Source: Parcubacteria group bacterium (lineage in GTDB: Bacteria > Patescibacteriota > Minisyncoccia > UBA6257 > UBA11618). Taken from it: a stretch of 44,822 bases of DNA. Below the pieces are notes generated by a model. The model saw only the letters and a program-made list of their open reading frames with translations, ran no database searches and was not told where the DNA came from. A program made the translations under genes and the position numbers. Positions 1-44,822 of this stretch are shown piece after piece (within the stretch, counting starts at the first letter, position 1; each line of letters starts with the position of its first letter). The DNA is taken from assembly GCA_943349395.1 (NCBI GenBank), contig CALQZH010000001.1, forward strand, positions 19,275 to 64,096, in the 5' to 3' direction.

Positions 1-830
1 GCGCCGGTTCGTGCAGTACCAAAACCGTAAAAAAGCTCCAATGGCAACTGCTCGGGGAGACGCTTCGCTTGTTTCTTCGGCGCGGCATCCGCGAGGGCCG
101 CGGCATAGGCGCAGTAGTCGCATGAGGGTTTCGCCGCGGGAACGTCGTCGCCTGTGAGGCAGTCTTTCGCGGCCATAAGCGTCGGTTCTACCCACGCGTC
201 GTTTCCCCGGTATGGGATGAGCGTGATCGCGAATTCGAGCCGGGCATCGAACGCCGCCTTATCGGTCTTCCCGTTGCAGTACACGAAATAGCCGGTGTCG
301 GATACCGTGAGGCTATTCCGGCGCAGGAGCCACTGGTACGTTTCCATCTGCCGCTTGTATCCCGCGTGCCAGTCCTGGTCCAAGGCCGTTATATCCCCCG
401 CTTTCGCGGTCGCCTTGTAGTCGACGACGATGTGGTTGCCTGCGGAGTCCTGCCATAGGTCGTCGATCGCGCCGAACACATAGAAGTTTGTCGGGGCATG
501 GAGGCACCCGACGCCCGTGAAATTATGCCGCCACTCGGCAAGCTGTGCATGCGGCACGGGCCGGGCATCGACACAGTATTTTTCTATGAGCGGATGCTTC
601 GTGCCCGCCGCGCGGTGCGTATCGAATTCCTGCTTCAATAAATAATCTACGGCGGAGTTTAAGGAGAATGGGAAACCGGGCGGGCGGCCGACGCCGAGCC
701 TGCGATCGAAATAGAAACAGCGCGGGCATTCGATGAAGAGGTCGATCTTCGAGCGCGAGAGGCGGAAGGGTTCTTTCGATGAAGGGTCGTACAGGCCTTT
801 CGTTCGGCGGGCGGTATAATAATCGGACAT
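1..830 (-). CDS. PD-(D/E)XK nuclease family protein, C-terminus cut by window edge
   Basis: Open from ATG at 830 to the window edge, so the C-terminus is missing; about 276 codons are visible. The start was chosen because it opens MSDYYTARRTKGLYDPSS and all downstream motifs are in frame; the ORF track missed it because no stop lies inside the window. The core motif GAIDDLWQD followed by HIVVDYKAT matches the D...(D/E)xK active site of Cas4/RecB-type nucleases. A Cys pair near the N-terminus (ECPRC) and a late CDYC pair could hold an iron-sulfur cluster, as in Cas4/AddB proteins. No cas or rec genes are near, so its role (DNA repair or processing) is inference. It is transcribed leftward, away from the small gene at 927-1046. 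Confidence 0.8.
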   Translation of the reverse strand, partial: MSDYYTARRTKGLYDPSSKEPFRLSRSKIDLFIECPRCFYFDRRLGVGRPPGFPFSLNSAVDYLLKQEFDTHRAAGTKHPLIEKYCVDARPVPHAQLAEWRHNFTGVGCLHAPTNFYVFGAIDDLWQDSAGNHIVVDYKATAKAGDITALDQDWHAGYKRQMETYQWLLRRNSLTVSDTGYFVYCNGKTDKAAFDARLEFAITLIPYRGNDAWVEPTLMAAKDCLTGDDVPAAKPSCDYCAYAAALADAAPKKQAKRLPEQLPLELFYGFGTARTG

Positions 831-879
831 AGTTAGAGCCTACCCCATACTCTCCTCGGCCGCGATAGGGACCGGGTTT

Positions 880-911
880 GGGAAATGAGAACGGCCCGCT
901 TGGCGGGCCGT
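880..911 (-). terminator. intrinsic terminator
   Basis: A 9-bp perfect stem (acggcccgc / gcgggccgt) with a 3-nt loop lies directly after the stop of the 39-aa gene, followed on the minus strand by TCTCATTT. Confidence 0.7.
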
Positions 912-926
912 CGGATGCGTGCGGAA

Positions 927-1046
927 CTACTTCTTTTTCTCGGATGCGGGTTTCTCGCTCCGCGCATCGGCATCCTTCCACTCCCTGATGATCAGGAGCA
1001 GGGTCATCGTCGCGGCCTGTTCTTTCGTAAGGGTGACTATTCGCAT
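927..1046 (-). CDS. small hypothetical protein, 39 aa
   Basis: Too short for the ORF track. The minus-strand frame reads MRIVTLTKEQAATMTLLLII and then a charged Lys-rich tail ending SEKKK. An AAAGG-like ribosome binding site sits just upstream of the ATG, and a strong intrinsic terminator follows the stop within 20 nt, so the unit promoter-gene-terminator is complete. The amphipathic helical first half and basic tail resemble no family I recognise. The real-gene case rests on signals and placement, not on homology. It could be a small regulatory or nucleic-acid-binding peptide, but nothing here proves that. Confidence 0.5.
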   Translation of the reverse strand: MRIVTLTKEQAATMTLLLIIREWKDADARSEKPASEKKK

Positions 1047-1130
1047 ATGAGCCTTTCGGATTGGCGGAGGATGCGGGATCGGGAGGGGTGAGGGCTCTTA
1101 GAAGAGTATTCGAGGATATCGAATCGCGCA

Positions 1131-1172
1131 ATCAAAAGAGCGGCGGCCTGGATAGGCAGTCGCTCTTTTGAT
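1131..1172 (-). terminator. hairpin terminator after the secreted-protein gene
   Basis: Perfect 10-bp arms caaaagagcg (1133-1142) and cgctcttttg (1161-1170) flank an 18-nt loop just past the stop of the 1179-1631 gene. The A/T-rich outer arm makes it possible in both directions. Confidence 0.6.
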
Positions 1173-1178
1173 GATCTT

Positions 1179-1631
1179 CTATCTCCCTCCGTGTCCGCCG
1201 AATCGCCCGCCGCGTCCGAATCCGATTCCCATGCCCTTCCCCTTTCCGTCGGGCTTGGCCTTCTGGGCCTGCATGAATAGGAGTCGCTGGTCGGCTTGCG
1301 CCTGGGTGATCACGCCCGCCGTGACGAGCGCCTGTAGGCGCGTCTTCATGTTAGTCGCCTTCTGCGCCTTCATCTTCTCCGCGAGCTGCTCCTTCGTGAT
1401 AGCGTGTGCCGTGGCGACGTCGGCAATCGTCTTGCCCTGTGCCCACGCGGCCTTGATCTCGTCGACCGTGACGCCGAGGAGCGACGCTTCGCTCTGGAAC
1501 CTCGCCGCGAGGTCCGCGGGACTTCCGTCCATGCCGGGGCCGAATCCGTGCGCGGATGCGACGCTCGCGGCGAGCATGCCCGCGCCGACGAGGGACAGAA
1601 ACGAGTATATGAGCCTATTCTTCATATTCAT
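1179..1631 (-). CDS. small exported helical protein (DUF2680-like)
   Basis: About 150 aa. I place the start at the MNMKNRLIYSF methionine (1631) because a classic signal peptide follows: basic n-region, hydrophobic stretch to about residue 28, then an Ala-rich cleavage region ending ASAHG. The mature part is helical, with GVTVDEIKAAWAQGKTIADV followed by a second helical repeat and a Gly/Lys/Arg-rich tail (GGRFGGHGGR). This layout resembles DUF2680-type secreted proteins; the match is by eye. It is the third gene after the ECF sigma factor and the membrane protein, so it may be an envelope-stress effector of that sigma factor. That link is inference. Confidence 0.65.
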   Translation of the reverse strand: MNMKNRLIYSFLSLVGAGMLAASVASAHGFGPGMDGSPADLAARFQSEASLLGVTVDEIKAAWAQGKTIADVATAHAITKEQLAEKMKAQKATNMKTRLQALVTAGVITQAQADQRLLFMQAQKAKPDGKGKGMGIGFGRGGRFGGHGGR

Positions 1632-1715
1632 GGTGTATTTTCCGTTATCCGTTTGTATGCGCATGAGTGCGACTCGCCTCATGCATAGTGATACGGGGAA
1701 TGATGCGGATATATT

Positions 1716-2402
1716 TCAGAAGCCGGTCGGGCGCACGCCGCGGGCACGGAAGGCCGCCCCGTCGTCCGCGCCGAATGCGCTCACCGTATCGCCGATCTTC
1801 AAGAGGCCGTAGGCATCGGGGCGCGCATCGGGAACGATGAGTATGAGCGATGTGGCATTGCCCGCATCGAGGAGAACGAACCCGCCCGGGGCGAAGCTCT
1901 CGATCTCGCCATGGCGCACTTCGCGCAGGCGCTCGGCTCCGTAGCGGCGGTAGAAGGAGCCGCCGAACGGGAGATCGCCGCGCCGCGCCGCCTGGAAGGG
2001 CGCGCGATGCAGGGGCGCGGTCAGGGGCCCCGCGGCCATGGCGACCCCGACGATCGCGAGGAGCGAGTAGACGAGGGGCATGCGGTACGCGAATGCGTAG
2101 CGGCGTACGAGCGTCTCGAGTATCAGGATGAAGGCGAGGGAGAGCGCGATGAGCGCCCACGGAAGCGAGCGGAAGAGCGTGATCCATCCGCGCGAGCCGA
2201 AGAGCGGCGCGGACCATGCGCCGGTCTCGTGGAGCGAGAAGACGATGAATCCGGCGAGGTAGAGTACGGTAGAGAGCGCGATCGCGGCGCCTGCGGCGAA
2301 AAGGAGTCCTATGAGGACGAACTGCCAGCGGGGGCGCATGGAGGCGCGGCCACTCCGTATGGCTTCGAGTACCGTATTCCGTATGTCTCGTTCGTTATGC
2401 AT
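1716..2402 (-). CDS. membrane protein beside an ECF sigma factor, possible anti-sigma factor
   Basis: 228 aa. A short charged N-terminal segment (MHNERDIRNTVLEAIRSGRA) precedes four likely membrane helices (around residues 27-52, 73-93, 108-127 and a weaker one before), then a soluble C-terminal domain of about 90 residues. Its start overlaps the end of the ECF sigma gene by 8 nt, so the two are almost certainly translationally coupled. In bacteria the gene overlapping an ECF sigma gene is usually its membrane anti-sigma factor, with a cytosolic N-terminal sigma-binding part; here that part is short (about 25 residues) and no zinc-binding HxxxCxxC is visible. The anti-sigma role is therefore positional inference. 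Confidence 0.7.
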   Translation of the reverse strand: MHNERDIRNTVLEAIRSGRASMRPRWQFVLIGLLFAAGAAIALSTVLYLAGFIVFSLHETGAWSAPLFGSRGWITLFRSLPWALIALSLAFILILETLVRRYAFAYRMPLVYSLLAIVGVAMAAGPLTAPLHRAPFQAARRGDLPFGGSFYRRYGAERLREVRHGEIESFAPGGFVLLDAGNATSLILIVPDARPDAYGLLKIGDTVSAFGADDGAAFRARGVRPTGF

Positions 2403-2970
2403 AGGACAGTTTTTTCCGTTCCGCGAGCTTCCTCATGGCCGCCTTGCCGCGGGCGAGGCGCACCCCCACGGTCGAGACGGGTATTTGGAGCACGTCGGCG
2501 ATTTCGCCGTACGAGAGCTCCTCGTAATAATAGAGGACGAGCGGCTCGCGGTACTTGTCCCCCACCTCGTCGAGGCACTCGCCGAGCGACGCGATAAGCT
2601 CCTTCTCCTTCGCGGGACCGTCGGCGGTTTCAGGAGCGGCGAGATGCGGGAACAGGGCATCGAAGTCGAATACGGGGATCGAGAACTTCCCCGCGCGTTT
2701 CCTGATCTCGGTTATGAACTCGTTGTGCGCGATGCGGTAGATCCAGGGCGAGAACGCGCGCGATCCGTCGAAGCTCAGTATGTTCGTATACGCCTTCATG
2801 AAGATGTCTTGCAGGAGATCTCGCACGTCCTCGCGATCGCGGAGGAATTTCGTGCCGTAGCGCGCGAGCTTCGCCTGGTAGCGGTCGATCAGCGCGCCGA
2901 AGGCCGGGAGGTCGCCAGCCTGCGCCGCGCGCGCGAGATCCTCGTCAGTCCGGTCGGAATGCGGAGCCAT
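2395..2970 (-). CDS. ECF-type RNA polymerase sigma-70 factor
   Basis: 191 aa, normal length for an ECF sigma factor. Region 2 is clear (DREDVRDLLQDIFMKAYTNI, then AFSPWIYRIAHNEFITEIRK), followed by a linker of about 50 residues and region 4 (YREPLVLYYYEELSYGEIADVL, IPVSTVGVRLARGKAAM), the helix-turn-helix that binds the -35 element. It directs RNA polymerase to a specific promoter set, usually after release from an anti-sigma factor. It overlaps the downstream membrane gene by 8 nt, and the secreted-protein gene follows. The ATG lies 4 nt after a TACTAT box, so the mRNA may be leaderless or nearly so. Confidence 0.93.
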   Translation of the reverse strand: MAPHSDRTDEDLARAAQAGDLPAFGALIDRYQAKLARYGTKFLRDREDVRDLLQDIFMKAYTNILSFDGSRAFSPWIYRIAHNEFITEIRKRAGKFSIPVFDFDALFPHLAAPETADGPAKEKELIASLGECLDEVGDKYREPLVLYYYEELSYGEIADVLQIPVSTVGVRLARGKAAMRKLAERKKLSYA

Positions 2971-3000
2971 ATATATAGTACGGCCGGAAGCGCCGATATA

Positions 3001-3759
3001 TTACAAGAATGGCACGAAGGCGCTTACCCGCTTCTTGTAATCGGCAAAAGCGGGGTTCGCCTCCATCTTCTTCTCGAGCAGGGGGATGCCGGAGACCTTC
3101 GTTATGAGGATGGTTATGGCGATCGGGCCGATGATGGCGACTGATCCGTAGGGGGCGGACAGGGCGATGATCCAGAGACCCCACCACTGCGTCGCTTCGC
3201 CGAAATAATTGGGGTGGCGGGTGTAGCGCCATAAGCCGCTTTGCATGAGCGCGCCTCGGTTCGCGGGGTTTTGCATGAATGATGAGAGTTGCGCGTCGCC
3301 GATCGCCTCAAAGAGGAAGCCGATGATCCAGATCGCCGTCCCGATGAGATCGAGCGGCCCGAGCGGCGCCTGGGGGCTCGCATTGATGACGAGGATCGGC
3401 AAGGCGATGATGAAGAGGAGAATGCCTTGCAGGAGATATATCTGCGCATAGGAGCGCAGATAAAACCACGAGCCCCATGCGGCACGCCATTCACGGTAGC
3501 GATAATCTTCCTGCTTCCCGCGATTGCGGGTGTGGATATGCCAGGCGAGGCGCAGGCCCCACATGCTCACGAGAACCCCCGCAAGGATGCCACGCGTGCC
3601 GGGAGCATCGGAAATCAAGAAGGATATCCAGGCCATGAGCACGAATCCGAGCCCCCATGCCACGTCGGCAACGTCATTCCTCCGCATGGCGACCGATGCC
3701 AAGAACCACAGGCTCATATAGGCGAAGAGGACTGCGCCGAGGATCGCGAAATGATTCAC
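3001..3759 (-). CDS. DUF1295 family membrane protein (steroid 5-alpha-reductase-like)
   Basis: 252 aa with six or so membrane segments. The C-terminal part carries the DUF1295 / steroid-reductase-like signature: LWRYTRHPNYFGEATQWWGL, with the RHPNYFGE motif that in this family binds a nucleotide cofactor. The middle has SYAQIYLLQGILLF, also typical. Related proteins are membrane oxidoreductases or isoprenylcysteine-type methyltransferases; the true substrate is unknown. Its start overlaps the stop of the DUF2177 gene by 4 nt (ATGA), so the two are in one transcript with uppP. A lipid-related role fits the uppP neighbour but is inference. Confidence 0.9.
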   Translation of the reverse strand: MNHFAILGAVLFAYMSLWFLASVAMRRNDVADVAWGLGFVLMAWISFLISDAPGTRGILAGVLVSMWGLRLAWHIHTRNRGKQEDYRYREWRAAWGSWFYLRSYAQIYLLQGILLFIIALPILVINASPQAPLGPLDLIGTAIWIIGFLFEAIGDAQLSSFMQNPANRGALMQSGLWRYTRHPNYFGEATQWWGLWIIALSAPYGSVAIIGPIAITILITKVSGIPLLEKKMEANPAFADYKKRVSAFVPFL

Positions 3760-4157
3760 AGTCCGATCCTATGCGCTAGGGAATATGCGATGAGGGAAAC
3801 GGCGGCAGAGAGGGCTGTCCCCCATGCCATGTCGACGATGGTCACGGGGATGGTCCAGCCTTTGGCGACCGCGAGATTCGTGAGGTCATAGGTTGCGTAG
3901 GAGACGAGGCCGAACAATGCGCCGGAAAAGACCGCGTGCGTAAGAGAGCTTTTTTCCATGGCCGGAGCTATCGCGAAGATCACGAGGCCTAGGACGAAAA
4001 GGAGGTAGAAGGCGATGGCTGCGGTCCAATTCACGCTCGTCTTCATGAGCGATCCGACCTGCCCGGCATAGAAGCCCTTGGCGAGGCTGAGCCAGGCCGC
4101 GTCGAGGACGAGGAAGGCGGGAAAGGCGATCGCGTAGAGCTTGATGAGCATATGCAT
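3756..4157 (-). CDS. DUF2177 family membrane protein
   Basis: 133 aa from the MHMLIKLYAI methionine; the ORF-track version starting at 4571 reads through uppP in another frame and is not real. Four membrane segments, with the DUF2177 hallmarks FPAFLVLDAAWLSLAKGFY near the N-terminus and GLVSYATYDLTNLAVAKGW in the third segment, followed by VDMAWGT. The function of this family is unknown. It begins 2 nt after the uppP stop and overlaps the DUF1295 gene by 4 nt, so it sits in the middle of a three-gene operon. A second in-frame Met two codons later is an alternative start. Confidence 0.88.
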   Translation of the reverse strand: MHMLIKLYAIAFPAFLVLDAAWLSLAKGFYAGQVGSLMKTSVNWTAAIAFYLLFVLGLVIFAIAPAMEKSSLTHAVFSGALFGLVSYATYDLTNLAVAKGWTIPVTIVDMAWGTALSAAVSLIAYSLAHRIGL

Positions 4158-4159
4158 TT

Positions 4160-4927
4160 TTATATCACGGCGAGCCAGAAAACGCAGGCGACTAGGATGC
4201 GGTAGATGCCGAATGGGACGAGGGTGTTCGTGCGTATATGGCGCAGGAGGAATGAGACGGCGAGGAGGGCGACGATGAAGGAAGTGACGAATCCCGCGGC
4301 AAGCGGGGCGATGTCGCTCGGGGGAAAGAGCGCGTAGCTCTTCACGAGGTCGAGTCCGGTCGCGGCGAGCATGGTCGGCACGGCGAGCAGGAACGAGAAC
4401 TCGACGATCGACGCGCGCGGGATGCCGATCGCGAGGCCGCCGACCATCGTCGCGGCCGAGCGCGATACGCCGGGGACGACGGCGACGGATTGCGCGCAGC
4501 CGATCGCGAAGGCCTGCCGCGCCGAAATGTCCTTGACCGATCCGCGTGCCTCGCTCCCCCCTCCGGTCCATAGCTCGAAGGCGATAAGGAGCATGCCGCC
4601 GAGCGTAAGCGACGCGAGGACCACGGACGTGTTCCCGATGAGATACGTTTTAACGAGCTTGTATGCGAGGAGGCCCACGACGCCCGTAGGGATGAAGGCG
4701 ATCGCGACTTTTTTGAGAATCGCCACGTCGCGGAGCTTATCGTGATAGAGCGCGATGACCGCGAGGATCGCCCCGAGCTGGATCGCGATCTCGAAGCTCT
4801 TTACGAAGGGTGTCTGCGCGATGCGCAGGAGGTCGCTCGCGAGGATGAGATGTCCGGTCGAGGAGACGGGCAGGAATTCGGTGATGCCCTCGACGATGCC
4901 GAGGATGACGGCGTGGAAGATGCTCAT
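4160..4927 (-). CDS. uppP: undecaprenyl-diphosphatase UppP (BacA)
   Basis: 255 aa. It removes one phosphate from undecaprenyl diphosphate to regenerate the lipid carrier for peptidoglycan and other envelope polymers; overexpression gives bacitracin resistance in other bacteria. Signature motifs are both present: GIVEGITEFLPVSSTGHLIL near the N-terminus and PGVSRSAATMVGG in the second half, within a polytopic membrane protein of the usual size. I start at MSIFHAV (4927) instead of the upstream MCIVLAM, because a TATAGT box ends 7 nt before this ATG, which points to a leaderless transcript. First gene of the uppP-DUF2177-DUF1295 operon. Confidence 0.95.
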   Translation of the reverse strand: MSIFHAVILGIVEGITEFLPVSSTGHLILASDLLRIAQTPFVKSFEIAIQLGAILAVIALYHDKLRDVAILKKVAIAFIPTGVVGLLAYKLVKTYLIGNTSVVLASLTLGGMLLIAFELWTGGGSEARGSVKDISARQAFAIGCAQSVAVVPGVSRSAATMVGGLAIGIPRASIVEFSFLLAVPTMLAATGLDLVKSYALFPPSDIAPLAAGFVTSFIVALLAVSFLLRHIRTNTLVPFGIYRILVACVFWLAVI

Positions 4928-4989
4928 GGCTAAAACTATACACATCCTCCTTCGCCAAGGCTATGGAGGATTCTTTTCGCCCGAGCGAA

Positions 4990-5044
4990 AAGAAAAAAGC
5001 CCCGCATGCCGCCTGTCCGATGTCGGACGGTCAGCATGCGGGGC
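4990..5044 (-). terminator. intrinsic terminator of the nucleotidyltransferase gene
   Basis: Arms gccccgcatgc (4999-5009) and gcatgcggggc (5034-5044) pair perfectly, with a nested gtccga/tcggac stem inside, and a TTTTTT run follows on the minus strand. Confidence 0.85.
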
Positions 5045-5060
5045 ACTGCGGAGTGGGCTG

Positions 5061-5900
5061 TCATTCCGCGGCGGGCTTGGGTTGCGCGAGCCTGTCGAGG
5101 ATGAATGTGAGGAGCGCGATGCAGTTCGGGATCTCGATTTCGAGAGTACCGAGTTCTGCTTGGTAGTCGACCGCGTCATAGCGGGTGAGATGCGCCGGAA
5201 GATGCTCCGTATAGGCCTCGTCGGCAGAGACGAGGCTGTTGAAGGGCGCGAGTGCGCGCTCGTCGGCCCGTTCGCGATAGGTCCGGACAACCATTGCGCG
5301 CGAATCGTCCGGCAGGGCGCCCTCGAGCTTGAGGATCTTGCGCGCAACATGGATGGGCGCTTCGATCATCTTCTGTAGGAACTTCGCTTGGTCCTCGAGT
5401 GAAAGATCTTGGAATCCGTACATCTCGTGGCGGAATTGCCCGATCTTGCGCGCGACATACTCGAAGGCTTCGTGGGCCCTGTCGCGTGTGCGATATGCGA
5501 AGAGGGGCATCGGGTTATTCCCTATCTCGCCGTTCCGGTAGAGCGCGGCATCATGCAGATGCTCGCCGAACGACAGGCTGATTCCGTGTCCGCCATTCCG
5601 GGCGAGGCTCGTCGGGATCGCGCGCATGTCGATCGGCGCGAATATCTCGGCAGCCTCGGCACGCATGGCGATCATGAACCGGTCCGCATCGCGAAACGAC
5701 GCATCGTCGAATACGAGAATGCCGTCGATGTCGCTGCGCGCGGTTGCGGTGCCGCTCGCGTACGAGCCGCACAGTATGCCTCCGCGAAAGCCATCCATTC
5801 TCTCGGCCGCCTTTCGGAACTGGGCGATGAAGTGAGTGACCCGTTGGGTCTCCGGAACATGTTTTAGGTGAATCTTTTCGCCGGTGAATACTCGGCCCAT
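5061..5900 (-). CDS. nucleotidyltransferase-domain protein
   Basis: 279 aa. The N-terminal half holds the DNA polymerase beta-type nucleotidyltransferase signature LCGSYASGTATARSDIDGIL: GS followed ten residues later by DxD, the metal-binding pair, with a third acid likely in APIDMRA. The C-terminal half is helical (HEAFEYVARKIGQFRHEMYG) and could bind the acceptor, as in aminoglycoside or kanamycin nucleotidyltransferases and related CPR proteins. The substrate is not predictable. I start at MGRVFTGEK (5900) because GGAGG lies 5 nt upstream; the track's start at 5912 would have no binding site. Its own terminator follows. Confidence 0.82.
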   Translation of the reverse strand: MGRVFTGEKIHLKHVPETQRVTHFIAQFRKAAERMDGFRGGILCGSYASGTATARSDIDGILVFDDASFRDADRFMIAMRAEAAEIFAPIDMRAIPTSLARNGGHGISLSFGEHLHDAALYRNGEIGNNPMPLFAYRTRDRAHEAFEYVARKIGQFRHEMYGFQDLSLEDQAKFLQKMIEAPIHVARKILKLEGALPDDSRAMVVRTYRERADERALAPFNSLVSADEAYTEHLPAHLTRYDAVDYQAELGTLEIEIPNCIALLTFILDRLAQPKPAAE

Positions 5901-5927
5901 CGAGGCCTCCATTTCTAGTGCGATGCC

Positions 5928-6665
5928 CTATGAGGAGCATCTTTGTTTGAGGACGAAGCGCGGGACGGTTCCCGCGGGAGTCGTGACAGGTTTCGTGAAT
6001 TCGGCGATCGGCATCCAGCGGAGGCCGAAGGTTCCGAAGGGCTCGCGCATGAAGACGAGGCGGTCCGTTTCGTCGTTGCTCCCCGCCTTGAGGGCGGTGC
6101 CTTCGACGAAGTAGAGTCCCCCTTCGCAATGCTCCCACATGCCGCGCACGACTTCGGTCGGGAGCGGCGGCTCGTCTGCCGTCATGTCCGTCGTGAGGAT
6201 GTCTTCGCATCCTAGGGCGAACTTCGTGAGGCAGGAGAGCATGAAACGCACTATGCTTTCGACGGGCGTGAGGGCCTTCGGATCGGCCGCGAATGCGATG
6301 CGGTCGAGCCTATTTCCCGCGAACGCATTGTTCTGCCCCTCGTGCATGAAGAGCGCGATGGCGTTCCATCGCCAGAAGGCGTTCGCGGTATGCCAGGCAT
6401 CGTCGCCTGTCCATTGCCAGAGGTCGCCCATGGGGAGCGCTGTCGCCCCCCATGCCCAGGTCTGCCAGGGCGTGGGCCCGGGCTGTGCCTGTGGGTTGGG
6501 AATGGCGGCGCATATCGTACCCTGAAGGCCGCGCGCTCCGGCGTGCTTGTGCGCGGCCTGCGCCGCGATACGCATGATCCGTATGTGGCGCACATACGGG
6601 TCGGTCGCCGTGACGAGGATGCCTCGCTTGGCGAGGTTCGGATACAGGAGGATGGGAGGAATCAT
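5928..6665 (-). CDS. hypothetical protein, 245 aa
   Basis: No family recognised. The start is set at MIPPILLYPNLAKRG, 8 nt after GAGGAG; the track's longer form adds 13 residues. The sequence is soluble, with no signal peptide or membrane helix, and is rich in Trp in the middle (TPWQTWAWGATALPMGDLWQ). The C-terminus has PFGTFGLRWMPIAEFTKP. It lies 28 nt upstream of the nucleotidyltransferase gene, so the two are probably co-transcribed. Like several unknown genes in this window it uses a strong Shine-Dalgarno sequence, whereas many housekeeping genes here look leaderless. Confidence 0.7.
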   Translation of the reverse strand: MIPPILLYPNLAKRGILVTATDPYVRHIRIMRIAAQAAHKHAGARGLQGTICAAIPNPQAQPGPTPWQTWAWGATALPMGDLWQWTGDDAWHTANAFWRWNAIALFMHEGQNNAFAGNRLDRIAFAADPKALTPVESIVRFMLSCLTKFALGCEDILTTDMTADEPPLPTEVVRGMWEHCEGGLYFVEGTALKAGSNDETDRLVFMREPFGTFGLRWMPIAEFTKPVTTPAGTVPRFVLKQRCSS

Positions 6666-6768
6666 TCGGAAGGTCTCCTCGAGAAGGTGTATGGGGTATG
6701 CCAACGTGCCGATTGCAACGTATGCAAAATACGGTATTTAGTCCGATTTGGCAATCTTAGAGGACATG

Positions 6769-6800
6769 AAAAAACCCGCACGTGAGGAGATCCGTGCGGG
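6769..6800 (-). terminator. intrinsic terminator
   Basis: Stem cccgcacg/cgtgcggg (6775-6782, 6793-6800) with a 10-nt loop and TTTTTT on the minus strand. It ends the transcript of the Cys-rich exported protein gene about 120 nt downstream of its stop; the 117 nt between hold nothing recognisable. Confidence 0.8.
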
Positions 6801-6917
6801 AGGGACAGGCGCCGGGCGCATGCCGATTAGGCGGATGCGGTAGAGTGCATCCGAGTTCGGCGTACGCGCCTTCGGGCCTGATTCTGCAAAGAGCTGGTCG
6901 CGCGGCACGGACCTTCC

Positions 6918-7508
6918 CTAGCGGATACCCGTGTCGATATCGACGGTGAGCCGGGCCTCGCCATGCTCGGGAACTATGACGGTCCGGGGCAGCGCGGCGC
7001 GGCACCCGAGTTCCGTGCAGGGGGAGAGCGTTGCCGCATAGGTGCCTGCGCGCAAGGCTGTGCGGAACGTGCCGTCGGAGGCGAGCGGCGCGTAGGCCGG
7101 CGGCAGGGAGGACGACTGCGGCGAGAATATCATCGTGCGGCCGAGATACGGGTTCGGCCGTCCGGCGGGACATGGCTCGACCGGGCACAGGGGGCCGATC
7201 GAAACCGTTCCTGAGACGATGCCGGATTCCCTGCCGGCGGGGCATGCCTTGAACGCGCACGAAGGCGGCATGCGCCCGACATATGAGCCGTCGGGGCATT
7301 GCATCGCGTCTTGCGTGCAGGCTATCGGCGCGGGCACGGGCGGGGGTGTCGGGGGGTAATACCACCGTACCCAGCGGGGGTTATGCCACGCGCTCGGCCA
7401 ATGGAAGGGGTTCCAGGTGCCCTGGTTCCACCATGCCCCGGCACCGAGCATCAGGGCCGCGACGCCGCAGGTACCGAGAGTCCTGAAGGATCCCTTGGAC
7501 GTGGTCAT
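6918..7508 (-). CDS. exported Cys-rich protein with a Kazal/follistatin-like motif
   Basis: 196 aa. An N-terminal hydrophobic helix (VAALMLGAGAWW, residues about 15-28) acts as signal peptide or anchor. A Pro-rich spacer leads to CTQDAMQCPDGSYVGRMPPSCAFKACP, a short cysteine motif that recurs in exported proteins of CPR bacteria and resembles Kazal/follistatin modules. The rest (SGTVSIGPLCPVEPCPAGRP onward, with DGTFRTALRAGTYAATL) looks like a carboxypeptidase-regulatory or SpaA-like beta-sandwich domain. It is likely displayed on the cell surface. TAATAT ends 6 nt before the ATG, so the mRNA is probably leaderless. The partner or ligand is unknown. Confidence 0.75.
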   Translation of the reverse strand: MTTSKGSFRTLGTCGVAALMLGAGAWWNQGTWNPFHWPSAWHNPRWVRWYYPPTPPPVPAPIACTQDAMQCPDGSYVGRMPPSCAFKACPAGRESGIVSGTVSIGPLCPVEPCPAGRPNPYLGRTMIFSPQSSSLPPAYAPLASDGTFRTALRAGTYAATLSPCTELGCRAALPRTVIVPEHGEARLTVDIDTGIR

Positions 7509-7646
7509 CGCGCCATATTATTCGGGGATGAACATCATGATCCGGCGCATGACGCGGTGCATGAATTCGAGGATTGCTATTTCGGCTTTGATCATACTCA
7601 AGAAGCCGGACGTGCGCCCGATATCTTACGCGATGCCGGTTGCCGG

Positions 7647-8612
7647 TCAGCTCGCAATGTACTTCCGGTTGATGGCGAGCGAGGCGTAGCCGAGGCCGAT
7701 GAAGACGAAGCCGAGGATGACGAGGGAAATGGGCCACCCGAGGGAGTCGGCGAAGTATTCGCTCGTGATATAGGAAACGTGGGCAACGAGGAAGAGCGTG
7801 CTTATGATGAGGACCGTCTTGCTCTTTAGGAGGGTGGCGAGGTACAGGCAGGCGAAAACGATCGCGAAATAGAGGATTTGCCACCCGGTCGAATCGAATA
7901 CGCGGGAGAAGGCGGCGCCGAGGAGTCCGACGCTCCCGAAGAAATACAGGATGCCCGTAAGTCCCCTGTTCCAGCCGTCCCGGAACGCATGCCCGAGGCT
8001 TAAATAGCTCGCGCCTATCGCCATGGTAAGATAGGCGAAAATGTCCCAGTAATCGGAAGAGCGGGTGTCTGCGAGGATGGCGTTTGTCACGAGGTAGATG
8101 GATGCGGTGCCATTCGCGATGGCAAAAAGCGAAAGGACAGGGCTTTTATGAATGGCATTGAGGGCGAGATAGAACGTGAAGATGACGATGAAGGTGAGCG
8201 CGATGACCCACGGGTGATTGTCGCCGGTCGAAAGCTCGGACAAGGTCACGAGCGCTCCCCCGGGAACGAGCGCGCCGCCGATCGCGTGGAAGACATGGCC
8301 GATGGTCTCTTGTGGCCTCTCTTTGCGGAGCATCGAGCCGAGGGCCGTAATGAGGAGGCCGAGGCCGAGCGTGACGGAGACGCGGCCGAATGGCCCGATA
8401 TCATCCCATATTTGCGAAACGAAGATCACGATGCCGACGACGATGATCGCGGCACCCACGACATAGAGCATTTTCGTTACCGAAAAGTGCCGCGCGTTCC
8501 CCTCTTCCATCGACGCGTTTTGGGGGGCGAAGCGTGCCATGACGTCTTCGCGGCGCATCTCGCCGCTCGCGATCTTCGCCTCGATCTCCCGCAGCAGGTC
8601 TTCCTTGGTCAT
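7647..8612 (-). CDS. polytopic membrane protein, DUF2157-like
   Basis: 321 aa from MTKEDLLREIEAKIASGEM; the track's longer start runs through the upstream gene in another frame. A short soluble N-terminal helical segment is followed by about ten closely spaced membrane helices. This layout, with the start 'LLREIEAKIASGEM' before a membrane block beginning TKMLYVVGAAIIVVGIVIFV, resembles the DUF2157 family of unknown function. It begins 4 nt after the stop of the 196-aa membrane-anchored protein, so the two form an operon and may form a complex. No catalytic motif is evident. Confidence 0.75.
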   Translation of the reverse strand: MTKEDLLREIEAKIASGEMRREDVMARFAPQNASMEEGNARHFSVTKMLYVVGAAIIVVGIVIFVSQIWDDIGPFGRVSVTLGLGLLITALGSMLRKERPQETIGHVFHAIGGALVPGGALVTLSELSTGDNHPWVIALTFIVIFTFYLALNAIHKSPVLSLFAIANGTASIYLVTNAILADTRSSDYWDIFAYLTMAIGASYLSLGHAFRDGWNRGLTGILYFFGSVGLLGAAFSRVFDSTGWQILYFAIVFACLYLATLLKSKTVLIISTLFLVAHVSYITSEYFADSLGWPISLVILGFVFIGLGYASLAINRKYIAS

Positions 8613-8616
8613 AGTT

Positions 8617-9207
8617 TTATTTGCCGCTCCGTCCGGGTAGGACCCACCCGATGAACTCGAAATTATTGCGGTAATAGTCTTGGTTGTTGGCATTGATAAG
8701 GTTGAGCTTCGCCTTACTCTTTCCCTTGGTGATGTAATGGCCATACGAGGAAGATCTGTCGCCGAACGGGAAGAATATTCCATGATCATTCCGGTCGTAA
8801 TGAGTCGAGACGGTTACGCCATCGGGCGACGTGAGGATACCGCTCAGGCTCATCGCCTGCGCCTCGCCAAGGGGTATCTCTCTACTCTCGTTCCTCTTCG
8901 TATCATGGAGCAAGATTCGGCCGGAGTAGGTTTCGGGGTATGCGGGCCTACCATTGGCATCTAGGTATTGGGCCAAATCGACGGGACGTATGGCGAGTCT
9001 CCCGTTTTCGACGGAGTACCTTTTTTGGAGATAGTCGTTGCAACGGTAGGAGTAATCCGTGCCGGTCCCGCATGTTGCATATATGAAGTCGTAATTAGTC
9101 GAAAGGAGGAAAGAGGGCAGATATGTAGAGATGGCGAACGCGGCTATGAGCGCGACCGGTAATATGAACGCGAGGAGCAATGCGAAGTTACGTTTGATGA
9201 AATCCAT
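8617..9207 (-). CDS. membrane-anchored protein next to a DUF2157-like protein
   Basis: 196 aa: one N-terminal membrane helix (FALLLAFILPVALIAAFAIS, about residues 8-30), then an extracytoplasmic domain of about 160 residues. Two Cys (YATCGTG and YRCNDYL) near the membrane could form a disulfide. The domain ends NFEFIGWVLPGRSGK. It overlaps no gene and is separated by 4 nt from the downstream DUF2157-like gene, so they are expressed together. A TACGAT hexamer 8 nt before the ATG suggests a leaderless or near-leaderless transcript. I do not recognise the soluble domain. Confidence 0.75.
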   Translation of the reverse strand: MDFIKRNFALLLAFILPVALIAAFAISTYLPSFLLSTNYDFIYATCGTGTDYSYRCNDYLQKRYSVENGRLAIRPVDLAQYLDANGRPAYPETYSGRILLHDTKRNESREIPLGEAQAMSLSGILTSPDGVTVSTHYDRNDHGIFFPFGDRSSSYGHYITKGKSKAKLNLINANNQDYYRNNFEFIGWVLPGRSGK

Positions 9208-9252
9208 ATGGTTTGATCGTACTCCCGTCAGAACCTATCTCGCAATGCGCAT

Positions 9253-9293
9253 GAAAAAACCGTCGGGAGGGGGCGAGCCCCCTCGGGACGGTT
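9253..9293 (-). terminator. intrinsic terminator after the truncated sigma gene
   Basis: Long GC-rich hairpin (aaccgtcgggaggggg / cccctcgggacggtt, with a one-base irregularity) followed by TTTTTT on the minus strand. Confidence 0.85.
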
Positions 9294-9312
9294 CGGATTG
9301 GTCCGGGTTCCC

Positions 9313-9987
9313 TCACGCGCTCGCGCGTTCGGGCACGTCAGCGTCCGCATGCGACATGCGGAGCCAGTCGTCAGAGCCCCAGCCTTCGAGCGCGAAGCCG
9401 AGCTTGTGCGCCACGCGCGATGTGATCGACCGTATGCTCGACGCCGATAGGCCGAATAGTCCTGCAATTTCATCGACATGCCGGTACGGGGGATAGCCAT
9501 TGAGGCATAGCCGCCGTTCGAATATTTCCCGGTCCCGATCGGAGATTCGCAGGTCGCGGAGCGTTGCGAGGTAGCGTGCATGGAGCGCCTCCTCGGTGCA
9601 GGTGTTCTCTTTGGCGAGAAGCCGCTCGAGGGGAGTGGGGCCCGGGAAGCACGGATCGACCGTGAACGCCTCCCCGCTCTTGGCATTCGTGGCGACGGTC
9701 TCGGAGACGACGCGCGATCCCGCTTTTGCCACGAGGCAGTCGCGTACTTTGGGGACCGCTACCTCGATGCCCTTGGCGATTTCCTCGATGGAGGGCGATA
9801 TGCCGTGCGTACGGAGAAAAAGGCTTTGAAAGCGCTCTATTTTTCCATAAAGGTTATATTGCCATCGAGCTCTGCGGATATCTTGCCCGGAGTAGATGAT
9901 CCCGTCCTTAATGGCCTGGCGCACGAGGCGCGCGGCGTACGGGTGAAAGGGACCTTCTTCGGGGTTGAATGTCTCGATGGCATTCAT
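9313..9987 (-). CDS. sigma-70 family RNA polymerase sigma factor, 5' end missing
   Basis: The ORF is 224 aa from MNAIETFNPEEG, but the reading frame continues upstream as FDIDDLTDEGVFGL, which is sigma region 2.2-2.3, before it meets a junction near 10030 and a stop a few codons later. Regions 2.4, 3 and 4 remain: FHPYAARLVRQAIKDGI, then GISPSIEEIAKGIEV, then the region-4 helix-turn-helix HVDEIAGLFGLSASSIRSITS. Region 1 and most of region 2 are absent, so core binding would be lost and the gene is probably broken here. Its own terminator is intact. The missing 5' part is not found within the next 1.3 kb. Either a rearrangement or an assembly join explains this. Confidence 0.75.
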   Translation of the reverse strand: MNAIETFNPEEGPFHPYAARLVRQAIKDGIIYSGQDIRRARWQYNLYGKIERFQSLFLRTHGISPSIEEIAKGIEVAVPKVRDCLVAKAGSRVVSETVATNAKSGEAFTVDPCFPGPTPLERLLAKENTCTEEALHARYLATLRDLRISDRDREIFERRLCLNGYPPYRHVDEIAGLFGLSASSIRSITSRVAHKLGFALEGWGSDDWLRMSHADADVPERASA

Positions 9988-10021
9988 AAGGCCAAAGACG
10001 CCTTCGTCCGTGAGGTCGTCG

Positions 10022-11089
10022 ATGTCGAAGTTTGAGCAGCAAGCGACGCCGACTCAAATGGCTGGAAGGGCAATCGAAGGCGCGGCAACTATCGGAACCT
10101 TCGGCGCTGGGCAACCGGCTGGATTCGCTGGTAAGGTCGCGCTTAACTCTGGTCTTGGAGGAGTGGTTGGAGCGGCTCAAGGAATGGAGGAAGGAAAGAC
10201 GCCGAAAGAAATAGCTTCACAGGCGGCATTAGGTGCTGCAGGAGGGGCTTTAATACCCGTTGCTGGGAAAGCGATTGAAATGACTAAAAATGGGCTAACG
10301 GAAGTATTACCGAAAAGCCTTATTAAGGCTTATTTCCCAAGCGAAAAGGACATTAGTGAGCACTTAATCAAGAATACGAAGCTTGGATTCACGAAGACGA
10401 TGCTTTCGAATGCAAAAGACAATGTAGGGAGCCTCTCTAAGGAAATAAATGAAATCCTTGAAAGTAACCCCGATATTTTCATTGATAAAAATAAGCTATT
10501 GAAAAGCGTCGCGCAATCTTATGGGCAAACCGGCGGTGGCGGAACCATTAAAAGTTCTGAAGTAATAAAGTTAATTCAAAGAATAGCACCGGATTCCAAG
10601 GGCTTGCTTTTACGGGACTCTTTAAGCCTTAAGGACGCGAATAGACTTCGAATGGCGATAGATAAGGCACTTGGGGATAGATTTTTCCTTGCAAAGCACA
10701 GCCCCTTTGCGAAGGAAGTTGCCGGTAATTTCAATTCCTTTTTAAGGGAAACCGTTAAGAGTAATGCGCCTAAAACGATACCTATTTTTGACGAACTTTC
10801 AAAGGAAATAAATGTGAGAAATGCCCTCCAAAAATCCATTAAAAAGTTCGGACGCGTTAATTTAAGGGACTTAATCTCGATTGTAACCGGCGCAACAGCC
10901 GGTGCTACGCAGGGTGTTTTCGGTGCGATGGCGGGCGCGGCGGGCGGTGTCGTCGGTGAAAGGGTCTTGACTAGTCCGTCGGTAGGACTCGGTGTCGCAA
11001 AGGGACTGTCTCAGCTCGGTCGAGTTTCCATACCAAAAGCCGGTAAGGATATCGTGAGATTCGGGGTTATGAAGGCTATCTCTCAATAA
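10022..11089 (+). CDS. phage-like structural protein fragment, 5' end missing
   Basis: The track ORF starts at 9965, but its first 20 codons are antisense to the sigma gene. Protein-like sequence begins near 10030 with FEQQATPTQMAGRAIEGAAT, so the true N-terminus is probably lost; ATG at 10022 lies exactly at the junction. The frame runs to 11089. Gly/Ala-rich segments (GAGQPAGFAGKVALNSGLGG, GATQGVFGAMAGAAGGVVG) flank a helical, Lys-rich middle. This low-complexity/helical layout is like large phage virion-internal or tail-associated proteins; no specific family is recognised. Codon use is clearly AT-richer than neighbouring genes, indicating foreign origin. Confidence 0.6.
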   Translation: MSKFEQQATPTQMAGRAIEGAATIGTFGAGQPAGFAGKVALNSGLGGVVGAAQGMEEGKTPKEIASQAALGAAGGALIPVAGKAIEMTKNGLTEVLPKSLIKAYFPSEKDISEHLIKNTKLGFTKTMLSNAKDNVGSLSKEINEILESNPDIFIDKNKLLKSVAQSYGQTGGGGTIKSSEVIKLIQRIAPDSKGLLLRDSLSLKDANRLRMAIDKALGDRFFLAKHSPFAKEVAGNFNSFLRETVKSNAPKTIPIFDELSKEINVRNALQKSIKKFGRVNLRDLISIVTGATAGATQGVFGAMAGAAGGVVGERVLTSPSVGLGVAKGLSQLGRVSIPKAGKDIVRFGVMKAISQ

Positions 11090-11144
11090 AAACGAAGATA
11101 ATACCCACCATGGCCCCGATGATAATACCTGCTAAGAAACCCAT
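11076..11144 (-). CDS. possible 22-aa membrane peptide
   Basis: The minus-strand frame reads MGFLAGIIIGAMVGIIFVFIER, a single membrane helix with a charged end. Its 3' end overlaps the end of the phage-like ORF convergently. There is no convincing binding site, though TTGACA lies just upstream. Tiny helices of this kind occur in phage genomes, but the call is weak. Confidence 0.2.
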   Translation of the reverse strand: MGFLAGIIIGAMVGIIFVFIER

Positions 11145-11191
11145 AAATCGGTTAGTGTCAATTTTATCATAACCGAACGGAAAATGCAAAA

Positions 11192-11320
11192 ATGGATTTT
11201 CTGACTATCGTAAAGACGTTTGCTAGTGATACCCAGGGAGGGGTTATGTTAATTCTATCGGTCGCTCTTTTTTCTTGCATACAGTATCTTTTGAATAAGC
11301 ATCAGACTCTACGCGCATAA
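11192..11320 (+). CDS. small membrane protein, 42 aa, in the low-GC segment
   Basis: The plus-strand frame reads MDFLTIVKTFASDTQGGVML and continues ILSVALFSCIQYLLNKHQTL, a single membrane helix (about residues 17-34) followed by a basic tail. AT-rich codons match the foreign segment. The ribosome binding site is poor (aacggaaaatgcaaaa). Its stop abuts the purM terminator. An overlapping minus-strand frame also exists (MRVESDAYSKDTV), but the membrane-helix pattern makes the plus-strand reading the better candidate. Confidence 0.3.
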   Translation: MDFLTIVKTFASDTQGGVMLILSVALFSCIQYLLNKHQTLRA

Positions 11321-11350
11321 AAAACTCCGGGAGGCTGGGACCTCCCGGAG
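11318..11350 (-). terminator. intrinsic terminator of the purM-like gene
   Basis: Perfect 10-bp stem ctccgggagg/cctcccggag with a 6-nt loop and TTTTTT on the minus strand. Confidence 0.88.
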
Positions 11351-11376
11351 CGGTACTTGGAGCGAGATTCTCAGGG

Positions 11377-12483
11377 TCATCGGACTGCCAGCGTCTCCCC
11401 GGAATATTCGAGGTTTTTAGGCTCGATGACGACTTTCTTCTCGCCGTTCTCGATGTGTCCTGCGACCAGGGCTCCGAGATGGAGTTTGCGGGCGACATCG
11501 AGGACTGTCTCCGCATCGCCCTTTTCGACATAGAGCGCGAAACCCGCGCCCATGTTGAGATTGCCGAATGCCTCCCGATCATCGACTGGCCCATGCTCTT
11601 GCAGGAAATCGAAGATCGGAAGCTGTTTCGGCAGCCGTTCGATGATATACGCGAACGGCTGGGTCGCGCGCATGAGCTTGCGCCAGCCGTGGCCGGTGAT
11701 ATTGACCGCGTAGTGAATGTCCACGCCGCGATCGAGACAGTCTTCGACGAGTCCGACATAGATAAGCGTCGGATCGAGAAGCGTCTCGCCGTAGGATCGG
11801 CCATCGCTGAGTTCCGTTCGGTAGCCCTGCGGCAGTGTGTCGGCGATTGTCCGTGCGAGGGTGAGCCCGTTCGCATGGATGCCCGAGCTCTCAATGATCA
11901 CGATCGCGTCCCCATGCGTGATGGTGCCGGTGATCAGGCGGGCTTTCGGCTTCACGATGCCGATTGCCGAGCCGGAGAGCACGACGGCTTCCGGCGTGAC
12001 GACTCCCTTGAGCGTAGGCGTTTCGCCGCCGCCCCAGGCGCATCGTGCCATGGTGCAGGCCCTCTTCCAGCCGAGAATGAGATCGTCCGAGCGCTTCTCG
12101 TCCTTGAACCAGTCAGATGAGCCGACCGCGAGATGCATCGCCACCGAGAGCGGATGCGCTCCCACGGTGATGAGATCGTTCACGATCATGGCGACGGTAT
12201 CTTGGGCGATCCGGTCGTAATGCGATATGCCGGTAAGGGCGTACATCGCGTCGGCAACAAGGTTCTTCGTGCCGAGTCCCTCTTCGACGTGGGCAAGGTA
12301 GCTGTCGAGCGTCTCGATGAGGTAGGCGCTCTCTCCGCGACTCGCTTCGAGTTCTCGGAACTCGCCGCCGTTGAGGCGGGCGATGTTGCGTGCCGTCTCT
12401 CGCGCCGCCAATTGGCACGCTTTCTTGAACGGGTCCATAGCGCCGTAAATTACGCCGGTATCGGCGTAGGTCATCGTGATCAT
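11377..12483 (-). CDS. purM: phosphoribosylformylglycinamidine cyclo-ligase-like (AIR synthase family)
   Basis: 368 aa. PurM closes the imidazole ring of AIR in purine synthesis using ATP. Family features: YADTGVIYGAMDPFKKACQ at the N-terminus, VNDLITVGAHPLSVAMHLAV in the ATP-binding half, SSGIHANGLTLARTIADTLP and NITGHGWRKLMR in the C-terminal half. Start at MITMTYADTG (12483) because AAAGGA lies 7 nt upstream; the track start at 12558 adds 25 residues without support. It stands alone, with no other pur genes here; most CPR genomes lack de novo purine synthesis, so it could belong to a divergent AIR-synthase-related subgroup with another substrate. Confidence 0.82.
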   Translation of the reverse strand: MITMTYADTGVIYGAMDPFKKACQLAARETARNIARLNGGEFRELEASRGESAYLIETLDSYLAHVEEGLGTKNLVADAMYALTGISHYDRIAQDTVAMIVNDLITVGAHPLSVAMHLAVGSSDWFKDEKRSDDLILGWKRACTMARCAWGGGETPTLKGVVTPEAVVLSGSAIGIVKPKARLITGTITHGDAIVIIESSGIHANGLTLARTIADTLPQGYRTELSDGRSYGETLLDPTLIYVGLVEDCLDRGVDIHYAVNITGHGWRKLMRATQPFAYIIERLPKQLPIFDFLQEHGPVDDREAFGNLNMGAGFALYVEKGDAETVLDVARKLHLGALVAGHIENGEKKVVIEPKNLEYSGETLAVR

Positions 12484-12613
12484 GTTCGGATCCTTTCGGA
12501 TGGTGGTTAGGGAATCAAAGGACGGGGCTATGATGCCATGGTTAGAAGGAGTTGGCAATGAATGTGGAGGGGGCGGGATCTTGGGCTTGTTATGTGATGA
12601 GGCGATCTATCGA

Positions 12614-12644
12614 TTGATGCGGATAATTTCGAAAGTGGTATGAT
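12614..12644 (+). promoter_or_regulatory. candidate promoter of the PhnB-like gene
   Basis: TTGATG (12614-12619) and TATGAT (12639-12644) are separated by 19 nt in the 124-nt divergent gap between the purM-like and PhnB-like genes. The spacer is slightly long. Confidence 0.4.
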
Positions 12645-12682
12645 GGGATCGTTAATAATAGGTTAAAATCATCGATGAACGC

Positions 12683-13150
12683 ATGAAAGATAAGATCACT
12701 GTATTTTTTTGGTTTGATAGGGATTTGAAGGAGGTGGTTGCATACTACCGGGACATCCTTAATAAGGGTGGAAAAGCATATTTCGAGGAAGTCGCATATA
12801 ACCTGATGTCTGATGTGCCGGGGCAGAAAGTCGAATTGGCTACGGTAAGGATCTTCGGGAGCGCCTATCACTTCATGGGGGCACGACGTCATGTTGATTT
12901 TAATGAATCCGTATCTTTGATGATTACTACCGAAGACCAGGCAGAAACGGATTATTATTGGGACGCGTTCACAAAAGAAGGTAAGGAAATCGAGTGTGGT
13001 TGGTGCAGGGATAAGTACGGATTATCCTGGCAGATAACCCCTAGAAAGCTATTAGAGCTGAACACAAGCAAGGATAAGGATGTGGCACGGTATGCCATGC
13101 AACAAATGATGAAGATGAAGAAGATCGTCATTAAAGATCTAGAGAGGTAG
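12683..13150 (+). CDS. PhnB-like / VOC-superfamily protein (3-dmu-9_3-mt family)
   Basis: 155 aa. Pattern of the so-called 3-demethylubiquinone-9 3-methyltransferase Pfam family, which is really a VOC-fold group: MKDKITVFFWFDRDLKEVVA at the start, VRIFGSAYHFMGARRHVDFN with the ESVSLMI strand, then CGWCRDKYGLSWQITPRKL near the end. True activity is unknown in most members. The metal ligands of classical VOC enzymes are not all evident. Codon use is AT-richer than the purM and SpoU genes on either side. It lies immediately beyond the tRNA-Ser repeat array, convergent with it, and could be cargo of that locus. Confidence 0.82.
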   Translation: MKDKITVFFWFDRDLKEVVAYYRDILNKGGKAYFEEVAYNLMSDVPGQKVELATVRIFGSAYHFMGARRHVDFNESVSLMITTEDQAETDYYWDAFTKEGKEIECGWCRDKYGLSWQITPRKLLELNTSKDKDVARYAMQQMMKMKKIVIKDLER

Positions 13151-13164
13151 CTGTCGTCGAGGAA

Positions 13165-13286
13165 GATGGGATTCGCCTGCCGCGGTGGGACCTTACAAAT
13201 GGAGGGTGGGATTCGCCCCTTCGCCGCCTATGCGGCTCGGAATCTTCGGCTCCTATTAGGAGCCTGCGACCCGCGGTTCGAATCAG
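13165..13286 (-). repeat. T-arm palindromic unit(s) downstream of tRNA-Ser
   Basis: Read on the minus strand after the tRNA hairpin: GATTCGAACC (anti-T-arm, 13275-13284), stem A GGCTCCT/AGGAGCC, stem B GCCGC/GCGGC, then GGCGAATCCCACC (13205-13217), which copies this tRNA's own T-arm 3' half without its TT. A second, shorter remnant ending GGCGAATCCCATC lies at 13165-13192. The interior is clearly homologous to the unit at 32448-32526 by tRNA-Val, but there the ends read GATTC, matching that tRNA. Confidence 0.75.
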
Positions 13287-13293
13287 CACCCAC

Positions 13294-13336
13294 CACTAAC
13301 AAAAGAGATGCCGTGAAGGCATCTCTTTTGTTAGTG
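13294..13336 (-). repeat. perfect 19-bp hairpin abutting tRNA-Ser
   Basis: Arms cactaacaaaagagatgcc (13294-13312) and its exact complement (13318-13336) with a 5-nt loop. It starts 0-1 nt after the tRNA 3' end. There is no U-tract, so it is not a textbook terminator, although termination or 3'-end processing remains possible. Confidence 0.85.
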
Positions 13337-13420
13337 CGGAGGAGGTGGGATTCGAACCCACGAGACCCTTTCGAGTCGAGGATTAGCAATCCTCTGCCTT
13401 GACCGCTAGGCTACTCCTCC
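13337..13420 (-). tRNA. tRNA-Ser (anticodon GCT)
   Basis: 84 nt with a long variable arm typical of tRNA-Ser. Acceptor stem GGAGGAG/CTCCTCC, anticodon loop TTGCTAA (GCU, decoding AGC/AGU), T-arm GTGGGTTCGAATCCCAC. CCA is not encoded. Promoter TTGATC-17-TATACT lies upstream, overlapping the start region of the SpoU gene on the other strand. Confidence 0.95.
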
Positions 13421-13430
13421 AGTCCTGCCT

Positions 13431-13459
13431 AGTATATCCCGATTATCGAGCTTGATCAA
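13431..13459 (-). promoter_or_regulatory. promoter of tRNA-Ser
   Basis: Minus strand TTGATC (13454-13459), 17-nt spacer, TATACT (13431-13436), 10 nt before the tRNA 5' end. Confidence 0.7.
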
Positions 13460-13973
13460 ACGCCGGCCTATCCCCTATCATCCGCGTCATATGGTCGCCA
13501 TCCTCCATAATATCCGGAGCGCGCACAACGTCGCCTCGATATTCCGCACCGCGGACGGCGCGGGAGTCCAGAAGCTCTATCTCTGCGGCATAACGCCGGG
13601 ACCGCTCGATGTCTTCGGCCGCAACCGGGAAGACTTCGCGAAGGTGGCGCTCGGTGCCGAAAAGGCGGTGTCGTTCGAGAAAGTCGCGCGCACTGCGGAC
13701 TGCATTAGGCGTCTCAAGGCCGCGGGCTACTTCGTATGCGCGCTCGAGCTCGCTCCAGGCGCGGTCCCCTACTGCGATGCAGTCTTCTTGAAGGCGCATG
13801 CGGGAAAGATCGCGATCGTAGTGGGCCACGAGACAGAGGGCATCCCGAAGCGGATTCTCGCGCGGTGTGACGCCGTCGTTTCGATCCCCATGCGCGGCAT
13901 GAAGGAATCGCTCAATGTCTCCGTGGCCTTCGGTGTGATCGCTTTCGAAATGGCCCGTTATCGGTTATCGTGA
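13452..13973 (+). CDS. SpoU/TrmH family RNA 2'-O-methyltransferase
   Basis: 173 aa. The SPOUT family methylates a ribose 2'-OH in tRNA or rRNA using SAM and has a trefoil knot. Motif 1 HNIRSAHNVASIFRTADGAG, motif 2 IAIVVGHETEGIPKRILARC, motif 3 VSIPMRGMKESLNVSVAFGV are all present, so it should be active. The track start is a TTG at 13452; ATG at 13491 is possible but would begin right at the first motif, so the TTG form or an unseen start is more likely. It overlaps argS's possible GTG by 4 nt or precedes its ATG by 47 nt. The exact RNA target cannot be read from sequence. Confidence 0.88.
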   Translation: MIKRRPIPYHPRHMVAILHNIRSAHNVASIFRTADGAGVQKLYLCGITPGPLDVFGRNREDFAKVALGAEKAVSFEKVARTADCIRRLKAAGYFVCALELAPGAVPYCDAVFLKAHAGKIAIVVGHETEGIPKRILARCDAVVSIPMRGMKESLNVSVAFGVIAFEMARYRLS

Positions 13974-14020
13974 CTTTATCTAATAAGCTAACGAAGCTAA
14001 CAGCTAAAGAAGCTAGTATC

Positions 14021-15616
14021 ATGTTCGGCCTGGAGAAAATCGCGTCGAAAATAGAGATCCCGCCCGAGGGCGTGGGAGCCGACTTGGCCATCCCCTGCTT
14101 CCGGGAGGATCCCGAAGCGACGGCCGAAAAAATCCGCGCCTTGAAGAACCCGCTTTTCAGGGAGGTGGTCGTGAAGGGGCGCTACGTGAACGTCTCGTTC
14201 GACTGCGCCGTCTTGGCACCGCTCGTGCTCGCGGAGGTCGCGGCGAAGAAAGACGCGTATGGCTGGAACGACAGCGGTGGGGGAAAGAAGGTGATGATCG
14301 AGTACTCGGCCCCGAATATCGCGAAGCCCATGCATATGGGCCACGCGCGCAACAACGCGATCGGCCACGCGCTCGTTAACCTCTACCGCGCGAACGGCTA
14401 CGAGGTGATCACGACGAACCACTACGGCGACTGGGGTATGTCTTTGGCGAAGATCATGCTCGCGTACGGCAAGTGGGGAAATCGCGCGGAATTCGACAAG
14501 GACCCGGTCCGGCACCTGCTTGGCCTCTACGTGCGGATGACGAAGGAATCTGCGGATAACCCGGCGCTCGAAGACGAGGCGCGCGCGCTGTTCAGGAAGC
14601 TCGAGGGCGGCGACCGGGGGCTCCATGCGACGTGGCAGGAGTTCCGCGACGTGAGCGTCGCGAACTTCGAGCGGATGTACGGCCTCCTCGGGATCTCCTT
14701 CGACGTGAAGAACGGGGAGAGCTTCTATACGGAATTCATCCCTAGGGCGATCGAGGAGGCGCTCGCGAAAGGCGCGGCGCACTACGGCGAGGCGGCGGAA
14801 GGCGGCGAGGGAAAGCCCGTCGCCGTGAATCTCGATGCGTGGAAGCTCCCCTCATTCCTATTGCAGAAGAGCGACGGCGCGTCGCTCTATGGCGCCCGCG
14901 ACATCGCGGTCGTGAAGTGGCGGCTCGAGCACTATGACGTGGAGAAGATCGTCTACGTCGTGGGGCACGAGCAGGAGCTCTACCTGAAGCAGATTTTCAA
15001 GACGATGGGGCTCATGGGCTACCCGGAGGAGAAGCTCGCGCACGTGAGCTATGGCATGGTGACTCAGGGCGGCAAGAAGATCTCGACGCGCACGGGCAAT
15101 ATCGTGTTCCTCGAGGACGGCTTCGAGGACGCAATCGCGCGCGCGAAGGGAATAAAAGAGGTGGGCATCGGCGCGATCATCTATAATATGCTTTCGATGG
15201 GCCGGGAGCACGACATCGCGTTCTCGTGGGACGCGGCGATGAGCGTTCAGGGCAATAGCGCGCCTTATATCCAGTACGCGTACGTGCGCGCGAAGGCCAT
15301 CCTCGAGAAGGCCGATGCCCCCGCTCCCCTGCCAGCGCCCTACACGCACCCAGTCCTCGAGCGCGAGGCGGCGCTCTTGAAACTCGTCGCGCATTTCCCG
15401 GGGGTTGTGTGGCAGGCGCACGCGCTCGAGGCGCCGCACCTCATAGCGACATTCCTGAACGCCTTCGCGCAGGAGTTCAACCGCTTCTACGCCTCGGTGC
15501 CGGTATTGGAAGATGGTGAGGGTCGCGATCTGCGCCTCGCGCTCGTCGCGGCTTCGGCACAAGTTATCAAAAACGGCCTCTGGCTCCTTGGCATTGCCGT
15601 GCCGGAGCGGATGTAA
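14021..15616 (+). CDS. argS: arginine--tRNA ligase
   Basis: 531 aa from MFGLEKIASKIEIPPEG. It charges tRNA-Arg. The N-terminal additional domain (LKNPLFREVVVKGRYVNVSF) leads into the HIGH region APNIAKPMHMGHARNN; the class I core continues through HYGDWGMSLAKIM, and the KMSKS equivalent is GGKKISTRTGNIVF. The DALR anticodon-binding domain ends the protein. The track's GTG start at 13970 adds 17 residues encoded by an AT-rich stretch with repeated AGCTAA words that looks non-coding, so I prefer the ATG at 14021. Likely co-transcribed with the SpoU gene; terminator at 15705. Confidence 0.95.
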   Translation: MFGLEKIASKIEIPPEGVGADLAIPCFREDPEATAEKIRALKNPLFREVVVKGRYVNVSFDCAVLAPLVLAEVAAKKDAYGWNDSGGGKKVMIEYSAPNIAKPMHMGHARNNAIGHALVNLYRANGYEVITTNHYGDWGMSLAKIMLAYGKWGNRAEFDKDPVRHLLGLYVRMTKESADNPALEDEARALFRKLEGGDRGLHATWQEFRDVSVANFERMYGLLGISFDVKNGESFYTEFIPRAIEEALAKGAAHYGEAAEGGEGKPVAVNLDAWKLPSFLLQKSDGASLYGARDIAVVKWRLEHYDVEKIVYVVGHEQELYLKQIFKTMGLMGYPEEKLAHVSYGMVTQGGKKISTRTGNIVFLEDGFEDAIARAKGIKEVGIGAIIYNMLSMGREHDIAFSWDAAMSVQGNSAPYIQYAYVRAKAILEKADAPAPLPAPYTHPVLEREAALLKLVAHFPGVVWQAHALEAPHLIATFLNAFAQEFNRFYASVPVLEDGEGRDLRLALVAASAQVIKNGLWLLGIAVPERM

Positions 15617-15704
15617 TACATTTATTTTTGTTGTGGGGTAGATGGAGGCGGACGAGATGCTGGCCAAGCTGGCAATCTTAGGTGGCCTTTCGAAGCCCCA
15701 AACA

Positions 15705-15744
15705 CCCTCCGTGCTGACCATGGCAGTTCACGGAGGGATGTTTT
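15705..15744 (+). terminator. intrinsic terminator of argS
   Basis: Arms ccctccgtg (15705-15713) and cacggaggg (15729-15737) with a 15-nt loop, then ATGTTTTT. Confidence 0.8.
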
Positions 15745-15764
15745 TATATGACGCGAAGGAATAC

Positions 15765-15793
15765 TTGCGGTTCCTAATAGGATGTGTTACTAT
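15765..15793 (+). promoter_or_regulatory. candidate promoter before the structured RNA region
   Basis: TTGCGG (15765-15770), 17-nt spacer, TACTAT (15788-15793). Confidence 0.5.
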
Positions 15794-15799
15794 ATCATC

Positions 15800-15967
15800 G
15801 GTTTCAGAAGAGGCGGTCGATTGTTCCTTCATGGCGTAAGATACTGGTATCTTCCTAAGAACTTTGCGGACACCCTTTTTGCGGTAGTCATGGGAAGCTG
15901 CCTGAAGGCATTGGCTGTCCTATTCGCCCCGGCTCGCATGAGAGAGCGAGTTCGGGGTTATTTTTTT
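15800..15967 (+). ncRNA. candidate structured non-coding RNA, about 165 nt
   Basis: Between a promoter and a strong terminator there is no convincing gene. The interval holds a perfect short hairpin (aagatac-tg-gtatctt), a second stem agctgcc-tgaa-ggcattggct, and the terminator stem. It does not match tmRNA, RNase P, SRP or 6S RNA by eye. The ORF 15782-16018 reads through the terminator and is not credible. Confidence 0.4.
15927..15967 (+). terminator. intrinsic terminator
   Basis: Stem ccccg-gctcgc / gcgag-tt-cgggg with TTATTTTTTT behind it; it ends the candidate ncRNA 80 nt before the next gene. Confidence 0.82.
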
Positions 15968-16047
15968 GCCTGTTTTGACACGGTATTCAGGATGGCGTTA
16001 TATGAGTGGGTTCATTGAATTCCCAATACCTCGAAAGGAGGTGTGTT

Positions 16048-16743
16048 ATGGGCTTCTCGGCCCGTTTGCTTATCGTGTATCCCGATCCGCCGAAGGAGGG
16101 CATTCCCGTATGGAGGTCCCACGAAGTCATTGATTTCGGGGAAATTACCCGCTTGGAAAAGCTCACGGGCGAGGCGGGCGGAAGCCCGTACAATCCCAAT
16201 GGGCATGTGCGGGCGGGAATATGCGCCATGCGCATGATGCTTGAGCGCCTATGGCCTCGCGCGGAGAATCCGCGCCGCGAATGGTTCGCGCCGGATATCC
16301 TCGTGTATAGGGATAATTCGGGTATCGTCCAGGCACGTGCGGTGGCGGATGAGGCGGGCGCGAAAGAGTGTATCGATTGCGGCACGCGTAACCCGCAAAC
16401 GGATAGTATCTACGACGTGAGCGGGGGCAAGCGCTATCCGTCCCTGAAGCGCATCCGCGAGCACAATATTCTGATCTCGCTCGAGGATGGGGAATTATGG
16501 GAACGCCTCAAATCACGGCAGTACCATGTCATAAGCGATGCGCCGATCATGTGGGCGCCGTGTGCCGAGATTGCCCAGTGGATGAGGGAAGACGAGTTGG
16601 GAGGATCGGCCGCCTTCCTCGAAGCTGCGAAGGATAAGGTCTCGCTCGCGCGCGTGACGGGTTGGAGGAAATATTTGCGCGAAGTGGGCGCGGCAGATGC
16701 GCGAGCGCTCTTCCTCTTTCCGACCTGCGATCATGGGATGTGA
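16048..16743 (+). CDS. hypothetical protein, 231 aa
   Basis: Not recognised. Start at MGFSARLLIVYPDPPKEGIP because AAAGGAGGTG lies 6 nt upstream, the strongest Shine-Dalgarno sequence in the window. The protein is soluble. A CxxC pair (KECIDCGTRNPQ) in the middle may bind zinc. The second half has VISDAPIMWAPCAEIAQWMR. Its own terminator follows 22 nt after the stop, and the upstream ncRNA terminator isolates it, so it is probably monocistronic. It belongs with the other strongly SD-led unknown proteins here (5928, 20337, 20584, 29811, 30543), a set that may share regulation or origin. Confidence 0.75.
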   Translation: MGFSARLLIVYPDPPKEGIPVWRSHEVIDFGEITRLEKLTGEAGGSPYNPNGHVRAGICAMRMMLERLWPRAENPRREWFAPDILVYRDNSGIVQARAVADEAGAKECIDCGTRNPQTDSIYDVSGGKRYPSLKRIREHNILISLEDGELWERLKSRQYHVISDAPIMWAPCAEIAQWMREDELGGSAAFLEAAKDKVSLARVTGWRKYLREVGAADARALFLFPTCDHGM

Positions 16744-16764
16744 GATATGTTCTAGTGCGCTGCG

Positions 16765-16788
16765 CCCCGTCGGATGACGGGGTTTTTT
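16765..16788 (+). terminator. intrinsic terminator
   Basis: Stem ccccgtc-ggat-gacgggg followed by TTTTTT. Confidence 0.88.
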
Positions 16789-16836
16789 CTATATGGATGC
16801 ATGCGGGAATTTGCAGTGCGGGGTATACTCATACGT

Positions 16837-17424
16837 ATGAAGGGTATCGCGAAGAAAGCTCGGATCAAGGACGAATTTTCGGTATTGGAGGCGCTCCATG
16901 CGAAGGGCGTTGCCGTGCCTCCCTTCGCGACCGACCTGCGGGATATCGGGGGCGTGGGGCTTCCGGCCTTCGTCATCGCGCGCGGCGGGGGCGGGGCGAC
17001 AAAGAAGGAAGCGGTCGCGCGGTACGGGGATATCGCCCCCGCGATCGCGAAAGCGTCGCGCGGCGGCGCGGAGGTGTTCGTGCAGAAGAGCGTTGCGGGG
17101 CACGAGATCGCCTGCGGCGTGATGCGCCATGAGCGGAAGTTGGTACCCCTCATGCCTATCGAGGCTATCCCCCGCGCGCGGCACGAGAGCGTGCCGTGGC
17201 ATCTCTCGGAGCGGCAGATCGGGCATGTGCAGGCGCTCGCGCTCGCGGCGCACAAGGCGCTCGGAATCGCCACGCACTCGTGCGTGCGGTGCGTCATGTC
17301 GGGGCAGGAGGCCTACGTGACGGCGGTCGAGCTCTCCCCTGCTCTCGCGCACGGGAGCCTGTTCGCGCATAGCGCTGCGGTCGTGGGCTTCACGCTCGCG
17401 GAACTCGAAAAATCATTATCATGA
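16837..17424 (+). CDS. reduced D-Ala-D-Ala-ligase-like ATP-grasp protein
   Basis: 195 aa; a full Ddl is about 300-350 aa. The N-terminal domain is missing and the ATP-grasp half remains: AEVFVQKSVAGHEIACGVMR corresponds to the FxxGxE strand, LSERQIGHVQALALAAHKAL to the next helix, and YVTAVELSPALAHGSLFAHS to the LE.N..PG.T..S region. The Asn and one acid that bind Mg-ATP in Ddl appear replaced (VELSP for LEVNTxPG; SCVRC where Ddl has RxD). It may be a degenerate or repurposed ATP-grasp enzyme. TATACT ends 7 nt before the ATG, so it is probably leaderless. It overlaps the next gene by 4 nt. Confidence 0.65.
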   Translation: MKGIAKKARIKDEFSVLEALHAKGVAVPPFATDLRDIGGVGLPAFVIARGGGGATKKEAVARYGDIAPAIAKASRGGAEVFVQKSVAGHEIACGVMRHERKLVPLMPIEAIPRARHESVPWHLSERQIGHVQALALAAHKALGIATHSCVRCVMSGQEAYVTAVELSPALAHGSLFAHSAAVVGFTLAELEKSLS

Positions 17425-17858
17425 TCACCTGGTCATCCCCCGAATTCCACTATCACGAGAAGGACGAGGCGTGGCCCGTCATCGTGGTTTTGGCGGGCAT
17501 GGCGATCGCGGGCATATCGCTCTGGCAGCACAACTTCCTCTTCTTCGTGTTCACCTTGATCGCCACCGGCCTCGCGGTCGTGTGGGGAACCCGCCAGCCG
17601 CGGCACTTCGAATTCTCGCTCGAGAAGCGCGGCGTGCGCATAGACGGGAAGATCCATCCGTACCACGACTTCGACGGCTTCGCGATCGACAGCGGCACGC
17701 TCCAATTGAGCACGAGAAGCCTCCTGCATCCCCGTTTTTCCATACTGATCCCCGAGGAGCGCGCGGGCGACATCCACGGGCATCTCCTGGCATTTTTGCC
17801 CGAAATCGAGTATGATGAATCATTCATAGAGGCGCTCGGGCGCATCGCGCGCTTCTGA
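17421..17858 (+). CDS. two-helix membrane protein with a PH-like soluble domain
   Basis: 145 aa. It starts inside the previous gene's stop (ATGA overlap), so the two are coupled. A short N-terminus (ITWSSPEFHYHEKDEAWP) precedes a tight helical hairpin in the membrane (IVVLAGMAIAGISLW and FLFFVFTLIATGLAVVW). The remaining 80 residues (FEFSLEKRGVRIDGKIHPYH, then ILIPEERAGDIHGHLLAFL) look like a bacterial PH-type beta-barrel with a C-terminal helix. Proteins of this form are common and uncharacterised in CPR genomes. tRNA-Arg begins 9 nt after its stop, so tRNA-Arg may be transcribed from this operon. Confidence 0.75.
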   Translation: MITWSSPEFHYHEKDEAWPVIVVLAGMAIAGISLWQHNFLFFVFTLIATGLAVVWGTRQPRHFEFSLEKRGVRIDGKIHPYHDFDGFAIDSGTLQLSTRSLLHPRFSILIPEERAGDIHGHLLAFLPEIEYDESFIEALGRIARF

Positions 17859-17867
17859 TCGAAAGCC

Positions 17868-17939
17868 GTCCTCATAGCTCAATGGATAGAGTGTAGCCCT
17901 GCGAAGGCTGAGATTGTGGTTCGATTCCACATGGGGACA
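17868..17939 (+). tRNA. tRNA-Arg (anticodon GCG)
   Basis: 72 nt. Acceptor GTCCTCA/TGGGGAC with one G-U pair, D-arm GCTC/GAGT, anticodon stem TAGCC/GGCTG with loop CTGCGAA (GCG, decoding CGC), T-arm TGTGGTTCGATTCCACA. No CCA. GCG is unusual: most bacteria use ACG modified to inosine by TadA. The last 18 nt are duplicated at 18073-18090. Confidence 0.93.
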
Positions 17940-17981
17940 CATATATCAAACGCCCCCTGCACAGGGGGCGTTTGATATATG
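17940..17981 (+). repeat. perfect 19-bp hairpin abutting tRNA-Arg
   Basis: Arms 17940-17958 and 17963-17981 pair perfectly around a GCAC loop, starting 0 nt after the discriminator base. No U-tract follows. Arm sequence is unrelated to the hairpins at the other tRNAs. Confidence 0.88.
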
Positions 17982-17987
17982 CTTTCG

Positions 17988-18090
17988 TGGATATCGAACC
18001 AGACGGCGCCAATTTTTCCCAAGAGCGAGGCGATTGGATGAAAAATTGAGCGTTTCGACCCGCAGGGAGAGGCGATTCCACATGGGGACA
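17988..18090 (+). repeat. T-arm palindromic unit with an 18-nt copy of the tRNA-Arg 3' end
   Basis: It opens TGGATATCGAACC (anti-T-arm) and ends GGCGATTCCACATGGGGACA. The last 18 nt (18073-18090) are identical to the end of tRNA-Arg (17922-17939). Stem A is CAATTTTTC/GAAAAATTG (18010-18018, 18040-18048), at the same place as the different stem A of the Gly and Val units. Confidence 0.8.
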
Positions 18091-18132
18091 CACATAAACC
18101 AATACCCCTAACGAGGGGTATTGGTTTATGTG
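18091..18132 (+). repeat. second perfect 19-bp hairpin, after the duplicated tRNA-Arg end
   Basis: Arms 18091-18109 and 18114-18132, loop AACG: the same geometry as the hairpin at 17940 but different sequence. Another anti-T-arm, TGGAATCGAACCA, follows at 18137-18149. Confidence 0.88.
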
Positions 18133-18174
18133 TCTATGGAATCGAACCAGAATAGAACCCTTTTTAGGGGGTTT

Positions 18175-18711
18175 TTAAGCGACTGTAAAAAAAAGAAAGA
18201 TAAGAAAAAAATGGATTCCTAAGACAATCGACATCGGTCGATATATCTGATTGAATCCGTATTTTACGGTATACGTTATGAATGTGGAAATAATGAATAA
18301 GACAGCCAGGGCGAGGTATAAGAGAAGGAAGAGAAAAGCCCCGAACCCCACCTCCCTCCCAGAAGGATAAAGGAACCAAAAAGCAACGCTTCCTAATATC
18401 AAAAATGACAAAGGACTGAACATTAGGAAGAAAAAGAGAAGTCGGCCTTTTCGGGTTAATTGGCCTTCTATGGCCGTATCAGCTTCGTTCGGAGCCGATA
18501 TGATATTTTGCTGATTATTTTTGCGATCATGGATCAGTGTTGCTATGAATCCTATTGCGAAGAATATTGGCACTGTGATAATCGTGATCGTGTTAAGGCT
18601 TGGATAGGAGAAAAAATGAAAAGTAAGAGAGTCGATTATGACAAGAAGGTAGAAAAAGGCAACCGCTATAAGGCCGAAACAAAGGGATTTGACAGCGCTA
18701 CGTAACCACAT
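18175..18711 (-). CDS. low-GC four-helix membrane protein
   Basis: 178 aa with four likely membrane helices arranged in two pairs: LIAVAFFYLLVIIDSLTFHF and TIITVPIFFAIGFIATLIH, a soluble loop of about 40 residues with DRKNNQQNIIS, then FFFLMFSPLSFLILGSVAFW and FLLLYLALAVLFIISTFI. A further hydrophobic stretch ends the protein. No family recognised. Base composition is much lower in GC than the argS or tyrS genes, so it was probably acquired. It lies between the tRNA-Arg array and tRNA-Gly on the opposite strand and may be cargo of the tRNA locus. No clear binding site is seen. Confidence 0.65.
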   Translation of the reverse strand: MWLRSAVKSLCFGLIAVAFFYLLVIIDSLTFHFFSYPSLNTITIITVPIFFAIGFIATLIHDRKNNQQNIISAPNEADTAIEGQLTRKGRLLFFFLMFSPLSFLILGSVAFWFLYPSGREVGFGAFLFLLLYLALAVLFIISTFITYTVKYGFNQIYRPMSIVLGIHFFLIFLFFTVA

Positions 18712-18782
18712 GGTCTGATTATATACTTGTTATGGCCTTAATAAAAAATCGAGCATATATTGGGTGCGTAGGGATGAACAGA

Positions 18783-18811
18783 TTGATTTTCTCCGAGGAA
18801 AATCATATGAT
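18783..18811 (+). promoter_or_regulatory. promoter of tRNA-Gly
   Basis: TTGATT (18783-18788), 17-nt spacer, TATGAT (18806-18811), 14 nt before the tRNA 5' end. Confidence 0.7.
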
Positions 18812-18825
18812 AATCCCCATAGAGC

Positions 18826-18896
18826 GCGGGTATAGTACAATGGTAGTACGTTTGGTTGCCAATCAAAATACACGGGTTCGATTCCCGTTACCCGCT
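18826..18896 (+). tRNA. tRNA-Gly (anticodon GCC)
   Basis: 71 nt. Acceptor GCGGGTA/TACCCGC, anticodon loop TTGCCAA (GCC), T-arm ACGGGTTCGATTCCCGT, discriminator T. No CCA encoded. Confidence 0.95.
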
Positions 18897-18900
18897 CAAG

Positions 18901-18944
18901 CTGATACTTAAAACCCCCATTACAATGGGGGTTTTAAGTATCAG
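18901..18944 (+). repeat. perfect 20-bp hairpin after tRNA-Gly
   Basis: Arms ctgatacttaaaacccccat (18901-18920) and its exact complement (18925-18944), loop TACA, 4 nt after the tRNA. No U-tract. Confidence 0.88.
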
Positions 18945-18959
18945 TGTGAAATGGATATC

Positions 18960-19049
18960 GGGAATCGAACCGTAGGTCCCCTGTTTTCAAGAAGGCCTGT
19001 GGCCGACTATGAAAACAGCGACCTCGAGCGGAGCGAGAGGCGATTCCCG
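18960..19049 (+). repeat. T-arm palindromic unit Gly-1 (90 nt)
   Basis: Terminal inverted repeat CGGGAATCG / CGATTCCCG. Inside: stem A CTGTTTTCA/TGAAAACAG (18981-18989, 19010-19018) enclosing GGCCTGTGGCC, then a small stem CTCG/CGAG. The 3' end copies the tRNA-Gly T-arm. It aligns end to end with the unit at 32626-32714 by tRNA-Val. Confidence 0.8.
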
Positions 19050-19069
19050 TTTTCAATTAATAATGAGAT

Positions 19070-19162
19070 CTAACCGTAGGTCCCCTGTTTTCAAGAAGGC
19101 TCGCGGCCGACTATAAAAACAGCGACCTCGATCCGCCAACTGGCGGAGAGAGGCGATTCCCG
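19070..19162 (+). repeat. T-arm palindromic unit Gly-2
   Basis: Nearly identical interior to Gly-1 (ccgtaggtcccctgttttca), with a decayed left end and one mismatch in stem A. Stem B is replaced by the palindrome TCCGCCAACTGGCGGA. It ends AGGCGATTCCCG at 19162. Confidence 0.78.
19132..19147. repeat. 16-nt dispersed palindrome (TCCGCCARCTGGCGGA)
   Basis: Also exact or near-exact at 22103-22118 and 32554-32569, with a looser copy at 29751-29766. Two copies sit inside T-arm units as stem B and two inside terminators, so it seems to be a short insertion-prone stem module of this genome. Confidence 0.6.
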
Positions 19163-19209
19163 CTTCATTGGCGAGAAATCATCATCAGGAATATTATAAA
19201 TACAAGATA

Positions 19210-19719
19210 ATGACCTTTTTCAATAACACGCGGCGGACGGTGAAATTAGCTTCTTTCGGGGGCGTGGTCGCGTTCCTTGGTTTTATTTTTGCTGGAGTTG
19301 ATAGTGTTAGTGGTATTGCTCTGGGGATTTCTTCCGTTATCGTCGCTCTTCTTATCGCATTCTCTTTTCTCTTGCCCGGCGGGTTCGCGGGGGTTTCTCT
19401 GATACTTTCATATTTTGCATGGGCATTCCTATTGAGCTTCTTAGATCCCCACGCGAGTTTTAACGAGGGCATTATCCTCATATTCATACCGTACTGCATC
19501 ATCACCTTTTCTTATGTATATTTGATAGGAACAGTGAGGAAGCATGATGAGAGTCGGGATATCGTTGTGCAGGGCAGGCAGGCGCCGAAGCAAAGCCTTG
19601 GGATTTTTCTAGGGAAATTCGTAATGGTATTCATCTTGATAGCTCTTGGAATATATGGCTTTTCCTATTTGATAGAAGGCACCTTCATAGACAGGATTAT
19701 AAATAGCATTATTCCCTAG
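19210..19719 (+). CDS. low-GC membrane protein flanked by T-arm repeats
   Basis: 169 aa from MTFFNNTRRTVKLASFGGVV; the track's TTG start at 19168 adds 14 residues without a binding site. Five likely membrane helices, with a charged loop (VRKHDESRDIVVQGRQAPKQ) before the last. No family recognised. Composition is AT-rich compared with the housekeeping genes. The gene is bounded on the left by the end of unit Gly-2 (GGCGATTCCCG, to 19162) and on the right by two further copies of GCGATTCCCGT (19726 and 19746), so it looks like a cassette carried between copies of the tRNA-Gly T-arm half. Confidence 0.65.
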   Translation: MTFFNNTRRTVKLASFGGVVAFLGFIFAGVDSVSGIALGISSVIVALLIAFSFLLPGGFAGVSLILSYFAWAFLLSFLDPHASFNEGIILIFIPYCIITFSYVYLIGTVRKHDESRDIVVQGRQAPKQSLGIFLGKFVMVFILIALGIYGFSYLIEGTFIDRIINSIIP

Positions 19720-19723
19720 AAGG

Positions 19724-19755
19724 GGCGATTCCCGTTTACAATAAGCGATTCCCGT
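19724..19755 (+). repeat. two displaced copies of the tRNA-Gly T-arm half
   Basis: GGCGATTCCCGTT (19724-19736) and AGCGATTCCCGT (19744-19755), 20 nt apart, closing the tRNA-Gly array after the membrane-protein gene. Confidence 0.65.
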
Positions 19756-20234
19756 CACCTCTCTCCTCCTTGCGCTCGCGCGAATTCTTGGAGCGCGGCA
19801 CGTTGGGATTCGTGAAGATGGGCCCCTGGGCGTTGGGTTTGTATGAGAGCGAACGCTTCTTCGGGCGACTTCCCCTTCTTCACGAGATACGCGGCAACGA
19901 GGGTGGGCGCCCTGCCGTGCCCGTTCTTGCAGTGCACATACACCTTCTTTCCCATGGCAACGATTTTTTCGAGTGCGGAAACTCCGAGCTCGAATTGGTC
20001 CGGGGTGGGGGGCATATGGTCGTGTACGGGAATCCACGCAAAAAAGGCGACGCCGAAAGGGGCATCAACCCGTTCTTCTTCTAAGGAGATATCCGCAACG
20101 ATCCCCTCTCGCAGGAGCACTTCGTCAAAGTGCGTTTGACAGCATTGGTTCGTGCCGATATAGATGCCATCGGCAATATGGTTATAATCGAGAGCCTTCT
20201 TGAATAGATGCATAGGGGGATCGAATGATTGCAT
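19755..20234 (-). CDS. dual-specificity protein phosphatase family
   Basis: 159 aa from MQSFDPPMHLFKKALD. The catalytic P-loop is VYVHCKNGHGRAPTLVAAYL (HCx5R followed by a hydroxyl residue), in which the Cys attacks the phosphate; a general-acid Asp is available in WIPVHDHMPPTPDQF. This is the DSP/tyrosine-phosphatase fold, close in layout to plant-type or archaeal DSPs. Substrate could be phosphoprotein, phospholipid or nucleotide. The track start at 20303 lies inside the upstream terminator and is rejected. A TATGTG hexamer just before the ATG may be the -10 of its own promoter. Confidence 0.85.
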   Translation of the reverse strand: MQSFDPPMHLFKKALDYNHIADGIYIGTNQCCQTHFDEVLLREGIVADISLEEERVDAPFGVAFFAWIPVHDHMPPTPDQFELGVSALEKIVAMGKKVYVHCKNGHGRAPTLVAAYLVKKGKSPEEAFALIQTQRPGAHLHESQRAALQEFARAQGGER

Positions 20235-20280
20235 GGTAGCACATAGCGGAATTTTTTGATTTTGGAATTCGTCTATGGAA

Positions 20281-20312
20281 TAAAAAAAGTCCGACCACTC
20301 CATTGGCCGGAC
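20281..20312 (-). terminator. intrinsic terminator of the 59-aa gene
   Basis: Minus strand GTCCGGCCA / TGGTCGGAC stem with one irregular pair, then TTTTTTT. Confidence 0.82.
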
Positions 20313-20336
20313 ATCTGCTCCCCTTGCGGGAAGTCT

Positions 20337-20516
20337 TTAGCGTTTCTGCCGCTCGGGCTCGTCTGCCATAGGGTCGAAAAGCTCGTGCGCAATGAGCGGA
20401 CCGCGGGGGTCCATGATATCGGAGGCGGGGTTCTCGCGCTGCTCGGCCCTGTCTTCGGGCGTCGGGCGCATGCCGTCGCGCGTTCCGTGAATGAGCCATC
20501 TCAATCGTTCGTGCAT
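20337..20516 (-). CDS. small hypothetical protein, 59 aa
   Basis: Missed by the ORF track. The minus-strand frame begins MHERLRWLIHGTRDGMRPTP and ends ADEPERQKR. It is soluble, acidic in the middle (EDRAEQRENPASDIMDPRGP), and of no known family. AGAAGG lies 4-5 nt before the ATG, and a strong terminator follows 25 nt after the stop. It is probably co-transcribed with the 201-aa gene 67 nt upstream. High third-position GC supports coding. The overlapping track ORF 20182-20499 is an out-of-frame shadow. Confidence 0.6.
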   Translation of the reverse strand: MHERLRWLIHGTRDGMRPTPEDRAEQRENPASDIMDPRGPLIAHELFDPMADEPERQKR

Positions 20517-20583
20517 CGTCCTTCTTTCTTCGGGATGCGGAGAATCATCTCCGTGATACTGAGCCGGTCGAGCGAGGTATTCA

Positions 20584-21189
20584 TTACGGGTATCGTAGAT
20601 CCATCGCTTCCTTGAATCGGAATTCCCGGATGATATCCGGCATGAGGTCGCTAACCTCTTGCTCCATGGGATCGTCGCGATGCTCGAGGGTGCTCCCCTG
20701 CAGCGGCCGCATGCCGAAGCGATACTGCTTCGCGTGCAGGCATTCCTCGATAGTCTGGAGGGCCATCACGTGGAACGCGGGGAGATCCGGCACGTAGTCC
20801 GGCATATGGCCGAAACGCACCAGGTCTCCGCAGTGAGCGTGCTTCATGGCGCGCACGACAAAGACATTCGTGACATAGAGTACAGGTTCCCTGGCCGGAA
20901 GGCTTTCGCCGACAAACATGCGGTTGAAGGAAATGGCTCCTGCGCTGTCGGTTGCATCGCATGCGAAAACGAGATCGTAAGGGGTCGTACGGAATCCCCA
21001 TATCTCGTGCGCGAAGTCCACGCCCTGCTTCATCGCGTCGATGAGGCGATAGAGCGAGGAGCTCGTTACCCAGGGGTAGAGTCCGGTTTTTTGGACGTGG
21101 TCGTCTTGGGAGATGATGGTTAGGAGGTCGTGGAATGGCTGATTCGGAGGGGGATGTAAGAGCGTACGGAGTTGGCCGAGCGCGTTCAT
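20584..21189 (-). CDS. hypothetical protein, 201 aa
   Basis: Not recognised. Begins MNALGQLRTLLHPPPNQPFH, with AAAGGA 5 nt before the ATG. It appears soluble and alpha/beta, with DLVFACDATDSAGAISFNRM and EPVLYVTNVFVVRAMKHAHC as the clearest strand-loop patterns, and an acidic C-terminal helix (DDPMEQEVSDLMPDIIREF). No catalytic signature stands out. It shares its leader style with the other SD-led unknown genes in this window and is followed by the 59-aa gene in the same direction. Confidence 0.7.
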   Translation of the reverse strand: MNALGQLRTLLHPPPNQPFHDLLTIISQDDHVQKTGLYPWVTSSSLYRLIDAMKQGVDFAHEIWGFRTTPYDLVFACDATDSAGAISFNRMFVGESLPAREPVLYVTNVFVVRAMKHAHCGDLVRFGHMPDYVPDLPAFHVMALQTIEECLHAKQYRFGMRPLQGSTLEHRDDPMEQEVSDLMPDIIREFRFKEAMDLRYP

Positions 21190-21306
21190 GGGGTTCCTTT
21201 CGATGGTTGGCGTGTCGAAGATCTACGTCCCCATGATCGGTTTTTCAATGCAAAAAGTCAATAAAAACAAGCTTATTCAAGCCTCTTATGGGGTGGATGG
21301 GATGGG

Positions 21307-21336
21307 TTGACAATATTGATATTAGTATGGTATAAT
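21307..21336 (+). promoter_or_regulatory. strong sigma-70 promoter
   Basis: TTGACA (21307-21312), 18-nt spacer, TATAAT (21331-21336): consensus in both hexamers, the best promoter in the window. It gives an 80-nt leader with a small hairpin (tccgc/gcgga) before the 21422 gene. Confidence 0.85.
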
Positions 21337-21421
21337 ATACATGTAGAGAGTAAGACGAGATCCTGCTCCGCGTGGTGCGGAATAGGACGGAAATCCTTGA
21401 AAATTCGTTGGAGACGAAATC

Positions 21422-21736
21422 ATGCAGGCGTTGAAATGGATTCGTGAAGTGGCGATGTTCTTCTTCTTTGGAAGCTTCGTCGTGGGCGGGGGCCTCGGCC
21501 TCGTGTGGCTCGGAGGCAGTGATCTTCCTATGGTACGAACGCTCGCGATGCTCGGAGCATTCGTGTTCTGCCTTACGGCCACGATCCAGATGCTCATCAC
21601 CGCGTTTCTGTGGATGAGCGGCTGGGAGATCGGCAAGGTGGAAGGAGCTCCCGATGCCTGGGATGAATTCTACTACGCACAGATGGTGGCCGCCGGATGG
21701 CACGTCGGACAAAACGGCTGGGAAAAGAATGCGTGA
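21422..21736 (+). CDS. small two-helix membrane protein, 104 aa
   Basis: Two membrane helices (VAMFFFFGSFVVGGGLGLVW and AMLGAFVFCLTATIQMLITA) followed by a soluble tail of about 35 residues with DAWDEFYYAQMVAAGWHVGQ. No family recognised. It has a consensus promoter, an 80-nt leader and GGAG 8 nt before the ATG, so it is probably highly expressed. A terminator (21761) separates it from the 61-aa gene, giving partial read-through at most. Its leader end (GGAGACGA) is much like that of the acidic protein at 33005. Confidence 0.72.
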   Translation: MQALKWIREVAMFFFFGSFVVGGGLGLVWLGGSDLPMVRTLAMLGAFVFCLTATIQMLITAFLWMSGWEIGKVEGAPDAWDEFYYAQMVAAGWHVGQNGWEKNA

Positions 21737-21760
21737 GGCCGGAACGGCCTCGTTCACGAG

Positions 21761-21798
21761 GCTCGCTCGGACTTCGGTCCGGACGAGCTTCATTTTTT
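21761..21798 (+). terminator. intrinsic terminator
   Basis: Stem gctcg-ctcggac-ttcg-gtccg-gacgagc, then TTCATTTTTT. Confidence 0.8.
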
Positions 21799-21817
21799 GG
21801 AGGAAGGAGCATGAAGG

Positions 21818-22003
21818 ATGAAGGCAGTGAGGAGAATTCCGTGGTGCGTGGTGCTCTTCGTGGGTGCCATGGCATGCTTCGCCTGGTCTGCGGTCGCCTC
21901 GGGCCAGGCAGGGATTACGAAGGGCATGTCGGTCGTAGGGTTAGGAGCGCTTCTCGTCGCGCGCGTATCCCTTGGCGGTACTCGCGTGCCAAGAAAAGGA
22001 TAA
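21818..22003 (+). CDS. small two-helix membrane protein, 61 aa
   Basis: Begins MKAVRRIPWCVVLFVGAMAC; two membrane helices connected by a short Gly-rich turn (ASGQAGITKGM), then a basic tail (TRVPRKG). Two ATGs lie 8 nt apart (21810 and 21818); AAGGAG is 8 nt before the second, and only the second frame gives membrane helices, so I choose 21818. Its size and layout suggest a holin-like or accessory membrane peptide, but no family is identified. Terminator at 22033. Confidence 0.6.
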   Translation: MKAVRRIPWCVVLFVGAMACFAWSAVASGQAGITKGMSVVGLGALLVARVSLGGTRVPRKG

Positions 22004-22032
22004 AGCCCCGGTAAGGAGACGGGGTTCCAAAC

Positions 22033-22076
22033 GGCGTCGTCGGATCAGGTTGATCCGGCGGCGCTATTTTTATTTT
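22033..22076 (+). terminator. intrinsic terminator
   Basis: Stem gcgtcgtcggatca / tgatccggcggcgc (one or two non-Watson-Crick pairs), then TATTTTTATTTT. Confidence 0.78.
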
Positions 22077-22085
22077 CGCATCTGC

Positions 22086-22135
22086 GGAAATAATCCTCCG
22101 AATCCGCCAGCTGGCGGAGAAGGAGGATTATTTCC
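22086..22135 (-). terminator. 14-bp perfect inverted repeat with nested palindrome after tyrS
   Basis: Arms ggaaataatcctcc (22086-22099) and ggaggattatttcc (22122-22135) enclose TCCGCCAGCTGGCGGA. It begins 1 nt after the tyrS stop. No U-tract; likely a terminator or mRNA-stabilising stem. Confidence 0.6.
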
Positions 22136-22136
22136 T

Positions 22137-23279
22137 TTATTTGATCTTCAGCCTGAACGCCTTAAGCTTGCCTATCTGGAGCACGTCGCCGTCCGTTATA
22201 GCGATAGTCGCGTCGGGATTCGCCTGCGCCGCGCCGGCGATTTTCACGCCCCCCTGTTCCACGAGTCGCCGCGCTTCTGCCTTGCTTTTCACCTCCGCGA
22301 GCATGAGCAGGGCGATTATCGGGACTTCTGCTTCCGTGAGGTAGAGATCCGGCATATCCGTCGGCAATCCGCCCTTCGAGAATTTCCGTATGAAATCGGC
22401 CTCTGCCCGCTCCCCTGCCCCGGCGCCGTGGTACATGGTCGTGAGCGTGCGGGCGAGAAGCGCTTTCGCGTCGCGCGGGCTCGCGCCCTCCGGCATCGCG
22501 ACATCGGTCAGGAGCGCGAAGTATTTCGGCATGAGCGCGTCGGGAGCGCTCATGATCTTCCCGAACATGTCATCGGGCGCATCATTCAGGGCTATATAGT
22601 TGCCGAGACTTTTCGACATCTTCTTCTCCCCATCCGTTCCTTCGATGAGCGGGAGCATCATCACATCCTGCTCGTCCATGCCGAAGGCGCGCTGTACGCG
22701 CCTCCCCATAAGCATATTGAACGTCTGGTCGGTACCGCCAAGCTCGACATCGGCCTTGACCGCGACGGAGTCATATCCCTGCATGAGAGGGTATAGGATT
22801 TCCAGCATGCTGATATCCGCATCCTCCGCGATGCGCTTCTTGAAATCGCCGCGGTGCAAGACCTGCTGGACGGTCACCTTGCTCATGAGTTCGATGAGCC
22901 TGGGCAAGGATTCGCCGAGCCACTCGCTATTGCGCCTGATTTCCGCCTTCGAGATATCCACGACTCTGCCTGCCTGGGCGAGATACGTTTCAAGGTTTGC
23001 GGCGACTTCGTCCTTCGTAAGCGTTGGCCGTGTTACGGACTTCCCTGTCGGGTCGCCGATCATAGCCGTGAAGTCGCCTATGATGAGCACGGCCTGGTGC
23101 CCCGCATCCTGGAACGCGCGGAGTTTCCTGAGGGGTACGGTGTGCCCGAGGTGCAGGTCGGGTGCAGTGGGGTCGATGCCGAACTTTACCCGGAGCTTTT
23201 TCCCGGACGCGAGCGCGGCTTCGAGGTGGGCCTTGTCGGCGATCTCTTCTGCGTCCGCGAAAAGGCTAGACGGCTTCAT
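22137..23279 (-). CDS. tyrS: tyrosine--tRNA ligase
   Basis: 380 aa. It charges tRNA-Tyr. Class I features: the HIGH-type motif FGIDPTAPDLHLGHTVPLRK, the Tyr/tRNA site PLMQGYDSVAVKADVELGGTDQ split over two helices, and the KMSKS loop TDGEKKMSKSLGNY. The C-terminal S4 domain (EARRLVEQGGVKIAGAAQA) binds the tRNA. The form HLGH with KMSKS and an S4 tail fits the TyrRZ-type bacterial subgroup. Its start overlaps the end of the upstream membrane-protein gene by 14 nt, so it is co-transcribed with the tig-clpP block. Confidence 0.96.
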   Translation of the reverse strand: MKPSSLFADAEEIADKAHLEAALASGKKLRVKFGIDPTAPDLHLGHTVPLRKLRAFQDAGHQAVLIIGDFTAMIGDPTGKSVTRPTLTKDEVAANLETYLAQAGRVVDISKAEIRRNSEWLGESLPRLIELMSKVTVQQVLHRGDFKKRIAEDADISMLEILYPLMQGYDSVAVKADVELGGTDQTFNMLMGRRVQRAFGMDEQDVMMLPLIEGTDGEKKMSKSLGNYIALNDAPDDMFGKIMSAPDALMPKYFALLTDVAMPEGASPRDAKALLARTLTTMYHGAGAGERAEADFIRKFSKGGLPTDMPDLYLTEAEVPIIALLMLAEVKSKAEARRLVEQGGVKIAGAAQANPDATIAITDGDVLQIGKLKAFRLKIK

Positions 23280-23787
23280 AGGGCGTTGCGGCGAGGAAGA
23301 ATGCGACGGTCGCGAAGGCGATGAGCGGCACGGGCAGCATGCCCGCGAGGGCGCCGATGAGTATTAAAAGGGCGTTCGCGGAGAGGCTGACTACGATCGC
23401 GTGGCCGATATTGCGCACGAGGTCGCTCTCGGCGCGCCAAAGGAGGCGGTTGGCGAGCATATAGCCGAAGGAAAAGAGGGCAATGCCGGTGTCGATGAAC
23501 CACGCGGCCAAGGCGGGCGAGGCGCTGGCAGACGAGAGGCCGATCATGACGATCGCCGCTCCTCCCAAGCCGGTCGCGGCCATTGCCGATCGGCGGGTCT
23601 GCCGGGCATGCGCGTGCCTGCCGTACGCGAGCGCGGCGAAAGAGAAGATGACGGTGAGAACGAGGAGGGTGGCGTAGGGGGTCGCGGCGAACGCCGGCGC
23701 TATCTGCCCGCGCACGAAGGGGTACAGGGCCACGCTCCCGGTGAGCCCCGCGAAGAACACGTACTCCCAGAAGCGGAGGCGGATCAT
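23266..23787 (-). CDS. polytopic membrane protein between clpP and tyrS
   Basis: 173 aa with five likely membrane helices; begins [20 protein letters not shown]. Small residues (Ala, Gly, Ser) dominate. No family recognised. It overlaps clpP by 4 nt (ATGA) and tyrS by 14 nt, so translation of tig, clpP, this gene and tyrS appears coupled in one transcript. Position alone hints at envelope or quality-control work; no motif supports a specific role. Confidence 0.72.
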
Positions 23788-24374
23788 TTGCGGTTCTTGA
23801 TTATCTCGTCGATCACGCCGTACTCCTTCGCCTCTTCGGCAGTGAGATAGAAGTCGCGGTCGGTGTCTTTCTCGATCTTCGCCAGGGTCTTCCCGGTATG
23901 GTGCATGATGATGGCGTTCAGGCGCGCCTTGGTCTTCAGGATATGCTTCGCGCTGATTTCGATGTCGCTCGCCTGCCCCTGCGTGCCGCCCATGACCTGG
24001 TGCAGGAGGACCTCGGAGTTCGGCAGCGCGAAGCGCTTGCCCTTCGCGCCCGCGGCGAGGAGTACGGCGCCCATCGAGGCCGCGATGCCCACGCAGACGG
24101 TCGAGACTGCCGGCTTCACGTATTGCATGGTGTCGTATATGGCGAGGCCCGCGGACACCGATCCGCCGGGGGTGTTCACGTACACGGTGATGTCCTTCTT
24201 CGCATCCTCGTGCTCGAGGAAGAGGAGCTGGGCGATCACGGTGTTCGCGAGGCCGTCAGTGACCGGCCCGGATATAAAAACGATGCGCTCCTTCAAGAGC
24301 CGCGAGTAGATGTCGTATGCGCGCTCGCCTTGCGGCGACTTCTCAATGACTGTCGGTACCAAGTAGTTGTGCAT
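23784..24374 (-). CDS. clpP: ATP-dependent Clp protease proteolytic subunit
   Basis: 196 aa from [16 protein letters not shown]; the track's longer form starts inside tig in another frame. ClpP forms a double heptameric barrel that degrades proteins fed by ClpX or ClpA-type unfoldases. Catalytic Ser lies in [20 protein letters not shown], His in [19 protein letters not shown], and the Asp in the [20 protein letters not shown] region. The handle and Gly-rich strand ([19 protein letters not shown]) are intact. It overlaps the tig 3' end by 32 nt, an unusually long overlap. tig-clpP(-clpX) order is classical in bacteria; clpX is not adjacent here. Confidence 0.96.
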
Positions 24375-25524
24375 AGACGTTCTTCTGCTGGATTCTCTCA
24401 TAAATATAGTCGTGGAGCCGTTTCGCGTCAACGGGTTCCGGGCCTTTCGCGCCGGCATTGTAATGCGCGATCTCCTTCGCGACCTCATCGTCGGCGGGCT
24501 GTATCCCCTCTTTCTCGGCGATCTCGTAGATCACGAGATGCTGGGCGATCTTCCGCTTCGCGGCGTCGTCCGTGAGGGACGGGTCCTGCTCCTTGATCCG
24601 CACGATCATGGGCGCGGGGATGTCGATTGTCGCGGCATCCGATATCGCCTCGAGCGCCTTCTGCGCCGCGGCTTCGTCCTCGTGCTGGGCCTTCTCGGCG
24701 AGGATCCCGGCGCGCATATTCGTCGCGAGCTCCTCGAACGTCTTGATCGAGCCGAGCGATTGGGCGAATGTGTCGTCTGCCGGGGGCAGGACGCGGTCGA
24801 AAACCTTATTGACCGTCACGTCGAAGGTTATTTCCTTCCCGCGGAGACTTTCCTTCCAATAGTCGGCCGGCCCCGTGAGCGCGAATGCGAGCGTCTGCTC
24901 GGCCGTCACGCCTATGAGCTTATCCTCGAATCCGGGCATGAAGTGGCCGTTGCCGAGCACGAAGCGGTCGTGGTGAGGCTTCGTGTCCTCCGAGCTCGTC
25001 ATGTCGATGTCGATCACATTCCCCTTCGCGGCGGGCGTCGCGAGTTCCGCGAGCGTCGCGCGCGAGGTGCGGAGCCATAGGAGCGCGTCCTCGAGCTCCT
25101 TGTCGGTGACCGCAAGCGCCGCCTTCTTCGTAGCGAGCGCGGCCCGCTCCTTCTCGGCGATTTTCGCATAGCCGGAAATATCGACTTCCGGAAAGAGGGA
25201 GAGCGTCGCGACATAGGAGAATGCCGCCGGATCCTCCTTGATCTCTATGCGCGGCCGGTCGATGATCGTCCAATCATTCGCCTCCGCGGCTTCGGCGAGC
25301 GTGACCTTCACGGCGCGCTCCGCCGCGTCGTCGAACACGGCCTTGGGACTGATCGCCTCGCGCGCGAGGGACTCGGGCACCATGCCCGGGCGGAATCCCT
25401 TTATGGCGAGCTCCGCCCGGCGCGCTTCGAACGCGCGGTCCATATACGCCTTGAATTCGGCGAGATCGATCGAGACGGAAAGCTCGACGCCCGATCCGGG
25501 AAGTTTCTTGAACGATGATGTCAT
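24343..25524 (-). CDS. tig: trigger factor
   Basis: 393 aa, slightly shorter than the 430-450 usual. A ribosome-bound chaperone for nascent chains. The N-terminal ribosome-binding domain has the signature [20 protein letters not shown] (GFRxGxxP). The FKBP-like PPIase domain spans about residues 150-240 ([40 protein letters not shown]). The C-terminal helical arms follow ([36 protein letters not shown]). Acidic and Ala-rich. First gene of the tig-clpP-membrane protein-tyrS transcript. Confidence 0.94.
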
Positions 25525-25568
25525 AGCGGGGTTTTTCTAACTGCTGATCACTGAAAACTAACCACTCG

Positions 25569-27551
25569 TTAAAGGAACGGGACGAGGAGGAGCGCGACGA
25601 TGTTCGCGACCTTGATCAAGGGGTTGATCGCCGGGCCCGCGGTGTCCTTGTAGGGGTCGCCCACGGTGTCCCCTGTTACGGCTGCCTTGTGCGCGTCCGA
25701 TCCCTTGCCGCCGAAGTGGCCGTCCTCGATGTACTTCTTCGCGTTGTCCCAGGCGCCGCCGCCAGTGGTCATCGAGATGCCGAGGAAGAGGCCGGAGGTG
25801 ATGATGCCGATCAGGAGGCCACCCAAGGCCTGCGCGCCGAGGAAGTGGCCGACCGCGATCACGCCGACGATCGGGATGAGCGCGGGCACGACCATCTTCT
25901 TCAATGCCGCGCGGGTCACGATGTCGACCGCCTGGCCGTAGTCGGGAAGGGCCGTGCCTTCCATGATGCCGGGGATCTGCCGGAACTGGCGGCGGATCTC
26001 GTCGACGACCGCGCTCGCGGTCACGCCCACGGCGCGCATGGTGACGCCGCTGAAGAGGTACGGGAGCGAGGCGCCGAGGAGGAGGCCTATCAGGACGAGG
26101 GGGTTCGTGAGGTCGAAGCTCGCCATGGCGCCGCCCGTTTTCGGAAGCGCTTCGGCATAGCTCGCGAAGAGCACCATGGCCGCGAGGCCTGCGGAGCCGA
26201 TGGCATAGCCCTTGGTGACCGCCTTCGTGGTGTTGCCGACGGCGTCGAGCTCGTCGGTGATCTTCCTGACTTCCGCGGATGCCTTGCTCATCTCGGCGAT
26301 GCCGCCGGCATTGTCGGTGATGGGACCGAAGGAGTCGATGGCGACGATGATGCCGGTTGAGGAAAGCATGGCGACGGTCGCGAGGGCGACGCCCACGATG
26401 CCCATGGCGAAGTACGCGGCGAATATCGCGGCGCACACGACGAGGACGGGCATGAAGGTCGACTCCATGCCGACCGCGAGGCCCATGATGACGTTCGTGC
26501 CGTGGCCCGACCGGGACGCTTCGGCTATCGCCTTAACGGGCGCGAATTTCTTGGAGGTATAGTAGTCGGTGATCATGACGAGCAGGCCGGTGACGATAAG
26601 GCCGATCGCGAGGCTCCAGAGGACGTGCGGAATATCCTGGGGTGCCATGGCGAAGCCCGTTGTTTGCCAGAGATCGGTCACAGTGAACCAGAAGAATGCG
26701 GCGGAAAGCACGAGCGAGGCGACGAGGCCCTTGTAGAGCGCGCCCATCACATCCTGCGATTTCCCGAGCGATACGAAGAATACGCCGATGAGCGAGGCGA
26801 CGATCGAGACGCCGCCCAAGACGAGCGGGAGCGGGCTCTGTACGAGGAGAAGCGCGGCGATCATCGAGACCGCGTAGGTCTCGAAGAGGTCCGCGGCCAT
26901 GCCGGCGCAGTCGCTCACGTTGTCCCCTACCAGGTCGGCGATGACGCCGGGGTTTCTCGGATCATCTTCGGGGATGCCCGCTTCCACCTTGCCCACGAGG
27001 TCCGTGCCGACGTCGGCCGCCTTCGTGAAGATGCCGCCGCCCAGCCGGGCGAATACGGAGATGAGGCTCGCGCCGAATCCGAGGCCGATCAAGGAGCTTA
27101 TGTTGCCGCCTGTCGCGAGCGTGAGGCCGGCGACGGATGCGAGCGCCAAGGCGACGACGAGGAAGCCGGTTACGGATCCCGCGCGGAATGCGAGCGAGAG
27201 CGCGGGCGCGAGGCCCTTATGCGCGGCCTGGGCCGTCTTCGCGTTCGCGCGCACGGCCACGTTCATGCCGATATAGCCCGCGGCGCCCGAGGCGATCGCG
27301 CCGATAGCGAAGCCCATCGCGGTCGTCTGGCCGAGATAATGCCAAATCACGAGCGCGAGCGGCACGGCCACGAGGGTGATCGTGAAATACTGGCGGTTGA
27401 GAAACGCGGCGGATCCCGTCTGGATCGCGCGGGAGATGCGCCTCATCTCCTCGTTGCCCGAGGACTGGGCGTTCATGCGGATGACGGTGTATGCGCTGTA
27501 GGCTATCGCGAGCGCTACGGGTCCGAAAATGAGGTAGTTGATCGTATTCAT
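25569..27551 (-). CDS. hppA: membrane-bound proton-translocating pyrophosphatase, K+-independent type
   Basis: 660 aa, about 15-16 membrane helices. It couples pyrophosphate hydrolysis to proton (or sodium) pumping. The substrate site is intact: [20 protein letters not shown], then [20 protein letters not shown], and the C-terminal [20 protein letters not shown]. The position that separates potassium-dependent from independent enzymes reads [11 protein letters not shown] (Lys, not the Ala of the K+-dependent group), so the K+-independent form is predicted. A PPi-driven pump suits a fermentative cell with little respiratory capacity. It follows nusA by 25 nt. Confidence 0.96.
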
Positions 27552-27576
27552 TGGTGTGTATGTATGATTCGTTTTC

Positions 27577-28836
<1,260 letters not shown>

Positions 28837-28938
28837 GATGCGGAGTGATTAGTTTGTATGGCGGTCGGATAGGCGCTTGAAAATGATAATGGCCGCCCAC
28901 TCGGACAGCCAGTCAGTCGCATACCCTCAATATCGATA

Positions 28939-29319
28939 TTATATGTTTTCGTAATGCCGTATGTCAAGGGTGCCGTTCCTATGGATATCGACGGCTATCA
29001 TGTCGATGCGCCATCCCCTCTCACCTACGAGTTTCGGGCGGGCGTTCGCATATGCCTCTGCTGCGCGCTTGGTCTTCCTGACTTTCGCGGCGGTCATATT
29101 ATCCTCGGGCGTTATGAAACTGTTTGACGATAAAGTCAAATCAGTGCATATGGTTTTAACCTCGACGAAGACGAGAGTTCGGTCGGGGGCGGTAGCGATG
29201 ATGTCGAGCTCGCCCCAGGTCTGGGAGTGGTTGCGCTCGACCACCCGGTATTTTTTGGCGATCAGGTAATCTGCGGCGGCATCCTCCCCTGCTTGGCCGA
29301 CGGATCGGTTCGTTTTCAT
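28939..29319 (-). CDS. YraN/UPF0102 family putative endonuclease
   Basis: 126 aa from MKTNRSVGQAGEDAAADYLI. The family has a PD-(D/E)XK-like fold related to Holliday-junction resolvases. Motifs: GEDAAADYLIAKKYRVVERN, GELDIIATAPDRTLVFVEVK (the ELD...VEVK catalytic pair) and KVRKTKRAAEAYA. Start chosen at 29319, since TATACT ends exactly 6 nt before this ATG and the track's upstream ATG lies in the promoter; the mRNA is probably leaderless. A box-rich intergenic region lies directly upstream. Confidence 0.92.
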   Translation of the reverse strand: MKTNRSVGQAGEDAAADYLIAKKYRVVERNHSQTWGELDIIATAPDRTLVFVEVKTICTDLTLSSNSFITPEDNMTAAKVRKTKRAAEAYANARPKLVGERGWRIDMIAVDIHRNGTLDIRHYENI

Positions 29320-29384
29320 GATTTCAGTATAGCCGTATATGGCGATGTTTGCCGGCGAACACACGCCGGAATTTTAAAAGAGAA

Positions 29385-29706
29385 TGTTTCACGTTTTACA
29401 AATCGATCTGTTTTTTTGTAAATCAGCAAACACTTGAAAATAAGATTTTTTAAAAACATAGGATTGATGAGGATATCGGATTGTAATGAAAATAGAGTGT
29501 TTCACACATGGTAAAAATGTTTCACAGTCGGATATGCGCTTGGTTATTATGTTTTGATGTGTAAAACATTTTTATAAAAATGTTTTACAGTTTTGTTTCA
29601 CAGTCGGATAATGGCTCTGTTATTGATATATCCGAGTGTGAAACATATGTTTCACACGAGAGAATGTTTCACAGTGTTTTACAAAAATGTTTCACAGTGT
29701 AAAACA
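29385..29706. promoter_or_regulatory. cluster of twelve TGTTT(C/T)ACA boxes in AT-rich intergenic DNA
   Basis: Boxes at 29385, 29498, 29518, 29560(rev), 29581, 29594, 29637(rev), 29648, 29665, 29675, 29688 and 29698(rev). Two are followed by the same GTCGGATA. Several pairs are 10-11 nt apart, one helical turn. Half of a ParB parS site (TGTTTCACGTGAAACA) has the same sequence; the first box reads TGTTTCACGTTTTACA. This may be a centromere, replication origin or multi-operator. It fills the gap between the yraN promoter and the terminator at 29732. Confidence 0.65.
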
Positions 29707-29731
29707 GGGAAGGGTGGGGGGATTGAAGATG

Positions 29732-29778
29732 AAAAAACGCCGTCGCCTCGTCCGCCATGCGGCGGAGAGGGGACGGCG
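29732..29778 (-). terminator. intrinsic terminator
   Basis: Stem cgccgtc/gacggcg enclosing a nested tccgcc-atgc-ggcgga palindrome, with TTTTTT on the minus strand. Confidence 0.83.
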
Positions 29779-29810
29779 TGTACGGCAAGAAGAGCGTCTC
29801 CGTATCTCGT

Positions 29811-30407
29811 TCATGTGATGAGAGGGTGACCCGTTTCCCATGTCCTCGATCGGCGGATCTCTCGCGCAATCGCGCCTATGCCTCTCGCATCGGTGAGTTG
29901 GTGCATGCGCGCGAGCAAGGCGATGCATCGGCGGCTCCTGATGCCCGGATAGTCGCGCGGGCAGACGGGCAGGGGATGGGCGTTCGGCATGCCCCATGCC
30001 CTATACGTGCGCTTGATGCGCGCGCAGTCGAAGTCGCAGGCTATGAAGTCGAAGCGGACGGTCACGGGTCGCTTGAGCGAATTCAAGAGGCGATTCGCAA
30101 GCGCGCATTCTTCGAACCTGTCCCGGGCCCGCATGAGGGCTTTGGTTTCGGGGTAGCTGGCTTGCGTGATGATATGCCGTTGCGGAATCCCGCGCGTAAT
30201 GAGCCGGGAGGCCATCACGGAGGCGATGCTCGTTTCGGGGTTCTCCTGCGGGAGGTCGAGCCCCGAGAGCAGGACGAAGATCGTTTGGGGGTACTGGACG
30301 AAGTGTCGCGTGGCTTCGGCGAGGACGTTTTCGGCGAGGGAAGAGAGTGCGCCGTGCCGATCGATCTGATTGCCGTGAATGAAGACGATCTTTCCGATGT
30401 CGCTCAT
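29811..30407 (-). CDS. hypothetical protein, possible DUF218/YdcF-like
   Basis: 198 aa, soluble. Begins MSDIGKIVFIHGNQIDRHGA with AAAGGAG before the ATG. The order FVLLSGLDLPQENPETSIAS, ASRLITRGIPQRHIITQASY, PETKALM resembles the DUF218 (YdcF/SanA) Rossmann pattern of a Gly-rich loop after a strand, 'GIP..I', then an NT-like site; FDFIACDFDCARIKRTYRAW would be the later strand with a basic helix. The resemblance is partial, so the family call is tentative. Its neighbour at 30543 may be a relative. Function unknown. Confidence 0.6.
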   Translation of the reverse strand: MSDIGKIVFIHGNQIDRHGALSSLAENVLAEATRHFVQYPQTIFVLLSGLDLPQENPETSIASVMASRLITRGIPQRHIITQASYPETKALMRARDRFEECALANRLLNSLKRPVTVRFDFIACDFDCARIKRTYRAWGMPNAHPLPVCPRDYPGIRSRRCIALLARMHQLTDARGIGAIAREIRRSRTWETGHPLIT

Positions 30408-30481
30408 GGGCGTTGCTCCTTTTGTGAGGATGTTCTGGATTGTCGGGGTGCTACGGGAGAGAGTATATGACGGTTGGGTAT

Positions 30482-30523
30482 GAAAATAAATAGGCGCCGT
30501 CCGGTCGTGGCCGGAGGGCGCCT
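30482..30523 (-). terminator. intrinsic terminator
   Basis: Stem aggcgcc/ggcgcct (30492-30498, 30517-30523) with an inner ccgg..ccgg stem, then TATTTATTTTC on the minus strand. Confidence 0.75.
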
Positions 30524-30542
30524 GAGGGGTGGGGGAGCGGGA

Positions 30543-31073
30543 TCATCCCGCGATCCGTCGGTATATGCGCCAGGGTATGGTCTGCAGGATGCTCTCGCGG
30601 ATCACCCATCGTAAGCGATGCTGGGTGCAATACCGCTCTCCTTTGGGGTAGAACCAGTACGAAGGGGAGTGCTCCTCGAGGAAGATGTCTTGGCCGTATG
30701 CGGAAAGCGTCGCGTCCAAGCCGACTTCCCGCATCGCCATTCTCATATCTCGCATGCACCGCCGGATATGGGGAGGTGCGGCGACGATATGGAGCTCGGT
30801 CAATCCGATCCTTTTCGCGCTTAGTGCTGCGAACCGCGCGATGCGGAGCGTGGGCGGCGGGGGATTGGCACCGGGAATCTGCGGGAAGATCCAGACGCCG
30901 TTCGGGACGTGCGGATTCATGATGCCGCAATCGAGCTGGGTAAATACCGACGCGTTCATAATGTGCGCCGCGGCGCACGCCACGTCATGGATCGCCTCGT
31001 TCGCGGGGATCGAGTGCGGCATGCCGAACGCGAAAGCGACGATGCCTTTTTCTCCGCATAGAGAGTCTGTCAC
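30543..31073 (-). CDS. hypothetical protein, possible DUF218/YdcF-like
   Basis: 176 aa. GTG start with AAAGGA 7 nt upstream. Begins MTDSLCGEKGIVAFAFGMPH; the middle, FAALSAKRIGLTELHIVAAP followed by PHIRRCMRDMRMAMREVGL, resembles the YdcF pattern 'strand-(S/A)xxH..R....F...G'. No membrane segment. The C-terminus is basic and aromatic (YWFYPKGERYCTQHRLRW). It is followed by its own terminator, so it is probably monocistronic. With the 29811 gene it may form a pair of diverged paralogs, but identity is low. Confidence 0.58.
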   Translation of the reverse strand: MTDSLCGEKGIVAFAFGMPHSIPANEAIHDVACAAAHIMNASVFTQLDCGIMNPHVPNGVWIFPQIPGANPPPPTLRIARFAALSAKRIGLTELHIVAAPPHIRRCMRDMRMAMREVGLDATLSAYGQDIFLEEHSPSYWFYPKGERYCTQHRLRWVIRESILQTIPWRIYRRIAG

Positions 31074-31189
31074 GGAAAGGTCCTTTCTATTCTATGAGCT
31101 CCGCAAGGAGCGGAGGGGAGAGTGTGGTGTCAGGGTGCGGAGCCTATGATGTGTTAAAAAAGAAATAAAGTCAATTGATCCGATGCGCG

Positions 31190-31215
31190 AAACGAAGGCC
31201 CCGCAGGAGCGGGGC
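31190..31215 (-). terminator. possible terminator of the histidine-phosphatase gene
   Basis: Stem gccccgc/gcggggc with a 4-nt loop, then CTTCGTTT on the minus strand; the U-tract is poor. Confidence 0.45.
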
Positions 31216-31246
31216 TGAGGGATACCAAGGGGCGTTGGAAGGGCGT

Positions 31247-31915
31247 TCAGAGCCGATCCTGATCTTCAAGGAGGAGCGAGGGGTCGCTGAAGTGAGCGCG
31301 ATCGTTCCATGAGCGGATGAGCCAGGGGTTCGCGCGCGACTCGTCGTATTCCAGGGTCGCGATGCCGCCGTTGTCGGTGCGGAACGCGCGCATGAATTCG
31401 CCCATCTCGCGGCCGGATATCGCTTGGCCGAAGGTCGCATGGGCCGCCATGCAGCGCATGAAGACGCCGTGTGTCGCGACGAGGATCCGCTCGCAAGGCA
31501 GCGCGGCCAGATGCGCCAAGGCGCGGCCCGCGCGGCTCTTCAGATCGTCGAAATTCTCCTCGTCGGAAAAGCGGAATCCCTCGCGGAAATTCTCATGGAT
31601 CGTTTTCGATATCGCGAGCATCTCGGGGCTGACTTTCCCGAGGCCGATATGGGCGCTGGGCTTCCTGCGTTCGACGAAGAGGTCGGAGGTAGCAGGGGAG
31701 AGGCCGAGCTTCTCGCCGATGATCTCGGCGGTCTCGCGGGCGCGCCGGAGCGTGCTCGAGACGAGCGCGTGGTACGGTTCGTCTTTCGCGAGGCGCGCGG
31801 CGACCCGTAGGGATTGGTTGCGGCCCGAGGCGGTGAGAGGGGAGTCGGGGTTCTGGTACACGGCGTTCGCGTTTCCCTGGCTCTCGCCATGGCGTATGAG
31901 GAGAATCGTTTTCAT
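31247..31915 (-). CDS. histidine phosphatase family protein (phosphoglycerate-mutase-like)
   Basis: 222 aa. The N-terminal LLIRHGESQGNANAVYQNPD carries the RHG motif whose His is phosphorylated; a second Arg is in LVSSTLRRARETAEII, an acidic residue in DLFVERRKPSAHIGLGK, and the second catalytic His in ILVATHGVFMRCMAAHATFG. The catalytic set is complete, so it should be an active phosphatase or mutase. Substrates of this family range from sugar phosphates to nucleotides and proteins, and cannot be chosen here. A TATACT box lies about 27 nt before the ATG. Confidence 0.92.
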   Translation of the reverse strand: MKTILLIRHGESQGNANAVYQNPDSPLTASGRNQSLRVAARLAKDEPYHALVSSTLRRARETAEIIGEKLGLSPATSDLFVERRKPSAHIGLGKVSPEMLAISKTIHENFREGFRFSDEENFDDLKSRAGRALAHLAALPCERILVATHGVFMRCMAAHATFGQAISGREMGEFMRAFRTDNGGIATLEYDESRANPWLIRSWNDRAHFSDPSLLLEDQDRL

Positions 31916-31962
31916 ATATAAGGAAGATGGATCTTTGAGATCAGTATATAGGGGATTATGAT

Positions 31963-31999
31963 AAAAATCTCCGGATCGGCAACGGCCGTTCCGGAGATT
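31963..31999 (-). terminator. intrinsic terminator
   Basis: Stem aatctccgg/ccggagatt (31966-31974, 31991-31999) with inner cggccg, then TTTTTA on the minus strand; it ends the zinc-ribbon transcript. Confidence 0.78.
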
Positions 32000-32024
32000 C
32001 GAGGATATCGCCTGCGCGAAGCGT

Positions 32025-32189
32025 TCATGCTGTCGCGAGGGCGATGGGAACGAGTTTCAGGTACCAGGCCATGGCCTGGCGCATGCCGCATTCGCAGGGA
32101 GTGCCGCAGAGATCGGTCCGTTGGGTGCCTGCCGGACATCCCGAAAGATGGAGTCCGACGACGCCGATCAGGCTCTCGACGGCATTGAA
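32025..32189 (-). pseudogene. in-frame extension of the zinc-ribbon gene beyond its stop
   Basis: Directly after the TAA the same frame stays open for 54 codons (FNAVESLIGVVGLHLSGCPA ... GTPCECGMRQAMAWYLKLVP) to a TGA just before the terminator. It has coding-like third-position GC and four Cys, but no in-frame ATG, GTG or TTG near the start. Either the TAA is a recent nonsense mutation or sequence error, or the stop is read through. Confidence 0.4.
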
Positions 32190-32363
32190 TTACTCGATGC
32201 GCCGGCCGTCATCAGGCTCATACGGATGAGGGGCTCCATGCGTCTCGGTCAGGAATGTCACTTGGAAGGGCTTCCTGCATGACCGGCACTGGATGACCTG
32301 GCCCTCAGCATAGGAATGCTTCTGGTTCTCTTCTTGGCATATCGGGCACGTGCACTTCGCCAT
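32190..32363 (-). CDS. small zinc-ribbon protein, 57 aa
   Basis: Missed by the ORF track. Begins MAKCTCPICQEENQKHSYAE and continues GQVIQCRSCRKPFQVTFLTE: two CxxC knuckles about 17 residues apart, the zinc-ribbon pattern. A TATACG box lies 4-6 nt before the ATG, pointing to a leaderless mRNA. Small zinc ribbons of this type often bind nucleic acid or act as transcription or ribosome accessory proteins; the target here is unknown. The stop is TAA, but the frame continues open for 54 more codons, so the original protein may have been longer. Confidence 0.65.
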   Translation of the reverse strand: MAKCTCPICQEENQKHSYAEGQVIQCRSCRKPFQVTFLTETHGAPHPYEPDDGRRIE

Positions 32364-32447
32364 GGGACGTATATTCCCTGTTCGAGTTTCAAAAAAAACG
32401 ATAGGACGCTGAACAATATATAATCGAAAATGAGGGGATTATCAATA

Positions 32448-32526
32448 GGGAATCGCCCCTTCTCCGCTCTTACGACTCGGAATCTTCGGCTTCTTATAAG
32501 AAGCCTGCGACCCGCGGTTCGATTTC
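32448..32526 (-). repeat. T-arm palindromic unit Val-3 (79 nt)
   Basis: On the minus strand: AATCGAACCGCGGGTCGCAGG, stem A GGCTTCT/AGAAGCC, then GAAGATTCCGAG and finally GGGGCGATTCCC. It is homologous to the tRNA-Ser unit; stem A differs by a paired change (CTCC/GGAG there, CTTC/GAAG here). Confidence 0.75.
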
Positions 32527-32533
32527 TTATTGT

Positions 32534-32617
32534 GGGGGGATCGCCTCTCCCTCTCCGCCAGCTGGCGGATCGGTCGAGGCCTCAAAACTTCGTGATTTAG
32601 GCCTGCGGTTCGATATC
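32534..32617 (-). repeat. T-arm palindromic unit Val-2
   Basis: On the minus strand: ATCGAACCGCAGGCCT, a stem AGGCCT/AGGCCT, the TCCGCCAGCTGGCGGA palindrome as stem B, then GAGAGGCGATCCCC. About 9 nt separate it from the units on each side. Confidence 0.72.
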
Positions 32618-32625
32618 TAATAGAA

Positions 32626-32714
32626 GGGAATCGCCTGCCGCTTCGCGGCAGACCATCGATTTTCATAATCGGCCGGAGGCCTCATTGAAAATCGTGGCCT
32701 GCGGTTCGATTCCC
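32626..32714 (-). repeat. T-arm palindromic unit Val-1 (89 nt)
   Basis: Terminal inverted repeat GGGAATCG/CGATTCCC. Stem A CGATTTTCA/TGAAAATCG (32686-32694, 32657-32665) encloses GGCCTCCGGCC; stem B is the perfect hairpin CTGCCGC-GAA-GCGGCAG. It aligns with unit Gly-1 except that both stems have changed with pairing kept. Confidence 0.8.
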
Positions 32715-32721
32715 GCCTCTA

Positions 32722-32770
32722 ATACCCACATTACAAAATACCCTCACGCTGGAGGATATTTTGTAATGTG
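32722..32770 (-). repeat. long hairpin abutting tRNA-Val
   Basis: Arms cccacattacaaaata and tattttgtaatgtggg (16 bp) with a CCTC/GAGG top beyond one mismatch. The right arm overlaps the last bases of the tRNA acceptor. No U-tract. Confidence 0.8.
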
Positions 32771-32840
32771 GGCAATGGGGGAATCGAACCCACGGCATCC
32801 TCTGTGTAAAAGAGGCGCTCTACCACTGAGCTAATTGCCC
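32769..32840 (-). tRNA. tRNA-Val (anticodon TAC)
   Basis: 72 nt. Acceptor GGGCAAT/ATTGCCC, anticodon loop TTTACAC region with TAC (reads GUN), T-arm GTGGGTTCGATTCCCCC (one imperfect pair). No CCA. Confidence 0.94.
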
Positions 32841-32851
32841 TATAGTAGGGG

Positions 32852-32880
32852 AGTATAGGGGGTTTAGGACTATCGGGCAA
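32852..32880 (-). promoter_or_regulatory. promoter of tRNA-Val
   Basis: Minus strand TTGCCC (32875-32880), 17-nt spacer, TATACT (32852-32857), 11 nt before the tRNA. Confidence 0.65.
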
Positions 32881-32893
32881 CGGGCGAAGGGCG

Positions 32894-33004
32894 TTGACAG
32901 AGTGCTCTAAATAGTAGAAAATACAGGCAAGTTCCCTTTTTGTGGGGTACTGCCGCTTCTTTCGGGAGCGGGTTCCAGTTTCTTGACATAGTGGAGACGG
33001 CCTA
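32894..33004 (+). promoter_or_regulatory. candidate promoter and leader of the acidic-protein gene
   Basis: TTGACA at 32894-32899 with a weak -10 (AAAAT region near 32917-32922). The leader has a small cgcttctttcgggagcg hairpin and ends GGAGACGGCCTA before the ATG. A second TTGACA at 32982 has no fitting -10. Confidence 0.4.
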
Positions 33005-33547
33005 ATGAAGCCTCAACATGACGATGGAAAAGTCGTCGGCGCGCTTGCGGGTGCGTCGGGGGAGTCGAACGGAATTCTCAGTGGTTCGGAAAGGGGGGGC
33101 GACGGCCAAACGCACCTCTCGCAAGATGCGAGCAAGATAGTCTGCGTAAAGACCCCGAAGCCAAAGAGGAGAGATCTTCCTCGGCCCAGCACGTTTTTCG
33201 TGCTGGTTCATGGTGATGGGGATCACCATGATGCGGTCGATGTGTCTCTCGGTCAGTGTGAGAGGGTTCTCAGTCTGCTCGGTGGAGATGATGGGATTCC
33301 CCCATATCTCACGACGGATGACGCGGGAACTATCCTCGTGAGGGAATTCCTCGGAGAAGACGATTCTGAGCGTTCTGATCTGTTCTATGACGGACTGGAG
33401 TATCGCGATCCCGACACGCTGTTCGATGAAATCGATCAGAGGGATTGGGGCGATGATCCGGTGGGTCGTTGGGATGGGGATCGGGAAAAGGAAGAGTCGG
33501 ATGAAAGCGCAGAACGATGCCATGAAGACGAAGATTGCTTAGTCTGA
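33005..33547 (+). CDS. acidic hypothetical protein, 180 aa
   Basis: Not recognised. GGAG lies 8 nt before the ATG and a strong terminator follows, which decides for this strand over the 173-aa antisense ORF 33002-33523. The N-terminal 50 residues are polar and likely disordered (MKPQHDDGKVVGALAGASGE), then a possible folded core (STFFVLVHGDGDHHDAVDVS, TDDAGTILVREFLGEDD), and a very acidic tail (DEIDQRDWGDDPVGRWDGDR). No membrane segment. The high Asp/Glu content could suggest a DNA-mimic or metal-binding protein, but that is speculation. It lies between the tRNA-Val and tRNA-Ile loci. Confidence 0.6.
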   Translation: MKPQHDDGKVVGALAGASGESNGILSGSERGGDGQTHLSQDASKIVCVKTPKPKRRDLPRPSTFFVLVHGDGDHHDAVDVSLGQCERVLSLLGGDDGIPPYLTTDDAGTILVREFLGEDDSERSDLFYDGLEYRDPDTLFDEIDQRDWGDDPVGRWDGDREKEESDESAERCHEDEDCLV

Positions 33548-33589
33548 CTGGTATGCGGCGTTCTGTGCGACAAGGCTACAGCGGAGAGT

Positions 33590-33623
33590 CCCGGACAGAA
33601 TTCCTGTCCGGGCTCATTTTTTA
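33590..33623 (+). terminator. intrinsic terminator
   Basis: Stem cccggacag/ctgtccggg with a 5-nt loop, then TCATTTTTT. Confidence 0.88.
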
Positions 33624-33659
33624 TGAAGATCGAATGAATAGATCGAAAACCACGAAGAT

Positions 33660-33685
33660 CACTTTATCGCGGCCGCGATAAAGTG
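33660..33685. repeat. 26-nt perfect palindrome
   Basis: cactttatcgcggccgcgataaagtg, with no loop and no U-tract, lies between convergent genes. It could be a bidirectional stem or a dimeric-protein site. Confidence 0.55.
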
Positions 33686-33715
33686 ACTGGGGCATATCTG
33701 GAGAGCCTGCTGATA

Positions 33716-34270
33716 TCAGTGAAGTATCGAACGTATCGCGCCGAGCGCCGGGGGGAGCGCGGTGAATCCATCCTCCGTATTCATATGCCCGGCATGGTGG
33801 AGCGTGACGAGTTGCGCGCCGAGCTTTTCCTCTATAAGCGCGCCGCTCCCGGGCGGCACGTGCGGATCATCATCGCTCTCGATCGCGACGACAGCGCTGC
33901 ATGCGTTTTTTATACGGTCGTAGTCGAAAGGGGAGCGGAAGAAGGTTTCGAGTTCCGAGTCATCGGCCTCTAAAAACCCGGCGACGAGCACGGCGCCGGC
34001 GATGCGTGTTCCCATAGGAAGCGATTCGAGATAGCGGAGTATGGCGACGGTGCCGATGCTATGTCCTACGAGGATGGTGTCTTCATCTGGCGTCCCGACA
34101 GTGTCCGCAATAGCACTGACCCACGCATCGCGATCGGGCTTCTCGGTATCGGGCATCGCGGGGACGGATGCGGCGTAGCCCTGTGCCTCAAGCTCGCGCG
34201 AAAGCCACGGGAACCAGTGGTCGTGAGGGGTCGCTCCCCAGCCGTGGATTATGACTACGCGCCTGTTCAT
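33716..34270 (-). CDS. RBBP9/YdeN-family alpha/beta serine hydrolase
   Basis: 184 aa from MNRRVVIIHGWGATPHDHWF. The nucleophile elbow is TILVGHSIGTVAILRYLE (GHSxG), the acid probably lies in VVAIESDDDPHVPPG, and the His in LVTLHHAGHMNTEDGF. Size and HGWGATPxxHWxPWL start fit the RBBP9/YdeN (DUF1749-like) group of small serine hydrolases. The ATG begins immediately after the CCA of tRNA-Ile, with no leader or binding site; the track's longer start runs through the tRNA. Cutting of the tRNA 3' end would leave a leaderless mRNA. Confidence 0.88.
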   Translation of the reverse strand: MNRRVVIIHGWGATPHDHWFPWLSRELEAQGYAASVPAMPDTEKPDRDAWVSAIADTVGTPDEDTILVGHSIGTVAILRYLESLPMGTRIAGAVLVAGFLEADDSELETFFRSPFDYDRIKNACSAVVAIESDDDPHVPPGSGALIEEKLGAQLVTLHHAGHMNTEDGFTALPPALGAIRSILH

Positions 34271-34344
34271 TGGTGGGCATACATGGAATCGAACCATGGT
34301 CAGTCGTGTATAAGACGACCGCTCTACCATTGAGCTATATGCCC
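34271..34344 (-). tRNA. tRNA-Ile (anticodon TAT)
   Basis: 74 nt with CCA. Acceptor GGGCATA/TATGCCC, anticodon stem GTCGT/ACGAC with loop CTTATAC (UAU, decoding AUA), T-arm CATGGTTCGATTCCATG. CCA is followed at once by the ATG of the hydrolase gene. Most bacteria read AUA with a lysidine-modified CAU tRNA made by TilS. A TATACT box lies 11 nt upstream, with TTTGAA 17 nt before it. Confidence 0.93.
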
Positions 34345-34363
34345 GATAACGCTGAGTATATAT

Positions 34364-34392
34364 AAAAAAAGACCTTTTTCAAAGGTCCTTTT
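34364..34392 (-). terminator. intrinsic terminator of ftsH
   Basis: Stem gaccttt/aaaggtc with a 3-nt loop and TTTTTTT on the minus strand (A-run on the other side too). The tRNA-Ile promoter starts inside it. Confidence 0.82.
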
Positions 34393-34413
34393 TTATCACG
34401 ATTACTTAATTTC

Positions 34414-36249
34414 TTAGGCCGCGATCGGCTTCAACTTGAACGACTGTACGATGGCATTGAAGTCGTCCTGCTCTAAAACTTCCTTCTCGAGCAGGGCATC
34501 CGCGATGGCGGTAAGTACTTTCTTGCGCGAGCTCACGATCTTCTTCGCGAGCGCATAGGCGCGGGAAATGAAGCCCTTGATCTCCGCGTCGATCTCCGTC
34601 GCCGCTGTTTCCGAGTAGTTCTTTTCGCCGCCCATGGCGTGCCCGAGGAACATCGTCTCCTCGGTGGTGCCGAAGGCGATGGGGCCGATCTTCTCGCTCA
34701 TGCCGTATTGCGTCACGAGCCGGCGCGCGAGCTCGGAAACCTTCTGCAGATCGTTCGAGGCGCCGGTCGACATCTCGCCGAACATTTCCTGCTCCGCGAC
34801 GTAGCCGCCGAGCATCATGGCGAGGTCCGCGGCGAACTGCGAGCGGGTGCGGAGCCGCACGTCCTCGAGGGGGAGTTTCAACGTATAGCCGCCGGCGAAG
34901 CCGCGGCTCACGATAGAGACCTTGTGGATAGGGTCGGAATTCACGAGGCTCGCGGCGACGAGTGCGTGGCCCGCTTCATGGTACGCGGTGATCTCGCGTT
35001 CCTTGGGCGATATCGCGCGGCCTCTGCGCTCGGGGCCCATCATGACCTTCTCGACGGAGTCGAAGATATCCTGCTGGGTGATCGATGAGCGGTTCGCCCG
35101 CGCGGCGAGTATCGCCGCCTCGTTCATGAGGTTCGCGAGGTCGGCGCCCGAGAAGCCGGGGGTGCGCGTCGCGACCTTCCTGAGGTCGATCGTCTGCTCG
35201 AGCGGCTTGCCCTTCGCATGGATCGCGAGGATCGCCTCGCGGTCGGCGATATCCGGGCTATCCAAAGCCACGCGTCGGTCGAACCGGCCGGGGCGGAGGA
35301 GCGCCTCGTCCAAGACGTCGGGGCGGTTGGTCGCCGCGAGCACCACGACTTGGGTGTCGCGCTCGAAGCCGTCCATCTCGACCAATATCTGGTTTAAGGT
35401 CTGCTCGCGCTCGTCGTGCCCGCCGCCCATGCCGCTGCCGCGGTGGCGGCCGATGGCGTCGATCTCGTCGATGAAGAGGATCGAGGGCGCGGACTTCTTC
35501 GCGGTAGCGAAGACATCGCGGGTGCGCGAGGCACCCACGCCCACGAACATCTCGACGAATTCGGAGGCGGAGATATGGAAGAAGGGGACGCCGCTCTCGC
35601 CGGCCACGGCACGTGCGAGAAGCGTCTTGCCAGTGCCGGGCGCGCCCATCAAGAGCACGCCGCGGGGGATCCGGGCGCCCATATCGAGAAACTTCTTAGG
35701 GTTCTTGAGGAAGTCGACGACTTCTTCCAACTCGCGCTTGGTTTCCTTGAGCCCCGCCACGTCCTTGAACATCACACTGTCCTTCGAGGGCGAGAAGAGA
35801 CGGATGTTCGACTTGCCGAAGGAGAATGCCTGGTTCGCGCCTCCTTTCGCCTGGCGGAAGATGAACCAGAAAATCGCGACCATCGCGATGATCGGGAGAA
35901 GGGTGGGAATGAGGACGCTCGCCCAGAACCTGCCGCCCGACTGGCCTTCGACCGCGATCTTCACCTTCGCGAGCGCGAGGGGATCGACGCCGTAGTTCTT
36001 CAGGGTCTCCGTGAGTCCGGCCTCGTTCTCCTTTTCGGCGGTTGCCGCTGTGCCGTCTTTCATCGTTATGGCGAGGGTGTTCTCGCGCACGGTTATGGCC
36101 GTTATCCCGCCATCGTTTATCTTCGCGGCAACCTCGTTCAAGGGGAGTGTGGGCGAGGCGGTACCGAGCTCGGCGACGAGGGAGAATGCGAATGAGAGCG
36201 CGATGAGGATAGTTATGGCCCAGAAAACGTTCTTGTAGAGGAATTTCAT
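34414..36249 (-). CDS. ftsH: ATP-dependent zinc metalloprotease FtsH
   Basis: 611 aa. A membrane-anchored hexameric AAA+ protease for membrane-protein quality control. N-terminal helix ([20 protein letters not shown]), periplasmic-type domain of about 75 residues, second helix ([20 protein letters not shown]), AAA+ module with Walker [21 protein letters not shown], Walker [19 protein letters not shown], second region of homology [20 protein letters not shown], and the zinc site [17 protein letters not shown]. All catalytic elements are intact. Promoter TTGAAT-18-TATGAT overlaps the xer promoter on the other strand. Confidence 0.97.
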
Positions 36250-36275
36250 GTGATATGAGGGTGTCTTGAGGGTTT

Positions 36276-36305
36276 ATCATACCACGCGTTTGCCTGTATA
36301 TTCAA
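36276..36305 (-). promoter_or_regulatory. promoter of ftsH, overlapping that of the Xer gene
   Basis: Minus strand TTGAAT (36300-36305), 18-nt spacer, TATGAT (36276-36281). On the plus strand TATATT (36297-36302) ends 6 nt before the xer ATG, so the two transcripts share one narrow divergent region. Confidence 0.65.
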
Positions 36306-36308
36306 ACC

Positions 36309-37193
36309 ATGGCAATGGCGCGGATCCTGAAGGAATATCTCGATTATGTCGAGATCGAGCGCGGCCGTTCGGTGGCTACCCGCGAGGCGTACGCCCAGTA
36401 CCTCAACCGGTTTTTCGACGTGGCGAAGATCGGGAGCGTCGCGGACGTCACCGAGGCGTCCATCCGCGACTTCCGGCTCTATCTCGCGCGCCAGGATCTC
36501 AAGAAGTCATCGCAGGCCCAGTACGTGATCGCGATCAGGAGCTTTTTGAAGTATCTCGCGCGACAGGGCCATGAGAGCGTGCCGCCCGATCGGGTGGATG
36601 TGCCCAAGATGCAAGAGAGGCAGGTGGAGATCCTGGACCATGCGGAACTCATGCGCCTCTTGGCCGCTCCCGATGCGCAGACCTTGAAGGGCGCGCGCGA
36701 CAAGGCGATCCTCGAGCTCTTCTTCTCGACGGGCATGCGACTCTCGGAGCTTTGCGGGCTCGACCGGTTCATCGATATGGCGAAAGAGGAGTTTACCGTA
36801 CGGGGGAAGGGGGACAAGGTGCGGCTCGTGTTCGTGTCGAAAGCGGCGCGCGAGTGCCTCGCGGACTATATGGCGAAGCGCGCGGATGCGGACGAGGCGC
36901 TCTTCGTGAGCGTCGTGCGCGGGAAGGCGATCGGGCGCATAACGCCGCGAGCCGTGGAGCGGCTGATCACGGCCTACGGGAAGAAAGCGGGAATCATGGG
37001 CAAGAAGCTCACGCCGCATACCCTGCGGCACTGCTTCGCGACCGACTTGTTGGAAAACGGCGCGGATCTCCGCTCGGTGCAGGAGATGCTCGGGCACTCG
37101 AACATCTCGACGACGCAGATCTATACCCACGTCACGAATAGGGGATTGAAGGACGCGTTCAAGACGTTCCACGACCGGCGGCGGAGAGAGTAA
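36309..37193 (+). CDS. Xer-type tyrosine recombinase
   Basis: 294 aa, standard for XerC/XerD, which resolve chromosome dimers at dif. N-terminal SAM-like core-binding domain (VATREAYAQYLNRFFDVAKI). Catalytic residues: Arg in LFFSTGMRLSELCGL, Lys in VRGKGDKVRLVF, His-x-x-Arg in LTPHTLRHCFATDLLENG, His in LGHSNISTTQIYTHV with the Tyr nucleophile in QIYTHV. All six are present, so it should be active. CPR genomes usually have one such gene. Whether it also acts on the tRNA-linked palindromes here is open. The ATG lies 6 nt after a TATATT box: likely leaderless. Confidence 0.94.
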   Translation: MAMARILKEYLDYVEIERGRSVATREAYAQYLNRFFDVAKIGSVADVTEASIRDFRLYLARQDLKKSSQAQYVIAIRSFLKYLARQGHESVPPDRVDVPKMQERQVEILDHAELMRLLAAPDAQTLKGARDKAILELFFSTGMRLSELCGLDRFIDMAKEEFTVRGKGDKVRLVFVSKAARECLADYMAKRADADEALFVSVVRGKAIGRITPRAVERLITAYGKKAGIMGKKLTPHTLRHCFATDLLENGADLRSVQEMLGHSNISTTQIYTHVTNRGLKDAFKTFHDRRRRE

Positions 37194-37282
37194 TGGACAT
37201 GATCTGATTTTCGGTGTATGATAACCGCAGATTTGATTTCCGGGGTCTTCGGACCCCTATCGCAAAAACAGGGGGTTTTCGG

Positions 37283-37762
37283 ATGGCGAACGTTCTATCG
37301 GATGATGAGATTCTGCGAAGGGTGCGCACAGTCCTGATCGACGCGCTCGGCGTCGATGACGCGGACATCCTTCCCGAGTCGAGAATCGTGACGGACTTGG
37401 AAGCCCAGTGGCCCGATCTGCTCGACATCGGATTCAGGCTCAACAGGGCCTTCAGCCTCGTCATTCCCACCGACCATCTTTTTCCGAAGGTGAAGGCTGA
37501 GATGGTCGATGCGGAGGGCAGGCTGACCAATGCGGGGATCGATATGTTGTATGCGAATGCTCCGCAAGGCAGGGGCCTGCTTCATCTCAGGCTTGAGCCG
37601 GGCACTCGCATGGCCGACTTGCAGACGGTGGCAATGATCTGCCGTTATGTGAAGGGCTGCTTGATGAAGGGTGGCGAGGCGGCTGGTACTGACGATTCGG
37701 AGGCTGAATTGCTCGAATCGCTCGCTGACGAAGGCACGTCTGCCTGGTCGTCCCCGAAGTAG
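37283..37762 (+). CDS. acyl-carrier-protein-like protein lacking the phosphopantetheine serine
   Basis: 159 aa from MANVLSDDEILRRVRTVLID. The first 75 residues follow an ACP pattern: EILRRVRTVLIDALGVDDAD, ILPESRIVTDLEAQWPDLLD, IGFRLNRAFSLVIPTDHLFP. At the place of the DSL motif that carries the prosthetic group it reads WPDLLD, without a Ser, so it cannot be a classical carrier. DUF1493 proteins share this layout. The last 80 residues are unknown, with a Gly/acidic tail. GGGGG lies about 7 nt before the ATG. Start decided against 37214, which lies at the promoter (TATGAT). Confidence 0.6.
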   Translation: MANVLSDDEILRRVRTVLIDALGVDDADILPESRIVTDLEAQWPDLLDIGFRLNRAFSLVIPTDHLFPKVKAEMVDAEGRLTNAGIDMLYANAPQGRGLLHLRLEPGTRMADLQTVAMICRYVKGCLMKGGEAAGTDDSEAELLESLADEGTSAWSSPK

Positions 37763-37796
37763 CGTATTCTCTTCTTCGAGATACGCGTGCATGAAA

Positions 37797-37835
37797 AGCC
37801 GTGCGGTCGAGTGACCGCATGGCTTTATTTTATTT
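37797..37835 (+). terminator. intrinsic terminator
   Basis: Stem agccgtgcggtc/gaccgcatggct (one G-U-type pair) with a GAGT loop, then TTATTTTATTT. Confidence 0.83.
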
Positions 37836-39092
37836 GACGAGCTCTATCTTCCCATCCTTCACCGTTTTCACATACGATTCGCGGCTCGCGTTCCCATCCT
37901 TGTCGAACTCGGCGTGCCCCGCCTCGCCCGAGTAGCCGTTTACCGACGAGAGCGTGTCCTTGAGCGTCGTGGGGGAGACAGGGTGCTCGCGGTCATAGCT
38001 GCGGGAGATGGCAATCGCGAGGAGTTTCATGCCGTCGAACGCCTCGGCGCTCCAGCGGAGTGGCTCGTGGCCATAGGCCTTCTTCACGAGTCCGGAGAAG
38101 AGAGGGGTAGGGGTGCCGTTATAGCCATTCATTATGATGCCTTCGGCGGCGTTGCCTGCGGCCGCGAGCGTGCCCGGGTCGTCGAAACAGGTATAGCCGA
38201 AAAGCTGGTTCCCGTAGCCGAGCTCCCTGATCTGCCGCACGGCGATCGCGCAGTCGCGCTGGAGGCCCATCACGGCGATGGTCGCAGGCCCCGCGGCGAT
38301 CAGCTTCTGGATCTGCGTGCGGAAGTCGGTCGCGTCCTGCGTGAATCCTTCCGATCCCGTGACCGTGCCGCCTTTCTCCGCGAATGCCTTCGCGAAGGCC
38401 TCGTTGTATTCCACGACCGCGTCATTGTATGTCGCGAAAAGCGTTCCTGCGGACGCGAAGCCGCGCTTCCGCGCCTCGTCCGCGAGTGCCATGCCGATCT
38501 TCGACGAGACGTCGTCGTTCTTGAAGACGTAGGCTCCGGCAGAATTCAGCTTCGTCGCGAGGGAGGCCATCGTGAAGAGCACGGTATGCGTCTCCTCCGC
38601 GATCGGTGCGACGGCAAGCGATACGGGCGAGGTGCCGGTGATCAGGGCGACCGCATGGTCCGTCGAGATGAGTTTTCGGGCGGCGGCCGGGGCATTCTTC
38701 ACGTCGCTCCGAGTGTCTTCGTAAACGAGCTTGATGCGTATGCCGAAGGTCTCGGTATCGTTCACGCCTTTCGCCGCCAGGTCGAGGCCCTCTTTTATTC
38801 CCTGGCCGTATACCGCCTGGGGGCCCGAGAGGGGGATGATCACGCCGACCGTCTCCGTATGCCTGGTTGCCGGTTTTTCCGGTACGGCTTTCTCAGTCGG
38901 CTTCGGAACGGTTGCGGTTGCGGTTGCGGATGTCGCGCTCTGTTCCGTGGTGCTCGCGGAGGGCGCGAATTGCATGAGGGTGGGCGTGCTCGTGATGGAC
39001 ATGAGGCGCCTGCCGTTCCTGTAGTGGTCGTAGCCGAGGCCGAGGGCGGCAATGACGATGAGTATGAGGATAAGCTTGTTCTTGGGATGCAT
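37830..39092 (-). CDS. ABC transporter substrate-binding protein, Leu/Ile/Val (Peripla_BP_6) type
   Basis: 420 aa from MHPKNKLILILIVIAALGLG. A membrane anchor or uncleaved signal at residues 5-22, then a Ser/Thr/Ala/Pro-rich stalk of about 50 residues (SASTTEQSATSATATATVPK), then the type I periplasmic-binding fold: VGVIIPLSGPQAVYGQGIKE, IRIKLVYEDTRSDVKNAPAA, VALITGTSPVSLAVAPIAEE. The family binds branched-chain or other amino acids outside the cell. No permease or ATPase genes are near, so the rest of the transporter is elsewhere or absent. TATACA ends 6 nt before the ATG: probably leaderless. Confidence 0.9.
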   Translation of the reverse strand: MHPKNKLILILIVIAALGLGYDHYRNGRRLMSITSTPTLMQFAPSASTTEQSATSATATATVPKPTEKAVPEKPATRHTETVGVIIPLSGPQAVYGQGIKEGLDLAAKGVNDTETFGIRIKLVYEDTRSDVKNAPAAARKLISTDHAVALITGTSPVSLAVAPIAEETHTVLFTMASLATKLNSAGAYVFKNDDVSSKIGMALADEARKRGFASAGTLFATYNDAVVEYNEAFAKAFAEKGGTVTGSEGFTQDATDFRTQIQKLIAAGPATIAVMGLQRDCAIAVRQIRELGYGNQLFGYTCFDDPGTLAAAGNAAEGIIMNGYNGTPTPLFSGLVKKAYGHEPLRWSAEAFDGMKLLAIAISRSYDREHPVSPTTLKDTLSSVNGYSGEAGHAEFDKDGNASRESYVKTVKDGKIELVK

Positions 39093-39161
39093 AGGGATTG
39101 TATAACGCGGGCACGGCATTCCTGCAAGCGATGGATGGCGCGAAGAAAGGCCGGTCGGGTT

Positions 39162-39977
39162 CTAGCCTGCCAATCGCGTCACGAACCAGAAGAGGGCGAG
39201 GAGCGAGATGAGGATGGCGATCATGCGCATCGCCGCATCGTACCGGGGCGTGCCGCGAAAGCGGAAGATGAGAGGCAGGGCGAGGGCGATGATGAGAAGT
39301 TGGCCGATTTCGATGCCGGCATTGAATGATAGCAGGGACGTGGCGAATGCGTCTTTCGGGATCTCGACTTCCTTGAGCAGGCCGGCGAATCCGAGTCCGT
39401 GGAACAGGCCGAAAAAGAAAACCATGCCGATCTTCACGCGCGGGTTGCCGATGCGCCGGCTGGCTTTGAAAAATACGCTGCTTATCGCCACGACGGCGAT
39501 GGAGAGGGCGATGAGCGGCTCGGTGATGCGCGGGGGGATCGTCAGGATGCCGGCGCCGGAGAGGATGAGGGTGATCGTATGGGCGACGGTGAAGGTCGCG
39601 GTGAGCGCGAGAATGTCCCGTAGGGAGACGAAGGCGAGGAGGAGGGAAAGCACGAAGAGGATGTGGTCGGGTCCGCTGAGGATATGCCCGACGCCGAGCG
39701 CGAGGAAATTCCAGATGGTGCGGAGGACGGTGTCGCCGCGTTTTTTCCCGCGAAAGGCCTCGACGACGTTCCGTTCCCGTTCGCTGCCGGATACGAGCTG
39801 GGGAACGTCGGTTGTGATGAATGCCCGAAGATCCGCTTCGCTCGCGCCCGGATGGCTCTTGATGTATTCCTGGAGGTTTTTCGGTATCAATTCGTGCCCG
39901 ATCGCGGGCGCGTGGGGAAAAAACAAGCCTGCGATGAGAAGTAATGGAATGAATGATCGTCCCGATCCCATTTTCAT
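39162..39977 (-). CDS. HupE/UreJ family membrane protein
   Basis: 271 aa. Signal-like N-terminus (FIPLLLIAGLFFPHAPAIG), an extracytoplasmic stretch of about 70 residues (SHPGASEADLRAFITTDVPQ), then the HupE/UreJ_2 core with six or seven helices: FLALGVGHILSGPDHILFVL, FTVAHTITLIL, FFFGLFHGLGFAGLL, SLLSFNAGIEIGQLLIIAL. The conserved His and Asp in GxxHIxxGxDH and HGLGFA are those proposed to carry Ni or Co in this family. It starts 1 nt after the TPR gene stop. DUF4331, TPR and HupE genes in one cluster suggest a shared function. Confidence 0.88.
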   Translation of the reverse strand: MKMGSGRSFIPLLLIAGLFFPHAPAIGHELIPKNLQEYIKSHPGASEADLRAFITTDVPQLVSGSERERNVVEAFRGKKRGDTVLRTIWNFLALGVGHILSGPDHILFVLSLLLAFVSLRDILALTATFTVAHTITLILSGAGILTIPPRITEPLIALSIAVVAISSVFFKASRRIGNPRVKIGMVFFFGLFHGLGFAGLLKEVEIPKDAFATSLLSFNAGIEIGQLLIIALALPLIFRFRGTPRYDAAMRMIAILISLLALFWFVTRLAG

Positions 39978-39978
39978 A

Positions 39979-41253
39979 TCACAAGCGCTTCAGCTCCTCG
40001 CGGGCCGCCGATGCATAGGGTATCGAGAAATGGGGATCGATCGAAAGGGCCTTTTCGAGGAGGCGCCTGGCTTCCGGGATGGCGCCGTTCGCCTTCGCGA
40101 TCATTCCGGCGTGGAAGACGATCAAGGGGTCGTTTTCCCCGAGCCGGAGCGCACGCGAACTTTCGATCCGGGCGGGCGCGAAATCGCCCGCTTTGTAGTG
40201 GGCCCATGCCAGGGCATCGTCGGCATGGATATTCGGGCGGTTGGCCTTCGCGGTGCGGGCCTTCGCGAGCGCGAGTGCGGGGTCGCCATGGTCGGCCAGG
40301 AACAGTGCGTATTCCAAATCGGTATCGGTGCCGGCGGCCTTCGACTGCTCATAGGTTATGTTCACGACGGCGAACTGCTGGTCGGCGCTTTTCGTGTCGC
40401 CGCGCGCCTCTGCCAGTTCGCCCAGATCGGTCGCATACTGGGCGATCGGAAGCGCGGCAAAGGCACGCTCGAAAAATGTCCGTGCGGCGGCATGGTTCCC
40501 GCGAGCGAAGGCGGCCTTGCCCAGTCCCTCCAGGCTCGGTGCATGATCAGGATAGATGAGGAGGCCCCGCTCGAATGAACGCTCGGCTTCCTCTAGGCTC
40601 GTGCGCGCCTGCAATTTCCCCAGTTCGGCATATGCCCAGGCGGTGTTTTCCGCAAAGCCCGAGCCGGCTCCGATCGCCTTCTCTAAGGCGTCAATGGCGC
40701 CGGCCGCATCGCCATGGAGCTCCCGTGCATACGCGATGCGGCTCCATGAATTGAAGTCGGGCCGTTTGTCGACCATCGCTTGGAATGTGGCGATGGCTTC
40801 GGGATACATGCCGAGCTCGAGCTCGGCATCGCCTACCAGTCCGTCATATGCCGGTCGTGCCGGAGCAAGGGCCTGCGCCTTGAGGGCGGAGGCCAATGAT
40901 TTTCGGAAGTCGTGCCGTCCGGCATCGATCGATGCCTGGAGCGCGGGAACGTCCCCATTCCGGGGATCAATCTTCGCGACGGTCCCGAGCAGCCGTTCGA
41001 TTTCCGAATAATACGAGGTGTCCGCGGTTTCGCGCGCCTTTTGCGCGTACAGGTGCGCGAGCGCGATATAGGGCGTCGCATCGTCCGGATGCTGTTGGAG
41101 TCGGAAACGGAGAGTCTCTATGTCCCTGTCGAGCGATGGGGTAGGCGGAACGGCGCGGGCGTTTTGAAAATGCGAACGGGAAATCAGCAAGAAAGATAAT
41201 CCGATGGCGATCGGCGCGAGCGCATATGCGATATAGGTTCGGCGTGATGGCAT
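39979..41253 (-). CDS. TPR-repeat protein with N-terminal membrane anchor
   Basis: 424 aa. One N-terminal helix (TYIAYALAPIAIGLSFLLIS), then about ten tetratricopeptide repeats through the whole protein, for example DATPYIALAHLYAQKARETA, PEAIATFQAMVDKRPDFNSW, NTAWAYAELGKLQARTSLEE and LIVFHAGMIAKANGAIPEAR. TPRs form a protein-binding superhelix. A TATCAC box 6 nt before the ATG suggests a second start of transcription after the DUF4331 terminator. It is coupled (1-nt gap) to the HupE/UreJ-like gene and may scaffold the DUF4331 product outside the membrane. Confidence 0.9.
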   Translation of the reverse strand: MPSRRTYIAYALAPIAIGLSFLLISRSHFQNARAVPPTPSLDRDIETLRFRLQQHPDDATPYIALAHLYAQKARETADTSYYSEIERLLGTVAKIDPRNGDVPALQASIDAGRHDFRKSLASALKAQALAPARPAYDGLVGDAELELGMYPEAIATFQAMVDKRPDFNSWSRIAYARELHGDAAGAIDALEKAIGAGSGFAENTAWAYAELGKLQARTSLEEAERSFERGLLIYPDHAPSLEGLGKAAFARGNHAAARTFFERAFAALPIAQYATDLGELAEARGDTKSADQQFAVVNITYEQSKAAGTDTDLEYALFLADHGDPALALAKARTAKANRPNIHADDALAWAHYKAGDFAPARIESSRALRLGENDPLIVFHAGMIAKANGAIPEARRLLEKALSIDPHFSIPYASAAREELKRL

Positions 41254-41284
41254 ATTGGCGTGATAGGGGACGATTGTCCGTAAA

Positions 41285-41312
41285 GACGGGGCGCCCGTGT
41301 GGGCGCCCCGTC
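41285..41312 (-). terminator. intrinsic terminator or attenuator between DUF4331 and TPR genes
   Basis: Perfect 12-bp stem gacggggcgccc/gggcgccccgtc, GTGT loop, then TTTACGG on the minus strand; a short U-tract, so read-through is plausible. Confidence 0.7.
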
Positions 41313-41351
41313 AGTATCCTCATCGTGCGACTCTTCCGCAAGGGGAGGGGC

Positions 41352-43070
41352 TTAGTAACCCTTCGCTTGCAGGGCCGCTCTCGTCATCTCGCCTACCATG
41401 CCGGTGGCGGGAAGATTCCACTTTGCCTGGAGCTTCTTCACCGCTTCTGCGGTCATGGGGCCGAAGCGGCCATTCGGAGCATCGATGCCCAAGAAGCCTT
41501 CGGCAATCAGGATGCCCTGGAGGCAGCTCACATCCGCGCCCGTCGAGCCGGACTTCGCGCTCAGGGCTCGCATGAAGCCGCAAGCTTTCATCATGGGCAT
41601 TCCGTTGCCCATCGGCATCATCATGCCCATCTTCTGCTGGTGGGGCATGCTGTCATAGCCGGACGATGGCAGTGCGAGGTAGGGGAATGCCATGCGGAAC
41701 GGCTTGTCATTGGCATCGACGCCGTCGCCCAACTGGGCACCCGTCGCATCAGCCTTGAAGTCGGGGTGGAAGAGCGGATATGCCGCTCCGGCCACCGCGC
41801 GGATCGAGATATCCGTCACGTCGTCGGCCAAGCGCCTGCCGTTCGGATAGCCCTGGGTGTCGCCGCCCAATACGCCCATAGGACTCATCTTGTCGGGGGC
41901 GGTGGGGGCGATCGCCACGTTCAGGCGGAGCTCTTCGGAAGGAACGACGTTCGCCGGCTGGGTAAGGCCCTTGATGCCGGTCAGGAAGATGGCGATCAGG
42001 TCGTCGCGTTGGCTAGCACTCCCGAAGGCGCCTTGGGGCGGGACGGCGATTCCGTACAGTGCCTTCAAAAGGCCGCCGAGTTCGGGGTTCGTGACGCCAT
42101 TCGCGAATTGCGCGTCATCTTTCGGCTTGGACGAATTCCAGAGGTCCTTGGCCGCGAGGGGTACCACTACTTCGTTCACGAGCGGGGCGCCCAAGCGGGA
42201 GACCTGCACCCAGTCGCCGGAGTTCGTGCTGGCTCCGCCGGTTGCGGAAAGCACGCGCGTGGACTGGCGCGAGGTCGTTGACCATACGCCGATGACCGCG
42301 CCGGCATCGGTAGCGGCCATGGGCCGCGCGCCGGTCGAGGTGAGGTCGGCAATCGGAACCTGCACGGCGAGGGAATTCACGTTGAATCCCGCCAGGCCGT
42401 CGACGCCGCCGCCGGCATTGCCGGGGAGCTTGCGGATCGTGAGCAGGTCGAAGAGGCCGCCGAGCTCGACGAAGAACGGGTCATCGCTCTGTCCGGCGAA
42501 GACGGTCGTGGTACCGAGCTGCTTTACGGCCTGGGCCTGCAACGCCGCGTAATTAGGCGTCGACTTGGGGCCGATATTGACCGGTGCGACGGGAATGTCC
42601 GCGCCCAAGACGGTGCTCACGCCTTTCGCGACGCGCGTCAGCGTATAGGTCTGGCGGACGTTGAGGGTCGAATCGGCGATGTTTGCGACTGGTCCGACAT
42701 TGTACAGGAACGTGCCTGCATTGCCGACGGATGTCTTGAAGCGGAATTGGTAGGAGATATCCTCCATCGCGTCGCCGTTGTTGTCTACTTTGATCTCGTA
42801 GAGGGCGTTGTCGTCGAACGGGTAGAAGTTCGGGCCGCCAGCCGGTTCCTGGAAGGGGGATACGTTGGCGATAAGGGTGACGGTATCGGGCCTGTCGGGG
42901 CTTACGAACGCATAGAGGTCGGTCGTGTCCGCGGTCGGATCCTTGGCGATCATCGGGGCTTCGCGGTGGCTGGAGCCGAACGCGCTCGGCGCGAGGGAGA
43001 GGGCCATCGCCGCGGCCGCGAGAAACGCGGCGCCTGTTTTCAGGCGGGACGAAGAAACTGATTGATTCAT
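41352..43070 (-). CDS. exported DUF4331 protein with C-terminal peptidoglycan-binding domain
   Basis: 572 aa. Signal peptide to about residue 32 (AAAAMALSLAPSAFGSS), directly followed by the DUF4331 hallmark SHREAPMIAKDPTADTTDLY. The DUF4331 domain runs to about residue 480 (FPYLALPSSGYDS). A Met-rich linker (MGMMMPMGNGMPMMK) leads to a peptidoglycan-binding type 1 domain: DVSCLQGILIAEGFLGIDAP, FGPMTAEAVKKLQAKWNL. The fusion would tether the protein to the wall. The Met cluster could bind Cu(I), which is speculation. It is the first gene of the DUF4331-TPR-HupE group, a cluster known in other phyla. Promoter at 43175-43202. Confidence 0.92.
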   Translation of the reverse strand: MNQSVSSSRLKTGAAFLAAAAMALSLAPSAFGSSHREAPMIAKDPTADTTDLYAFVSPDRPDTVTLIANVSPFQEPAGGPNFYPFDDNALYEIKVDNNGDAMEDISYQFRFKTSVGNAGTFLYNVGPVANIADSTLNVRQTYTLTRVAKGVSTVLGADIPVAPVNIGPKSTPNYAALQAQAVKQLGTTTVFAGQSDDPFFVELGGLFDLLTIRKLPGNAGGGVDGLAGFNVNSLAVQVPIADLTSTGARPMAATDAGAVIGVWSTTSRQSTRVLSATGGASTNSGDWVQVSRLGAPLVNEVVVPLAAKDLWNSSKPKDDAQFANGVTNPELGGLLKALYGIAVPPQGAFGSASQRDDLIAIFLTGIKGLTQPANVVPSEELRLNVAIAPTAPDKMSPMGVLGGDTQGYPNGRRLADDVTDISIRAVAGAAYPLFHPDFKADATGAQLGDGVDANDKPFRMAFPYLALPSSGYDSMPHQQKMGMMMPMGNGMPMMKACGFMRALSAKSGSTGADVSCLQGILIAEGFLGIDAPNGRFGPMTAEAVKKLQAKWNLPATGMVGEMTRAALQAKGY

Positions 43071-43174
43071 AGATTCGTGATTATTTTTTTCGGTTAATTG
43101 TATTCTCGATATCTCGTATCACTCGGAATATCCGATCGGCCTTTCCATTGATAGTTCGAAACTCGATACTAGTA

Positions 43175-43202
43175 AGGATAGAGCCGTTGTCGCTCATGTC
43201 AA
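43175..43202 (-). promoter_or_regulatory. promoter of the DUF4331 operon
   Basis: Minus strand TTGACA (43197-43202), 16-nt spacer, TATCCT (43175-43180), leaving a leader of about 100 nt, just after the tRNA-Leu gene. Confidence 0.62.
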
Positions 43203-43215
43203 CACGTATTTTTTG

Positions 43216-43296
43216 TGCCCCCGAGAGGACTTGAACCTCTACTCCTTGCGGAACATGGTCCTAAACCATGCGCGTCTGCCATTTCGCCACGGGGGC
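43216..43296 (-). tRNA. tRNA-Leu (anticodon TAG)
   Basis: 81 nt with a variable arm. Acceptor GCCCCCG/CGGGGGC, anticodon stem CATGG/CCATG with loop TTTAGGA (UAG), T-arm GAGGTTCAAGTCCTC. No CCA. It has no hairpin or T-arm array behind it; its T-loop (TTCAAGT) differs from those of the four array-bearing tRNAs. Confidence 0.94.
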
Positions 43297-43302
43297 TATA
43301 TA

Positions 43303-43331
43303 TTGACTTTTAATACGATTAATGCTATACT
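43303..43331 (+). promoter_or_regulatory. promoter of the repeat-protein gene
   Basis: TTGACT (43303-43308), 17-nt spacer, TATACT (43326-43331); leader of about 55 nt. Confidence 0.75.
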
Positions 43332-43394
43332 ACATAGTAGCATAGGATTCAAAATCATCTCAACCCGAATGCCCGATGGGCGAAGGAGAGTGTC

Positions 43395-43850
43395 ATGTGG
43401 AGCTGGACGTTCTGGCAGAAGAAGTTTCAGAAAGGACTCATGTATGCGGGAGGGGTATTCCTCTTTCTCATCGTGACCGGCTTCTTTCAGATGTTCACGA
43501 CGGGGGAAAGAAGAACCGTCATCGTGCATGAGTATGCACGGGTACCGGAGCCGGAAGTAAGACCGATCCGCAGGTCCGAGCGCGAGCCGCTCGAATGGCT
43601 CTCGCGGGGCGGGGAAGGGGAGGGAGTGTCGGCCATAAACCGGCTATTGCCGAACTTGAAAGAGGTGGAAGTGCCGCCGATGCACTTCGGAACGAGCGAA
43701 GACTTCGCGCCTGTCTCTGCCCCCCCAATGCACCTCGGAGAGGATCAGGGTCTTGCCCCGGTCCATGTGCCTCCGATGCGCTTCGGAGCTCCGGAGAATC
43801 GCGGCCCGCGGTTCGTTTGGCGCAATGGGCGTTGCGTGAAGCTATGGTGA
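43395..43850 (+). CDS. single-helix membrane protein with three PPM(H/R)xG repeats
   Basis: 151 aa. Begins MWSWTFWQKKFQKGLMYAGG; one membrane helix (about residues 15-34, GLMYAGGVFLFLIVTGFF), basic inside and a long soluble tail. The tail has three spaced copies of a short motif: VPPMHFGTSEDFAPV, APPMHLGEDQGLAPV and VPPMRFGAPENRGP. No family recognised; the repeats may bind a partner or a metal through His/Met. Near-consensus promoter and own terminator make it monocistronic. Confidence 0.68.
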   Translation: MWSWTFWQKKFQKGLMYAGGVFLFLIVTGFFQMFTTGERRTVIVHEYARVPEPEVRPIRRSEREPLEWLSRGGEGEGVSAINRLLPNLKEVEVPPMHFGTSEDFAPVSAPPMHLGEDQGLAPVHVPPMRFGAPENRGPRFVWRNGRCVKLW

Positions 43851-43881
43851 GGCGGAGCTGTAAAAAAGCGCCCATCAAAAA

Positions 43882-43922
43882 AACCGAGTTCGGATTATTC
43901 CGAACCCGGTTTTCTATTTTTT
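43882..43922. terminator. bidirectional intrinsic terminator
   Basis: Stem aaccgagttcgg/ccgaacccggtt with one mismatch. T-rich on the plus side (TTCTATTTTTT) and TTTTTTT on the minus side, serving the convergent genes at 43395 and 43934. Confidence 0.82.
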
Positions 43923-43933
43923 GCGTGGAGATA

Positions 43934-44290
43934 TTACCGTCCTACGCCGCACGCCTCGCCTCCTGCGCCGGTGATCGAGCAGATGAACGGGATGACGGCG
44001 AACGCGAGAAGCGCGACTACGATGCCGATTACGGCATTCAATATCATAGGGGAGGCCTCCTTTTCCTTGCCCTGAGTGAAGAGGAATGCGGCTCGGAGAA
44101 GATAGACGAGAGCGGTAAGGAAGATGATTACCTGAAAATAGCCGATAAGGGTATATACGACATTGATGATGCCGGTGAAACCGGCGCCTGAGCCCTGGAC
44201 GCGCGAGATGCCGCGACCTTGGGCGAACGAGGCGAGAGGCGCGGCGAGAGATGCGAGAAGCGATATATGAGTGATTCGGGCGAGTTTCAT
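43934..44290 (-). CDS. pilin/VirB2-TrbC-like small membrane protein
   Basis: 118 aa. Signal peptide (ISLLASLAAPLASFAQG, cleavage about residue 25), then two membrane helices (IGYFQVIIFLTALVYLLRAA and NAVIGIVVALLAFAVIPFIC) separated by a charged turn (TQGKEKEASP). This is the TrbC/VirB2 layout of type IV secretion pilins, found in multiple copies in CPR genomes; two Cys near the end are unusual. A second such protein lies 71 nt upstream, so the pair may be part of a secretion or conjugation-like apparatus. The family call is by layout only. Confidence 0.65.
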   Translation of the reverse strand: MKLARITHISLLASLAAPLASFAQGRGISRVQGSGAGFTGIINVVYTLIGYFQVIIFLTALVYLLRAAFLFTQGKEKEASPMILNAVIGIVVALLAFAVIPFICSITGAGGEACGVGR

Positions 44291-44361
44291 AATAGTTTCA
44301 GCCTAGCACATAGTGCTTGTATCGTGCCTGTGGATAAATACGGAGCTCGGATCATGGTCGT

Positions 44362-44822
44362 CTATGCGAAGAGTTCTTGGATGATCTGCGTCACGCCGCC
44401 GGCGAGCAAGAGGAGGCCGAAGCCGAGCGCGGCATAGTAGATGGTCTCTTGACCCTTCTTGATCTCAGAGGGGTTGCCGCCCGACTTTGCGATCAGGAAC
44501 GCCCCGTAGAGGCACATGGCAGTCACGACGGGAACGGCGATCGTGATCAGGGCAATCGAGAGCTTGTCGACGAGTTGGCCGACGGTCGAGACGCCGAGCG
44601 GGTTGGGGAGTTCGCCATTCACTTTGAAATTGCCGTTTGCCGGGGCACTCCCTCCCGTATTGAGACTGCCCTTGAAAAGCTGTTGGACGTAAGATTGCTT
44701 GGTCCCCATGATATCGAACCCGGTCTCGCCCATCCTTCCTTGCGCGGTCAGGCTGAAGCTGTTTCCGCTCGGTGCCACGGTGCCATTCAATCTCGAGATG
44801 GATTCAGAGTCGAGAAATGGAT
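44362..44822 (-). CDS. pilin/VirB2-like protein, N-terminus cut by window edge
   Basis: The frame is open past the track's TTG start (44790) to the window edge, so the gene extends beyond it. The visible part has a soluble stretch (SFSLTAQGRMGETGFDIMGT) and two C-terminal membrane helices (LSIALITIAVPVVTAMCLYG and IYYAALGFGLLLLAGGVTQI) split by KSGGNPSEIKKGQE. This helix-basic turn-helix pattern is that of VirB2/TrbC-type or CPR pilin-like proteins. It is upstream of and in line with the 118-aa gene. The soluble extension before the helices is longer than in plain VirB2. Confidence 0.65.
   Translation of the reverse strand, partial: PFLDSESISRLNGTVAPSGNSFSLTAQGRMGETGFDIMGTKQSYVQQLFKGSLNTGGSAPANGNFKVNGELPNPLGVSTVGQLVDKLSIALITIAVPVVTAMCLYGAFLIAKSGGNPSEIKKGQETIYYAALGFGLLLLAGGVTQIIQELFA

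Follow-up and report, generated by a model that had tools for sequence, protein, structure and literature searches.

Arrays of folded elements at tRNA gene ends in a Parcubacteria group bacterium

The tRNA-Arg locus and the arrays in the window

The window, which is the whole 44,822-nucleotide stretch of DNA that was analyzed, contains arrays at four tRNA genes: tRNA-Arg, tRNA-Gly, tRNA-Val and tRNA-Ser. The features from tRNA-Arg to the intergenic flank of the next tRNA gene are listed below, where G001 denotes a genome of the same genus, the nearest relative.

17868-17939, + strand: tRNA-Arg(GCG), the target gene (ARAGORN, with the call extending to 17940; Rfam 63.7 bits)
between 17921 (T55) and 17922 (C56): predicted insertion point in the tRNA-Arg T-loop
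17922-17939, + strand: tRNA 3' segment completing the functional tRNA-Arg, read as the contribution of unit 1; identical to 18073-18090
17940-17981, + strand: perfect 20-bp hairpin of unit 1, terminator-like, without counterpart at the G001 empty site
17990-18079, + strand: folded element of unit 1, with R'' (GATATCG AACC), core, GAGAGG and R' (CGATTCC)
18067-18072: GAGAGG directly 5' of the second tRNA-Arg end
18073-18090, + strand: displaced tRNA-Arg 3' end and start of unit 2 (repeat comparison)
18090-18133, + strand: perfect 20-bp hairpin of unit 2, unrelated in sequence to hairpin 1
18138-18219, + strand: inverted T-arm GGAATCGAACC (exact) and probable decayed element of unit 2
18175-18711, - strand: 178-aa membrane-like ORF in the inserted stretch, possible cargo (ORF call; absent from the G001 empty site)
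18781-18825, + strand: old intergenic flank upstream of tRNA-Gly, homologous by reading to the G001 empty site

The tRNA-Arg unit measures 151 bp and consists, in this order, of the tRNA 3' end from C56, a perfect hairpin, R'', a core, GAGAGG and R', with a folded core of ~80-90 nt. A separate hairpin and inverted T-arm belong to the second tRNA-Arg end (R'). The direct repeat (CGATTCCACATGGGGACACATATA / ...CACACATA) starts at 17922 and 18073, a spacing of 151, and is 96% identical over 24 nt, the leading 20 nt being exact. The initial annotation had claimed this recurrence 151 nt downstream, joined to GAGAGG, as well as an inverted T-arm after each hairpin, and both claims were confirmed, the inverted T-arms lying at 17990-18000 and 18138-18148. 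It had further described two perfect hairpins of unrelated sequence with 19-bp arms and 4-nt loops. Both hairpins are present and have no sequence in common, but the arms are 20 bp long (17940-17959/17962-17981 and 18090-18109/18114-18133), and the loop of the first has 2 nt, only that of the second having 4 nt. The folding z-score at the locus was -11.3. Covariance model R1 scored the element of unit 1 at 57.6 bits (E 4.7e-11), this element being one of the 16 sequences used to build the model, and matched the element of unit 2 weakly (18 bits, E 0.057). No credible Pfam match was obtained for the 178-aa ORF.

The other three targets carry further elements, scored with R1 or with R2, a second covariance model.

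18826-18897, + strand: tRNA-Gly(GCC), second target (ARAGORN)
18896-18949, + strand: hairpin at the tRNA-Gly end
18961-19047, + strand: tRNA-Gly array element 1 (R1 97 bits, in training set)
19065-19160, + strand: tRNA-Gly array element 2 (R1 76.8 bits, in training set)
32768-32840, - strand: tRNA-Val(TAC), third target (ARAGORN)
32627-32713, - strand: tRNA-Val array element 1 (R1 83 bits, in training set)
32537-32617, - strand: tRNA-Val array element 2 (R1 35 bits, outside training set)
32449-32526, - strand: tRNA-Val array element 3, B-type (R2 87.2 bits, R2-trained; R1 30.4 bits, not R1-trained)
13336-13420, - strand: tRNA-Ser(GCT), fourth target (ARAGORN)
13209-13285, - strand: B-type element after tRNA-Ser (R2 100.5 bits, R2-trained; R1 28.9 bits, not R1-trained)

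The tRNA-Arg locus thus belongs to a family of tRNA-end arrays, and units of equal build lie downstream of ~1/3 of the tRNA genes in both this genome and G001. Among the 3' flanks of the 44 tRNAs here, the build is present at Arg(gcg), Arg(ccg), Gly(gcc), Gly(tcc), Ile(gat), Val(tac), Ser(gct), Ser(cga), Gln(ctg), Leu(gag) and Met(cat), with less complete builds at Leu(taa) and others. The order is constant: tRNA, usually a terminator-like hairpin, R'', core, GAGAGG or similar, and CGANTCC (R'), the last extended by a variable length of tRNA 3' end. According to a hand count over the tRNA flanks of this genome, a strong hairpin stands directly 3' of the tRNA in 14 of 16 cases with units versus 3 of 27 without (Fisher p about 8e-7).

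Copies of tRNA ends downstream of tRNA genes are not due to chance, since the exact 11-nt start of the tRNA 3' segment recurs within about 600 nt 3' of the tRNA for 10 of 43 tRNAs here and 7 of 48 in G001, while first-order Markov shuffles of the flanks gave a mean of 0.015 per genome and a maximum of 1. An assembly artefact, which had been named as a possible refutation, was rejected because the same build occurs in many independently assembled genomes.

Some other repeats were noticed. Just 3' of tRNA-Val(cac) there are two further copies of T-arm-like tRNA-Val 3' halves without a folded element (L013, G000). The palindrome GATCCGCCAGCTGGCGGA or close forms of it occurs standalone at window positions 22086-22135 and also as an insertion into the second arm of numerous units; possibly it is a REP-like repeat in its own right. 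At 29517-29706, long inverted repeats cluster around TGTTTCACA / TGTAAAACA.

Gain, loss and distribution of units

G001 has an identical tRNA-Arg with no unit. Its tRNA-Arg lies about 50 bp from tRNA-Gly, as compared to about 880 bp in the window, and the flank next to tRNA-Gly is homologous between the two. This single-ended, identical gene supports the earlier proposal that an insertion in the T-loop rebuilt the tRNA end and left the old end behind. The accompanying prediction that an empty site should have one tRNA end and one hairpin was met for the tRNA end but not for the hairpin, as none is retained there. Because the empty site has no hairpin, the terminator-like hairpin seems to come with the insert. 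The age and number of the tRNA-Arg insertions are uncertain, since the displaced end near tRNA-Gly is no longer recognizable. The best explanation of the tRNA-Arg locus is a two-unit array of a wider cassette family, a reading that as a whole we hold with no more than moderate confidence.

Other loci differ between the two genomes as well. There is no unit at tRNA-Met in G001 before the same gene as here. At Arg(ccg) this genome has a unit and G001 only a degenerate hairpin, and at tRNA-Gly(gcc) both hairpins and cores differ. The first Val core here is the third in G001, and the first Gln core here is the second in G001, in each case behind newer units; in these two arrays, the only ones in which it was demonstrated, growth is from the tRNA-proximal side. 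Behind tRNA-Leu(taa) of G001 stand three 100-bp units in tandem, the last of them followed by the original tRNA end, and a double tRNA end with two unrelated hairpins is found also at Trp, Tyr and Leu(gag) of that genome. A fixed arrangement in all relatives would have refuted the insertion proposal; this was not borne out, as empty and differently filled sites exist. The tRNA-Met flank of G001 holds GGAGGGGCGA, possibly an old remnant.

Within the order, units were found in about 18 of 244 genomes (R1 13/244, R2 12/244, combined 18). The carriers span several families, and most relatives in between have no units, giving a patchy distribution. In a phylum sample of 380 genomes, units were detected only in this genome and one other. 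Both counts are lower bounds because the filters of the large searches are strict. An exact 21-base pattern, searched in 84,980 species genomes, was present in 11 contigs, nine of them titled Harrisonbacteria, Yonathbacteria, Niyogibacteria, Liptonbacteria or Parcubacteria LiPW_41, the remaining two being one Patescibacteria group bacterium contig and one further bacterial contig. Core identity is 73-90% to families whose Xer proteins share about 51-57% with that of this genome. Three exact core patterns had no match in viral contigs (IMG/VR).

The fold and its fit to the local tRNA

The alignment of A-type units (n = 16) shows an outer stem R''/R', an inner stem, a long arm and a tip. In the stems, 92.8% of the pair cells are standard, while slid controls reached at most 53%. 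Two-sided changes were found in 36 cells versus 10.3 in shuffles, and the covarying parts are the R''/R' stem and two inner stems. B-type units fold into an outer stem with two hairpins, with compensatory changes, and remain recognizable in other families despite many paired letter changes in the hairpins. In the window, the A-type model detects B-type units and vice versa at E about 1e-4. Most window units belong to one of the training sets, but these cross-matches do not, and because the models detect units outside their training sets, A and B form one superfamily. From our reading of the sequences, the common skeleton may be written R''-AACCG-N-AGGYC-hairpin-GRYCTCGA-variable-GAGAGG-R'.

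A fold of this kind could also belong to a host-encoded regulatory or processing RNA, in whose transcript the T-arm pairs with the inverted T-arm and the covariation reflects RNA function. The strength of the covarying fold, the conserved loop letters and the possibility that the inverted T-arm pairs with the tRNA would all agree with this. However, a terminator-like hairpin usually stands before the element, most tRNAs and most relatives lack the element, its copy number varies, and no Rfam family but tRNA scored above its gathering score. We regard an RNA function of this kind as very improbable. Membership of a known RNA family was rejected on the same Rfam comparison, and matches to miRNA models were palindromes.

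The position of the elements is tightly linked to tRNA genes. For 37 of 44 model hits with loci, a tRNA 3' end lies ≤120 nt upstream on the same strand, including two tRNAs with introns that were missed at first; one more lies at 184 nt. Copies begin exactly at C56 of whichever tRNA stands upstream, and an exact tRNA-end copy of 17-19 nt is present at about half of the checked loci. Among the 37 measured hits, R' equals the local tRNA 7-mer C56-C62 in 34, and R'' is its exact complement in 28. T-loop position 59, which is T in 16, A in 11, G in 7 and C in 3 of these hits, agrees on each arm in 36. The matching of ends holds even for tRNA-His, with CAAATCC. The tRNA-Thr genes of L167 and L180 also bear units at their 3' ends, and each contains an insert, called as an intron by ARAGORN, with group I-like motifs by eye.

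Mismatches to the tRNA are more frequent in R'' than in R', which suggests that R' is derived from the tRNA at insertion and that R'' adapts later, the adaptation being inferred. Nearly identical cores occur at Lys(ttt) and Lys(ctt) of one Yonathbacterium, at Ile and Gln within G001, and at different tRNAs of one genome at L164/L176, each time with ends fitted to the local tRNA. Simple recombination does not explain the transfer of a core between tRNAs with both ends fitting the new tRNA; R'' must adapt afterwards.

These observations bear on the possibility that a miniature transposon (R''-core-GAGAGG, about 80 nt) landed just behind the tRNA and its hairpin, the tRNA 3' end then being an 18-20-nt target-site duplication made by a transposase or a Cas1-like integrase. 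Within one genome, units at different tRNAs indeed resemble each other only in R''..R' (L164, L176), the duplicated tRNA end is always local, and leader-side polarity would fit Cas1-like insertion. Like MITEs, REP/RAYT and IS200/605-type elements, the units are short, non-coding, palindromic and dispersed. Unlike them, they are anchored exactly at the tRNA T-loop with locally matched ends, and a Y1 transposase is missing in most carriers. Moreover, the hairpins at the two tRNA ends are unrelated, so that more than the core must have come in, and none is present at the empty tRNA-Arg site. A fixed transposon end would not fit the local tRNA, as the internal inverted T-arm does. This makes a miniature transposon unlikely in our view. 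The evidence that the units form a structured element family, anchored at one T-loop phosphodiester position and moving within the time span of a genus, is good, and we consider this highly probable.

Candidate enzymes and mode of insertion

Only one tyrosine recombinase was found in the genome.

36309-37193, + strand: sole tyrosine recombinase, Xer family (profile matches), candidate enzyme by elimination only

This lone PF00589 protein is best scored by the Xer models TIGR02224/02225. IntI was not found in this genome, the same protein giving 123.9 bits on the integron model TIGR02249 with a cut-off of 265. No tyrosine recombinase tracks the units: nearly all carriers and non-carriers have PF00589 as one Xer, and it went undetected in two carrier MAGs (G003 and G069). 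Y1_Tnp is absent from most carriers, occurs in G000 only as a 68-aa fragment and does not track the units; neither do serine recombinases, which are absent from several carriers. A dedicated tyrosine integrase, serine recombinase or Y1 transposase was rejected, as none follows the unit distribution. By elimination among these three families, Xer is inferred to be the only candidate enzyme found.

We consider integron-like insertion of cassettes into tRNA T-loops via a folded substrate the best reading, and place it about midway between doubtful and secure. Family, tRNA anchoring, T-loop boundary, end matching, covarying fold, presence or absence, and tRNA-proximal order in two arrays are observed; enzyme and reaction are inferred. 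Small, mostly non-coding cassettes would insert site-specifically at TT^CGA, between T-loop positions 55 and 56. Each would comprise the tRNA 3' half from C56, a terminator-like hairpin, sometimes cargo, and a folded attC-like element, putatively bounded by an inverted T-arm (R'') and GAGAGG^CGANTCC (R'). The 3' half and terminator of the cassette would complete the tRNA and shift the previous end downstream, and because of this displacement arrays would grow from the tRNA side. An inferred site-specific recombinase may act on the folded element and the target T-arm, as IntI does on attC and attI. A single-stranded fold as substrate and a circular intermediate are likewise inferred, no excised circle having been observed.

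Integron R boxes read RYYYAAC and GTTRRRY, with crossover at G^TT. The attC site is an imperfect folded palindrome with an R''..R' outer stem, an inner stem, a variable tip and unequal spacers (PMC2727003). The tRNA units similarly terminate in a folded, imperfectly palindromic structure whose stems covary and whose spacers are unequal; they form platform-proximal arrays (two arrays tested, Val and Gln), are conserved more in structure than in sequence, and at least one is associated with genes. In contrast to integrons, IntI is missing, a tRNA T-loop serves as the platform, most units are geneless, and the outer boxes follow the local tRNA instead of GTTRRRY/RYYYAAC, with R' = GAGAGG^CGANTCC. 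A more specific proposal is an integron without its own integrase, with many tRNA platforms in these reduced genomes at which Xer or an unknown host protein inserts folded single-stranded cassettes, each insertion exchanging the tRNA end together with its terminator and occasionally bringing cargo (such as a restriction-modification system). We put this forward only tentatively, being more inclined to doubt than to accept it. XerCD-exploiting elements (IMEX, e.g., CTX phage with its folded attP) present a folded substrate to host Xer and use dif. By analogy, the action of host Xer on a folded substrate would account for units without their own integrase. We know of no case in which Xer uses a tRNA T-arm.

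In G001, about 3.8 kb separates tRNA-Ser(gga) from a unit, and this stretch encodes a Tsp45I-type restriction enzyme, a LexA/S24-methyltransferase fusion and a DUF4238 protein. One G001 insert is associated with genes, but it is not shown that cargo entered as part of a cassette. Islander-type islands and phages are inserts that regenerate the tRNA and leave a displaced 3' fragment at the far end, with crossover in the T-loop region (PMC4383910). The units likewise regenerate the tRNA, displace a 3' fragment and have empty sites (tRNA-Arg and tRNA-Met in G001). They differ in being 100-200 bp long at most loci, in lacking an integrase, in their tandem arrangement, and in a conserved structured core common to many different tRNA targets.

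The units might be scars of tRNA-integrated islands or phages, i.e., attL/attR sites left behind once the integrase and the body had been lost. A regenerated gene with a displaced fragment is the classic signature of islands (PMC4383910), and the restriction-modification cargo between tRNA-Ser(gga) and the G001 unit would agree with it. Such remnants would not, however, have one covarying core common to about 18 genomes, nor occur as tandem arrays with as many as three copies. Units also occur without any genome integrase besides Xer, and the three exact core patterns are unmatched in viral contigs. We find this origin quite unlikely. By the tests made, the system is not an integron, nor is it an ordinary tRNA island.

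We found no published description of these tRNA-anchored units in the open-access literature, most subscription journals being outside the scope of the search. If integron-like insertion is correct, the arrays are a second, independent solution to integron function, with essential tRNA genes as docking sites where harm is avoided because each insert restores the tRNA gene. They would provide a route for gene gain, possibly of defence genes, to episymbiotic bacteria with few known mobile elements, and would constitute a countable record of insertions. For enzymology, the question is what recognizes a folded element whose arms copy whichever tRNA hosts it.

Genes near other tRNA ends were noted. 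A HicB antitoxin-like small gene lies 3' of the tRNA-Ile array in L006 and L111, i.e., in both genomes, and is followed in L006 by a HicA-like frame (both by eye). In L045 (G000 contig C22), a reverse transcriptase (RVT_1, E 1.7e-21; positions 4-732, cut by the contig start) is located downstream of and convergent to tRNA-Tyr (906-988, - strand), which has a 20-bp hairpin and no unit; a retroelement or intron behind this hairpin is possible.
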